Below are positions 1-50,902 of a DNA stretch of 50,902 bases, one piece after another. The DNA lies in NCBI GenBank assembly GCA_016222805.1, contig JACRQG010000047.1:1-50902 (forward strand), in the 5' to 3' direction. The position numbers and the translations under genes are program-made. Below the pieces are notes generated by a model that had not been told where the DNA came from, did not search any database, and worked only from the letters and a program-made list of their open reading frames with translations. Source of the DNA: Verrucomicrobiota bacterium (lineage in GTDB: Bacteria > Verrucomicrobiota > Verrucomicrobiia > Opitutales > Opitutaceae). How positions within the stretch are numbered: position 1 is the first letter of the stretch; each line of letters begins with the position of its first letter.

Positions 1-26
1 GCCGGCCCCAGCGAGGCCGGCTGCAG
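1..26. repeat. Palindromic intergenic repeat, family 2 (partial at window edge)
   Basis: Bases 1-7 and 15-21 form a perfect 7-bp stem (GCCGGCC/GGCCGGC) with a 7-base loop, followed by CTGCAG. This resembles the right half of the family 2 doublet at 10750-10775 (a CCGGG/CCCGG stem followed by CTACAG). It lies 43 bases beyond the stop of the minus-strand aroF gene, so it could form in the 3' end of that transcript. The upstream part is outside the window. Membership of the family is inferred from layout, because the stem bases differ. Confidence 0.45.
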
Positions 27-69
27 CAGGCACGGTCCCTTTGGTTAGCGGCGCTGGAGAATCTCCCAG

Positions 70-1119
70 CTACCGCGTTGCCTTGGCCGAAGTGCGCCGC
101 AGCGCCCACAGCTGCTTCGCCTGGCGAATGGTCAGGGCAAGGGTCTCCGGGGTGAGCGCCTGCTTGGGATCGTCGCCGATGCCATGGTTGGGACTGACAT
201 GGCTCTCGATGCAGAGACCATCCGCGCCGTACGCCACCGCGGCCAACGCCGCCCCGGGAACGTAGGCGGCCTTTCCGACCGAATGGGAAGGGTCCACCAC
301 GACGGGGGCCCAGGTCTTCTCCTTCAGGAGCGGCGTGATGCTCTCGTCGGGGTGATTCCGATACCCGTCCGGGGCCGGGGTGGTGCCGCGCGGACAGAGG
401 ATCACGTTCGGGTTGCCAAAGGCCGCGATGTACTCGGCCGCGGAGATAAACTCGTTGATCGGCCCCATGTGGATGCTGCGCTTGAGCAGCACCACATTGT
501 CGCGGCTCGCGACCTCGCGTCCGATGGTGCGGAGCAGCGAGTAGTTCAGGGCGTTGCGCGCCCCGACCTGCAGGCAGGTGACGCCGGCGTCGAGCGCGAG
601 CCGCACGTGGGCCTCTTCCATCACCTCGGTGTCGACCGGCAGGCCGGTGCGCCGGGAGCCCTCCATCAGGATGTCGAGCGACTTGGTGTCGCCCTGGAAG
701 GTGTAGGGATTGGTCCGCGGCTTCCAGACGCCGCCGCGAATCATGTGGGCGCCGGCCTCCTTGACCGCGGCGGCCGTCTCATAGAAGTACCCGGGATTCT
801 TCGGGTCGATCGTGCACGGACCCGCGATGACAAAGAGTTCCTCCCCGAGCGTCACCCCGCCGACGGCGATGCGATGGCTGGCCAGATCCGAGCGCCGATC
901 CATCAGCTTGAACGGCGACTGAATGCGGTCGATCCGATCGACGTAGTCCAGACCCTCCAGCCGGTTGATCATCAGTTCATCCCGCTCATCGCCGACGATG
1001 GCGTAGATCGTCCGGACCGCTCCAATGATGGGCTGAATCTTGCAGCCGAACTCGGTGACGATCTGGGTCACCTCGGCGAGTTGTTCGTTGGTCAGGCGGT
1101 TGGTCTTCGGCAGAATCAT
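70..1119 (-). CDS. aroF: 3-deoxy-7-phosphoheptulonate (DAHP) synthase
   Basis: This cytoplasmic enzyme condenses phosphoenolpyruvate with erythrose 4-phosphate, the first step of the shikimate pathway to aromatic amino acids. The 349-residue product has a short N-terminal ferredoxin-like regulatory part (about residues 1-70) and then a TIM-barrel. The barrel carries the family signatures GPCTID (100-105) and KPRTNPYTFQG (133-143) and ends near a DPSHS motif. This is the type I-beta architecture, in which the N-terminal domain usually gives feedback control. The ATG at 1119 is the first in-frame start and gives a family-typical length. The gene follows rluA in the same direction but is separated by 145 bases holding a palindromic repeat, so it may have its own promoter. 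The call is secure; which aromatic end product regulates it cannot be read from the sequence. Confidence 0.95.
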   Translation of the reverse strand: MILPKTNRLTNEQLAEVTQIVTEFGCKIQPIIGAVRTIYAIVGDERDELMINRLEGLDYVDRIDRIQSPFKLMDRRSDLASHRIAVGGVTLGEELFVIAGPCTIDPKNPGYFYETAAAVKEAGAHMIRGGVWKPRTNPYTFQGDTKSLDILMEGSRRTGLPVDTEVMEEAHVRLALDAGVTCLQVGARNALNYSLLRTIGREVASRDNVVLLKRSIHMGPINEFISAAEYIAAFGNPNVILCPRGTTPAPDGYRNHPDESITPLLKEKTWAPVVVDPSHSVGKAAYVPGAALAAVAYGADGLCIESHVSPNHGIGDDPKQALTPETLALTIRQAKQLWALRRTSAKATR

Positions 1120-1233
1120 GGACGCGCCACTTTGCCGAAGTCCCGCGGCGAACTACAAACAGGAATTTTGCCCGTTCGAGGGCGTTCGTGCAGACGAGTG
1201 GCCCGCCCGGCACCCTTGGCTTCTTAGCCTGTC

Positions 1234-1264
1234 TGGCGCGGGGCGGGGTCGCCCCGCCTACAGG
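1234..1264. repeat. Palindromic intergenic repeat, family 1
   Basis: This 31-base element has a GGCGGGG/CCCCGCC stem (1242-1248 with 1252-1258) and a 3-base loop, then CTACAGG. It is identical base for base to 8614-8644. It abuts the stop codon of the minus-strand pseudouridine synthase gene (1265-1267) and so lies at that transcript's 3' end, upstream of aroF. No T-run follows on the minus strand, so it is not a standard intrinsic terminator. Confidence 0.85.
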
Positions 1265-2029
1265 CTACAGGACGCTCTCGAACTCCTCGGGTAGGGGCGA
1301 TTTTGCGCTGAAGGCGTGGCGGCGCCCACCGAACTCGTATTCGAAGGACGTTTCCATCGAATGCAGGAACAGCCGCTTGGTGCCCGCCTGCCGGGCAAAC
1401 TCGCGGTTGCGGGCGAAGTCCCCGTAGGTCTGGTCGCCCACGATGGGCAGGCCGCGACGGGCGCATTGGACCCGCAATTGGTGGCTGCGCCCCGTGCGGG
1501 GCTCCAGGCGAAGCAGGGCCAAACGAGGCTCCCGGCGACCCGCCCGCACCAGCGACATCTGGCTTTCGGCCAGGACCTGCCCCCTCCCCGCCGCAGTGCG
1601 GATCTGCCCTGCGCGTTTCTCGATGGAGAGGAGATCGCGCCACAGCTCCAGGGGACGCTTCGGGATGCCGAAGACCACGGCGCCATAGATTTTCCGGACC
1701 TGCTTGCGCTTGAACTGGGCGCGCACCTCCATTGCCAGCGCCTCGCTCGTCGCGGCCAGGATCACGCCGGAGGTCGCCGAATCGAGCCGATTGAGGAGCC
1801 ACAGCCGACCGCGGCCGCCGGCTTCATCCTCGGGCCATTCGAAGAACTCCCCGTCGAGTTGGTAGTTCGCCGTCAACAGGGCCCGCGGCTGGTCGGCCGG
1901 AGTGTTGGGGTGCGACATGACACCGGCCGGCTTGTGCAATGCCAGGAGCCCGTTGGCGTCCCGGCGGAGTTCCATGACCCCGCGGCCCAGCGGCAGGGGG
2001 CGCTCGCGGGAAGGCGCGGGTTCGCTCAC
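1265..2029 (-). CDS. RluA-family RNA pseudouridine synthase
   Basis: The product isomerises uridine to pseudouridine in rRNA or tRNA; the substrate cannot be told from sequence. It has the RluA catalytic core: LHKPAG near residue 31, the NRLDSATSG motif at about 80-88 with catalytic Asp83, and a later GRSHQLRVQ segment. No S4 domain is visible. I chose the GTG at 2029 because it overlaps the stop of the upstream tonB-like gene (GTGA) and gives 254 residues. An ATG at 1975 would give 236 residues and still keep the core. The frame extends further upstream, but only inside the tonB-like gene. The gene is probably co-transcribed with tolC, maf and tonB, and it ends directly at a family 1 palindrome. 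Confidence 0.85.
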   Translation of the reverse strand: MSEPAPSRERPLPLGRGVMELRRDANGLLALHKPAGVMSHPNTPADQPRALLTANYQLDGEFFEWPEDEAGGRGRLWLLNRLDSATSGVILAATSEALAMEVRAQFKRKQVRKIYGAVVFGIPKRPLELWRDLLSIEKRAGQIRTAAGRGQVLAESQMSLVRAGRREPRLALLRLEPRTGRSHQLRVQCARRGLPIVGDQTYGDFARNREFARQAGTKRLFLHSMETSFEYEFGGRRHAFSAKSPLPEEFESVL

Positions 2030-3147
2030 TGATAGTAGAAGGTGAAGGTCATCTCCTGGCGGTCGCCGAGCACCGCACGCATGTCGTCGGTCCACGGTCC
2101 GTAGGGCATCCGGTCGGTGATGGCGCTCACGCAGGCGCGGGTCGCGGTCTCGTTGGCCGTGGATTGCTCCACCCCGATATCAACGATGCGTCCCTCGTCG
2201 TTCATCACGAACTTCACCGTGACGGCGCTGCCGCTCACCGGATTGGCCTTCTGCTCAAGGATGATCCGCTCCCACTGGATCTGCACCGTGTCAATCATGC
2301 GCTGGAGGTAGGCGCCGTAGTTGCTCCAACGGGCGTCGACGGCCGTGGGACCGATGTTGGCGGTGCCAAAGCGGTTCTCCGCCAGGATGGCCGGACGCGC
2401 CTGCACCGTCTTGACCAACTGGGGCCGGGGCTGCGGGCGGCGCGGGTCGATTGCCGGCCGGGCGGAAATCGGACCCTCAAACTCCTTCGCGTCCTTGACC
2501 CCCTCCACCCGTTCCGGGACGGCGCGCGCGTTTTCCAGTCGCTTGGCCAGGCTGCTGCCGAAGCCCTCCTTGTTCTCGCCCTCCACCTTCTCGGTTCCCG
2601 ACAAGGGGTTCTGCTCGGCGCGCGGCTTGGCCTCCACCTGGTCGGCGGGTGGGGCCTGGATGGGCGGCGGAGCGGCCTCGATGTGCTCAATGGGTCGGCT
2701 CAGTTGTCCGCTGACAATCTGGGTGGATTCGAAGTCCTTTTTCCCCTCCGTGGCGGGACGGTCGCTCTTGCCGTCGGGGGTGGGCTTTTCCTGGGCCACC
2801 TGCTGGTTCTGGGCGGCGAAATTGTTGGTCTTGTCCGGGACGTTTTCGGGCGCCTCCGGGTTGGTTTCGACGAACTTGGGCGGCTGCTTCGGCTGCGGCG
2901 GCGCTTTCCGGAAGATGTCGTCGGCCAACTCGATGTTGAAATCCCGCGACTTGGATTCCGGACGCTTTCCGACCGGAATGGCTTCCATCCGCATCATGGC
3001 AGGGGCCGTGGCCCAGAGCAGGAGGTGGATGAGCAGGACACCGGCGATGCCGATCAACGTCGAGCGTGTGTCTGGGTCGTCCCACGTGCGCACCCACCAG
3101 CGTCGCAGCGACGTGGTGAGCGGAGGAGAGACGATGGTTTCGGACAT
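2026..3147 (-). CDS. TonB-like energy transducer
   Basis: The 373-residue protein has the TonB layout. It begins with a short cytoplasmic N-terminus and one membrane segment at about residues 31-52 (LIGIAGVLLIHLLLWATAP). A long proline-, glutamate- and lysine-rich periplasmic spacer follows, then a C-terminal domain from about residue 275 with a YLQRMIDTVQIQWERI helix and a strand ending in FTFYYQ. Proteins of this type pass proton-motive energy to outer-membrane receptors; the TonB-dependent receptor at 33720 is a possible client but is far away. No exbB or exbD gene is adjacent. The spacer is less XP-repeat-like than in classical TonB, and a TolA-like role cannot be excluded. The start lies 35 bases after maf, and the stop overlaps the pseudouridine synthase start by 4 bases. 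Confidence 0.75.
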   Translation of the reverse strand: MSETIVSPPLTTSLRRWWVRTWDDPDTRSTLIGIAGVLLIHLLLWATAPAMMRMEAIPVGKRPESKSRDFNIELADDIFRKAPPQPKQPPKFVETNPEAPENVPDKTNNFAAQNQQVAQEKPTPDGKSDRPATEGKKDFESTQIVSGQLSRPIEHIEAAPPPIQAPPADQVEAKPRAEQNPLSGTEKVEGENKEGFGSSLAKRLENARAVPERVEGVKDAKEFEGPISARPAIDPRRPQPRPQLVKTVQARPAILAENRFGTANIGPTAVDARWSNYGAYLQRMIDTVQIQWERIILEQKANPVSGSAVTVKFVMNDEGRIVDIGVEQSTANETATRACVSAITDRMPYGPWTDDMRAVLGDRQEMTFTFYYQ

Positions 3148-3182
3148 GGGACGGACTCAGGGACGCAAGTGGTCAGGAAAAG

Positions 3183-3821
3183 TCATGGCCAGTGACCGCA
3201 TTGCGTCAAAATTTGTTTCGTCGTCTCCATCGGGAGGCCGATGATATTGGTCAGCGAGCCGGAATAGCCGTCGATGATGAGGTCCGGTCTTTCCTGGATG
3301 GCGTATCCCCCGGCCTTGTCGAGGGTCTGGACCGCGCGGAGGTAGGCCTCAATCGTCGCCTCATCGAGAACCTTGAACCTCACTTCGCTGCTCGTCCCCT
3401 GGTCGAGCCGGAGACCGTCCTGGAGGCGGCGGACGGCGATCCCGGTAAAGACGGTGTGGGCGCGGCCGCTCAAGAGCCGCAGCATGGCCCGGGCTTCGGT
3501 GAGGTCGCGCGGCTTGTTCAAGGAACATCCGTCGATGAAAACCGTGGTGTCCGCGCCGAGGACCGTGGCCTCCGGGTGACGCTGGGCCACCCACTCGGCC
3601 TTGAGCGCGGCGTTGTGTGCGACCATCACCCGCGGGTCGGTGCCGGGCTCCTCATGCTCCGTGACCCCGGCGACCACCACCTCGAATGCGACTCCCAGTT
3701 GGGCGAGGAGTTCTCGCCGGCGCGGAGAGGCGGAGGCCAGGATGAGCCGGCGACGGGCCCCGGGCACGGCCGGCGCCAGGGGCGAAACCTGGGGCGGATG
3801 GACGTTCGCCACAGGGTCCAC
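3183..3821 (-). CDS. maf: Maf-family nucleoside triphosphate pyrophosphatase
   Basis: Maf proteins hydrolyse non-canonical or surplus nucleotides (dTTP/UTP or m7GTP type) to monophosphates in the cytoplasm. The signatures are ILASASPRRRELL (about residues 27-39), GADTTV (89-94) with the conserved Asp, KPRD (103-106) and a late GGYAIQE segment with a conserved Asp/Glu region. The length of 212 residues is slightly above usual because of about 22 extra N-terminal residues. The start used is the GTG at 3821, which directly follows the TGA of the upstream tolC-like gene. No ATG lies upstream of the essential SASPRR motif. The abutting arrangement implies translational coupling. Confidence 0.9.
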   Translation of the reverse strand: MDPVANVHPPQVSPLAPAVPGARRRLILASASPRRRELLAQLGVAFEVVVAGVTEHEEPGTDPRVMVAHNAALKAEWVAQRHPEATVLGADTTVFIDGCSLNKPRDLTEARAMLRLLSGRAHTVFTGIAVRRLQDGLRLDQGTSSEVRFKVLDEATIEAYLRAVQTLDKAGGYAIQERPDLIIDGYSGSLTNIIGLPMETTKQILTQCGHWP

Positions 3822-5132
3822 TCAGGGATTGCGTTCAGCCAGCACGGCGCGGACTTCGCCCTTGGCCCGGGCCAGGACCACCCGGCTGACGTGGTATTGG
3901 TAGATCGCCTCCACCAGGTTGTCGTCCGCAACGGCGAGCCGGTTCTGGGCCTCGACCACCTCGCGGTTGTCGGCGACCCCCTGCTGATAACGTTGCTGGG
4001 CCAGGCGCAGTTCCTCCTGCGCGAGCCGCAGGCTCTTCTCGGCGACGGAGACCTGCGCGTTGCGGGATGAGGCATCCTGGATGGCCAGGCGCAGTTCGGC
4101 GGAGATTTGCAGTTCGAGATGGTGCAACCGCGCCTCCTGGGCCCGCTGGCGCGACAAGGCGATCCGGCGGTTGGCGGAGGTACGCAGGCCATCGAAGATC
4201 GGCACGCTCATCCCGACCCCGAAGGACCACTGGTCCTGCTTCTCGTCGTCGAACTTCGGCGCCGCATAGCCGAAGGTGCCGGAGAGGGAAAGCGAGGGCA
4301 GGCGCTCGTAGCCGGCGGAGCGCACGTTGAGGCGCGCCTGGTCGACGGAACGCTGGGCGGCGAGGTATTCGGCCCGCCGCTCGAAGGCCGACTTTTCCTC
4401 GGAAAACGTGTACAGGGCCGGGTTGGCGCGCCGGACCTGGAAATTCTCCAGCCGCAGTTCCCGCGAGGTCTCGATATCGAGGAGCCGCTTGAGCACCAAC
4501 TCGCTCTGGTACACGCTTGTGACCTGTTGGAGCCGGGCCTGTTCGGCCTGCGAAAGCTGCGCTTCGGCGCGGGTCACATCGATCTGCGTGGCCACCCCGG
4601 CGGCGAGCTGGTTGCGGGCGAGTTCCAGCAGGGAGCGAGCGCGGGCGATATTGGCGTCGAGGACGTCCAGCCGCCGCAGGTTGCGCAGGTGGGTGAAGTA
4701 GCTGGTGGCGACATCAGCCAGCACTCCCTGGACGGCCGCGGCATAGTTCGCCTCCGCCACCTGCACGCCGACCTTGGCCGCGTCGACGGCGACCATGGAG
4801 TCGGGCTTGAGGAGGGCGTAGTTGCCGGTGACGAGCGCGTCGAACCGGTTGGCAGGTCGGCCGGAGGAAACGACCACCGTGGCGATGCTGACCCCTTGAG
4901 ACCGGCGTTGCTGCGCCGACAGGGTCAGGTTGGGCAGGATACCGGATCGCTGCTGGCCGACCGCCTCGATCGCCTGGGCGGCGGTTTCCCGGCTGAGCAG
5001 GACCGTGAGACTGAGGCGCTCCACGGAAGCCAGGGCCTGTTCCAGCGTCAGGGAAGCCACCGTGTCGGCCGCCGACAGGGAACCGGCCAGGGCGACCCAC
5101 GCGAGAAATCCGAGGCGATTGGCTGGGAGCAT
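3822..5132 (-). CDS. TolC-family outer-membrane efflux protein
   Basis: The product is probably the outer-membrane channel of an efflux or type I secretion system. It has a signal peptide (about residues 1-21, ending SLSA), then LTLEQAL at the start of the first helical hairpin, long amphipathic helices rich in Ala, Arg, Glu and Gln, and the two-fold internal repeat typical of outer-membrane efflux proteins. It has about 436 residues from the ATG at 5132. The open frame continues upstream to 5300, but that would run into the divergent nadE gene and bury the signal peptide, so I rejected the longer start. No membrane-fusion protein or inner-membrane pump gene is adjacent, so the partner and substrate are unknown. 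It is first in the minus-strand run tolC-maf-tonB-rluA. Confidence 0.88.
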
Positions 5133-5232
5133 ACGGAGGACCGTGAGCAAATCGTGCCGGGCGCGGTCTCTGCAAGCCCGGGGTTGCGAGTTGTCAGAGC
5201 CGGGAAAGCCCCTCACCTTCCCCCCTCCTCGC
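5133..5232. promoter_or_regulatory. Divergent intergenic region between tolC-like gene and nadE
   Basis: These 100 bases separate two divergent starts and must hold the promoters for both directions. I could not identify convincing -35/-10 pairs. Immediately before the nadE ATG lies a pyrimidine tract (CCCCCCTCCTC) in place of a Shine-Dalgarno sequence; the tolC-like start on the other strand is preceded by GGTCCTCCGT. Confidence 0.4.
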
Positions 5233-6900
5233 ATGCGCATCGGTCTCGCCCAGTTGAACACCACCGTCGGCGACCTCGCCGGCAACCGCCGGAAGATCAT
5301 CGACGCCTACCTCGCCCTCGTGGCCCAGGGAGCGGAGTTGGTCGCCTTTCCGGAGTTGGTGGTGTGCGGGTACCCGCCGCGCGACCTGCTCTTCAAGCGC
5401 CGCTTCGTCCCCGACGTCGCCGAATCGCTGGCGGCCATTGCCGCCGCGGTCGGTTCGGTGCCGGCGGTGGTCGGGACGGTCGAGGCCAACCCGTCCGGCC
5501 GGGGGCGGCCCTTCTTCAACTCCGCAGCCTTCTGCTACCGGGGCAAGGTCGCCGCCGTCGCGCGGAAGTGCCTGCTGCCGACCTACGACGTCTTCGACGA
5601 GGATCGGTACTTCGAACCGGCGGCCACCCCCACGGTGATCGAGCATGCCGGCCATCGCATCGGGATCACGATTTGCGAGGACATCTGGACCCATCCCATG
5701 CTCAGTACGCGCCGGCTCTACAACGGACGCATGCCGCTGGAGCATCTGGCCGAGCAGAAGTGCGACTACATGATCAACCTCAGCGCCAGCCCGTGGTACA
5801 GCAGCAAGGAGGGGGTGCGCCAGAACCTCGTGGTCGCGGATTCCGCCCGCGCGCTCGGTTGCCCCGTCGTCTATGTGAACGCCATCGGCGGGAACGACGA
5901 ACTCATCTTCGATGGCCGCAGCCTCGCCTGCGACTCGCAGGGCGGATTGCTGGCGGGACTGGCCGCCTTTGCCGAGGAACTGCGGGTCGTCGATCTGCCG
6001 GGTCCCGGCAGCCGGGCGGAGGGCCGGACTCCCTCGGTGCACCCCGCCTTTGCCCAGCCCGAGATGCAGGACATGTTCGACGCCCTGGTTCTCGGCTTGC
6101 GTGACTACGCGCACAAGAGCGGGTTCCGGCGCGCCCTGGTCGCCCTTTCCGGCGGCATCGACTCGGCCGTGGTCGGCGTCATCGCCGCCGCCGCCTTCGG
6201 TCCCGAGAACGTCATCGGGGTTTCGCTTCCGTCCGCGATTTCCTCCCAGCACTCGCGGGACGACGCCCGCGTACTGGCGGCCAACCTCGGAATTCGCTTC
6301 GAGACGATCGCCATCGCCGACGCGGTCACCGCCTGCGAGGGATCGCTGGCTCCGCTCTTTGCCGGACGGGCGCGGGACGTGACGGAGGAGAACATCCAGG
6401 CCCGGGTGCGCGGCGTGCTCATGATGGCGCTGTCGAACAAGTTTGGCGCGCTCCTGCTCACCACTGGCAACAAGAGCGAGATGGCGGTGGGTTACTGCAC
6501 GCTTTACGGGGACATGTGCGGCGGGCTGGCGGTGATCAGCGACGTCTTCAAGACCCAGGTCTACGCCCTTTCCCGCTGGATCAATCGGGAACGGGAGATC
6601 ATTCCGCGGTCCTCCATCGACAAGCCGCCCAGCGCCGAGCTGCGCCCGAATCAGACCGACCAGGACAGCCTGCCGCCCTACGACCTGCTCGACGCGATCC
6701 TCAAGGGTTACGTCGAGGAAGGACTCTCGCGGCGCGACCTGACGGAGCGGGGCTTTGCGGAGGCCGTGGTCAACGACGTCGTGCGCAAGGTCGACCTCAA
6801 CGAATACAAGCGCAAACAGGCGGCGCCGGGACTCAAGATCACTCCCCTCGCCTTCGGCGTCGGGCGACGCATCCCGATTGTGCAGAAGTACGTGAGCTGA
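5233..6900 (+). CDS. nadE: Glutamine-dependent NAD+ synthetase
   Basis: This enzyme makes NAD+ from deamido-NAD, ATP and glutamine in the cytoplasm. The N-terminal nitrilase-type glutaminase domain (about residues 1-260) carries the full triad: Glu41 in FPELVVCG, Lys112 in [13 protein letters not shown] and Cys148 in CEDIW. The C-terminal synthetase domain has the ATP-pyrophosphatase loop SGGIDS at 306-311 and a TTGNKSE motif. The length is 555 residues, as expected for the two-domain form. The frame is open further upstream to 4930, but the ATG at 5233 begins exactly at the conserved [14 protein letters not shown] and avoids the tolC-like gene. Ammonia transfer between the two domains follows from family knowledge. 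The gene stands alone on the plus strand. Confidence 0.96.
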
Positions 6901-6923
6901 GGCGTAACCACGCCAACCAGAGC

Positions 6924-7068
6924 CACCACGAAACACACCCAATACACGAAAAGGAATGCGATCCGCGACCGGTCAGACGACAGCCACGCTCACTCTTCCG
7001 TGGCTAACCCCCGCGAAGTGTTGGTGCCGCCACCAGAGGCTTTCGTGTGTTTGGTGTCTTTCGTGGTG
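6924..7068. repeat. Inverted pair of CACCACGAAA-type dispersed repeats
   Basis: The left arm (6924-6952) starts CACCACGAAACACACC and the right arm (7041-7068) is its reverse complement with about five differences over 30 bases, flanking an 88-base loop. When read through, the right arm gives the peptide [11 protein letters not shown] recall this kind of peptide as a frequent artefact in predicted proteins of Planctomycetes and Verrucomicrobia, because the DNA repeat is dispersed in their intergenic regions. It lies between nadE and hemL and could fold in RNA as a long imperfect hairpin. No coding role is proposed. Confidence 0.75.
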
Positions 7069-7142
7069 AAATCCGGCTGAATCGATCCGGCCAAGACTCC
7101 ACGATTTCCCGATCCCCTTCTGATCCGACGCGACTTTTCTCC

Positions 7143-8420
7143 ATGTCCTCCTCCGACTCCCTCTTCGAACGCGCCAAGCGCCTGATCCCTGGCGGGGTCA
7201 ACTCCCCGGTCCGCGCCTTCCGCTCCGTGGGCGGGGCCCCTTTCTTCGTGAAGGCGGCGCGGGGCGCCACGCTGGTGACCGCCGATGATCGCGAGCTCAT
7301 CGACTTCGTCTGCACCTGGGGTCCGGCGATCCACGGCCACAACCATCCCCGCATCCGCGCGGCCATTGGAGCGGCGCTTGAGAACGGCACCTCGTTCGGG
7401 ACGCCCAACCCCCTCGAGGTCGAGATGGCGGAGTTGATCACCCGCTTTGTTCCTTCGATTCAGAAGGTGCGGATGTGCAACAGCGGTACCGAGGCCACGA
7501 TGTCGACGATCCGCCTCGCCCGCGGATTCACCAAGCGCGACAAGATCATCAAGTTTGCCGGGTGTTATCACGGCCACTCGGACTCGCTGTTGATCAAAGC
7601 CGGGTCGGGCGCCCTCACCCACGGGCATCCCGACAGTGCCGGGGTGCCCGCGTCGTTCGCCCGGGAGACAATCGTGCTGCCCTACAACGATCGGGCGGCG
7701 GTGGAGGCGGCGCTGACCGCGAACCCCGGCCAGGTGGCGGGTGTCATCCTTGAGCCCTACTGCGGCAACGTCGGCTTCATCATGCCGGATCCCGGGTACC
7801 TGGCCTTCCTCCGCGCGATCACCGCCAAGCACGGCGTGGTGTTGATCTTCGACGAAGTGATGACGGGATTCCGCATCGCCCGCGGTGGCGTGCAGGAACG
7901 GGAGGCGATCGTGCCGGACCTCACCTGCCTGGGGAAGATCATCGGCGGCGGCCTGCCGGTGGGGGCGTTTGGCGGGCGGGCGGAAATCATGGACCTGCTC
8001 GCGCCGCTCGGACCGGTCTATCAGGCCGGCACCCTGAGCGGCAACCCGCTGGCGATGGCGGCCGGAATTGCTGGGCTCCGCCTGCTCGAGGAGGAGAATC
8101 CCTACCAGCGACTCGATTTCCTGGGTCGCCAATTGCGCGAGGCCGTCCTGGGTGCCTGCCGGGCGAAAGGACTCCCGGTGCAGGTGCCGCAATGCGGCTC
8201 GATGTTCAGCATCTTCTTCACCGATGCGCCGGTGCGTGACTACGCCACGGCCCTGCGCGGCGACGCGAAACTGTTCGGCCGCTTCTTTCATGCGTGCCTC
8301 GCCGAGGGAGTCTACCTCGCCCCCAGTGCCTACGAAGCGGGCTTCCTCAGCACCGCACACGACGGTGTCGCCCTTACGAGGGCCTGCGAGGTTCTCTCCG
8401 GGGCGATCGCCGCGCTCTAG
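7143..8420 (+). CDS. hemL: Glutamate-1-semialdehyde 2,1-aminomutase
   Basis: The product is the PLP enzyme that converts glutamate-1-semialdehyde to 5-aminolevulinate in the C5 pathway to haem. Its 425 residues show the family start ([17 protein letters not shown]), the PLP-binding NSGTEA motif, FDEVMTGFR with the cofactor-contacting Asp, and the Schiff-base lysine at 265 in [16 protein letters not shown]. Lysine 265 is also the number I recall for the E. coli enzyme. The frame is open to 7047, but the upstream part is the dispersed repeat region. The ATG at 7143 is preceded by TTTTCTCC and gives the standard N-terminus. It is followed by a 437-base spacer. No other haem gene is nearby. Confidence 0.97.
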
Positions 8421-8857
8421 CCCGGATGCCTCACACGTTGCTCAGTCAGGCGCGACCGCTTTTCGCCCTCTTCGCCTCCCCTTCGCCTTCATCGTTGGTT
8501 GATAAGGCCTGAGGCGGTGCTTCGCTTGCAGTGCCATGTCCTTTCGATTCACTTCCTCCGCGAGACCCTGTGGGCGGGGCGACCTCGCCCCGCGCGGGGC
8601 AATTCCGAATCGGTGGCGCGGGGCGGGGTCGCCCCGCCTACAGGTACGTGACTTGATAACACCCGCCCCATGAAGATTCGACTCAGCGAGAGATTCGTTT
8701 GCCTCCTTCGGACGGGGTCGGCCCCACCGGGCGACGAATTCCCGCACCCGGCAGCCGCGTTGGAGCAACGTGACAACGTAGTTTCATTCCCGGCCTTCCT
8801 TTCACTCCGTTCCAACCCAGGCACCCTTTGGGCGGCGGCCCGCAACCGTTCCAGGAA
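8421..8857. other. 437-base non-coding spacer between hemL and the S55 gene
   Basis: No credible gene lies here. It contains the inverted family 1 repeat doublet at 8567-8644. A weaker GC-rich element near 8709-8745 (GGGGTCGGCCCC core) may be a decayed relative. A 63-codon frame from 8670 starts just after the doublet, overlaps the next gene and looks like no protein, so I left it out. The promoter of the S55 gene should be in the last 150 bases, but I found no clear -10/-35 pair. Confidence 0.6.
8567..8644. repeat. Inverted doublet of family 1 palindromic repeats
   Basis: The left unit has a perfect 9-bp stem (GCGGGGCGA/TCGCCCCGC, 8574-8582 with 8585-8593) closed by only two bases. The right unit (8614-8644) is identical to the single copy at 1234-1264. 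The two units point in opposite directions (CCTGTGGG at the left end, CCTACAGG at the right end), giving a doublet like the BIMEs of enterobacteria. It lies 146 bases after the hemL stop. Confidence 0.85.
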
Positions 8858-10621
8858 ATGAAGCTTCTTCCCTTTCTCCTCCTTCCCCTGGCGGCTGGGA
8901 TCGCGGCGGGCGCGGTCCCGGACAGCCCGCCGACGGACGCCGCGGCGTTTCCCCTGGAGGAACTGAAAGCCGGGCAGCGGGGCGAAGTCTGGACGGTGTT
9001 TCGCGGCACCCGCCCCGAGCCCTTTGCGGTCGAAGTCACCGGGGTGGTGCGCAACGCCCTCGGCCCGGGCAAGGCCCTGATCATCTGCCAGCTCACCGAC
9101 CCGCGCGTGCAGAACATGGGCGCGGTGGCAGGCATGAGCGGAAGCCCGCTCTACATTGAGGGTCGCCTCGCGGGGGCCCTGAGCTACCAGATTCAGCGGT
9201 TCGAGACGGTGCGACACGCCGGGTTCACCCCGGTGAACGACCTCGATGAGGTAAAACGCAAGGCGGCGCGGGGCGCGACGACCGTGAGCGACGTCGTCCC
9301 GGCGCCGTCCGGCGACGTTGGCGGCACCTACCAACCCCTGCGGCCGGTCTTCACCCTGGGAGGCCTGAGTCCGCAGGTGGCCGAACTCTTCGCTCCCCGG
9401 CTGGCGGCCCTGGGAATCAACACGCTGGCCCTCGGAGGAAGCTCCCCTTCCCCGGGCGCGGACGGAACGGCGGCGGACCGCGAGGCTCCGGCGCTCCTGC
9501 CTGGGGCGGCGGTGTCCGTGGCGCTTGCCACCGGCGACATCACCCTGGCGGGCACCGGCACGGTGTCGCGGGTGCAGGAACGCCAGGTCACGGCGTTCGG
9601 ACATCCGATGATGTCGCTCGGCGACGTGGCGCTGCCGATGTGCGCGGCCGAGGTCGTGGCGATCCTCCCGTCGCAGATGCAGTCGGTCAAGGTGGCCAAC
9701 ACGGGCCGCGTGATTGGCACGATTCTCCAGGATCGGTTGTCCGCGGTTTCAGGAGTTCTGGGAGCGGGCCCCGACATGACCCGGGTGGAGGTGACGGTGA
9801 AACCGATTCGTGGCGCGGCGCGAACCCTGCGCTTCCAGGTGGCGCGGCAGCAGCAGCTCACGCCGGTGGTGGTGGCGGCCGGGGTGACCCAGGCGATTCT
9901 GGGTTCGAACGACGGGGGCTTTGCCAGCGGGTTCCGGCTTCGCAGCAACGTCAGCTTCCCCGCCGCGGCCGCCCTGGCGTTCCAGACGTTGTACTCGGGT
10001 CCGCAGGGATTCGCGCAGGGCCTGAACGAGTTTATCCAGAGCCTGGCGGCCAACCTTCAGAACCCGTACGCCCGCACCTTTCCGGAGCAGGTGGAGTTTT
10101 CCATCGAGCCCCTCGAAGCGAACCCGGCGGTCACCCTGGACCAGTTTCAGCTTTCCCGCAGCCAGGTTCCGGCGGGCGGCGTCGTGCAGGCCACGCTCGC
10201 GTGGCGGGACTGGCAGGGGGCGGCTCATCGCGAGATCATCGACCTGCCGATCGACGCGGCCTGGGCGGGTCGCCAACTCGAGGTAATCCTCGCCCCTGGC
10301 CGGGTGCTGGACGAATTGACCGGGCGGCCCCGGGTGGTGGCGGCCGCCGAACTGCGCAGCTTCGGTGCCTATCTGGAGGCCTTGCGGGACGATCGGCCCA
10401 CCGATGGCCTTTGCCTGGCCGTGGTGCAGAAGACCTCGCTGTTCAGCGATCAGACCGTGGCCACTCCGGAAGTGCCGGGGAGCATCGAGCGGATCGCGCG
10501 CGCCGCGGATGAGAATCGCTTCCGGCGGCGGGAGGCCGTGCTGCCACTCTGGGAGAAGCACGTCCTCCCCGGCCGGTTGAGTGGCGCCGTCCACCGGCGA
10601 CCCCTCACGGTCCTGGAGTAG
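8858..10621 (+). CDS. Exported SpoIVB-type (S55) peptidase-domain protein
   Basis: The 587-residue protein begins with a signal peptide (MKLLPFLLLPLAAGIAAGA). The S55-like region follows: a VEVTGVV strand segment, the serine motif GMSGSP at about 92-97, then SYQI. A conserved block around residues 235-300 contains TAFGHPM. SpoIVB in sporulating Firmicutes is a serine protease that signals across the forespore membranes. Homologues without sporulation occur in Acidobacteria and Verrucomicrobia, where their function is, to my knowledge, unknown. The C-terminal half (about 330-587) is beta-rich and unassigned; no PDZ domain is obvious to me. The start at 8858 was chosen for the signal peptide; an alternative at 8828 adds ten residues. 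It is convergent with the giant Ig-repeat gene. Confidence 0.75.
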   Translation: MKLLPFLLLPLAAGIAAGAVPDSPPTDAAAFPLEELKAGQRGEVWTVFRGTRPEPFAVEVTGVVRNALGPGKALIICQLTDPRVQNMGAVAGMSGSPLYIEGRLAGALSYQIQRFETVRHAGFTPVNDLDEVKRKAARGATTVSDVVPAPSGDVGGTYQPLRPVFTLGGLSPQVAELFAPRLAALGINTLALGGSSPSPGADGTAADREAPALLPGAAVSVALATGDITLAGTGTVSRVQERQVTAFGHPMMSLGDVALPMCAAEVVAILPSQMQSVKVANTGRVIGTILQDRLSAVSGVLGAGPDMTRVEVTVKPIRGAARTLRFQVARQQQLTPVVVAAGVTQAILGSNDGGFASGFRLRSNVSFPAAAALAFQTLYSGPQGFAQGLNEFIQSLAANLQNPYARTFPEQVEFSIEPLEANPAVTLDQFQLSRSQVPAGGVVQATLAWRDWQGAAHREIIDLPIDAAWAGRQLEVILAPGRVLDELTGRPRVVAAAELRSFGAYLEALRDDRPTDGLCLAVVQKTSLFSDQTVATPEVPGSIERIARAADENRFRRREAVLPLWEKHVLPGRLSGAVHRRPLTVLE

Positions 10622-10690
10622 CGGCGGAGGCCCGGGCAGCACCACCACCCAGGCTCGCGAGGCCTTCGGCCACGCGGGTCCATGGCGAAC

Positions 10691-10775
10691 CTGGTGTAGC
10701 CGGGGGCGGTGACCCCGGCACGGGACCTGGTGAAACCCGGTCCGATACGGCCGGGCTCAACGAGCCCGGCTACAG
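10691..10775. repeat. Inverted doublet of family 2 palindromic repeats
   Basis: The left unit, TGTAGCCGGGG..., has a 7-bp stem (10699-10705 with 10713-10719). The right unit has a perfect 9-bp stem GCCGGGCTC/GAGCCCGGC (10750-10758 with 10762-10770), then TACAG. The outer ends are complementary (GTAGCCGGG and CCCGGCTAC), so the whole can also fold as one long hairpin. Bases 10691-10719 are identical to 36139-36167. The doublet sits between the convergent S55 gene and the giant Ig gene, where it could help end both transcripts, although no T-runs are present. Confidence 0.85.
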
Positions 10776-10803
10776 TTTTGTGTCGGACGCTGGGGAATGC
10801 AGG

Positions 10804-13800
10804 CTACGGATCGACGTCGTAGACTTCGACGATGCCGACGCCCGTGGAATTGCTGACACCGTTCAGTTGCACGGTGTAGGCACCGGGCGGTAGCATCACG
10901 AGCATCGCAGCGTCGCGGCTGTTGCTGGCGAAGGGGAACGCCCCTGCGGTGGAGGCGGCCGTCGCGATGATCGCGGCGTCAGCTCCGGAGGCCCAATTGT
11001 CGTTGCTGCGGATCACCCGGCCGGTGGATTGCGCCACGAGCGTCAGCTGCGGATCGGCGAGGACGCCGGGGACGCCAAAGCTGGCCAGGGTCGGACCGGC
11101 ACCGCGGATGAGCATCCGGCGGGAGACCTCACCGTTCACGACAAAGCCGGCGATGAGCTGACTGGCGCCCGTGCCGACGAAGCCGCGGGTGGAGACATTG
11201 GCCGCCTTCGGCCCGGCGGGCCCGCCCTGCGTGACGTCGTAGACCTCAATCAAGACGACACCCGTCGCGTTCGGGGTCGCGGCCGGCACGACGGCCTGGA
11301 CGGTGTAGGGCCCCGGGGGAAGCGTCGCGAGGATGGCGGCGTCACGGGAATTGCCGGGCAGCGCAAAGGCACCCGCGCGGGTGGCGGCCTGCTGGATGGC
11401 AGCGACCTGCGCCGGTCCGGCGGCCTGGGTACCCCAGTCGTCGTTGGTCAGCACGGGATTGCGGTTGTTGCCGGCGTAAAGTTCGAGCGTCGGATTCGGG
11501 AGGGCGTTCGCGACGTTGAAGGGAGCGCCGCCCAACGTCGGCCCAATCACGCGGATCAACATCTGCCGGGTCTGCGCGGCGGTGCCGGTGACGATGAAGC
11601 CGCCGATCAGCACGTTGGAACCCGCGCTGGTCACGCCGCGCGTCGAGATGTTGGCGAGGCGGGTCGGCACGCTCGACAGCGTGAGGGTGGCGGCGTCGCT
11701 CGTCGCCGTGGCCACGCTGCTGGTGATGGCCACCGTGTAGGTTCCCGCATTGCCCGCGTTGACGTTGGTCAGGCTCAGCAGCGGATTCGTGGCTCCAGGA
11801 ATCGGCGAACCGTTGAGCAGCCACTGGTACGTCAGCGGAGGCGCCCCGGTGGCCTCGACCGAGAAGAGCGCCCCGGAACGCGGGGCCACCGTCAGCGATT
11901 CCGGATGCTTCGTGATCGTGACATAGCGGTAGGTGTAGAGGGTGTCCTTCAGCACCGCATCGGCAATGGACTTGTCATCCGGCAGCGTCGCCAGGGCGTC
12001 GACCTTGGCGGTGATGTCTTCCACCGTGATGGCGACCGACGGCCGCGCGAGTTGGTAGAAGATGGCCGCCGCCCGCGCGCGCTTGAAGAGCGCCGTGTTG
12101 TTGGCGTTGGTGAAGGTCACGAACTCGGCAAGCGCAGTGCTGAGGCCGGCGCTATTGTAGCCGCGGCCGTACGGCGGGGTCGGCGTGAGGTAAGCGGTGT
12201 TGTTGTTCTGGAAGCGGATGAGATCGAGCTCCCGATTCACCGCCGGGCGGGCGCCGGCGTTGCTCCAGAGCCGATCGAGGAAGGTCTGCGCCGGCATGGC
12301 GCCGACCGGATTGTTGAGGAGCGCGGTGCTGAGCGTGGAGGTCAGGCCGTACTTCAGCAGAAACTCGTTCGAGGCGATGATTGAGCCGGCCGCGTTGGTC
12401 AGGCTGCCGCGCGCGGTGGCCAGCAGCGGCGTGTAGTTCTGCGGAGTCGGCCACTGCCCCATGAGCACGTAGTAGAGCGCCAGGAGGTTGACCGGCGCCG
12501 TGAAGCCGGTGTCGGCGACAAGATTGGCCACGAGATCCGCGCGGGTCATCGAGCCCGCGGCGAGACGGGCGTCGAGATCATCGAAGAGCAGCGGGTTGAT
12601 CGACGTGGTGTTCGCGATGTCCTGGTAGGTCTGGAGGATGAAGGCCGCGTCCTCGAGAATCGGGTTGTTGCGCCGGACGATAATCTGGATCGGCGTCGAC
12701 AACGTCGTGTTGTTGGTGTTGTCCGTCGCGATGGCGTAGAGGTTGAAGGTGCCGGAGGCGGTGGGCGTCCAGTTCACCTGATAGCTGGTGCCGGCATTGG
12801 TGGAGGTGCCGAGGCTGGTGCCGTTGGCGAAGTACTGCACGCTGGCCACGGTGCCGTCGTTATCGCGGGCATTGGCCCGCAGCTGCACCTGCCGGCTGAA
12901 GGCGGCGCTGGTGGTCGACGGGAGCACGTCGATAAGCGGGGCGATGCTGGACGCGGCCACCACCGACATGAAGGAGGTGCCGGAAGCGGCGACGTTGCCC
13001 GCGCTGTCGGTGGCGAGCGCCACCACTTCGACTGAGCCGGGAGTAAGGCCCGTGGCATTGGCGGTGAGGCGCCAGGTGTTGGCGAGTTGATCGCGGACGG
13101 CCTGGCCGACGCTGTTGCGGTTGACGAAGAACTCCACGCCGACCACGGAGCCGTCGGAATCGGCGGCGGTCGCGGTGAAGTTGAAGGTGGACGCCGTGGT
13201 GACGGACCCCGGCACACTGACGCTGACGGTCGGGGCCAGTCCGTTGAGTTCGTTGACGACCACCGTGCGCGAGACGGAGCTCGTGTTCTGCACGCCTGCC
13301 ACCGTCGCCTGGGTCACCAGCGTGTAAGTGTCGGCGGTCGTCGGCGTCCAGATGGCGCGGTAGGTGGTCGTCGTGCCGATCCGCGTGCCGTTGATTTGGG
13401 TGCGCGAGCCGGAACTGCCGGTCGCGATGAAGGCCAGGGTCGGGACGGCGGTGGTACCGGTCGCACGGGCAGTGCCCTCGAGGAACACCGGCGCATTCAC
13501 GGTGGTGGCGGTGCTCGCCGTGGCGGGTCGCGTCAGGGTGGTCTCCGGGGCGTTGACGGCATTGACCTGCACGACGATGGCGGGCGACGCGATGGCGGTG
13601 TTGCCGGTGTCATCGGTGGCCACGGCGAACAGATTGTACCGGCCGGGCGTGGTCGCGTTGTAGGTGAAGATGGTCTGGCCGGAGACCGGGCTGCCGAGGC
13701 TCTGCACGTTCACGCCGTTGGCGTAGAGCTGGATGATCGTGACGTTGCCGTCCGAGTCACTGAAGGTCGGCAGGAGGAAGAGCTGGGTGCCCTGCGTCAC

Positions 13801-16800
13801 GGTCGTCGGGGTGAGCGCGCTGAGGCTGATGGTCGGGACCGCGCTGGTCGCCGCGTTGATCGTCAGGTTGGAGATCGCCGAGACGGTTTGGTTGTTGTTG
13901 CTGTCGCGGGCGATGGCATACAACGGCAGGATGTACTGTGACGGATTGTTGGGATTGACCGGGGCGCTCGCAAAATCGATGCGGCTGAAGTCGTAGGCGA
14001 GGCGGTAAAGGTTGGTCGCTTGTTCGCGCGACGCCAGGCCGATGCTGACGTCGTTCAGGAAGAACTCCACGTTGGTGATCGTGGTGTTGACGCCGTTGGC
14101 GAACGCGTTGGCGAGGAAGTTCACCTGCGAAAGGGTCTGCAGGCCAGTGCCCGGGATCGGCGTCGTGGAGATCGTGACCGTGGGAGGCGTCCCGACGGCG
14201 TTGGCCACCAGGACGTTCACCGGATTCGAGGTGGTGGTCTGGGAGTTGGTGTCCGTCACGCGCGCAGTGAGCTGATGATTGCCGAGCTGCGCCGTGGTTG
14301 GAATCCACGTGGTGGAATAGGTACCGAGCGCGGCATTGGTAGGAGTGGTGCGCGCGGCGATCTGGACCCCATCCAGCAGGAACTCCACCAGGAGCACGGA
14401 GGCACCGGCGCCCACCTGGACGGTCGCAGTCGCGGTGAGCGTCAACGGCACGTTGGGGGTGGCGCGGGCCGTGGCGTTCGGGTTTGGAGCCGTGATGGCA
14501 ATCGTCGGGACGGTGAAGGCCGCGGTGACCGTGGCGGAGTTCGAGACAGCGGTGTTGCCGTTGATGTCGGTCGCGATGGCGTCGATGACGTAACGACCAG
14601 GCGTCGTCGGGGTGAAGGTCGTCGTATAGGGAGCGGAGGTGAGGCCGTTCCCGCCGTTCACGCTGGCGGGGCTGCCATTCACGTAGAACTGGACGGACGA
14701 GACTGTGCTGAAGAGCGAGGTTGCGGTGGCGGCCAGCGTGACGGCGGTGCCGGGAACGGTGTTTGTGTTGTTGGCCGGCGTGAGCAGGCTGATGTTCGGC
14801 GGAGAACCCACCGGGGAAACCACCAGGACGGACAGCTGGGCGTCGCGGGCTGCGCCGGCGTTGTCCGTGGCGCGGGCGGAAAGGACAAAGGCCCGGGTCT
14901 GCTCACCGTCAGCCAGCGCCGGAGCGGTGTAGCGGTAGGTGTACGGCACGGTGGTGTCCTCCCCCACTTTGGTGCCGTCGACGAAGAACTCCACCCGCAC
15001 GACCGCTCGACCGGACGAGGCGGTGGAGTCAGCGACGAGGTTGCGCACCGCGCCACTAGGCAAGGTTGTGCTGGCGCCGGCGGCGGCGGTGCGGGGCGAG
15101 AGCGAAAGCGATACCGACGGCGAGAAGCTATCCGAGACCGTCACTCCGACCCCAGGGGTCGTGACGGCATTGCCGGTGGCGTCGGTGGCGATCGCGGTCA
15201 GCGAAACGGTGCCCAGGCTGTTCGGGAACCAGTTGAGGCTCCAGTTGGTACCGGAAATCGTGGCATTGCCGACCGAGACACCGTTGGCGAAAACCTGCAC
15301 CGAGCTGATGTTGGCGTCTGGGTCGGTGACCGTGCCGGTGACGGCGACGGTGGTGTTTACCGCGACAAAGGAACCCGCGATGGGCGTGAGGATGCCGACG
15401 GCCGGCGGTGTGCCCACCGCCCCGGTGATGACGATCGGGACGTTGGGCGAGGTGGCGACGCCGTTGCTTCCATCGATGGCGCGGGCGGTCAGCGTATGCG
15501 CACCCGCACTGGCCGGCGCAGTGAAGAGGATGTTGAAGGGCGCACCGCTGTCGGTCCCGATGAGCTGACCGTCCATGTAGAATTCCACCTGGGCGATGGC
15601 GGTGAGGCCGGAGACGGAGGCGGTAAGGTATCGCGAGGCCCCGATTGGAATCGTCGTACTCCCTCCGGAGACCGTAAGGTTTACCCCCAGTACCGTGGCG
15701 GAAGACACACTGACGGTGACGACGTTGGAGGTATCGACCGAGTTGTTCGAGTCGGTGACACGCGCAGTGAGGTTCAGGGTGGTCGCCGCGGATGTCGGCG
15801 TCCAATTGAAGGTGTAAACGCCATTGGCCGGGACCAGCGCGGTTCCGACGATGGTGGAACCCGCGAGGAAATCCACGCGGGTGACTGTGGCTCCGCCACC
15901 GGCGGTGGCCGCAGCGGTGAGGGCGACCGGCGTTCCCACCACGAGGGCCGTACCGGTGGTGGGGCTGGTGAGCGACACGGTCGGCGCGACCGTCGCGACG
16001 ATCACACTGACCGCAGTCGACGTGACGACCGCGCCGTTGGAGTCGGTGACGCGGGCCGTCAGCGACTGGGTGCCGGTCGAGGCCGGGGTCCAGGTGACGG
16101 CATAAGGGGCGGTGTTGGCCGAGCCGATGAAGGTCGAGCCGACATAGAAGTCCACCTTGGAGACCGTCGCCGGCGCCACGGCGGCTGCCGTGGCGGAAAT
16201 GGTCAGGGGCGTGGCAAAGCTGGCCGCCGTCCCCGGTGCCGGACTGGTGATGGCAACGGTGGGAGCGGTGATGTTCACGTTGACCACCGGAGAATTGACC
16301 ACCGTACCCGCAGTATCAGTCACGCGGGCGGTCAGGGCGACGATGCCGGCCGTGGTTGGGGTCCACGTGACCGTGTACGGCGCCGCCAACGCCGTGCCGA
16401 CGATGGTCGAACCGGCCAGGAAGTCGACCCGGGCGACTGCCAACCCGCCACTGGCGCTGGCCGTCGCGGTCAACGTGGCTGGAGCGGCGAGGCCGAGGTT
16501 CGTTCCGTTGGTTGGAGAAGTCAGTGCCACCGTGGGGACCGAGGCGGCCACCGTCACGCTGACGGCACTCGAGGTGACACTCACGCCGTTGGAGTCCACG
16601 ACCCGCGCCGTCAGGGAGACGGTGCCGGCCGGCGATGCGACCCAGGTGATGGAATAGGGCGCACTGTTGGCGGATCCGATCAGGGTCGAACCGGCAAAGA
16701 AATCCACCCGGCTGACGGTGGCGGCGCCGAACGCGGTGGGCACCGCGGTCAGGGTGACCGACGAATTCACGCCGACGACCGAGGCATTGGTCGGAGCCGT

Positions 16801-19800
16801 GAGCACCACGGTCGGCCCGACCACATTGACGTTGATGGCGGTCGTCGTGACGACCGTGCCATTGGAATCCGTGACCCGTGCGGTCAGGGAGGTAATGCCG
16901 GCAGCAGTGGGCGTCCACGCGACCGAATAGGGAGCAGTCAGCGAGGTGCCAACCACCGTCGTGCCCGCGAGGAAGTCGACGCGCGTGACCGTGGCGCCGG
17001 CCGCCGCGGAGGCGGTCGCCGTGAGGGTCGTCGTCGAGCCGAGGGCGATGTTGTCACCCGCGGTCGGGCTCGTGATGGACACGGTCGGCGGGAAGGCGCT
17101 GACGGTCACGCTCACCCCGGTGGAAGTGACCGTGGTGTTGTTGGAATCGACGACGCGCGCCGTAAGCGAGAAGGTGCCCGCGGACGACGGGGTCCAGGTG
17201 GCGGTATAAGGGGCGATGGCGGCACTTCCCACGAGGGTGGTGCCGGCGAAGAAGTCCACGCGGCTGACGGTCGCCGGGGCCACGGCGGACGCGGTGGCCG
17301 TCAGGGCCACGGGCGAGTTCACCCCGACAATCGCCCCGTTGGTCGGAGCGGTCAGGGCCACGGTCGGACCGACCACGTTCACATTAATCGCTGCGGACGT
17401 CACGGCGGTGCCGTTGGAATCGGTCACGCGCGCGGTCAAGGCGGTGATGCCTGAGGTCGTCGGCGTCCAGGCAACAGTGTACGGCGCCGTCAGGGCGGTG
17501 CCAACGACGGTCGTACCCGCCAGGAAATCGACGCGCGCAACCGTCGCTCCGCCGGTTGCACTGGCGGTGGCGGTCAGCGTGGCTGCGGCGCCCATGGGCA
17601 GCGTGTCACCCGCGTTGGGACTGGTCAGCGCCACCGTCGGCGGGAAAGAGGTCACGGTGACGTTGACCGCCGTTGAGGTCACAGTGATGCCGTTGGAATC
17701 GACCACGCGAGCGGTCAGGGCAACCGAACCGGCAGGAGTGGCCGTCCAGGTGATGGTGTAAGGCGCGGTGGCCGCACTGCCCACCAGGGTGGTGCCCGCG
17801 AAGAAATCCACCCGGCTCACATTGGCCGGGGCAATGGCCGAAGCCGACGCCGTCAAGGTGACGGCCGAGTTGGTGGTCACGACAGCGGCTGGAGTCGGAC
17901 TCGTCAGCGCCACCGTCGGGCCGGTCACGGTGACATTGACCGCGGTGGACGTCACGGAGGTGCCGTTCGAATCAGTGACGCGGGCCGTGAGCGCGGTGAT
18001 ACCGGCGGTAGTTGGGACCCACGTGGTGGTGTAAGGCGCCGTCAGGGCGGTCGCGACCACTGTGGAGCCGGCAAGGAAATCCACGCGGCTGACCGAAGCG
18101 CCTCCGGACGCGCTGGCCGTGGCGGTGAGCGTGGCCGACGCGCCGAGCGCGAGCGTGGCACCGTTCGCGGGCGCCGTGAGGGAGACCGTCGGCACCGAAC
18201 TGGCGACCGTGACGCCGACCGCGGCGGAAGTCACGGTGGCGTTGTTTGAATCGATAACTCGCGCCGTCAGGGAGACGGCACCGGTGGCGGTCGGCACCCA
18301 ATTCACGGTATAGGGGGCGACGAGGGCCGTGCCCACCAGGGTCGTGCCGGCAAGAAACTCCACCCGGGAGACACCCGCCGGAGCGACGGCCGTAGCGGAA
18401 GCCGTCAACGCAACGGTCGAACCAACGGTCACGGCGGAGCCGCTGGCGGGCGCGGTCAGCGCGACGCTGGGTGCGGTGACATTGACGTTCACCGTCGCCG
18501 AGGTCGCGGTCGCGCCGGTGGAGTCGGTCGCCCGCGCCGTCAAAGCGACCACCCCGCTGGCTGAGGGAGTCCAGGAGACCGAGTATGGTGCGGTGAGTGC
18601 CGTACCCACGACCGTCGATCCAGCGAGGAAATCGACCCGGGTGACGGTGGCGCTACCGGCAGCCGTGGCGGTTGCCGTCAAGGTCGAGGTCGTGCCGAGC
18701 GGCACGCTGGCGCCGTTCGCCGGCGCGGTCAAAGAGGCGGTCAGGGCCCCGGCCGCCGCCGCCACGTTGACGGTCACGGTGGAGGAAGTGACGATGGTGC
18801 CATTCGAATCGGTCACCCGCGCGGTGAGCGCCACGGTGCCGGAAGCCGCCGGGGTCCACGAAACAGAATAAGGAGCGGAGTTGTCGGTCGCGATCGGCAC
18901 GCCGTCCGCGAGGAACTGGACGCTCGTGACCGTCGTGCCGGTTCCTGCCGTGGCGTTGGCATTGACCGTGACGGCCGTTCCGGCGGTGGCGCTGGAGTTG
19001 TTGGACGGCGACGTAATCGACACCGTGGGAGCAACCGAGAGCACGGTGACCGAGCGGGAGTCGCTGCGGCTGTTGCCCTTGTCATCCGTGGCGGTCGCCA
19101 GCAGCGTGACGGTCTTGGCGACGTTGGGCGTCCAGGTCACGGAGTAAGGTGCCGTCAAATCGGTTCCGATGAGTTCTCCATCCGCGTAGAACGACACCCC
19201 GCCGGGGGCCGTGCTTGGGATGAAGCCGTCGGTGTCGCTCGCGGTGGCGGTCACGGTGACGGCGTTGCCCACGGCGATGACATCGGTGACGAGAGGGGCG
19301 ACGAACGCGACCGTCGGCGCAGCTCCCTGTTGGGCGGCGATGGTGATCGGGTAGGTGGCGGTGGAAGACCAGGTGGTGATCCCGTCGCTGGCGGTCGCCG
19401 TGGCCACGAGGTTATACGTTCCCGGAGCGTCGGTGAACGTGTGGTTGAGGAAATACGGAGCCGTCGTGATCGGTGCGCCGATCGCGGCGCCGTTGAAGGT
19501 GAAGCTGACACTGCCGACCACGCCATCCGACATGACGGCAGTGGCCCTCACCGGCACCTGGGAGTTCTGGGCGATCACGGCGTTGGTGGCCGGGGCACTC
19601 ACGCTCACGGTCCGCACCGCCGACACCGTAACCGTGACCGCCGCGGAAGTGAGCGTGTTGGGACTCGCGGTGTTGTCGGTTGCGATGGCCGAGAGGTTGT
19701 AGGTGCCCGGGGCCGCGGGGGTCCAGTTGACCGAGTAGGGAGCAGTGGTGGCGACCCCCACGGAGACGCCGTTGACGCGAAAGTCCACCTGCGAGATGGC

Positions 19801-19992
19801 ACCGCCCGCACTGGGAGTCGCCGTGGCGCTGATCGTGACCGAATTGCCCGGGGAGGAAAGGACACCGAGGGCGCCGGCCGCCGGAGCGGTGATGGCGACA
19901 CTGGTCGGAACGGTCGCCTGGGCCGACTGGGCGAACAGCAGGCCCGCGGCGAGCGCGGCGACCGACGGGATTCGTCGTGCAAGTAGGTTCAT
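10804..19992 (-). CDS. Giant exported protein with 25 Ig-like repeats (predicted surface adhesin/fibre)
   Basis: The product has 3062 residues. A Sec signal peptide (1-26, ending AQA) is followed by 25 consecutive Ig-like domains of 92-116 residues, to about residue 2443. Typical units read PTVSLTAPANGA, then RVDFLAGSTVVGTA, APYTVTWTP, and LTARVTDSNG, as in the bacterial Ig domain I know as Big_7. Domains 5-14 are all exactly 92 residues and alternate in two types. A helical domain of about 237 residues follows (2444-2680, DUF4214-like by pattern, for example FDDLDARLAAGSMTRADLVA). Next come a further Ig-like domain (about 2681-2777, YQWLLNGSPIPG) and two copies of a roughly 140-residue module with NISTRG/NVSTRG and MLIR..GPTL motifs. 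No membrane anchor or LPXTG is seen. The ATG lies 18 bases after the secretin stop with no terminator between, so co-transcription with the pilus-like genes is likely. Secretion through that secretin is conjecture. Confidence 0.88.
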   Translation of the reverse strand: MNLLARRIPSVAALAAGLLFAQSAQATVPTSVAITAPAAGALGVLSSPGNSVTISATATPSAGGAISQVDFRVNGVSVGVATTAPYSVNWTPAAPGTYNLSAIATDNTASPNTLTSAAVTVTVSAVRTVSVSAPATNAVIAQNSQVPVRATAVMSDGVVGSVSFTFNGAAIGAPITTAPYFLNHTFTDAPGTYNLVATATASDGITTWSSTATYPITIAAQQGAAPTVAFVAPLVTDVIAVGNAVTVTATASDTDGFIPSTAPGGVSFYADGELIGTDLTAPYSVTWTPNVAKTVTLLATATDDKGNSRSDSRSVTVLSVAPTVSITSPSNNSSATAGTAVTVNANATAGTGTTVTSVQFLADGVPIATDNSAPYSVSWTPAASGTVALTARVTDSNGTIVTSSTVTVNVAAAAGALTASLTAPANGASVPLGTTSTLTATATAAGSATVTRVDFLAGSTVVGTALTAPYSVSWTPSASGVVALTARATDSTGATATSATVNVNVTAPSVALTAPASGSAVTVGSTVALTASATAVAPAGVSRVEFLAGTTLVGTALVAPYTVNWVPTATGAVSLTARVIDSNNATVTSAAVGVTVASSVPTVSLTAPANGATLALGASATLTATASASGGASVSRVDFLAGSTVVATALTAPYTTTWVPTTAGITALTARVTDSNGTSVTSTAVNVTVTGPTVALTSPTPAAVVTTNSAVTLTASASAIAPANVSRVDFFAGTTLVGSAATAPYTITWTATPAGSVALTARVVDSNGITVTSTAVNVTVTSFPPTVALTSPNAGDTLPMGAAATLTATASATGGATVARVDFLAGTTVVGTALTAPYTVAWTPTTSGITALTARVTDSNGTAVTSAAINVNVVGPTVALTAPTNGAIVGVNSPVALTATASAVAPATVSRVDFFAGTTLVGSAAIAPYTATWTPSSAGTFSLTARVVDSNNTTVTSTGVSVTVSAFPPTVSITSPTAGDNIALGSTTTLTATASAAAGATVTRVDFLAGTTVVGTSLTAPYSVAWTPTAAGITSLTARVTDSNGTVVTTTAINVNVVGPTVVLTAPTNASVVGVNSSVTLTAVPTAFGAATVSRVDFFAGSTLIGSANSAPYSITWVASPAGTVSLTARVVDSNGVSVTSSAVSVTVAASVPTVALTSPTNGTNLGLAAPATLTATASASGGLAVARVDFLAGSTIVGTALAAPYTVTWTPTTAGIVALTARVTDTAGTVVNSPVVNVNITAPTVAITSPAPGTAASFATPLTISATAAAVAPATVSKVDFYVGSTFIGSANTAPYAVTWTPASTGTQSLTARVTDSNGAVVTSTAVSVIVATVAPTVSLTSPTTGTALVVGTPVALTAAATAGGGATVTRVDFLAGSTIVGTALVPANGVYTFNWTPTSAATTLNLTARVTDSNNSVDTSNVVTVSVSSATVLGVNLTVSGGSTTIPIGASRYLTASVSGLTAIAQVEFYMDGQLIGTDSGAPFNILFTAPASAGAHTLTARAIDGSNGVATSPNVPIVITGAVGTPPAVGILTPIAGSFVAVNTTVAVTGTVTDPDANISSVQVFANGVSVGNATISGTNWSLNWFPNSLGTVSLTAIATDATGNAVTTPGVGVTVSDSFSPSVSLSLSPRTAAAGASTTLPSGAVRNLVADSTASSGRAVVRVEFFVDGTKVGEDTTVPYTYRYTAPALADGEQTRAFVLSARATDNAGAARDAQLSVLVVSPVGSPPNISLLTPANNTNTVPGTAVTLAATATSLFSTVSSVQFYVNGSPASVNGGNGLTSAPYTTTFTPTTPGRYVIDAIATDINGNTAVSNSATVTAAFTVPTIAITAPNPNATARATPNVPLTLTATATVQVGAGASVLLVEFLLDGVQIAARTTPTNAALGTYSTTWIPTTAQLGNHQLTARVTDTNSQTTTSNPVNVLVANAVGTPPTVTISTTPIPGTGLQTLSQVNFLANAFANGVNTTITNVEFFLNDVSIGLASREQATNLYRLAYDFSRIDFASAPVNPNNPSQYILPLYAIARDSNNNQTVSAISNLTINAATSAVPTISLSALTPTTVTQGTQLFLLPTFSDSDGNVTIIQLYANGVNVQSLGSPVSGQTIFTYNATTPGRYNLFAVATDDTGNTAIASPAIVVQVNAVNAPETTLTRPATASTATTVNAPVFLEGTARATGTTAVPTLAFIATGSSGSRTQINGTRIGTTTTYRAIWTPTTADTYTLVTQATVAGVQNTSSVSRTVVVNELNGLAPTVSVSVPGSVTTASTFNFTATAADSDGSVVGVEFFVNRNSVGQAVRDQLANTWRLTANATGLTPGSVEVVALATDSAGNVAASGTSFMSVVAASSIAPLIDVLPSTTSAAFSRQVQLRANARDNDGTVASVQYFANGTSLGTSTNAGTSYQVNWTPTASGTFNLYAIATDNTNNTTLSTPIQIIVRRNNPILEDAAFILQTYQDIANTTSINPLLFDDLDARLAAGSMTRADLVANLVADTGFTAPVNLLALYYVLMGQWPTPQNYTPLLATARGSLTNAAGSIIASNEFLLKYGLTSTLSTALLNNPVGAMPAQTFLDRLWSNAGARPAVNRELDLIRFQNNNTAYLTPTPPYGRGYNSAGLSTALAEFVTFTNANNTALFKRARAAAIFYQLARPSVAITVEDITAKVDALATLPDDKSIADAVLKDTLYTYRYVTITKHPESLTVAPRSGALFSVEATGAPPLTYQWLLNGSPIPGATNPLLSLTNVNAGNAGTYTVAITSSVATATSDAATLTLSSVPTRLANISTRGVTSAGSNVLIGGFIVTGTAAQTRQMLIRVIGPTLGGAPFNVANALPNPTLELYAGNNRNPVLTNDDWGTQAAGPAQVAAIQQAATRAGAFALPGNSRDAAILATLPPGPYTVQAVVPAATPNATGVVLIEVYDVTQGGPAGPKAANVSTRGFVGTGASQLIAGFVVNGEVSRRMLIRGAGPTLASFGVPGVLADPQLTLVAQSTGRVIRSNDNWASGADAAIIATAASTAGAFPFASNSRDAAMLVMLPPGAYTVQLNGVSNSTGVGIVEVYDVDP
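15988..18747 (-). repeat. Higher-order tandem repeat: five copies of a 552-bp two-domain unit
   Basis: Inside the giant gene, Ig domains 5-14 (residues 416-1335) form five tandem dimers of 184 residues. The first domain of each pair has RVDFLAG and a GITALT/GVVALT strand; the second usually has APA.VSRVDFFAGTTLVGSA and a VDSN motif. Because odd domains resemble other odd ones and even resemble even, the array seems to have grown by duplication of pairs rather than of single domains. The first and last dimers match this pattern less well. DNA copies have diverged at many third positions, so the expansion is not very recent. Boundaries come from hand alignment. Confidence 0.8.
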
Positions 19993-20010
19993 GACGGACG
20001 TCGTGGCGGG

Positions 20011-22863
20011 TTATTTCGCTCCGCTGCGGGTGCGCGGTTCGGCGCTGGCCGGAGTCACGATGGTCGGGTTTTGGAAGAGCGAATTGGCCGGAGTGCTCTT
20101 CAGGTTCTGCTTCTTCGGCGAACCGCCGGGACTGACGAGGTTGGCGGTCACGAAGATGAGCAGGTTCCGCTTCTGGGCACTTTCGCCCTTGGAGCGGAAC
20201 AGGCGGCCGAGCAGCGGAATGTCGCCGAAGAACGGCACCTTGTCGTTGACCTTCTTGACCTCCTCCCGGGTGAGGCCGCCCATCACGAGAGTGGCGCCAT
20301 CCCAGATGGTCACCTTGGTGGAGATGTCGCGGACGGAGAAGATGGGCTGGTAGAAACCGGGCGGCACGGTGACGGTCACACCCGAGGAGATGGCGACGCT
20401 GGGGCCGCCGTATTCGACAAACCCCTCGAACTCGGTGACCCGCGGGTTGAGATCGAGGCTGATGCTGTAGTCGTCCTCTTCTACGGTCGGCGTGACCTTG
20501 AGCTCGACGCCGACATTGCGGGAGGTGAATTCCTGCGGGGTGCCGGCAGTGATGGTCACGCCGGCCGAGCTGAGACCGGTGCCGCCCGTGCCGCTACCGA
20601 CCTGGCTTTGAATTTCGCCGTAGCTCTGCGGATAGCGCAGTTCCTGGGCGACGGTGATGTTCGCCGGATTGCCGGAGAGGACCGTGAGGCGCGGCGAGCT
20701 GAGGAGGTCCGTGCCCTGCTTCTGGGACAACGCCCGCACGGCGGCGGTCACGTCGAACTCGCCCACGAATCCGGTGATGCTGCCCAACGCCGTGGCCACG
20801 GCGCCAAGCTGGACGCTGCCGGGAATCTGTGCCGGGGAGACCGGCACCGAGATGGTGTTGGCCGAGTTGGCGACTTCCGAGATGGTCAGGGCGTTCTGGT
20901 TCGAGGTGCTGGGGAAAGCGTTGAACAGCGGCCGGGTGACCTTGTCGGTGGAGTACGTTTCCTGCGGATCGAAGATCTGGCGACCGTTGGCGTCGAGCAC
21001 CGGCGCACCGGTGGTGGGATTCACCCGCGCGATGCCGCGGCGGCTGAGGTTCCAATTGACGCCCAGTTCTTCCAGGGCGCCTTCCTGCACCTCCATGAAC
21101 TTCGCCTCGATCTCCACCTGCCGGACGTCGTTGTAGCGAGCGAGGATGTTGCGGATGCGCTCGTTGTTCCGGGCCGTCTGGGTGACGATGATGGCGGAGC
21201 CGTCGTAAGCGAGCGAGCTGCCCTCGACGGTGAAGCTCACACCCGCCTGCTGCAGGAAGGCCTTCATGGCCGCGGCCTCGCCCCCCGCCGGCGCGGGAGT
21301 GGCTTCGCTAGTGTTACCCTCCGGAGAGGCAAACGGGTCGCGGTTCGCGGAAGCGCTGGTGCTGCCCGCCATGCCCGTCATGCGCAGGACGGTCGCGCGA
21401 GTCACCGGGAAGAACTGCGTCTCGAGCGTGGTGGTCTCACCGCCGGGGCGAACCACCACCGCGTCGGCCTGGACTTCGTACTGGTAGCCGATGGCCTCCG
21501 TGACGAAGTCGAGCACCCGCTTGAGGGTGGCGTTCCGGAGCGTCAGGGTGACCTGCGGGTTCTTGTTGCTCGGATCGATCAGGACGACATTGACGCCCTT
21601 GACGCCGCCCGAAGAGGTGCGGTCGAACTCCTCCGAAATGGCGCTGAGCGCCGCCACGACATCGCCGATGGTGGCCCGGGTCCAGCTGACCGACGGGAGC
21701 GTGATTTCCGACAGCTTCTTGGCCAGGGGCGCGATGGCCGCGGCCTGGTCAACCTCGCGGGGACGCTCCTGGTAGATGCCCGGGCGCTGCCAGCTCTTGG
21801 AGACCTCCTCGAGCAGTTGGGCGCGCGTCTTCTCACGGTTGAGCGCTCCCATTTCGGTTTTTTCCTCGGCGATGCGGAGGAGGAAGCCCTTGGCGACGGT
21901 GTTGTCGGGCTCCTGTGCCTCGATGGCGCGGAACGTCTCCTGCGCCCCGTCGAGGTCGCCGGCAACATACTGGGCGCGGCCTTTGGCGACCAATTGGGCG
22001 GTGTTGGCGCGCTCCGCCACGTAACCAGGATCCGCGGCGACGGCAGCGGGCTTGGTTTCGGCGCGGACGAGCTGGCGCTCGAGGGCGGCGGAGCGCGTGT
22101 CGGCCGGGGCGAGCCGTCCGTGGGCGGCGAGCGCGGCGCGGGCGCCGTCATTGTCGCCCTTCTTGATCAGGATCTGGGCGCGCTCGAGGAGGGCGGCGGC
22201 CTTCTCTTTCTTAAGATCGGCGCTGAGCTTCTGCGTTGCGGGATTCTCCGGCAAGGTCGCCAGCACGGCATCAACCGTGGCGATAGCGTCGTCCGGCTTG
22301 TTGTTGCGGAGTTGACTGCGGGCCGCCGCGAGGCGGGCCTGGCCTTCCATCACCAACTGATCGAGCCGGGCGGCCTCGGCGCGGGCGAGCGCTTCGGCTT
22401 CCTGCTCCGGCGTCGGGGTGGCAGGGGCTGCGGCCGCCTGGCCGGGTTCGGGAATGCGGACATCGATCATCGCCGGCGCCGCCTTGGCCGGCGTGGCCTG
22501 AGCGACCGCCACCGGGCGGGGGGCTTCGGCGGGAGCCGGGGCGCGGCGGGCGGCCTCCTGGGCAGCCTTCTCGGCGGCGGCCTGCTGCGCCAGGGCCGCC
22601 TGCTGGGCGGTCGCCTGGGCCTCGATCTCCGCCTTCAGGCGCTGCACGGCCCGGTCGTCCGGTGTAAGGGCGGTCAGCTGCGCGAGCGCTTTTTGCGCGC
22701 CGGCCAGGTCGCCGGCGTCACGGGCCCGGAGCGCCTCGGCCATGAGGCGAATCTTGGTGTCCGTGGGGTTTTGCGCGAACGCCTCGCGGAGCGGCACCGC
22801 CACGGCCAGGAGGGCGGCGACCAGCGCGACAAGCAGTGACGCAGGAAGGGGTCGAGTATTCAT
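20011..22863 (-). CDS. Secretin-family outer-membrane channel (Amuc_1098-like)
   Basis: The protein is predicted to form the multimeric outer-membrane gate of a type IV pilus-like or type II secretion-like machine. Its 950 residues comprise a signal peptide (about 1-30) and a long Ala/Gln/Glu-rich helical region with TPR-like pieces (about 35-360, two similar DGA..AL.A stretches). A small secretin N-type domain lies near 415-470 (VTLTLRNATLKRVLDFVTE). The secretin core runs from about 580 to the end, starting VEIEAKFMEVQEGALEELGV and including VPFFGDIPLLGRLFR and LLIFVTANLV. Those late motifs are diagnostic of secretins. It follows the Amuc_1099-like gene by 27 bases and precedes the giant Ig gene by 18. 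The match in order to Akkermansia Amuc_1098-1102 is from memory. The start context is CCTCCCTTTCTGCA, with no Shine-Dalgarno. Confidence 0.92.
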   Translation of the reverse strand: MNTRPLPASLLVALVAALLAVAVPLREAFAQNPTDTKIRLMAEALRARDAGDLAGAQKALAQLTALTPDDRAVQRLKAEIEAQATAQQAALAQQAAAEKAAQEAARRAPAPAEAPRPVAVAQATPAKAAPAMIDVRIPEPGQAAAAPATPTPEQEAEALARAEAARLDQLVMEGQARLAAARSQLRNNKPDDAIATVDAVLATLPENPATQKLSADLKKEKAAALLERAQILIKKGDNDGARAALAAHGRLAPADTRSAALERQLVRAETKPAAVAADPGYVAERANTAQLVAKGRAQYVAGDLDGAQETFRAIEAQEPDNTVAKGFLLRIAEEKTEMGALNREKTRAQLLEEVSKSWQRPGIYQERPREVDQAAAIAPLAKKLSEITLPSVSWTRATIGDVVAALSAISEEFDRTSSGGVKGVNVVLIDPSNKNPQVTLTLRNATLKRVLDFVTEAIGYQYEVQADAVVVRPGGETTTLETQFFPVTRATVLRMTGMAGSTSASANRDPFASPEGNTSEATPAPAGGEAAAMKAFLQQAGVSFTVEGSSLAYDGSAIIVTQTARNNERIRNILARYNDVRQVEIEAKFMEVQEGALEELGVNWNLSRRGIARVNPTTGAPVLDANGRQIFDPQETYSTDKVTRPLFNAFPSTSNQNALTISEVANSANTISVPVSPAQIPGSVQLGAVATALGSITGFVGEFDVTAAVRALSQKQGTDLLSSPRLTVLSGNPANITVAQELRYPQSYGEIQSQVGSGTGGTGLSSAGVTITAGTPQEFTSRNVGVELKVTPTVEEDDYSISLDLNPRVTEFEGFVEYGGPSVAISSGVTVTVPPGFYQPIFSVRDISTKVTIWDGATLVMGGLTREEVKKVNDKVPFFGDIPLLGRLFRSKGESAQKRNLLIFVTANLVSPGGSPKKQNLKSTPANSLFQNPTIVTPASAEPRTRSGAK

Positions 22864-22890
22864 TGCAGAAAGGGAGGATGGGGAGGTGAA

Positions 22891-23766
22891 TCAGGGAGTG
22901 GTGGCGGTCGGTTCGGTCTCGTCCGGCCCCTCGGTTTCGCGGGGAGTGAGCACACGGCGATCGGGCTGGAGCAGACTCGGGGACTCTTTGGTGATCTCGA
23001 TGGTCGGCGGCGTGGTTTCGATGCGATCCACGCGGAAGGTGGCTTCCCCGATCTTGAAGGAATCGCCGGTCCGTACCTCGCGGGCCGCCGTCTGGCCGGT
23101 CTCCGCGACAAAGGCAAAGACCGTACCGGTGTACGTGCGCTCGCGATGCGTCAGGGTGATGTCCCGATTGGCCTTTTCGTCCCGGATGACGGCGGTCGCC
23201 ACCCGCTGACGGGTGGTCATGCTCTCCGGGAGGGCGATTGGCTGCGGATCGACGTCGAGCCGCTTGATGGACAGCGCCAGGTTCGGCAGACGATGCCCGG
23301 CGGAGGCCAGGAACACCTCGCCGGACATGGCGTTCTGGAAGACTCCGCGCCAGGAGCCGGGTTGTCCGACGTAACCGATCAACTGGAGGCGAAACGGTTC
23401 CGGGCGCACGGCGACCAGTTCGATGCCGAAGGCCTCCGTAGTCTCCTCGTCGAGCAGGCTCGATGGCGGGCGAACCGTAAACCCCTTCGATCGTGGATTG
23501 TAGTAGATTTCCGGCGGCGTGAAGGCGTCGTACACCCAGTCCCGGCCGCGGGTCTGGGCCGGCGGCGCGGGCCACTGCTCCGTCTTGATCGGCGGGGCCT
23601 CCGGCGCGGTGGGCGCGTACGGTGCCTCGGTCAGTTGCACCTGGGGCACCGGAGCGTTGGGACTGGCGTCGCGACGGATCGCCAGCATCCCGAATCCGGC
23701 GGCCGACCCCAAGGCGAGCAGCACGGCGGCGCCGAACAGGACTTTATCGCTGGAAAGTGCGGGCAT
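22891..23766 (-). CDS. Single-pass pilus-like periplasmic protein (Amuc_1099-like)
   Basis: The 291-residue protein has one N-terminal membrane segment (about residues 8-29, VLFGAAVLLALGSAAGFGML) and a proline-rich linker (about 33-75). A beta-rich periplasmic part follows, with TRGRDWVYDAFTPPEIYYN, IQLVA/LQLIGYVG-type strands and an S/T/E/P-rich tail. It does not resemble an enzyme. The position directly before the secretin, the membrane topology and the proline-rich linker suit a PilP/GspC-like component bridging inner membrane and secretin; this is inference. The Amuc_1099 label rests on its place in the five-gene order. The spacing is 30 bases from the upstream gene and 27 to the secretin. 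Confidence 0.7.
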   Translation of the reverse strand: MPALSSDKVLFGAAVLLALGSAAGFGMLAIRRDASPNAPVPQVQLTEAPYAPTAPEAPPIKTEQWPAPPAQTRGRDWVYDAFTPPEIYYNPRSKGFTVRPPSSLLDEETTEAFGIELVAVRPEPFRLQLIGYVGQPGSWRGVFQNAMSGEVFLASAGHRLPNLALSIKRLDVDPQPIALPESMTTRQRVATAVIRDEKANRDITLTHRERTYTGTVFAFVAETGQTAAREVRTGDSFKIGEATFRVDRIETTPPTIEITKESPSLLQPDRRVLTPRETEGPDETEPTATTP

Positions 23767-23796
23767 GCGGGCGGAGGGGACGGAAATTCCGGAGCG

Positions 23797-24897
23797 TCAG
23801 GAGGTGGACGGCGCAGGTTGCTCCTCGGCGGGCGCGGTGTTCGCCGGCAGGAGGTCGATGAATTCCACGGTGACCGTGAACTTCGACAGCGACTTGGACA
23901 CGATCGGTGTCGTCGTGGCGCGGGCGGCGCTGGCGGGAGCCTGGGTCTTCGTGGCGGCCTCCTTGCTGGCCGTTCCTTTCGGGGCGGCGTCGGTCGTGAG
24001 GACAACAGACGGGGAAGTCGGGGTCTCGGATGAGGCCGCCGGCACGTTGTCACTGGCCGCGGACGCCGATTCCTCGGCCGTCGCGGGCTCCACTTCGACC
24101 TCGCGGACGAGCACGGGGAGTTCAAAGGACGCCAGCCGGCTGAGGAAGGCGCGGAGGGTCGCAGTCTGGCCGGTGAAGACGAACCGGAAGGGGGTTGTGT
24201 CGAGGTACCCCTTCACCCGCGCACTGACGCGAGGATCAATGACAAAGTAGTCGGGCGAATCGGAACCCGCGTCCACGGCTGTTTCGTCGGGCGTCTCCCC
24301 ATTCGCTTCGGCGGCGGCGCGGGCCTCCCGTTCCGCCTTGGTGAGCGTGCGTTCGCGCTTGATCGAAATCACCGCCCGGGGCTTCGCCTCGAGAAGGGCG
24401 GTGATCAGGTACTCCGCAATCTGTCGCTGACGGAAGATCGGGGCGATGCGGTCCGTCTCCGGTCCTTCGTTGGCGTACTTCGAGAACCCGAACCGGGCCG
24501 CCTCCGGCCGCAACTCCACCCCATGTTTCTCGGCGACCTCGCGGGTGCGTTCGACAAATGTCGCCAGATCGAAGTACGAGTCGGTCCGCGACGCCGGCAC
24601 CTTGGCGGTGCCCAGGCGCTCGAGCGCCGGCCCCTTGCCCGTCAACTCACCCTGCATGGCCGCGAGCGACTTCTGTGCCTTGGCCAGATCGGCTTCGATG
24701 GCGGCGGCCACCTCGCGGGTCGGGGGCGGAGCGAGCTGCGCCATGCCCTCGAGCTCCACCTTGCGCTGGGCGAGTCGCTTCTCGGCATCACGCAACGCCG
24801 CGTAACGCTCGTACGCGAGTGCCAGCTCACCGACGGCCACCACTCCACAGACGGTGAGCCCAAAGGCGAACAAGGGATACTTTCGGTACCAGTTCAT
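23797..24897 (-). CDS. Amuc_1100-like pilus-associated inner-membrane protein
   Basis: The product has 366 residues: a short cytoplasmic start (MNWYRKYP), one membrane segment (about 8-27), a coiled-coil (about 30-90), then a mixed alpha/beta domain containing RQRQIAEYLITALLEAKPRAVISI and FRFVFTGQTATLRAFLSRLA. Close to the end is a low-complexity Ser/Thr/Ala stretch of about 70 residues, then a final strand FTVTVEFIDLLP. The layout is that of PilO/GspM-type proteins. Amuc_1100 of Akkermansia muciniphila, known as an abundant outer-membrane-associated protein acting on TLR2, has such a fold, and its gene holds the equivalent place between the PilM-like and 1099-like genes. Orthology is inferred from order and topology. 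The start lies 6 bases after the PilM-like stop, implying coupling. Confidence 0.75.
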   Translation of the reverse strand: MNWYRKYPLFAFGLTVCGVVAVGELALAYERYAALRDAEKRLAQRKVELEGMAQLAPPPTREVAAAIEADLAKAQKSLAAMQGELTGKGPALERLGTAKVPASRTDSYFDLATFVERTREVAEKHGVELRPEAARFGFSKYANEGPETDRIAPIFRQRQIAEYLITALLEAKPRAVISIKRERTLTKAEREARAAAEANGETPDETAVDAGSDSPDYFVIDPRVSARVKGYLDTTPFRFVFTGQTATLRAFLSRLASFELPVLVREVEVEPATAEESASAASDNVPAASSETPTSPSVVLTTDAAPKGTASKEAATKTQAPASAARATTTPIVSKSLSKFTVTVEFIDLLPANTAPAEEQPAPSTS

Positions 24898-24903
24898 CGG
24901 CGC

Positions 24904-26655
24904 TCAGAGGGTCTGTTTCGGGTTGATCACCAGGGTGAAGTCGAAATGCAGCAGCCCGTTCTGGTTCGTGTCGAAGCGCTCGTTCTCGACGGCGGTGATG
25001 AACTTCGAGTCCGTGAAGCCGGCGAGCAGTTCCTTGACGCGCTGGAGCGACTCGGGGCTTACCTTGGACTGCGGGTTCCGCACGTCGAGCAGGCGGCCAC
25101 TCAGGGCGAGCCGGATCGTGGGGCCTTTCTTCGGCGGCGGCACCGGGTCAGCCGCAGGCGCCGCGGCAGGCTGGCCGTCGGCCGGGACGGGCTCCGTCGG
25201 CGGAGGCTCCGGAGGGGCCGCATCGGGTTCCGGAGCTGCCGGGCGCAGCACCTGTAGGCGGTCAAGCCAGACATCCTCCACCGCCACCAGCCGTTGTTGA
25301 AGATCGGTGAAGAAGTTCACCCAGTTCGCCTTCGTCTCGTAGGCACCGGTCAACGCATTGATCTGTTTCCGCGCCTCCACGATCTGGCGCAGGTTTTCCT
25401 CGTTGCGATTCTGCACGGACCGCAACGGCATCAACTGCCCATCGTACTGGGACACCCGTTCCTCCGTCGCGGTTGCCAGCCGGTGCAGGTAGTAGGCGGG
25501 CGGAGCCAGGGCGAGGGTGGCCAGGGCGGCGGCGGCGAGCAACAGCGGTTGCTTCTTGCGGAACGCCAGGGCGGCGGTGAGCGCCGGCGGGAGCAGGCTC
25601 GCCTCCGTCTCTGTCGGCACGACCAGCCGGGTGGCCAGGCCCACGAGGTCAGCGAGAACCTGTGCGGCTCCCTCGGCACCGGCGGCGCGGGCGTCGGCCG
25701 CCACGTCGACGTTCTTGAGCGCCTCGTAGCGCTCAACCGGAATCCGGAGCTTCTCCGCCAGGGTTCCCGGCAACTCTTCGATCAGGGAGCCGCCTCCGGT
25801 GAGATACAGCGCCACGGCCGCCCCACCCCCCGAATGCCGGCGGTGATTGACGGCCGAGCGTGTGATCTCGAGCTGGAGGCGGGAGCAGAAACTGGAGGCG
25901 GCGCGCTGGACCGCCGCGCGCGACGGAGACCCGATCGGCAGATCGCTCTGCCCGGACAGGACCTGGATCTTGAGGGTCTCGGCCGCCGCAAAATCGATGC
26001 GGAGTTCCTCGGAGATGGCCTGGGTCATCGCGTTTCCGGCCAGCGCCAGGGTGCGGATGTAGAACCGGTCGCCCTCGACAAAGAGCAGATTGGTCGTGCG
26101 GGCGCCCACATTCACCACGATGACCGGCTCGATGACCTTCGGGTAGTTGTACCGGAAGGCGTGGCACAGGGCCAGGCCGGCGGGCAGCGCCCGTTCGACT
26201 GGGAACCCGGCGGCGTCGGCGGCGCCGCAGAGCGCCTGCATGGCGTCGAACTTCACGGCGGTCAGCATCACCTCCAGGTCGAAGCCGTCGTCCGCCACCA
26301 CCAGGTGATCCCAGACGACCTCCTCCAAGGGGTACGGGATATTCTCCGCCGCCTCGAAGGCCACGATCTTGACGCGCTTCTCTTTTGCCACCGATGGCGT
26401 CTTGATGAACTTGGTCAGGGCGAGGTGCCCGGGAACCGCGATGGCGGCGGAGCCTGCGAGCTTGCGACGCGTGACGATGGCTCCGAGCGATTGCGCAATC
26501 TCGACCGCCCAGCGGTTTTCGTGGGTCGGATCGGAGCTGTGGGGCTCCAGGGCAAACTGCTGCAGCACCAGGCGCCCGGAAGCTCCCACCCCAAAGACGC
26601 CACAGGCGACATGGCCGGCACCGATGTCAACGGCAAGAACGCGGGGGGCTCGCAT
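24904..26655 (-). CDS. PilM-like ATPase fused to a PilN-like membrane part (Amuc_1101-like)
   Basis: The 583-residue protein begins with an actin-fold nucleotide-binding domain of the PilM/FtsA type: phosphate-1 motif VLAVDIGAGHVACGVFG (6-22), IPYPLEEVVWDHLVV, a phosphate-2-like VVNVGARTTNLLFVEG and an adenosine-type LTGGGS. After about residue 360 it continues through one membrane helix (about 366-388), a coiled-coil, a proline-rich linker (about 473-510) and a small C-terminal domain. PilM and PilN are separate proteins in most type IV pilus systems, so this is a natural fusion of cytoplasmic and membrane subunits. There is a 194-base gap to the upstream Amuc_1102-like gene, long enough for an internal promoter. 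A weak candidate there is TTGAAA (complement of 26792-26797), without a good -10. The start context is ACCCTCCTTATC. Confidence 0.85.
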   Translation of the reverse strand: MRAPRVLAVDIGAGHVACGVFGVGASGRLVLQQFALEPHSSDPTHENRWAVEIAQSLGAIVTRRKLAGSAAIAVPGHLALTKFIKTPSVAKEKRVKIVAFEAAENIPYPLEEVVWDHLVVADDGFDLEVMLTAVKFDAMQALCGAADAAGFPVERALPAGLALCHAFRYNYPKVIEPVIVVNVGARTTNLLFVEGDRFYIRTLALAGNAMTQAISEELRIDFAAAETLKIQVLSGQSDLPIGSPSRAAVQRAASSFCSRLQLEITRSAVNHRRHSGGGAAVALYLTGGGSLIEELPGTLAEKLRIPVERYEALKNVDVAADARAAGAEGAAQVLADLVGLATRLVVPTETEASLLPPALTAALAFRKKQPLLLAAAALATLALAPPAYYLHRLATATEERVSQYDGQLMPLRSVQNRNEENLRQIVEARKQINALTGAYETKANWVNFFTDLQQRLVAVEDVWLDRLQVLRPAAPEPDAAPPEPPPTEPVPADGQPAAAPAADPVPPPKKGPTIRLALSGRLLDVRNPQSKVSPESLQRVKELLAGFTDSKFITAVENERFDTNQNGLLHFDFTLVINPKQTL

Positions 26656-26849
26656 GATAAGGAGGGTGCGGAAAGGGCTCCTGGTCAGCGGGCACCGGGG
26701 GCGACGGGATCGCCCACAAGGGCGCGAGTTGAATTTCCGCCGCGGACTTCAGGGGAATGAGGCACGGTGTCTAAGAGGCTGTTGGACGCGATTTCAAAAG
26801 GGGCGAGACGCGGCAAGTGTATTATGGTTACGTCGAAGATCCCTCCGGC

Positions 26850-27455
26850 CTACCGGTTCTCCCTTCGCACAAACGACGGCGTGGCACGCGGATACTCGTT
26901 TGCGAACGGCGTCAGGTACTGGGGCAGCAGGACGCCGTCGTTGGTGGCGGCGGAGGCGCTGCCACGCTTCTGAAAGTTCTTCCGTTGCTCGTTCCCCGGG
27001 AGCGAGCCGCTGTAGGCCGCACGGGCAGCCGGCACAGGCTTGCCGTCGATCGCCAGTTCCACGCCCCAATACTTGGGGTCCGCATGCAACTGATCACGCT
27101 TCACAATCTCCGGAGGCAGGTAGAAGCGGACGTCCGAGCGCCCGGACTCCAGGGCCACACATTCCGCCTCCGCCCGGTAGTAGTCGAGCCGGCGTTCCGC
27201 ACCGGCAGTGGCCGGAAGTTCAAATGCCAGCAGCAACGACACCTTGACCCGCGGCACCATCTGCCCCGGCGCCCCCGGACCCGGCTTGGCTGTGAGGCCC
27301 AGCGTCCCCTCCAGCCAGGTGCCGTTCGAACCCGTCGGCGCCCGGACATTCGTGAAACGCACCGTCGTCACCTCCACCGTCTGCCCGCTCCCCGGCACCG
27401 CGCAGGCACACCACAGGAGGACGGCCACGGAGAGGGGGGATGTCAGGAGACGCAC
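26850..27455 (-). CDS. Small exported pilus-like protein (Amuc_1102-like)
   Basis: The product has about 201 residues, with a signal peptide (MRLLTSPLSVAVLLWCACAV..., cleavage near GSGQ). Its beta-rich body contains VRFTNVRAP and WLEGTLGL, a VRFYLPPEIVKRDQ segment and a PKYWGVELAIDG strand. It has no enzyme motif. The open frame extends much further upstream, but that part is the shadow of the divergent Nudix gene. The GTG at 27455 gives the signal peptide and leaves 100 bases to the divergent ATG at 27555. It is first in the pilus-like run and matches the place and kind of Amuc_1102 in the Akkermansia order I recall. The start is preceded by TTTTTCCCC. Confidence 0.72.
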   Translation of the reverse strand: MRLLTSPLSVAVLLWCACAVPGSGQTVEVTTVRFTNVRAPTGSNGTWLEGTLGLTAKPGPGAPGQMVPRVKVSLLLAFELPATAGAERRLDYYRAEAECVALESGRSDVRFYLPPEIVKRDQLHADPKYWGVELAIDGKPVPAARAAYSGSLPGNEQRKNFQKRGSASAATNDGVLLPQYLTPFANEYPRATPSFVRRENR

Positions 27456-27554
27456 GGGGAAAAACGTTGTGCGACCCTTCGGGCGGGTCACGCTCAAAAA
27501 CGCGCTTCCGCCGGCGGGTACTCGCGTGCGTCGGAGGACGCGCCTTTTCTTTCG

Positions 27555-28061
27555 ATGCCGACACCCGCTCTTGCCTACAAGATCGCCGTCCTGGTGTTTC
27601 TGGAGAACACCGCCGGCGAGTTGCTCCTGATGCTGCGCGCCAAGCCACCCAACCTCGGCGTTTGGAGCCCGATCGGCGGAAAGCTCGAGACGGCGCACGG
27701 GGAGTCGCCCTATGAATGCGCCGTCCGCGAGACCTGGGAGGAAACCGGTCACCGGGTTAGCGCCGCCGATCTGCACCTGTTCGCGATCATCGCGGAGAAG
27801 GCATACGAGGGGCAGTCCCATTGGCTCATGTTCCTGTTTCGCTGTCGCGTCCCTCTCCCCGCCCTTCCGCCCGATATCAAGGAGGGCCGGTTCGCGTTCT
27901 TCAGCCGGGAAGCCATCGATGCCCTGCCCATCCCGGACACCGACCGCAACGCGCTGTGGCCCATCTACGACCGCCATCGCGACGGGTTTGTCGCCCTCAA
28001 GGCGGATTGTGCGCCGGGACGACCCATCGTGGTCGAGACCGAGGAGATCTTCCGCTGCTGA
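27555..28061 (+). CDS. Nudix hydrolase (NTP pyrophosphohydrolase-type)
   Basis: The 168-residue cytoplasmic protein carries a Nudix box at about 41-66 (GGKLETAHGE...RETWEETGH), which coordinates metal for hydrolysis of a nucleoside diphosphate linked to another group. The first half of the box is two residues longer than the usual GX5E spacing, while the REx2EE core is intact. The substrate is unknown; the SPIGGKLE and REx2EE context is like MutT/8-oxo-dGTP-type members. The ATG at 27555 was chosen because conserved sequence starts there. The long upstream frame overlaps the divergent pilus-like gene. Only 3 bases separate its stop from methylglyoxal synthase, so the two are one operon. Confidence 0.88.
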   Translation: MPTPALAYKIAVLVFLENTAGELLLMLRAKPPNLGVWSPIGGKLETAHGESPYECAVRETWEETGHRVSAADLHLFAIIAEKAYEGQSHWLMFLFRCRVPLPALPPDIKEGRFAFFSREAIDALPIPDTDRNALWPIYDRHRDGFVALKADCAPGRPIVVETEEIFRC

Positions 28062-28064
28062 ACC

Positions 28065-28556
28065 ATGAAAGCCAAGTCCTCCCCCACCCGACCCGTCCGC
28101 CAGATCGCGCTGGTGGCCCACGACAACAAGAAGGCGGATCTCCTGGAATGGGCGGCCTACAACCGCGGCACCCTTTCCCAGCACACGTTGTACGCCACGG
28201 GCACCACCGGGCGCATGATCCACGAGGAACTCGGCCTGCCAGTCGAACGGCTCCAGAGCGGCCCGCTCGGTGGCGACCAGCAGGTCGGAGCCCTGATCGT
28301 CGAGGGCAAGGTCGACTTTCTGATCTTCTTTTGGGATCCCCTCGCGCCGCAGCCCCACGACCCCGACGTGAAGGCGCTGCTCCGCCTCGCCGTGGTCTGG
28401 AACGTGCCCGTCGCCTGCAATCGCGCGACCGCCGATTTCCTCATCTCTTCCCCGCTGCTCAGCACGGCCTACGCCCGCACCGTTCCCGATTACTCGACTC
28501 ACCTCGCCCGCAAGACGCCGGGTGCCGGCCGCACCGATCCGCCGGCCCGGGCTTAG
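28065..28556 (+). CDS. mgsA: Methylglyoxal synthase
   Basis: This enzyme converts dihydroxyacetone phosphate to methylglyoxal and phosphate, a bypass used when phosphate is short or sugar phosphates pile up. The 163 residues show the family pattern: ALVAHDNKK with His19 and Asp20, YATGTTG, catalytic Asp71 in [14 protein letters not shown] with Asp91, and [12 protein letters not shown] with His98 and Asp101. The numbers agree with the E. coli enzyme as I recall it. Allosteric phosphate control is a family property. It is coupled to the Nudix gene and lies 187 bases upstream of an arabinose-type transporter, so a link with rapid pentose influx is plausible. A family 1 repeat doublet follows its stop. 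Confidence 0.96.
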
Positions 28557-28572
28557 GATCGCTGGCCAGTTT

Positions 28573-28653
28573 CCTGTCGGCGGGGCGACTTCGCCCCGCG
28601 CCAATCGTTTCGGGAGTTGGTCTCGCGCCGGGCGGGGTCGCCCACGACCCAGG
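28573..28653. repeat. Inverted doublet of family 1 palindromic repeats
   Basis: The left unit has the perfect 9-bp stem GCGGGGCGA/TCGCCCCGC (28580-28588 with 28591-28599), with loop CT and the CCTGTCGG end. The right unit (about 28625-28653, GCGCCGGGCGGGGTCGCCC...CAGG) is an inverted, decayed copy of the 1234-1264 element. The spacing and orientation copy the 8567-8644 doublet. It lies 16 bases after the mgsA stop, before the araF-like gene. Confidence 0.8.
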
Positions 28654-28743
28654 TTCTTTCGTCGGACGTCGGGATGGTTTTTTTCACTGTTGCCACCCCC
28701 GGGGGGCCATCGCTTTTTCGCTGCTGCAGCGTGCTGCTTCTCC

Positions 28744-29796
28744 ATGCCTTCTTCCCTGCGCCGCCTCTTCGAACGTTTCCGTGCCACCACTCTGGCGCTC
28801 GCCGCCGTCGGCCTCGCCTCGTTTCTGGCCTCGTGCGGCCGGGCCCCGGAGACCTCCGCCAATGCCACGGGCAAGCCCGCGGCGATCAAGATCGGCTTCC
28901 TGGTCAAACAACCCGAGGAGCCGTGGTTCCAGCTCGAGTGGCGGTTCGCGGAGCAGGCGGCCCGCGACCTCGGTTTCACTCTCGTGAAGATCGGCGCGAC
29001 CGACGGCGAGAAGGTCCTCGCCGCGATCGACAACCTCGCGGCGGCCGGCGCGCAGGGTTTCGTAATCTGCACGCCGGACACGCTGCTGGGCCCGGCCATC
29101 GTCGCCAAGGCGAAGGCCAGCAACCTGAAACTGATCGCCGTCGACGACCAGTTCATCGGCGCCGACAAGCAACCGATGAAGGACGTGCATTACCTCGGCA
29201 TTTCCGCGGCGAAGATCGGCGAGGCCGTGGGCGACACCCTGGCCGCCGAGATGAAGAAACGGGGCTGGAAGGTCGACGAGACCGGTGTCTGCGTCTCCAC
29301 TTTCGACGAACTCGCGACCGCCCGGGAACGCACCGACGGGGCCACGCGACGCCTGCTCGCCGCGGGATTCCCGGCCAGCCGCATCTACCGCGCCCCCATG
29401 CGCACCCCGGACATCCCGGGCTCTTTCGATGCCACGATGGCGCTTTTGACCCAGCGTTCGGAGGTGAAGCAGTGGCTCGTGTGCGGCTTCAATGACAGCG
29501 CGGTGCTCGGCGCCGTCCGGGCGCTGGAGGGGCGCGGTTTCGGCGCGGACCGCGCCATCGCGGTGGGCATCAACGGCACCGATTGCATCGTGGAACTCGA
29601 GAAGGCGAAGCCGACGGCCTTCCACGGTTCGATGCTCCTGTCTGCGAAAGCCCACGGGTACCAGACGTGCGAGATGATGTACAAGTGGATCAAGGAGGGT
29701 GTGCCTCCCCCGCTGGATACGCGGACGGTCGGTGTGCTCATCACGCGCGACAACTTCCGGCAGGTGCTGAAGGAGCAGGGAATCCGCGAACAGTGA
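28744..29796 (+). CDS. araF: Arabinose-type ABC transporter substrate-binding protein
   Basis: The protein captures a sugar, probably L-arabinose, in the periplasm and delivers it to AraGH. Its 350 residues closely follow E. coli AraF as I remember it: IGFLVKQPEEPWFQLEW (49-65), DGEKVLAAIDNLAAAGAQGF, CTPD, IAVDDQF, GWKVDETGV, IPGSFDA, VLGAVRALEG, GINGTD and LITRDNF. Unlike the E. coli protein, the N-terminus has a lipobox LAS-Cys31, so it is probably a lipoprotein tethered to a membrane. The ATG at 28744 is preceded by GCTTCTCC. A 131-base gap with a stem-loop separates it from araG. Other pentoses or galactose remain possible, but the residue pattern favours arabinose. Confidence 0.9.
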   Translation: MPSSLRRLFERFRATTLALAAVGLASFLASCGRAPETSANATGKPAAIKIGFLVKQPEEPWFQLEWRFAEQAARDLGFTLVKIGATDGEKVLAAIDNLAAAGAQGFVICTPDTLLGPAIVAKAKASNLKLIAVDDQFIGADKQPMKDVHYLGISAAKIGEAVGDTLAAEMKKRGWKVDETGVCVSTFDELATARERTDGATRRLLAAGFPASRIYRAPMRTPDIPGSFDATMALLTQRSEVKQWLVCGFNDSAVLGAVRALEGRGFGADRAIAVGINGTDCIVELEKAKPTAFHGSMLLSAKAHGYQTCEMMYKWIKEGVPPPLDTRTVGVLITRDNFRQVLKEQGIREQ

Positions 29797-29826
29797 ACGC
29801 GGCCGGCTGGCACCCATCTTTCGAAC

Positions 29827-29843
29827 CTCCCTCGCGCAGGGAG
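29827..29843 (+). other. Stem-loop between araF and araG
   Basis: A 6-bp stem CTCCCT/AGGGAG with loop CGCGC lies 30 bases after the araF stop, in the 131-base araF-araG gap. There is no T-run, so it is not a standard terminator. Such hairpins after a binding-protein gene often protect the upstream mRNA and help raise its level over the membrane components; that role here is inferred. The rest of the gap shows nothing I can name. Confidence 0.4.
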
Positions 29844-29927
29844 CTCTCCGGTCTCGCCGGGCCGGGACGCCCGAAGGCGGTGGCCGCGTGATCCATCGGC
29901 ATTGCCGCGTCCCCCCGCCCTCTCTCC

Positions 29928-31448
29928 TTGAACCCAACCCCCGCCGCACCTCCCGCACTGGCCTTTGACCGGGTGTCGATGGAGTTCCCCGGGGTGAAGG
30001 CGCTGGCCGACGTCTCGTTCGACGTCCGGGCCGGCAGCGTCCACGCCCTGATGGGGGAAAACGGCGCAGGCAAGTCGACGCTGCTCAAGATCCTGAGCGG
30101 TGCCCACCGGCCAACCTCCGGCAGCCTGCGGATCGACGGCGCGCCGCGGACCTTTCTCGGCACCGCCGACGCGCTCGCCGCGGGCGTCGCGGTCATCTAC
30201 CAGGAACTGCACCTCGTGCCCGAGATGACGGTGGCGGAGAACCTCTACCTCGGGCATCTGCCGCGGAAGTTCGGCCTGGTGGACCGCCGCGCCCTCGCCG
30301 CCGCAGCCCGCCGGCAGCTCGATCTCATCGGCGAGGCGATCGACCCGGAAGCCAGGCTCGGGCGGCTGCCGCTCGCCCAGCGCCAGATGGTGGAGATCGC
30401 CAAGGCCCTGACCCGCGGAGCGCGCATCATCGCGTTCGACGAACCCACCAGCAGTCTGTCGGATCGGGAGGTACGAAGGCTGTTTGACATTATCCGCGAT
30501 CTGCGGGCCCGGGGCTGTGCGGTGCTGTACGTGTCCCACCGCATGGAGGAGATCTTCGAGGTGTGCGACCGGATCACGATCTTGCGCGACGGGCGCCTGG
30601 TGGAAACCGCGGAGCTCGCGCAGCTCACGCGGGGCGGGGTCGTCCAGCGGATGGTCGGCCGGGAACTGGCCAACATCTACAACTACCAGCCGCGGGCGCA
30701 CCGGGCCCCCGGGCTCGTGGTCGAAGGTCTCGCCGGTCCCGGATTGGCGGAGCCTGTCCGCCTCGAGGTCGCCGCGGGGGAAATCCTCGGCATCTTCGGC
30801 CTCGTGGGTGCCGGCCGGACCGAACTCCTCCGGCTGATCTGTGGCGCCACCCCCCGCACCGCGGGACGCGTTGCCATTGGCGGGAAGGAGGTCGACACGC
30901 GTTCGCCGCAGTCGGCCATCGCCGCCGGCGTGGTCCTTTGCCCGGAGGATCGCAAGAAGGAGGGAATCGTCCCGGTGCGGTCCGTGCTCGAAAACCTCAA
31001 CCTGAGCGCCCGGCGCCGGACCGCGCGGTTCGGCGTCTGGGTCGACGAGAGCTGGGAGCGGCGCAATGCCGGCGAGCGCATCGAGCAGCTCCGCATCCGC
31101 ACGCCCTCGGCCCGGCAGCTCATCCGCAATCTCTCGGGCGGCAACCAGCAAAAGGTCATCCTGGGGCGCTGGCTGTCGGAGACCGTCAAGGTGCTCCTGC
31201 TGGACGAACCGACGCGCGGGATCGACGTTGGAGCCAAGAGCGAGATCTACGGCATCATGCAGCAGCTCGCCCGGGACGGCGTTGTCGTCGTGATGGTGTC
31301 GAGCGAACTCCCGGAGGTGCTCGGCATCTCGGATCGGATCGCCGTGATGCGGCAGGGCCGGCTGGCCGCGCTGGTCCCCCGCGCCGAAGCCACGGAGGCC
31401 GGCTTGCTGCACCTGGCGCTACCCGAGGAGGCGCGGCGCGACGCCTGA
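29928..31448 (+). CDS. araG: Arabinose-type ABC transporter ATP-binding protein
   Basis: The protein is a double-NBD ATPase of 506 residues, as in AraG/RbsA/MglA. The first NBD has Walker A GENGAGKST (43-51), LPLAQRQMVEIAKAL in the signature position and Walker B IIAFDEPTSSL. The second NBD has the typical lysine-less loop GLVGAGRTELL, a perfect LSGGNQQKV signature and LLLDEPTRGIDVG. The start is TTG at 29928. The next in-frame ATG (29979) would delete the first beta-strand, so the TTG is preferred. It is preceded by CCCTCTCTCC. It works with the AraF-like and AraH-like products on either side, and its stop is 19 bases before the permease start. Confidence 0.93.
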   Translation: MNPTPAAPPALAFDRVSMEFPGVKALADVSFDVRAGSVHALMGENGAGKSTLLKILSGAHRPTSGSLRIDGAPRTFLGTADALAAGVAVIYQELHLVPEMTVAENLYLGHLPRKFGLVDRRALAAAARRQLDLIGEAIDPEARLGRLPLAQRQMVEIAKALTRGARIIAFDEPTSSLSDREVRRLFDIIRDLRARGCAVLYVSHRMEEIFEVCDRITILRDGRLVETAELAQLTRGGVVQRMVGRELANIYNYQPRAHRAPGLVVEGLAGPGLAEPVRLEVAAGEILGIFGLVGAGRTELLRLICGATPRTAGRVAIGGKEVDTRSPQSAIAAGVVLCPEDRKKEGIVPVRSVLENLNLSARRRTARFGVWVDESWERRNAGERIEQLRIRTPSARQLIRNLSGGNQQKVILGRWLSETVKVLLLDEPTRGIDVGAKSEIYGIMQQLARDGVVVVMVSSELPEVLGISDRIAVMRQGRLAALVPRAEATEAGLLHLALPEEARRDA

Positions 31449-31467
31449 CGCGGGCGCGAATCTCCCG

Positions 31468-32469
31468 ATGGCTCTCATGACCACGCCCGAACCCTCTCCT
31501 GCCCCCGCGGCTCCGCCCGGCTCGGCCCTGGCCGCCTTCTTTGATCGGGCCGGCATGCTGGTGGTCCTCGCCGTGCTGTTTCTCGGCTGCTCGCTCCTGG
31601 TCGAAAATTTCTTCTCCCTCGCCAACATGCGCGGCCTCGCGCTCGCCGTGTCGATGACGGGCATGGTCGCCTGCACCATGTTGTTCTGCCTAGCCTCGGG
31701 TGATTTCGATCTTTCGATCGGTTCCGTGGTGGCCTGCGCGGGGGTCATCGCGGCGGTGGTGATGAACCGGACCGGGAGCATCGCCGCAGGGGTCAGCACC
31801 GCGCTCGCCTTCGGGGCCCTCGTCGGGCTCGCCAACGGCTTCATCGTCGCGCGCCTGCACATCAACGCGCTGATCACCACCCTCGCCACGATGCAGATCG
31901 TGCGGGGTTTCGGCTTCATCGTCTCCGGCGGCTCGGCGGTCGGCATCGGGCTCGACGGTTTCTTCGGGCTGGGCAACTCGAGTTTTCTCGGCCTGCCGAC
32001 GCCGGTGTGGATCACGGCGGCGTGCTTTGCCGTGTTCGGGTTCATCCTGAACCGCACCGTCTTTGGACGCGACACCCTGGCCGTGGGCGGCAACCCCGAG
32101 GCGGCGCACCTTGCCGGGATCGCGGTCGCCCGCGTGAAGATTATCATCTTCACCGCCCAGGGAGCGATGGCGGCCTTCGCCGGCATCGTCCTCGCCTCCC
32201 GCGTGACGAGCGGCCAGCCCAACACGTCACTGGGGTTCGAACTCGAGGTCATCTCCGCGTGCGTGCTTGGCGGCGTGTCGCTGACCGGCGGCGTCGGCAG
32301 CATGGCGTTCGTGATCGCCGGGGTGCTGATCATGGGGATTGTCCAGAACGCGATGAACCTGCTCAACGTGCCGACGTTCTACCAATACGTGGCGCGCGGC
32401 CTGATTCTCCTCGCGGCGGTCCTGTTCGATCGCTGGAAGCGGCAGCGCAGCGGCGGGAGCGCCGGCTAG
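31468..32469 (+). CDS. araH: Arabinose-type ABC transporter permease
   Basis: This inner-membrane permease has 333 residues and about eight to ten hydrophobic segments, the first at about 30-50 (MLVVLAVLFLGCSLLVENFFS). The family block CLASGDFDLSIGSVVA (about 72-87) is present, as are TLATMQIVRG, a central AGIAVARVK loop for ATPase contact, and the ending MNLLNVPTFYQYVARGLILLAAV. The length and motifs match AraH/RbsC. It is last in the transporter operon and converges with the LacI-family gene 89 bases away, with a family 1 palindrome in between. Confidence 0.92.
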   Translation: MALMTTPEPSPAPAAPPGSALAAFFDRAGMLVVLAVLFLGCSLLVENFFSLANMRGLALAVSMTGMVACTMLFCLASGDFDLSIGSVVACAGVIAAVVMNRTGSIAAGVSTALAFGALVGLANGFIVARLHINALITTLATMQIVRGFGFIVSGGSAVGIGLDGFFGLGNSSFLGLPTPVWITAACFAVFGFILNRTVFGRDTLAVGGNPEAAHLAGIAVARVKIIIFTAQGAMAAFAGIVLASRVTSGQPNTSLGFELEVISACVLGGVSLTGGVGSMAFVIAGVLIMGIVQNAMNLLNVPTFYQYVARGLILLAAVLFDRWKRQRSGGSAG

Positions 32470-32506
32470 TCCGACCAAGTGACGTAACCCTGCCTTGTCT
32501 CCGATT

Positions 32507-32540
32507 CCCGGTCGGCGGGGCAACCTCGCCCCGCACCCAC
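32507..32540. repeat. Palindromic intergenic repeat, family 1 (single copy)
   Basis: CCGGTCGGCGGGGC...GCCCCGC folds with a 7-bp stem (about 32515-32521 with 32528-32534). It matches the left unit of the doublets at 8567 and 28573 but lost the inner GA/TC pairs. A decayed partner may follow at 32536-32556. It lies between the convergent araH and lacI-family stops, 37 bases after araH, and could act on both transcripts. Confidence 0.75.
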
Positions 32541-32558
32541 CGTGGCGGCAAGGTGAAC

Positions 32559-33599
32559 CTAGGCCGGCACCGTCCGCAGCGTCCGGCCTTCGTTCCACTG
32601 CCCTTCGACCATCAGCGTGGTCGCCTGCGCGGGCAGGCCTCGTTCGTGCCGCTCGACCATGCTGACGAGCATGTCCACGGCGCTGGCGCCGATCAGCTTC
32701 CCATTCTGAAACACGCCGCTGCAGATGTCGCCGAGGCGCGGGCAGGCGAGCACCGCGAGCCCGACATCCTCGGGCACCCGCACACCGGCGCGTTGCAAGG
32801 GCTCGAGCAGGGCCGAGCCGGTGGGGGTGATGATCACGTCCGGTTCCTCCCGCCGCAACCACCGGAGCATCTCGCGCGCCTCCGGCCAGTCCTCGACGTA
32901 CAACGGAGTGGCCAGCCGCACGTCGGGCAGCAGGCCGGCGGCCACCAGGAAGCCCGCCTCCCACCGGCCCTGGAAGCGCCAACGGTGCTCCCGCCGGAGG
33001 ACGAGGCCGGGCCGGCGATAGCCGCGGCGGTGGCACTCGCGCACGACCTGCAGGCTGGAGAAGTAGTGGTCGTTGCAGACGGTGGTGACCGTGAGCGACG
33101 GCAGCGGCACGCTCAGGCACACCGACGCAAAATAGTCCCAGCGCAACGCCGGCGTCGGGTCGCCCTCGGCCAGCGGACTGAGCAGCAGCGCCTGCACACC
33201 CCGGGCATGAAGCATCTCCGAAAAACGTTCCGCCGACACGCCGTCGCGGTGCAGCCAGAATTCCAGCGGGCGGTACCCCCGCAGGATGGCGCGCTCCCAC
33301 GCCCCTTCCCGCATCTGCCGTATCGTCGGCGCGGGGTGCTCGCGCCACCCCTGGGCGGTCCGCTGGGCGCAGACGAGGCCGAGGACCGGCTTCTCCTTCA
33401 GGGGCCGCCCCTGCCGGCGGAGGCGCATCAGGGTCGAGAGGTACGGGTTGCGCTGGTAGCCCAGCCGGCGGGCGATTCCCTGGATGCGCTCGCGCGTCGT
33501 CAGCGGGATGCGGGGATGGTTGGAGAGGGCGAGCGAGACCGTGGCCTGGGTGACCCCTGCCTGCTCGGCAATCGTCTTCATCGTGACGCCGGCGCTCAT
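32559..33599 (-). CDS. LacI-family transcriptional regulator
   Basis: The 346-residue DNA-binding protein has an N-terminal HTH (about 6-30, TMKTIAEQAGVTQATVSLALS), a hinge (RRLGYQRNPYLSTLMRLRR) and a periplasmic-binding-like effector domain with VIITPTGSALLEPL and VGLAVLACPRLGDICSGV. The hinge carries a basic stretch, RLRRQGRP, in place of the usual short linker. The effector should be a sugar. Convergence with araFGH and divergence from the TonB-dependent receptor make both candidate targets; the sequence does not decide. The ATG at 33599 is used; an ATG at 33581 would still keep the HTH. A CATCG-GTTAA-CGATG symmetric site overlaps the start codon and could allow self-control. Confidence 0.9.
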   Translation of the reverse strand: MSAGVTMKTIAEQAGVTQATVSLALSNHPRIPLTTRERIQGIARRLGYQRNPYLSTLMRLRRQGRPLKEKPVLGLVCAQRTAQGWREHPAPTIRQMREGAWERAILRGYRPLEFWLHRDGVSAERFSEMLHARGVQALLLSPLAEGDPTPALRWDYFASVCLSVPLPSLTVTTVCNDHYFSSLQVVRECHRRGYRRPGLVLRREHRWRFQGRWEAGFLVAAGLLPDVRLATPLYVEDWPEAREMLRWLRREEPDVIITPTGSALLEPLQRAGVRVPEDVGLAVLACPRLGDICSGVFQNGKLIGASAVDMLVSMVERHERGLPAQATTLMVEGQWNEGRTLRTVPA

Positions 33600-33719
33600 C
33601 GGTTAACGATGAAAGCAACTTTGGACTTCTGTCGCCAAGGACAAAGCAGATGATAGCGCCCCAAACCCATCCCCCCGGGAAGTTTCCCGGTCCCCTGCAC
33701 GCCTCCCTGACACCCACCC
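33600..33719. promoter_or_regulatory. Divergent lacI/TonB-receptor control region with two symmetric sites
   Basis: Two symmetric sequences are visible. CCGGGAA-GT-TTCCCGG at 33675-33690 has perfect 7-bp arms 30 bases before the receptor ATG. CATCG-GTTAA-CGATG at about 33597-33611 overlaps the lacI-family start codon. LacI-family operators are short palindromes of this size, so either could be an operator, or the first could be an mRNA hairpin hiding the receptor start. I found no convincing -35/-10 pair. Function is inferred. Confidence 0.45.
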
Positions 33720-36092
33720 ATGTCTACCCTGCTGCGTTTCGTCCCAGTCCTGCTGCTTCCGGCCCTCTTGTCGGCCCAGACCCGCCCCGGCGGTTCGCCG
33801 CCTGCCTCGCCCTCAACCGAAGACGTCGTCCGGCTCTCGGAGTTCAACGTCTCCGCCGATTCGGATCGCGGTTATGCTCCATCGGAAACGCTCACCGGTA
33901 CGCGGGTGGCCACGAAGATCATCGACCTGCCGTACACCGTGAATGTCCTCACGGCCGAGTTCTTCGAGGACTTCGGCATCTTCGAACTCGCCGACAACAT
34001 CGTCCACATCGGCAGCTTCACGGGTCTCGACATCGGCGGAAACTTCAACCTTCGCGGCTTCAGTTCCAGTTTCCAGCTTCGCGACGGTTTCTTCCGCCTT
34101 GGTCGCTACGGTTCGAGCAACATCGATCGGATGGAGATTATCAAGGGCTCCAATGCCGCGATCTACGGACGTTCCTCCCCGGGCGGCATGGTCAACATGG
34201 TGTCCAAGGCGCCGAAAACCCGGGAAAGCCAGAAGGTCACCTTCAACTACGGTGACTACGGCACGGAGCGCGTGACCCTCGAGGCCACCGGGCCGCTCCT
34301 CTCCTCCTCGCTGGGCAAGACCAGCTACATCGTCACCGCGAGCCACTACCAGCGGGACTTCGGGCAGGAGTTCGCGCGGAACCGCAATTACGAGTACTAC
34401 GCCGCGATCAAGCACACGTTTCCCGACGCCTCCAACCTCCTGGTGGCGGCGGAGTACCTCCTGCAGATGCGCCACGCCCCGCTCAACGCCGCGCCGCTGG
34501 TCACGGACCAGAAGGGCACCGCCTCCAATCTCGACGACGAGGCCGTCGGTTACGCCTGGGGCCTGGCCAACTACAATCCGTTCGGGCCGAACAGCGAACT
34601 CAACCGCGGCTACTCGGGCATGACGGCCAACTACGACAAACGCCTGAACGAAGTCTGGAGCGTACGGGCCTCCGGCAACTATTACCTCGTGCGCCGCTGG
34701 GACTACAACCAGAACACCGGATGGGGCGGGATCACGATCAACCCGTCCAGCGCCACCGCCGCCGTGCAGAGCGCCCGTGGAGCGAACCCGCAGAAGGGGC
34801 TGATCTTCGAGGATGGCGGCGGCTTTCAGGGCGATGTTCTCGCCCATTACTGGACCAACAACCGCCGAATCGAGCACCGCACCCTGGCGACCCTCGACAT
34901 CAACGACTACTACCGCTGGGACCCGACCCGGCAGTTCGCCGGTGCCACCAATCCTGACATCGTGGCCTGGAACGCGGTCCGCACGGTTCGACTCAATCCC
35001 GCCACGCTCGAGCCACTGGGGGCGGTCGCCTACTTCCCGAAGTGGTTCCAATGGGGCCAGGAGGTCGCCACGCGCATCCGCAAGCAGCGGGTGACGGTGC
35101 TTGGCGGCCTGTTGCGGCACCAAGCCGCGCTCTTCGACGGTCGCCTGCTCGCCTACGCCGGAGCCCGCAACGACACGGTCCGTTTCCGCCATCGCGACTT
35201 CACGGCTCCGCCCGCGGGCTATGCTCCCGGCCAGATGCTCGACCGCCGCATGTCCGCGCTGAAGCCCAACTTCGGCGTCAACTACAAGCTGACCTCCCAT
35301 CTCCGGGTCTTCGCCAACTACAGCGAGAGCTACTTCGTGCCGCAGTCCGAGGCCACCGCGACGGTTGCGGAGGCCGACTATCGCTCCGAGGTGGCGAGCG
35401 GTTACGACTACGGGTTCAAGGGTTCCTACCTGAACGACCGCCTGAACTTCACCGTCTCGGGCTTCTACGCGACCCGGGAAAACGTGCTGGTGACCGAGTT
35501 GGAGGAAACGCCTCCGGGCTCCGGGAACTACCTCACGGTCTCCCGCCGCGACGGCAATCAACTCGTGCGCGGCTTCGAACTCGACGTGAACTGGCGCGCC
35601 ACCGACACGGTGTCGGTCGGTGGCAGTTGGGGGCACATCTATTCCATCTACACGGATTTCGGCGCGGCCTTTCCGCTCGCGGTGGGCCGGCGGGTGCAGG
35701 GAATCTCGCCGCAGAATGGCGGGGCCTACCTCAAGTGGGCGCCGGCCTCGGGTTGGGCCAAGGGGCTCTCCGGCAACCTCGGGTTCACCCATGTGGCCTC
35801 CACGCCGACGGAAGCTCCCAACGCCGGCGACACCTACACCACGACCCCCACGGGGCAACGCGCGCTGCAGCGGACCACGTACCAGTGGCGGCTGCGGGTT
35901 CCTTCCTACACTTTGTGGAATCTGGGCCTGCGCTACCGGCTTCCGGCACGGAGCACGCGTCTTGATCACACCCTGGCGATCAACGTGAACAACCTCTTCG
36001 ACCTCGACTACGTGCGCGCCAACCGCCTCCTCGGGGAGAAGCGCTCGATCTTCTTCACCTATACCCTTGGTCGGACCGGCAGCCGCCGGTGA
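33720..36092 (+). CDS. TonB-dependent outer-membrane receptor
   Basis: The 790-residue receptor has a signal peptide (about 1-19, ending LSAQ), a likely TonB-box region (VVRLSEFNV, about 38-46), a plug domain (about 60-170) with TLTGTRVATKI, FNLRGFS and MEIIKGSNAAIYGRSSPGGMVN, and a beta-barrel to the end with repeated aromatic strands. It looks like a siderophore-receptor subclass (plug motif IYGRSSPGG) that is widely expanded in Opitutus-like bacteria, where many import carbohydrates or other compounds. The ligand is unknown. It is divergent from the LacI-family regulator across 120 bases, which favours control by that protein and possibly a sugar ligand. The start is preceded by CCTCCCTGACACCCACCC. 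Confidence 0.92.
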   Translation: MSTLLRFVPVLLLPALLSAQTRPGGSPPASPSTEDVVRLSEFNVSADSDRGYAPSETLTGTRVATKIIDLPYTVNVLTAEFFEDFGIFELADNIVHIGSFTGLDIGGNFNLRGFSSSFQLRDGFFRLGRYGSSNIDRMEIIKGSNAAIYGRSSPGGMVNMVSKAPKTRESQKVTFNYGDYGTERVTLEATGPLLSSSLGKTSYIVTASHYQRDFGQEFARNRNYEYYAAIKHTFPDASNLLVAAEYLLQMRHAPLNAAPLVTDQKGTASNLDDEAVGYAWGLANYNPFGPNSELNRGYSGMTANYDKRLNEVWSVRASGNYYLVRRWDYNQNTGWGGITINPSSATAAVQSARGANPQKGLIFEDGGGFQGDVLAHYWTNNRRIEHRTLATLDINDYYRWDPTRQFAGATNPDIVAWNAVRTVRLNPATLEPLGAVAYFPKWFQWGQEVATRIRKQRVTVLGGLLRHQAALFDGRLLAYAGARNDTVRFRHRDFTAPPAGYAPGQMLDRRMSALKPNFGVNYKLTSHLRVFANYSESYFVPQSEATATVAEADYRSEVASGYDYGFKGSYLNDRLNFTVSGFYATRENVLVTELEETPPGSGNYLTVSRRDGNQLVRGFELDVNWRATDTVSVGGSWGHIYSIYTDFGAAFPLAVGRRVQGISPQNGGAYLKWAPASGWAKGLSGNLGFTHVASTPTEAPNAGDTYTTTPTGQRALQRTTYQWRLRVPSYTLWNLGLRYRLPARSTRLDHTLAINVNNLFDLDYVRANRLLGEKRSIFFTYTLGRTGSRR

Positions 36093-36138
36093 TTCGCCAC
36101 GGCGGAGGGGTCGCATCTCCTGGTTGGCGGTCATCTGT

Positions 36139-36203
36139 CTGGTGTAGCCGGGGGCGGTGACCCCGGCGGCCGGTCTCACCGCGGCCAGCTACAACCGCCA
36201 ACC
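36139..36203. repeat. Family 2 palindromic repeat with degraded inverted partner
   Basis: Bases 36139-36167 are identical to 10691-10719 (29 bases), with a 7-bp stem around GTGA. A weaker inverted partner follows at about 36184-36195 (CCAGCTACA, against CCGGCTACA elsewhere). In addition GGTTGGCGGT (36122-36131) is perfectly complementary to ACCGCCAACC (36194-36203), enclosing the element. It lies between the TonB receptor stop and hom. Confidence 0.78.
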
Positions 36204-36281
36204 GCCAGATGCGCCCCCGGCGGAGCTGTAGCGCAGAAACCGCTTGTTCGCGAAGCGGCTTCTCCGCAGGCTTCGCGCCCC

Positions 36282-37601
36282 ATGCAACAGGTGAACATCG
36301 GAATGATCGGGGGCGGCACGGTCGGCAGTGGTGTGTACCACCACTGGCAGCAAAACGGCGCCCTCATGGCCTCCCGGCTCGGCGTGAAGATCGCGATCCC
36401 TCGCGTGGCCGTGAAGGCGATCGACGAACCCCGGCCTTATCCGATCCCCACGGAGGTCATGTGCACCGATTGGAAGGCGGTCGTGCACGACCCCGCGGTG
36501 CAGGTCGTGATCGAACTCATCGGCGGCACTGGCCTGGCCCGCGAAGTGATCCTCACCGCGCTGCGCCTGGGCAAGCCGGTCATCACCGCCAACAAGGCGC
36601 TGATCTTTAAACACGGCGAAGAGCTTTTCGCCGCCGCCAAGGCCAACCGGGTCAACCTCTACTACGAGGCCAGCGTCGCCGGCGGCATCCCGATCATCAA
36701 GACGATCCGCGAGGCCCTGGTCGGCAACCGGATCACGCACCTGTACGGCATCGTCAACGGCACCTGCAATTACATCCTCACGCGCATGAAGCAGGAGGGC
36801 GCGGACTTCGCCGCCGTGCTCGCCGACGCGCAGCGGCTCGGTTACGCCGAGACGCCGCCGGACCTCGATGTCGACGGCTGGGATGCCGAGCACAAGACCG
36901 GGATTCTCGCCTCCCTCGCCCACGGCTTCTGGGTGAACCCGGAGTCCATCCACGTCGAGGGCATCCGTCACGTCTCCAAGCTCGACATGCAGTTCGCCCA
37001 GCAACTGGGGTACACCATCAAGCTGCTGGGCATCGTGAAGACGCTCGCCGCCGACGGGCGCCGCGCTTCCGCCAAGCGCATCCAGGTCTCCGTCTACCCT
37101 GCCCTGCTGCCGAATTCCCACGTGCTCGCCAGCGTGAACGGAGTCTTCAACGCCGTCTTCGTGCGCGGCGACGCCGTGGGCGACACGCTCTTTTACGGCC
37201 GCGGCGCGGGCAAGGACGCCACGGCCAGCGCCGTCCTCAGTGACATCGCGGATGCGGCCCTCGATCTGGCGCACCAGACCACCCGGATCCCTCCCTTCGT
37301 GCCGCACGACGGCAAAGGCCGCGTTGCTCCACTCGGGGAGGTGGTCTCCCGCTATTACGTGCGGCTCAGCGTCGTCGATCGCCCCGGTGTGATGGCCAAG
37401 GTGACCGCAATCCTCGGCGCGGCGAAGATCGGCATCGCCTCCATTATCCAGCCCGAGGGCCACGAGGGCGAAAGCGTGCCGCTCATCCTCATGATTCACG
37501 ATGCGCCCAACGCCGCCATGCAGCGGGCGCTGGCGAAGATCGGAAAACTCCCGGTCGTGAAGGCGCCGCCCGTAATGATCCGCGTCGAGAGTTTCGCCTG
37601 A
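36282..37601 (+). CDS. hom: Homoserine dehydrogenase
   Basis: This enzyme reduces aspartate semialdehyde to homoserine with NAD(P)H, a step to threonine and methionine. Its 439 residues contain the nucleotide-binding glycine loop GMIGGGTVGSGV (7-18), ITANKALI, the catalytic-domain block GIVNGTCNYILTRM and DLDVDGWDAEHK. A C-terminal ACT domain (about 355-430, VRLSVVDRPGVMAKVTAIL) usually binds threonine for feedback inhibition. It is the monofunctional form, without an aspartokinase domain. The ATG at 36282 begins the fold directly. It stands alone; 18 bases after its stop lies the convergent end of the first Gfo/Idh/MocA gene. Confidence 0.96.
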   Translation: MQQVNIGMIGGGTVGSGVYHHWQQNGALMASRLGVKIAIPRVAVKAIDEPRPYPIPTEVMCTDWKAVVHDPAVQVVIELIGGTGLAREVILTALRLGKPVITANKALIFKHGEELFAAAKANRVNLYYEASVAGGIPIIKTIREALVGNRITHLYGIVNGTCNYILTRMKQEGADFAAVLADAQRLGYAETPPDLDVDGWDAEHKTGILASLAHGFWVNPESIHVEGIRHVSKLDMQFAQQLGYTIKLLGIVKTLAADGRRASAKRIQVSVYPALLPNSHVLASVNGVFNAVFVRGDAVGDTLFYGRGAGKDATASAVLSDIADAALDLAHQTTRIPPFVPHDGKGRVAPLGEVVSRYYVRLSVVDRPGVMAKVTAILGAAKIGIASIIQPEGHEGESVPLILMIHDAPNAAMQRALAKIGKLPVVKAPPVMIRVESFA

Positions 37602-37619
37602 GCCGGCCGCGCCCGCCGG

Positions 37620-39002
37620 TCAACCGACGACCGGCCGCTGCCACGGGGCCCGATAAGCCCGCGCGAGCAACCGGGTCGCCTCCGGATCGCCGGTGACTTG
37701 CCGCCGTTTCGGATCGTAACGCAGCGGACGGCCGAGCTTCATCGCGACGTTGGCCAGGATGCAGCTGGCGGTGGAAATGTGGCCGTACTCGACGTCCGCC
37801 ACCGGGCGACTGCGCTGATCGACCGCCGCGAGGAAATCCAGCATGTGCCGGCGCGTGGCCGGGGCCGCGTTCAACTCGATGTCCTTCTCCGTCACGTCCT
37901 CGGTGTACTTCTCGCGTTCGAAGACGCAGTCGAACGTGATCGGCTTGGCGTTCTTGTCGTGCGGGATGAAATCCGCGCGGCGCGTGCTCGCCTTCAACAC
38001 ACCCTTCTCGCCGTGCAGAAAGAGAGCCCACGGATAATCGGCATCCGGCGGCAGCCCCCAGGTGCGGTGCTGCCAGGTGGCGTTCAGGCCCTCGTATTCG
38101 AACACCGCCGTCTGGGTGTCGCTGATGTTGGACTTGCCCTCCTTCTGGACGAAGATCCCGCCCGAGGAGGTCACCTGTTTCGGCCATCCCAGGCCGAGCA
38201 TCCAGTGGGCGGTGTCGAGCATGTGCACGCACATGTCGCCGACGATGCCGTTGCCGTATTCCATGAAGGTGCGCCACCAGCGCTTGTGCGGCAACCCGTC
38301 GTACGGGCGCAGCGGCGCGGGTCCGGTCCACAGGTCGTAGTCGAGGTGGTCGGGCACGGGCTGGACCGCCGGGTTGCCGTTGGCGCGCATGTGGTAATAG
38401 CAGCAGAGATCGACCTGCGCGATTTTGCCGAGCAGGCCGGCATCGACGACGCGCTGCTTGGCCTCGATCAGGTGCGGCGTGCTTTTGCGCTGCGTTCCGA
38501 TCTGTACGACCCGCTTGTGCTTCCGGGCGGCCGCGAGGATCGCCTCGCCCTCGAGGACGTCGACGCTGATGGGTTTCTGCAGGTACACGTCCGCCCCGGC
38601 CTCGATCGCCGCAATCGCATGCAGCGCATGCCAGTGATCGGGCGAGCCGATCACGATGAGATCAAACTGCTCCTGCTTCAGCATCTCCCGGTAGTCGCGA
38701 AACGTCCGCGGCGCCCGCTTCGAGGCCTGCCGCTGACGGGCAATCTCCACCGCGCCCGCCAGCATCTGCGAATCCGGATCGCACAGCGCCACGATTTCCA
38801 CCGGGGCCACCTGCACGAGCCGCCACAGGTCGCTCTTGCCGTACCAGCCCGCACCAATCAAGCCGACGCGCCGCGGCTTCCGGTTCACGAGGTCGACGCC
38901 GTACGCGCCGAGGGCGGAGGCCGCCAGGCCGGCCGCCGAGGTTTGGAGGAAACGGCGGCGGTTGATGAAGAACGGGGCAGGATGGGACGGGGAGGAGTTC
39001 AT
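37620..39002 (-). CDS. Tat-exported Gfo/Idh/MocA-family oxidoreductase
   Basis: The 460-residue NAD(P)-dependent enzyme carries a twin-arginine signal (RRRFLQ at 15-20, then TSAAGLAASALG), so it is probably exported folded with its cofactor. The Rossmann loop is GLIGAGWYG (47-55). The usual EKP motif reads QKP (142-144, VYLQKPISVD). Substrate-domain pieces include CVHMLDTAHWMLGLG and DYDLWTGPAP. Relatives act on sugars and inositols; exported members in this phylum often accompany sulfatases and glycan hydrolases, and the substrate is unknown. It is followed upstream, in the same direction, by the SGNH esterase gene 46 bases away, so both may share a transcript. Confidence 0.88.
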   Translation of the reverse strand: MNSSPSHPAPFFINRRRFLQTSAAGLAASALGAYGVDLVNRKPRRVGLIGAGWYGKSDLWRLVQVAPVEIVALCDPDSQMLAGAVEIARQRQASKRAPRTFRDYREMLKQEQFDLIVIGSPDHWHALHAIAAIEAGADVYLQKPISVDVLEGEAILAAARKHKRVVQIGTQRKSTPHLIEAKQRVVDAGLLGKIAQVDLCCYYHMRANGNPAVQPVPDHLDYDLWTGPAPLRPYDGLPHKRWWRTFMEYGNGIVGDMCVHMLDTAHWMLGLGWPKQVTSSGGIFVQKEGKSNISDTQTAVFEYEGLNATWQHRTWGLPPDADYPWALFLHGEKGVLKASTRRADFIPHDKNAKPITFDCVFEREKYTEDVTEKDIELNAAPATRRHMLDFLAAVDQRSRPVADVEYGHISTASCILANVAMKLGRPLRYDPKRRQVTGDPEATRLLARAYRAPWQRPVVG

Positions 39003-39048
39003 CGGGTAAGGTCAGAGAGGGATCTTGGAGCGGCGGCGGGCGGGAAAA

Positions 39049-40578
39049 CTACCGGGCCGGCAGCGCCGGTGCGTCGGTGCGGAAGGGCGAGGCCGGGAGC
39101 CCCGCTCCATTGAAGAGGTTGCAGGTGGGGAAGTTCTCCCAGGCATAACGGACCGCGACCGGTTGAATCACTTCGGGGCTCGAGACGATGACCTTGTCGC
39201 CCTCGATCCGTGCCTGCGCGGGACGCCATTGGCCGTCGCTCCCGGCGAGCACAAAGCCCTGGAGGGGACCGCCGCGCGCCACCAATCCGCCATGGGTGTG
39301 CGTGAAGCGCACGATGATTTCCCTTCCACTCACGTGATGGCCAGCCGTCAGCGGGCCCGAAGTCGCCGGCACCACGCGTCCGTACACGGTGCCCAGCGCC
39401 CACAGCGAGAGGCGCCGGCCCACTTCCTGTTTGTTCTTCGGGTGGATGTCCTTCTCCTCCCCGATGTCGATGGTGATCGCCATGCCGGTCTTCGGCAGGC
39501 TCGTCGCCCGGAGCATCGCCTCCCGCACCGTGGGCCAGTCGCGGCCCGGCCCGCCGAAGTTCGGCAATTGCACCCAGGCAAACGGAAGTTCCTCGCCCCA
39601 GCGCGCCCGCCAGTCGGTCACCAGCAGCCGTAACTGGGCCTCATAGAACGGCGCCTTCGGCGGAGTGCTGTTGGCTTCCCCCTGGTACCAGAGGGCGCCA
39701 CGGATGGCATAGGGAATCAGCGGTGCGATCTTCCCGTTGAACAGCCCGCCGACGTTGCCCTTGCGCGCCGTCGTGACGGCCGGGTCCTGCGGCTTCCGCG
39801 GAGCCTTGGCCTTCTTCGCCTTCGCGGCCTTGGCCGCGGCCTCCCAGCGGGCGAGATCCGCCTCGTACTTCTTCCGGGTCTCCTCGGGCGCAACAGTCGG
39901 GGCCGTGGTCGCCGCGCCGTCGAAGAAGGCGCGCAATTCCGGGGCGGCCCGCTGGACCTCGGGGGCGATCCACGATTCGATTGGCGTGCCGCCCACCGAG
40001 GAGTTGATCAGGCCCACCGGGACCCCGAGCGTACGGTGCACTTCCCGCCCGAAGAAATACAGCGTGGCAGAGAAGCCCCCGACGGTGTCCGGCGCGCAGG
40101 CCACCCAGCGACCCTTCCCCTCGTGCTGCGCCGTGGCCGCCGGCCCGGATTCCTCGCGAAACATCCGGATCCGGGGAAACTTCGCCGCGGCCATTTCCTG
40201 CTCGAAGTCCTTTGCCCGGTTGACGGTCATCGCCATGTTGGACTGGCCCGACCCCAGCCAGACCTCGCCGACGAGGACGTCCTCGATCGTGATCGTGTTG
40301 CGACCGGCGATCGTCAGTTTCGCGGGTTCGCCCGGTTTGAGATCCTGAAGCGCGACCTGCCAGCGACCGTCGGATCCCGCCGTGGTCGTCTTCGTCTGAC
40401 CGGCGAAACGCACCGTCACTCCCTCGCCCGGTTCGGCCCAGCCCCAGACGGGAACCGTCTTGCCTTGCTGCAACACGAGATGGTCGGAGAAGACGGCGGG
40501 CAGTCTCACGTCGGCATGGGCGACGAGGACGGTCAACAAGGGCGAGACAAGCAGGGCGAGGCGACGGGGGGTGGCCAT
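39049..40578 (-). CDS. Sialate O-acetylesterase-like SGNH hydrolase, exported
   Basis: The 509-residue enzyme has a signal peptide (about 1-22) and an N-terminal beta domain (about 23-100, VFSDHLVLQQGKTVPVWGWA). The esterase domain has catalytic Ser113 in GSGQSNM, an INSSVGGTPIESW block and the Asp/His pair in DIHPKNK (Asp377, His379). It should remove acetyl groups from sialic acid or other acetylated glycans such as xylan. Residues about 245-275 are an Ala/Lys-rich insertion (AAAKAAKAKKAKAPRK) between conserved blocks, which I do not know from the family. It lies between the Gfo/Idh gene (46 bases) and a sulfatase gene (71 bases), all in the same direction. The start is preceded by CACTCCCTGCTCCC. 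Confidence 0.9.
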   Translation of the reverse strand: MATPRRLALLVSPLLTVLVAHADVRLPAVFSDHLVLQQGKTVPVWGWAEPGEGVTVRFAGQTKTTTAGSDGRWQVALQDLKPGEPAKLTIAGRNTITIEDVLVGEVWLGSGQSNMAMTVNRAKDFEQEMAAAKFPRIRMFREESGPAATAQHEGKGRWVACAPDTVGGFSATLYFFGREVHRTLGVPVGLINSSVGGTPIESWIAPEVQRAAPELRAFFDGAATTAPTVAPEETRKKYEADLARWEAAAKAAKAKKAKAPRKPQDPAVTTARKGNVGGLFNGKIAPLIPYAIRGALWYQGEANSTPPKAPFYEAQLRLLVTDWRARWGEELPFAWVQLPNFGGPGRDWPTVREAMLRATSLPKTGMAITIDIGEEKDIHPKNKQEVGRRLSLWALGTVYGRVVPATSGPLTAGHHVSGREIIVRFTHTHGGLVARGGPLQGFVLAGSDGQWRPAQARIEGDKVIVSSPEVIQPVAVRYAWENFPTCNLFNGAGLPASPFRTDAPALPAR

Positions 40579-40649
40579 GGGAGCAGGGAGTGAAGGGAAA
40601 GCGCTGGTGAAGTCTCGACGTTTTGATCCGCCCGGCGGTTGCGAGGACC

Positions 40650-42071
40650 TTATTTCCGCGCCTTTTCGGCGCGCCGCTGGGTTCGATTCTGGCGGTTCTC
40701 GGCCGCTTCCGGGCTGTCGTCGGGCCCCCAGAGGGGCTCCGGCAGACCGGCCTCCCAGACCACGTACGCCGCGCGCAATTCCGCCAGCTTTTCAGGAAAC
40801 TGGGCGCTGACGTCCTGCCGCTCCGCGGGATCGTTCGCGAGCTGGATCAGCCGAGGCGTGGCGACGCTCGACGGCACGTCGTGCCAGCCATGGGCGGAGA
40901 GGAGCTTCCAGTCCCCCTTGCGCACGGCCCAGATCCGCCGGGCCTTCATCCGCCAGAAGAGGACGTCGTGGGGGTCCGATCCTTGCTCGCCGCGCAGGAA
41001 AGGAAGGAGATTGACCCCGTCGAGCGGACGCGCCGGATCCGGCGCGACACCTGCCAGGGCGAGGGCCGTCGCGCTGAGATCCAGGCTGCTCACGGGCCGG
41101 TCGTACCTCCGCCCTGCCGGCAGCGCCGCCTTCCACTGCACCAAGAACGGCACGCGGATGCCCCCCTCGTAGAGATGGCCCTTTTCGCCGGTCAACGGGG
41201 TATTGCTCGAGCCGTTGCGTTCGAGCGGGCCGCCGTTGTCGCTCAGGAGGCAGATGAACGTCTTCTCCTCCAGCCCGTCGGCCCGCAATTGCGCCAAAAG
41301 CCGGCCCACGGCATCGTCGAGCGCGCTGACCATCGCACAATAGGTGCGGCGCGGCTCCTCCTTCACGTGCGCAAACCGCTCCAGGTACTTGCGGGTCGCC
41401 TGGGTCGGTGTGTGGGGCGCGTTGAACGCCAAATAGAGGAACCACGGTTCCGCTCGGTGCCGATGGATGAACTCGGTCGCGGCCTGCGCGTTGATCTCCG
41501 TCAGGTAGCCATCTTCGAATTCGAAGGGTTTCCCGTCCCAGCCTTCCAGGGCGTAACTCGCCCCGCGATCCCCTTTCGCCCGGAAGTAGTCATGGCTGCC
41601 GCCGAGATGGCCGAAGTACTGCTCAAACCCACGGCGGCGCGGGTGGAACTGCGGCGCGTCGCCCAGATGCCACTTCCCCACGCAACCGGTGCGGTAGCCG
41701 GCGGCGCGCAGATATTCGGCGATGGTCCGCTCTGCGATCGGCAGCCCCTTGCGGCCGGTGGAATCCCGTCCCTCCCAGTTGATTTCGTGGCCGAAGCGCG
41801 ACTGCGAGCGGCCGGTCAGCAATCCGGCCCGGCTCGGCGAGCACATCGGAGCGGAAACATAGGCCTGCGTGCAACGGACACCCTGGCGGGCCAGCGAGTC
41901 GATGTGGGGCGTCGGAATTTCGCTACTTCCCTGCACGGCGAGATCCTGGAAGCCTTGATCATCCGACAGGATGAACAGGAAATTGGGCCGCTCCGCGGCG
42001 CCGAGCGCCCCACCCGCGCCGAGCGCGAGGGCGACCGCGAGGTGCAACCGTCGAATCCAAGGGATTTCCAT
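40650..42071 (-). CDS. Exported type I sulfatase (CSPSR class)
   Basis: This sulfatase hydrolyses sulfate esters, probably on glycans, in the periplasm or outside. The 473 residues include a signal peptide (about 1-26), the metal-binding FILSDDQG (33-40) and the formylglycine signature CSPSRAGLLTG with Cys77, which must be converted by a formylglycine-generating enzyme not found in this window. KWHLGD, NAPHTP and LLSDNGG also carry active-site residues. A basic tail (QRRAEKARK) ends the protein. The ATG at 42071 is preceded by GTCCTCCG. It starts the minus-strand run sulfatase-esterase-oxidoreductase and is divergent from the second sulfatase. Confidence 0.94.
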   Translation of the reverse strand: MEIPWIRRLHLAVALALGAGGALGAAERPNFLFILSDDQGFQDLAVQGSSEIPTPHIDSLARQGVRCTQAYVSAPMCSPSRAGLLTGRSQSRFGHEINWEGRDSTGRKGLPIAERTIAEYLRAAGYRTGCVGKWHLGDAPQFHPRRRGFEQYFGHLGGSHDYFRAKGDRGASYALEGWDGKPFEFEDGYLTEINAQAATEFIHRHRAEPWFLYLAFNAPHTPTQATRKYLERFAHVKEEPRRTYCAMVSALDDAVGRLLAQLRADGLEEKTFICLLSDNGGPLERNGSSNTPLTGEKGHLYEGGIRVPFLVQWKAALPAGRRYDRPVSSLDLSATALALAGVAPDPARPLDGVNLLPFLRGEQGSDPHDVLFWRMKARRIWAVRKGDWKLLSAHGWHDVPSSVATPRLIQLANDPAERQDVSAQFPEKLAELRAAYVVWEAGLPEPLWGPDDSPEAAENRQNRTQRRAEKARK

Positions 42072-42220
42072 CGGAGGACGCCGTCCGTGCCCGGGGCGGG
42101 AAGACGGCGGCTCACGATTCCGACGTGGCGTTCGCCCGGCAACCTCTTATTCCAACCCCGTCCCCCTTTCCCGCGCCCGCCGCCATGGTCCCCTTCTCTC
42201 CGTGTCCCTCCCGGTGCCGG

Positions 42221-43681
42221 ATGCCCGCGCAGTTCCGCAGGACGGACCCAATCCTTCGAATCAGTTTTGCGGCGGCAGTAATCGTAGTCGCGACGCTTGC
42301 CGCGGCGCAGCCTCCGGAGACGTCGCGACCGAATGTCGTGCTCATCGTCACCGACGACCAGGGTTATGGCGATGCGAGCAGCTACGGTTCCACCGACCTG
42401 CAGACACCGAACCTGGATCGCCTCGGGCGCGAGGGCGTTCGCTTCACGCAGTTCCGGGTCAATCCACTCTGCGCCCCGACGCGCGCCTCCCTGCTCACCG
42501 GGCTCGATTCGCTGGCCACCGGCATGTGGCGCGGGCCCTCGGAGCCGGCCCGCGCGGCGGCCAAGGCCAAGAAGCGCGGCAAGGTGACCCCGGACGAGGA
42601 CCCTGACGACGCCGCGGAGGCCGGCACGGTGCGGCGACTGCACGACGACCTGATCCTGCTGCCGCAATTCCTGCAACGCGCCGGCTACGCCACGGGCGCC
42701 TTCGGGAAATGGCACCTCGGTTATGAGGCCAGGAATCAACCCAACGCCCGGGGCTTCGACGAATTCGTGGGCTTCCTCGGCGGCGCTCACCCGTATTGGC
42801 TGCGGGCCAATTCCCGACTCCTGGAGAACGGCAAGCCGCTGGTCATCGAGGGACACACCACGGACGTCTTCGCCGATCGCGCCATTGCCTTCATCCGCGC
42901 CAACCGCGCCCGCCCGTTCTTTTGCTACCTGCCGTTCAATGCGGTCCACGGGCCCATGCGCTCGGCAGATCGCGCGGCCGACTCCGGGAAGCCGGACTGG
43001 CTCGCACACTACGAAAGACGCGGAGTTCCTCCGCTGCGGCGCGATTACAACGCCGTGATGTCCCACGCCGATGAGCGGATTGGCGACGTGTTGGCGACCC
43101 TCTCCGAGTTGGGCCTGGCTGACCGAACCCTGGTGATCTGTCATTCCGACAACGGCGGGATCCTGCACACCTATCCGTCCAACAACGGTCCGCTCCGTGG
43201 CGGCAAGGGCCAAACGTACGAGGGGGGTATCCGCGTGCCCGCCTTCATGCGGTGGCCTGGTGTGATTCCGGCGGGCACCGTCTCCACCGCCGATGCGGCC
43301 CATTACGATGTCTTTGCGACCGTGCTCGAGGCCGCGGGCCTGCCGGTGCCGGAGCGCAATGGACGCTTCCCGGTCCGGGGCGTAAGCTTGCTGGCCCATG
43401 TCCGTTCCGCGGGGAGGACTCCCCTGCCCGACCGTTACCAGTTCTGGGACCTTTACGGACAATGTGGCGCCCTGCACGGCCGCTGGAAACTCGTCGGCGT
43501 GATCGGGAATCACCATGGTCGGTTCGACCAGGCCGCCCGCGAGGCGGAGCAAACGCGCTTCGCCCTCTACGACCTGGAGACGGATCTCGCGGAGAAGCAC
43601 GACCGGGCCGCCGAGTTTCCCGCCATCTACACCGATCTGAAAGATCGGCACCTCGCCTGGCTGCGGCAGTTCGTGCCGTAG
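42221..43681 (+). CDS. Exported type I sulfatase (CAPTR class)
   Basis: This second sulfatase, of 486 residues, is not a close copy of the divergent one. It has a signal peptide (about 1-30, ISFAAAVIVVATLAAAQ), VTDDQGYGD (43-51), the maturation signature CAPTRASLLTG with Cys84, KWHLGYEARNQ, CHSDNGG and a late YQFWDLYGQ. An inserted charged stretch (about 108-127, AAKAKKRGKVTPDEDPDD) interrupts the region after the active-site helix and resembles the Ala/Lys insertion of the nearby esterase. The frame is open to 42125. I chose the ATG at 42221 because it gives a clean signal peptide; the ATG at 42185 is the alternative. About 150 bases separate the two divergent sulfatase starts, with no promoter I can name. 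Confidence 0.92.
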   Translation: MPAQFRRTDPILRISFAAAVIVVATLAAAQPPETSRPNVVLIVTDDQGYGDASSYGSTDLQTPNLDRLGREGVRFTQFRVNPLCAPTRASLLTGLDSLATGMWRGPSEPARAAAKAKKRGKVTPDEDPDDAAEAGTVRRLHDDLILLPQFLQRAGYATGAFGKWHLGYEARNQPNARGFDEFVGFLGGAHPYWLRANSRLLENGKPLVIEGHTTDVFADRAIAFIRANRARPFFCYLPFNAVHGPMRSADRAADSGKPDWLAHYERRGVPPLRRDYNAVMSHADERIGDVLATLSELGLADRTLVICHSDNGGILHTYPSNNGPLRGGKGQTYEGGIRVPAFMRWPGVIPAGTVSTADAAHYDVFATVLEAAGLPVPERNGRFPVRGVSLLAHVRSAGRTPLPDRYQFWDLYGQCGALHGRWKLVGVIGNHHGRFDQAAREAEQTRFALYDLETDLAEKHDRAAEFPAIYTDLKDRHLAWLRQFVP

Positions 43682-43770
43682 TTCAACGGCATCCCCCAGC
43701 GGCTACCATCCGTGTCCGGCCTCCGCGGCCGACCGTCGCCGCGCTCTCGGGAACCTCGGCTCCGCCAGCC

Positions 43771-45276
43771 TTACTCGATGGTCGGCACCACAAACGGCGC
43801 CCGATCGACGCGGTGCAGCATCCGATTCGCCGCCTCGGCGAACTCGCCCACGCACTGGTGCCGCGCAGCATCGTAGGTCACCCACGGACCGAAGGTCGCC
43901 GGGGTGGCGCCGAGGTCGACGCCGTTGGCGCGCAGGTGCTCGTGGCAACGCTCGAAGGCATCCGCCAACTCGGGCTGGCTGCGGACTGCTTCGCGGATTG
44001 CCTCCGGCCGGACCTGCCGCCCGAGGCGATGCGAGAGGTTGGCCAGGTGACACCCGGCGGCGGAGAGGTGCCCCTCCTGGGCCTCGGCGGCCAGTTCCCC
44101 AATCTTTCGGCTGCGCATCGCAGCGACGAAGTTCGAGAGATGCATCACTTCCATCTGCCGGGCGCTGCCGTCATCCGGAAGGTCGCGGATCTTCTTCCCC
44201 TTCGGATCGAACAGCGCCCCGCCGTTGGCGTCGCCGGCGAAATAGCCTCCCTCGCAATCGATGATCAGGCCGCGGCTCCGGCCGCGGAGGCTCCCCAGGG
44301 CCGCCGCGTCGCGGTTGCGCCGGACGTTGCGAATCTCGCAGATCAGCGGCACCTCCGGGAAGTCGAGGTAGGCGATCTGGGTGTTCGCCGTCTCCGCCGC
44401 GTCGTCGAAGGCGAAGCGGCCCCCGATGCTCAGCGCCCGCTTTGGAAGGTCACTCCGCCCCACAGCCCACCGGCAAAGATCCATCATGTGGACGCCGTTG
44501 TTGCCGAGTTCCCCGTTTCCGGTGTCCCAGAACCAGTGCCACTCGTAGTGCAGCTGCTTCCGTCGCAACGGAGCCTTCGGCGCCGGACCGCACCACAGAT
44601 CGTAGTCGATTCCCGCCGGCGGCGGTTGAGGCGCGGTGACCCGCCCAATTGCCTCCCGGGGCCGATACATGATTGCGTGGGCGAAACGAATTCGGCCCAG
44701 CGCGCCGCCCCGCAGCTCCGCGAAGACGCGGCGCAGCAGGAGGCTCGAACGATTCTGGGTGCCCACCTGCACAACGCGGCCGAACTTGCGGGCCGCCGCC
44801 ACCATCTGCCGCCCCTCCCACAGGTCGTGGGAGAAGGGCTTTTCGACATACACATCCTTGCCGGCCTGGCAGGCCCAGATCGTGGCCAGCGCGTGCCAGT
44901 GGTTCGGCAGGGCGATCACCACGGCGTCGATGGTGGGATCCTCGCAGACCCGCCGCAGGTCCTGATGCAGGGCGACCGTCTCCCCGCGGTCGCGGAAAGC
45001 CTTCGCTTCGCGCTCCAGGAAAGTCGGATCGACATCGCACAGCGCGACAACGCGGGCGCCGGGGACCTCGCGCAGCTTGCCCAGCAACTGATGTCCCCGC
45101 CCGCCCACCCCGCCGACCGCCTCGGTGGCCCCCATGCCGATGACGGCCAGCCGCACCGCGTCGTTGGCACCCTGGGGACGTGCGGTGGTGGCTCCGCGGG
45201 TGGACCGGCTGAGCCCAAGGCCCAGTCCCGCAATTGCAGTTTTCGTGAGAAAATCCCGACGCGTCGTGTGTGGCAT
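43771..45276 (-). CDS. Tat-exported Gfo/Idh/MocA-family oxidoreductase
   Basis: This second exported family member has 501 residues. It has a Tat signal RRDFLT (6-11) with TKTAIAGLGLGLS, the Rossmann loop AVIGMGATEAVGGVGGRG (45-62, longer than usual), CDVD, the canonical EKP (145-147, VYVEKPFSHD) and a substrate domain with YDLWCGPAP, HWFWDTGNGELGNNGVHMMDL and a late DCEGGY segment. The family place resembles exported dehydrogenases of Planctomycetes and Verrucomicrobia with unknown sugar substrates. The frame is open to 45357, but the ATG at 45276 starts the Tat signal. It is the last of the minus-strand group following the DegT-type gene, but a hairpin lies between them. Confidence 0.88.
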   Translation of the reverse strand: MPHTTRRDFLTKTAIAGLGLGLSRSTRGATTARPQGANDAVRLAVIGMGATEAVGGVGGRGHQLLGKLREVPGARVVALCDVDPTFLEREAKAFRDRGETVALHQDLRRVCEDPTIDAVVIALPNHWHALATIWACQAGKDVYVEKPFSHDLWEGRQMVAAARKFGRVVQVGTQNRSSLLLRRVFAELRGGALGRIRFAHAIMYRPREAIGRVTAPQPPPAGIDYDLWCGPAPKAPLRRKQLHYEWHWFWDTGNGELGNNGVHMMDLCRWAVGRSDLPKRALSIGGRFAFDDAAETANTQIAYLDFPEVPLICEIRNVRRNRDAAALGSLRGRSRGLIIDCEGGYFAGDANGGALFDPKGKKIRDLPDDGSARQMEVMHLSNFVAAMRSRKIGELAAEAQEGHLSAAGCHLANLSHRLGRQVRPEAIREAVRSQPELADAFERCHEHLRANGVDLGATPATFGPWVTYDAARHQCVGEFAEAANRMLHRVDRAPFVVPTIE

Positions 45277-45353
45277 GCAGCGAAAGGCCCCGGGATCGCG
45301 AAAATCGCCATTCCGCGGGCGCGCCACTCCAGCGCGCGAGTCTCGCGCTGTCA

Positions 45354-45390
45354 GCAAAATGTTCGCGGCGCGGTGAACGGTCGCGCCGCG
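45354..45390 (-). terminator. Candidate terminator after the DegT-type gene
   Basis: A perfect 9-bp stem, CGCGGCGCG (45364-45372) with CGCGCCGCG (45382-45390) and a 9-base loop, lies 31 bases after the stop of the minus-strand DegT-type gene. Read on that strand it is followed by GAACATTTTGC, a short T-run. It could end that transcript before the next oxidoreductase gene. A second palindrome, GCGCGAG-T-CTCGCGC, is at 45334-45348. Confidence 0.45.
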
Positions 45391-45421
45391 TCCGGTCGGT
45401 TCCTCGCCGTCCGTGGTCCGA

Positions 45422-46750
45422 TCAGACCGCGTAGTGGCCCGCCACCTTGCGCACGGCCTCCGCGGCGCCGACGATGTAGTCCTCGGTCATGCCCTCGTGG
45501 ATGACGAAGCGGATGCCGTTCTGGAGAATCGCCTCCACCTCCGGCGTCTGGTGCTTTGTGTAGTCCATCTTGGTCAGGCCCAGCTCGCGCACCGGCCAGC
45601 GTCCGGCGAAAAACCCGTGTTTCTGGAACACCGGCTCCCGGTGCAGCGGCACGGCGATGTAGCCCGCGCTGCATTGCACCCCTTCGGCCGCCAGCGCCTT
45701 CACGAACGCCGCCCGGTCGCACTTCAGCTTCTTCGGATTGAAGCGCATGAAGTAGAACCAGTACACGCAGCGATCCTCGGGATGCACCTGGTGTGGCAGG
45801 ATGCCGGGCACGTCCTTGATCTTCTCGGTCAGGAGATTTCCCAGCCGGGCGCGTTTGGCCGCGACCCCTTCGAGGCGCTCCAGTTGCGCTGCCAGCACGG
45901 CGGCCTGCGGTTCGGCCATGCGATAGTTGGTCGCAAACATCTGGAAACCGCCGCCCTTGACCCGGTCGGCCCCCTTGTCACCCGCCCGCTGCAGCAGCGG
46001 ACCGAAGCGCTCGTCGTTCGACGCCACCACGCCACCGTCGCCCGTCGTGATGTGTTTGGTTTGCTGCAGGGAAAAACACGCGATGTGCCCGATGGTACCA
46101 ATCGGCTGGCCGCGATACCGCGCCCCCCACGCCTGGCAGGCGTCCTCGATCAGGACGAGCTTGTGCTTGTCCGCGAGCGCCCGCAGCGGCCGCAGGTCGC
46201 AGGGATTGCCGCAGAGGTGCACGGCGATGATCGCCTTGGTCCGCGGCGTGATCCGCCGCTCCACGTCGGCCGGATCGAGGTTGTAGGTGCTCGCCCCCAA
46301 GTCCGCAAAGACGGGCACACCCTGCTGGTAGATCACGCCAATCACCGTCCCGATGTCCGTGATGGGCGACGTGATGACCTCGTCGCCCGGCCCGATCCCG
46401 GCGGCAATCGTCGCGATGTGCAGCGCCGCCGTTCCGGAGGAGCAGGTGTGGGCGTACTTCAGGGGGCAGTGCTTCCGGAAGCGTTCGAGTGCCAGCGTGG
46501 TCTGCGGTCCCTTCCAGTAGAACAGCGTGTCCTGCTCGAGCATGGCGTTGAGGCGCTCGCGTTCGAGATCCCCCCAGCGCTTGGCAGCCACGGGCGCCTT
46601 CTTCACCGCTTTCTCCCCGCCGAGGAGGGCCAGCTTCGCCTCCCCGACCGCCGCCAGGCGCGGTGTCGCCGCCCCCGTTGCCAGCACCGCCGCCGAACCG
46701 CGGGCGATGAAACTCCGACGCGACACCATGGGTGATTTTCTGCTGTTCAT
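45422..46750 (-). CDS. Tat-tagged DegT/DnrJ/EryC1-type PLP aminotransferase
   Basis: The 442-residue protein has the fold-type I sugar aminotransferase core: SSGTAALHIA for cofactor phosphate, EDACQAWGA (202-210) with the cofactor Asp, and the Schiff-base lysine at 232 in CFSLQQTKHITTGDGG. Cytoplasmic relatives aminate keto-sugars for polysaccharide or antibiotic synthesis. This one starts with SRRSFIARGSAAV, a Tat-type signal, which suggests export of the folded PLP enzyme. That is unusual for the family and fits the exported oxidoreductases nearby, which could supply a keto group. The ATG at 46750 is supported by an AGGAG about 7 bases upstream, the only clear Shine-Dalgarno in this window. 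The upstream frame to 46873 shows no conserved sequence. Confidence 0.9.
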   Translation of the reverse strand: MNSRKSPMVSRRSFIARGSAAVLATGAATPRLAAVGEAKLALLGGEKAVKKAPVAAKRWGDLERERLNAMLEQDTLFYWKGPQTTLALERFRKHCPLKYAHTCSSGTAALHIATIAAGIGPGDEVITSPITDIGTVIGVIYQQGVPVFADLGASTYNLDPADVERRITPRTKAIIAVHLCGNPCDLRPLRALADKHKLVLIEDACQAWGARYRGQPIGTIGHIACFSLQQTKHITTGDGGVVASNDERFGPLLQRAGDKGADRVKGGGFQMFATNYRMAEPQAAVLAAQLERLEGVAAKRARLGNLLTEKIKDVPGILPHQVHPEDRCVYWFYFMRFNPKKLKCDRAAFVKALAAEGVQCSAGYIAVPLHREPVFQKHGFFAGRWPVRELGLTKMDYTKHQTPEVEAILQNGIRFVIHEGMTEDYIVGAAEAVRKVAGHYAV

Positions 46751-47054
46751 AGGGGACTCCTGAAGGGAAAGGTCACCACGACACCGCCGGCCGCAGGCAG
46801 GGCCCCACGATCGCCGGATCGCGGAGATGAGATCACGGGAAAGACATGTGGACTCCGTCCCAAGCAATGACACGAATCCGGCCGCAGGGCGAGCCTACTC
46901 TCCGAGGGTTGCCGAAGACGGGCTGATCTCATCTTCCTGCACGCCGGGAGCGGCGACCGACGTCTTCCCGAGCGCCGCCGGGCCAAGACGGCGGTGCGGG
47001 AACCGCCGCCTCAATCGGCCGAGCCCGGGCGCTCCCCCGGCTTCGTCCCGGCGG
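46751..47054. other. 304-base non-coding spacer upstream of the DegT-type gene
   Basis: No gene is seen. It holds an 11-bp inverted repeat, AGATGAGATCA (46825-46835) with TGATCTCATCT (46924-46934), 88 bases apart. A small hairpin GGCGGT/ACCGCC (46990-46995 with 47002-47007) lies 48 bases after the end of the next upstream oxidoreductase gene. The first might be a paired regulator site or a long RNA stem for the DegT-type gene; I have no further evidence. Confidence 0.45.
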
Positions 47055-48212
47055 TCAGCGTCCCACGTTGCGGCCGAGTGTGATTTCGTTCTGGGCGAAG
47101 TTTTCCACCGAGCGTGTCTTCTGATGGAAGCGGCGCGCGTGCTTGAGGATGCCTTCCCGCGTGTAGAAGGGAGCCGCCGGTGCCAGGGGAAGGTTCACCC
47201 GCTGGTCCAGGTGGCTGGACTCGTAGATCGCCGAAATCAACTCCACCGTTCGGCGTCCCTGTTCGCCGTCGACCAGCAACGCTTCCCGACCTTGGATGGC
47301 CGCCAGGAAGTTGGCGATCTGGCCGTCGTGGCCCTCGTGCTCCACCGCGGGCAACCCGTCGTAATACGCCTGCAGCTCGGCGACGAGCGCGGGATTGTCC
47401 TCCGGAAAGCCGTTGGGCTTCGACACCCCGGCCTTCAACGCCCACGGAATCGCGATTTTCGCGCGTTCGCCCTGGAACACCAGCTGTTGCTCCTCGCCAT
47501 GGTGGACGAGCGAGGCGGTGATTTGCCCGACGCGCCCATCCGCAAACGTCACCACGCTCGTGGAGAAGTCCTCCGTTTCGGAGTTGTCGTGCGCCAGGTT
47601 GGCGGAAAAGGCCTGCACGGTGGCGGGCTGCCCCATCATCCACAGGAACAGATCGATCTGGTGCACCGCGTGGTTGATGGTGCAACCGCCCCCTTCCTTG
47701 TCCCAGGTGCCGCGCCACCAGAGGTCGTAGTAGCTGGCCCCGCGCCACCAGAGGGAGTCCACCTGTGCGTGGAGGACGCGGCCGATCAAGCCGGCGTCGA
47801 GCATCCTCTTGACCTTCATCGCCGGGGTCTTGAAGCGATTCTGCGCGACGACGCCCAGCAGGCTCCCGGTCTCCCGGGCCGCTGCCAGCATCGCATCACA
47901 TTCCGCGAGGCACGTCGCCATGGGTTTCTCGGTCAGCACATGCTTGCCGGCGCGGAGCAGCGCGACGGCCGCCGGCGCGTGTTCGAATGGCGGCAGGCAG
48001 ATGGACGCGGCATCGAAGGAGCAGCCGCGGAGCAGTTCCTCCGGGGTGCGAAAGACCGGCACGTCCAGGCCGTGTTTCGCAGCCTTTTCCCGCGCCTTGT
48101 CGGGAAAGAGATCGACCAGGGCGACGACACGGGCCTGGTCGCCAAACTTGCGATACGCGAGGAGGTGGCTGTCGGAGATCGCCCCGGTGCCGAGAAGCGC
48201 TATCTGGATCAT
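47055..48212 (-). CDS. Cytoplasmic Gfo/Idh/MocA-family oxidoreductase
   Basis: The third family member in the cluster has 385 residues but no signal peptide, and begins directly with the Rossmann fold ([15 protein letters not shown], 2-16). EKP is at 95-97 ([11 protein letters not shown]), followed by [20 protein letters not shown], a [24 protein letters not shown] active-site region and a C-terminal HLDQRVNLP. The enzyme probably oxidises or reduces a sugar or inositol taken up after extracellular processing by the neighbouring enzymes. That division of labour is inferred from location signals only. It is divergent from the sensor kinase across 143 bases and is followed by a 304-base spacer before the DegT-type gene. 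Confidence 0.9.
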
Positions 48213-48355
48213 GTCGGAATGAATTGGGACCGCCTAGCGTCCCCTCGGGGAAAAGGCGACCGCGATTCACTCGCGCGGCGCCGCGCGCTCGGCGGTGGCA
48301 TGGAAAACGCATTGCCCCGTCGCCGGCCGATCGTTTTGGTAGGGTAAACACCTTA

Positions 48356-50902
48356 ATGCCGTCGCTTCCCACATTGCCCCAACGCACCTGGCTGGAGCGC
48401 ACGTCGCTGGGGCTGGCAATCGGGCTGACGGCCATTGGCGGGCTGACCGCAGCGGGGTGGTGGTTCGGCCATCCCTCACTGGTGCAGCCGTTCTCCGGTC
48501 ACGCGGTCCTCAAGCTGAACGGCGCCCTGGTGTTCCTCCTCCTGGGCGTCGCCCTGCTGGGTTTCGAGTTCGGCCGGGCCCGCCTTGCGTGGGTCGCGCT
48601 CCCCGGCGGACTCCTGGCAGGCCTCTCGCTTCTCCAAGACCTGATCGGGGCCGATTTTCATATCGACCAGCTCTTTGTCCGCGACCACCTGCTGACGGCG
48701 ACCCAGCACGCCGGGCGGATGCCCGCGATGCTCGCGGCGAGCCTCGCGTTGGGCTGCCTGGTGCTGGTGTGGTATGCCACGGGCCGGGGTTCCCGACCGC
48801 GACTGCTCGCGGAGGCCGTCGGTGGGTCGGTCCTCGCCTCGGCGGGACTCTCCACGCTCCTCGGCTACGGTGCCGGGTTGCCGATTGTCTACACCTGGGG
48901 AACCGACACCGCGACGCCGCCCGTCGGCGCCATCGCCCTCTGCCTGCTTGGAGCCTCGCTGCTCAGCATCGCGTGGCGGGAAAGCGCCCGCTCCGAAGGG
49001 GAAGCCCCCTCCTGGGCTCCGATGCCGGCGGTGGTCGGGTGTCTCACCCTCACGGTGATCCTTTGGGTCGGGCTTCGCGCCCGCGAGCAGGCCTTCGTCA
49101 GCGGCACGACGGCGTCGCAGATGGATCAGTTTGGCGCGCAGATCAAAGACGTCTTCGACAAGCAAGCCAGCCAGATTGAGCGGATCGCGCGCGCGTGGGG
49201 CGACGGGCCGCCGAATGCCTTCGCCGCGTGGGAGGCGGACTCGCGCCAGTTGTTTGAGCTCGGTTCCGGCGACCTTGGCTGCCTGACGCTTGCCTTCGTG
49301 GACCTCGGACGCCGCACCGTCTGGGCCTATCCCGAGTCCAGCCTGCAGGCCTCGCGCGGAGTCCTGCATGCCCAGTCCCCTGAACGACGCGCCGCCCTGG
49401 ACCTCGCGGAATCGACCCGGGGGCCGGCGATCTCCACCACCACGACCCTCCTCGCCGGCGGAGCGGACACGGTCAAGGGAGTCGTGATCTACTCGCCGGT
49501 GATCCGGGCCGGGTCCATCGTGGGATTCGCCGCGGCGGAGTTCGAGTACCGGCGCTTCTTCCATCAAATCGCCGCCTCGCGCGTGCCGCAGCTGCATGAA
49601 AACTACGACATCGCCGTAGCCATCGGGGGCGAGACCGTCTTCAAGCTGTCCGCACCCGATCCCGCGCTCGACAGCGAGCATACGCTGGAGAAGACCTACC
49701 CGATTGCCGCCCGGCGCATCCGGCTCAGCCTGACCCCGACCGACGCAGCCCTCCGGCAGACCCGGCGGTTCCTGCCCGAACTCGCCCTGCTCGCCGGCTT
49801 CGGCATCACCGCCCTGTTCGGCCTGAGTGTCCACCTCGCCCGCAGCGCGCGCGCCGGGCAGCGGGCCGCGGAGCACTCCAACCGAAAGCTCTTCGCCGAG
49901 AACGAGGAGCGCCGCCGGATCGAGGCGCGCCTCAAGGTGTCCGACGAGCGCCTGCGCCTCGCGCTGGATTCCACGCAGATTGGCATCATGGAGTGGAGCG
50001 TCCCCGCCGGCCACGTCTACTACAGCCCCGGCCTGTGGGCGATGCTCGGCTACGAACACGGCCGCATGCCCTCCACCGTGGATACGTGGCAGTCGCTGGT
50101 TCATCCCGATGACCTGCCGCTGTTCCGCCGCCGCACCGACGCCCAGCTCAACGGACTGGTTTCGTTCATCGACCCCGAGTACCGCGTCCGTGCCCGCAGC
50201 GGGGATTGGCGCTGGGTCTACACGCGTTCCAAGTCGGTCGCGTCCGACTCCCAGGGACGTCCGACGCGGATCATCGGCACGGTGCAGGACATCACCGCCC
50301 GCCGGGAAGCCGAACAGGCGTTGCGCGAAAGCCAGGCGGAGGCCCGCAAACTCTCCCTGGTCGCCGCGAAGACGGACAACCCGGTGCTGATCGGATCCCC
50401 GGACGGCCGGATCGAATGGGCCAACGAGGCCTTCTGCCGGGTGATGGAATACTCGCTCGAGGAAGTGGTCGGAAAGAATCCCGCCCACTTCATGGTCGGC
50501 CCGGACACCAACCATCGTACGGTCTCGCGCATCCGGGCCGCGATGGCGCGCGGCCAGGGCATCAGCACCGACGTGGTGAACTACTCCAAGACCGGGCGGA
50601 AGTACCAGTTTCACATCGAGGTGCAGCCAGTCCGCGGCACCAACGGCGAACTCGAAAACTTCATCGCGGTCCAGACGGACATCACCGCCCGCGTCGAGAC
50701 CGAGCAGCAGCTTCGCCGGGCCAAGCTCGAAGCGGACGAGGCCTCCCGCGCCAAGAGCGAGTTCCTCGCGTCGATGTCGCACGAAATCCGCACCCCGATG
50801 AACGGGGTCATCGGCATGACGAGCCTCCTGATGGAGACCACGCTCACGCCGGAGCAGCGCGACTTCGTCAATACCATCCGCACCTCCGGCGAGGCGCTCC
50901 TA
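48356..50902 (+). CDS. Membrane sensor histidine kinase with two PAS domains (3' end cut by window)
   Basis: The frame is open from the ATG at 48356 to the last base (849 codons, no stop), so the gene is partial. The N-terminus has about seven hydrophobic segments (residues about 18-240). A soluble stretch of about 230 residues (245-470, [26 protein letters not shown]-like by layout) follows, then another membrane helix (about 472-494), a short coiled-coil, two PAS domains (about 520-645, with [12 protein letters not shown], and 660-785, with [20 protein letters not shown]), and a HisKA domain with phosphoacceptor His809 in [12 protein letters not shown]. The last motif is typical of hybrid kinases, so an ATPase and probably receiver domains lie beyond the edge. 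The signal is unknown. Confidence 0.9.

Follow-up and report, generated by a model that had tools for sequence, protein, structure and literature searches.

The locus described here has its closest described counterpart in Akkermansia. In the accessible portion of PMC13174399, the Akkermansia Amuc_1102-1098 locus is tied to attachment and glycan uptake, and MUL2 refers to amuc_1099-1102, next to which lies the secretin. The Amuc_1098-1102 proteins were reported in 2017 to be abundant in a membrane and envelope fraction (PMC5332112). The words Opitut, adhesin, giant, and immunoglobulin do not appear in that portion of PMC13174399. In the accessible text of the open-licence literature searched, a giant gene in the slot after the secretin is not described, and an absence of this scope is weak evidence.

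Several other known systems also bear comparison with the window, by which we mean the entire 50,902-nucleotide stretch of DNA that was analyzed. As in the type IVa pilus gene set pilMNOPQ, the window carries PilM, PilN-, PilO-, and PilP-like proteins and a secretin in the same order, but a giant exported protein comes next and the contig has no match to PilB/GspE or PilC/GspF. The inner-membrane platform of type II secretion is homologous in general. The window secretin has similarity to GspD, although its score with the GspD equivalog TIGR02517 (142.6 bits) is below the cut-off of 351 bits. Homologues of the PilB and PilC types are plentiful on other contigs of the same genome, which has at least 7 strong GspE/PilB-type ATPase frames.

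Two further parallels concern the giant protein itself. Giant adhesins such as SiiE and BAP are also exported proteins of Ig-like repeats. The giant of the window differs from them in that it appears to be coupled to a secretin machine and has no RTX-type domain in a Pfam scan. Like the cargo of the Bacteroidota Type IX system, the giant carries a conserved kind of C-terminal domain (CTD) that many proteins of its genome have in common. This likeness is one of copy number and distribution, and the CTD of the window has no Pfam match.

The locus and its parts

The locus consists of six genes on one strand (Table 1). Gene order, the PilM-N fusion, an Amuc_1100-like protein, an Amuc_1098-type secretin, and the Amuc_1102 fold are all held in common with Akkermansia MUL2. 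The initial annotation had matched the genes to the Akkermansia order and knew of no description of this locus with a giant adhesin as its last gene. The Akkermansia-type locus L140 agrees on both points: its small protein has a match to the crystal sequence of Amuc_1102 (6e-145), and its secretin is followed, unlike that of the window, by a 563-nt gap and then an ORF of 517 aa.

Table 1. Coordinates and assignments of features in and around the six-gene locus
Feature	Position	Strand	Assignment and evidence
Locus, six genes	10804-27455	minus	In order: Amuc_1102-fold exported protein, PilM-N, PilO-like, PilP-like, secretin, giant
Small exported protein, 201 aa	26850..27455	-	GTG start; Amuc_1102 fold
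PilM-PilN-like fusion, 583 aa	24904..26655	-	Amuc_1101-like; NF045709 336 bits (cut-off 650); TIGR01175 pilM 94 bits (cut-off 133); PF11104
PilO-like protein, 366 aa	23797..24897	-	Amuc_1100-like; NF038287 86 bits, E 2.9e-24 (cut-off 180)
PilP-like protein, 291 aa	22891..23766	-	Amuc_1099 position; named by position relative to L140
Secretin, 950 aa	20011..22863	-	Amuc_1098-like; NF042912 438 bits, E 6.6e-131 (cut-off 750); PF00263 E 3e-36
Giant exported Ig-repeat protein, 3062 aa	10804..19992	-	One open frame; start 18 nt past the secretin stop
Signal-peptide-like N-terminus of giant, residues 1-26	19915..19992	-	Read from the sequence
Ig-repeat stalk of giant, about residues 27-2439	12676..19914	-	Big_7 repeats
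Helical domain of giant, about residues 2440-2690	11923..12675	-	15 helices in the AF2 model
I-set Ig domain of giant, residues 2692-2767	11692..11919	-	
Two tandem C-terminal beta domains of giant	10807..11670	-	CTD1 about 11251-11670; CTD2 about 10807-11250
G+C-rich hairpin/palindrome 3' of giant	10749..10771		10 pairs; T-run only in the + direction

The window agrees with the Amuc_1102-1098 locus in gene order and in the Amuc_1102 fold of its small exported protein, which gives no NCBIfam match. The window secretin, PilM-N fusion, and PilO-like protein fall short of the NCBIfam equivalog cut-offs for Amuc_1098, Amuc_1101, and Amuc_1100, which are still their best-matching families. In this respect they are unlike Akkermansia MUL2, and on these scores we regard them as divergent members. 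The PilN part of the fusion was read from the sequence and from the Amuc_1101 match. For the PilP-like protein there was no NCBIfam match, and Pfam gave only a sub-threshold match to DUF6406. Searches of PDB sequences returned no match to the PilO-like protein up to E 1 and only general GspD/PilQ-type matches to the secretin, the N-terminus of which has TPR matches. A PilMNOPQ-type platform with its secretin is present in the window, with scores below the cut-offs of the pilM model (Table 1) and of the PilQ model (122 bits against 284).

The ORFs, their strands, and the spacings of 6, 30, 27, and 18 nt were all as first claimed, but the list of spacings had omitted a 194-nt gap before pilM (26656-26849). 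Because of this gap, the small exported gene may have its own transcription. It had also been claimed that no hairpin lies between the secretin and the giant, and a consensus scan of 19993-20010 found no promoter- or terminator-like site on the minus strand; a single weak terminator-like site on the plus strand overlaps this interval. Given the direction of its T-run, the hairpin beyond the giant is no clear terminator for that gene. This intergenic palindrome is possibly a repeat element.

The gene after the secretin

To be counted in the close set, a locus had to have a long secretin whose best segment reaches 63% identity or more, which gave 35 loci (L004-L040 minus L037 and L039). An ORF of the giant's family is next after the secretin in all 32 evaluable loci of this set, and the remaining 3 of the 35 have no room downstream. 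The lack of a recurrent giant beside this locus in related genomes was among the grounds on which the initial annotation would have given up its idea, and on this point its expectation was borne out. Among the 32 loci, 18 have complete giants, 13 have ORFs cut by the end of the locus or contig, and one (L013) is interrupted at 203 aa; the cut ORFs were placed in the family on their resemblance to residues 1-400 of the giant, which are Ig repeats. Total length varies among the 18 complete copies (1503-2931 aa) and the ends are kept. Near the end, all 18 retain the module of helical and Ig domains, and 17 have both CTDs, the exception being L016. No giant was found with four short-secretin cousins (L045, L054, L064, and L070), despite best segments that are 63-69% identical.

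When all 80 secretin loci from named genomes were considered, 6 had no downstream room and 74 could be scored. The next position holds a complete family giant in 19 of the 74, a cut family ORF in 15, an exonuclease in 17, another short ORF in 18 (including L013 with its interrupted giant-family start), another cut ORF in 4, and nothing in 1. In this count, family means similarity to the first 400 or the last 600 residues of the giant, and cut ORFs were recognized through their Ig repeats.

The giant had been described as the last gene of the operon. This is so in the window, which has no exonuclease of the type found elsewhere, but not across the family, where 13 of 21 loci have a 5'-3' exonuclease gene on the same strand beyond the giant, two of the compared loci (L136 and L021) being on one contig. 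The gaps run from -35 to 493 nt, apart from 2633 nt in L036, and the exonuclease is thus within 0.5 kb of the giant in 12 of the 13. In outside lineages, an exonuclease or other housekeeping-type gene often stands directly after the secretin. The exonuclease after the giant looks as though giants were inserted into a secretin-exonuclease junction.

Of 337 genomes in the phylum, 311 have a match to the Amuc_1098 secretin model, 38 of them above its cut-off; 14 control genomes have none. None of 35 loci outside the order (L140-L174), chosen among the best matches listed for their spread over families, has an ORF of at least 1400 aa beside the secretin; of these, L146 has no secretin call, and L148, L155, L167, L169, and L171 leave less than 1.2 kb of room. 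Giant-less machines are the rule outside the order, and therefore the machine does not need the giant. Most machines of this kind outside the close set are without a giant among the loci examined.

Giants of other make-up occupy the same slot within the order. Six of 12 in-order loci with this secretin type (L127-L133 and L135-L139) have a giant there. The one in L136, on the same contig as L021, belongs to the window's giant family. The slot ORFs of the other Opitutales loci (L127, L132, L137, L138, and L139) encode 1467-3136 aa and have neither the helical domain nor the CTDs; they carry Big_7 in L127, L137, and L138, a DUF4214 match in L132, and PPC domains in L139. A Puniceicoccaceae MAG (L062) has the CTDs and no helical domain. 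As a separate observation, Puniceicoccaceae K14 (L063) has an exported-looking protein of 249 aa after the secretin, and the second half of this protein is a single CTD.

The genome of the window has two secretin loci besides that of the window. One is a second, similarly built operon (contig C51, L115/L116) of the pilM-N-O-P-Q type, which is followed by an open frame of 6396 residues. The secretin in its counterpart L119 is PilQ-like (TIGR02515, 248 bits with a cut-off of 284). We compared 25 loci with this second operon, leaving out L134, L191, and L192, which reach only 74-104 bits to its secretin. One locus (G012) ends at the secretin, and a large or still-open same-strand ORF is next in 22 of the 24 evaluable loci; 9 of the 24 (G000, G002, G003, G008, G011, G024, G025, G026, and G032) had been picked with the giant already visible beside the secretin, and the proportion is 13 of 15 for those picked without foreknowledge. 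Of the next ORFs, 16 are complete (1106-6396 aa) and 6 are open at a contig or locus end; G030 and G038 lack an ORF of this kind. These giants differ in composition, with Big_7 plus PD40 in L119 and L176, Big_7 without PD40 in L120, L122, and L184, and RCC1 repeats in L186, a protein of 2339 aa.

The giant protein and its end domains

Pfam recognizes 24 stretches of Big_7 (E 3.6e-238) together with one I-set domain in the giant, whose GC content at the three codon positions is 0.57/0.60/0.86. No Pfam match was obtained for the helical domain or the CTDs with max_evalue set to 10, and assignment of the helical domain to a known family was rejected on this result. A fold search with a 625-residue model of the giant was filled by Ig matches, and because the pTM of this model is 0.46, we do not trust its predicted arrangement of domains. 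In a protein collection, 113 clusters (1687-3409 aa) match the helical stretch in a search restricted to proteins of about 1684 aa or longer. Among the matches listed, the names are hypothetical or Ig-like and the organism is Opitutaceae or Opitutus. Scores for carbohydrate-binding families all stay below their cut-offs in the giant, one expansin-type cellulose-binding match being far below at 18 of 100 bits, which speaks against a role in glycan capture.

The helical domain is found in 19 of 27 genomes of the genus, with one match each except for two in G018, and in none of 30 other genomes. It is also present in G208 (the genome of L136), from another genus of the same family and outside this set, which rules it out as a mark of the genus. 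G018 has two MUL2-type operons (L190 and L092/L031), each with its own giant. The CTD, by comparison, has 147 matches in the window's own genome, where 150 of 216 candidates were scored. These matches are spread over many contigs and lie in open frames that range from some 160 to 6400 aa. The CTD was also found in 34 of 57 related genomes. It is abundant even in four genus genomes that have no strong hit to this secretin: G005 (17 matches), G006 (66), G023 (63), and G016 (at least 73, a lower bound because at most 73 candidates were scored per relative). These four genomes led us to reject the CTD as a private export signal of the machine. The tandem CTD is possibly a proteome-wide sorting or surface domain of Opitutaceae.

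We used the 27 genus genomes to compare the presence of secretin and giant. With giant CTD2 (>170 bits) as the marker, 19 genomes have both, 3 the secretin only, 1 the giant only (G026), and 4 neither (Fisher p 0.009, a value that ignores phylogeny). If the helical domain is taken as marker instead, the corresponding numbers are 18, 4, 1, and 4. Of the four genomes with the secretin only (G002, G004, G010, and G024), G024 has a contig that ends inside the giant, while G002 and G004 have a related, shorter secretin and no giant, which counts against linking the fiber to the machine. The same is true of G026 (80% complete), which has the giant's end and no secretin match.

Sequence divergence gives a further measure of association. 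Computed over 14 of 18 aligned loci, identities at the end of the giant correlate with pilM identities (r 0.80) and with secretin identities (r 0.69; 0 of 2000 permutations for this pair), and the secretin-pilM value is r 0.50. The giant's end thus tracks pilM and the secretin at least as well as those two track each other. In 25 Opitutales loci, genes of at least 1400 aa make up 10 of 311, and all 10 are directly after the secretin (0 of the 301 others); this count used our own gene caller on stretches cut to leave room for the slot, with genes cut at the ends and loci chosen partly for the giant.

Explanations for the linkage of giant and machine

The recurrence of the giant, its single helical domain per genome, the other giants in the slot, and the second operon together make the functional coupling of giant and machine well supported, and we consider it probable. 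The simplest reading is that Opitutaceae gave the MUL2-type machine, and a second pilus-type machine, a long surface fiber. In its fuller form, to which we lean tentatively, the locus would be the Opitutaceae version of a MUL2-type envelope-spanning machine with a dedicated giant surface fiber that the secretin exports or anchors for capture. We infer co-transcription, a route through the secretin, surface display, and glycan binding or capture as its steps. The giant would be made together with the machine, would cross the inner membrane by means of its signal peptide, and would then leave through the secretin or stay held there. The helical domain, which occurs only in the giant in the genomes searched, may mark the giant as the partner of this machine. 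If each Ig domain spans about 4 nm, a stalk of some 24 or more such domains could display the giant outside the cell over roughly 100 nm. The displayed fiber might keep particles or polysaccharides near the uptake machine.

Other explanations must be weighed against this one. The giant could be a surface protein that sits in the operon for co-regulation and exits by a general type II-like route or whichever route serves other CTD proteins. This is somewhat unlikely, but the many CTD copies (147 matches in the window's genome, and abundant in the four genomes without a strong secretin hit), the two other secretin loci, and the many ATPase frames all fit it. It does not account for a helical domain private to the giant gene in the genomes searched, or for other giants, some without these CTDs (RCC1 in L186 and DUF4214 in L132), that recur in the same kind of slot. 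The wide occurrence of the CTD and of PilB- and PilC-type genes bears equally on the proposal in the initial annotation of a new secretion system. That proposal went too far: machines of this kind are already known (MUL2/PilMNOPQ), the genome encodes ATPase and PilC homologues at other places, and the terminal domains recur in many proteins, including those of genomes that lack this secretin.

In another reading, the machine builds a true type IV pilus with pilins from other parts of the genome, and the giant is carried on the tip or shaft in the manner of PilY1 in other bacteria. We judge this unlikely. The PilB- and PilC-type genes elsewhere in the genome would fit it, as would the giant that accompanies the PilQ-like secretin of the second operon and the propeller-type repeats (PD40 or RCC1) of several slot giants. 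Against it, the window contig offers no PilB/GspE or PilC/GspF match, and Pfam finds no VWA or propeller domain in the giant. Least probable, in our view, is neutral linkage, in which a giant would have reached the secretin-exonuclease junction in one ancestral event and been passed on with no functional tie to the machine. The exonuclease or housekeeping-type gene after the secretin in many outside lineages, and the exonuclease that so often follows the giant, are what such an insertion would leave. A single neutral event is hard to reconcile with different giants in the slot of five other Opitutales loci, large ORFs after the second operon, and the paired operons and giants of G018.

Returning to the dedicated fiber, a bolder and unlikely extension is that the PilMNOPQ-type machines of Opitutales are one-cargo display systems. 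Each operon would have its own giant in a swappable slot, the giant rather than a pilin would be the surface filament, the helical domain would dock the fiber in its own secretin, and the fiber would retain polymer where the uptake channel opens. The recurrence of the giant after the machine genes points to a machine that may export or display the fiber or act together with it. A giant fiber that is genetically tied to the machine, and has a domain seen nowhere else in the genome, is a concrete candidate for the outer part of the Verrucomicrobiota pilus-like machine, which in Akkermansia and its relatives is linked to glycan attachment and uptake, and because the second operon repeats the design, two machine-fiber pairs can be compared in one cell.

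Two additional observations were made in the course of these comparisons. Three contigs (L013, L043, and L048) are labelled Burkholderiales or Akkermansia muciniphila and carry secretins close to those of Opitutales, which suggests wrong bins or names. Finally, the third secretin locus of the window's genome (L117, contig C16) has PilO/PilP-sized genes and two N-termini that appear prepilin-like by eye, the only ones noticed. With matches to GspE/PilB and GspF/PilC also present within some 11 kb, this locus is perhaps a complete type II or type IV system.
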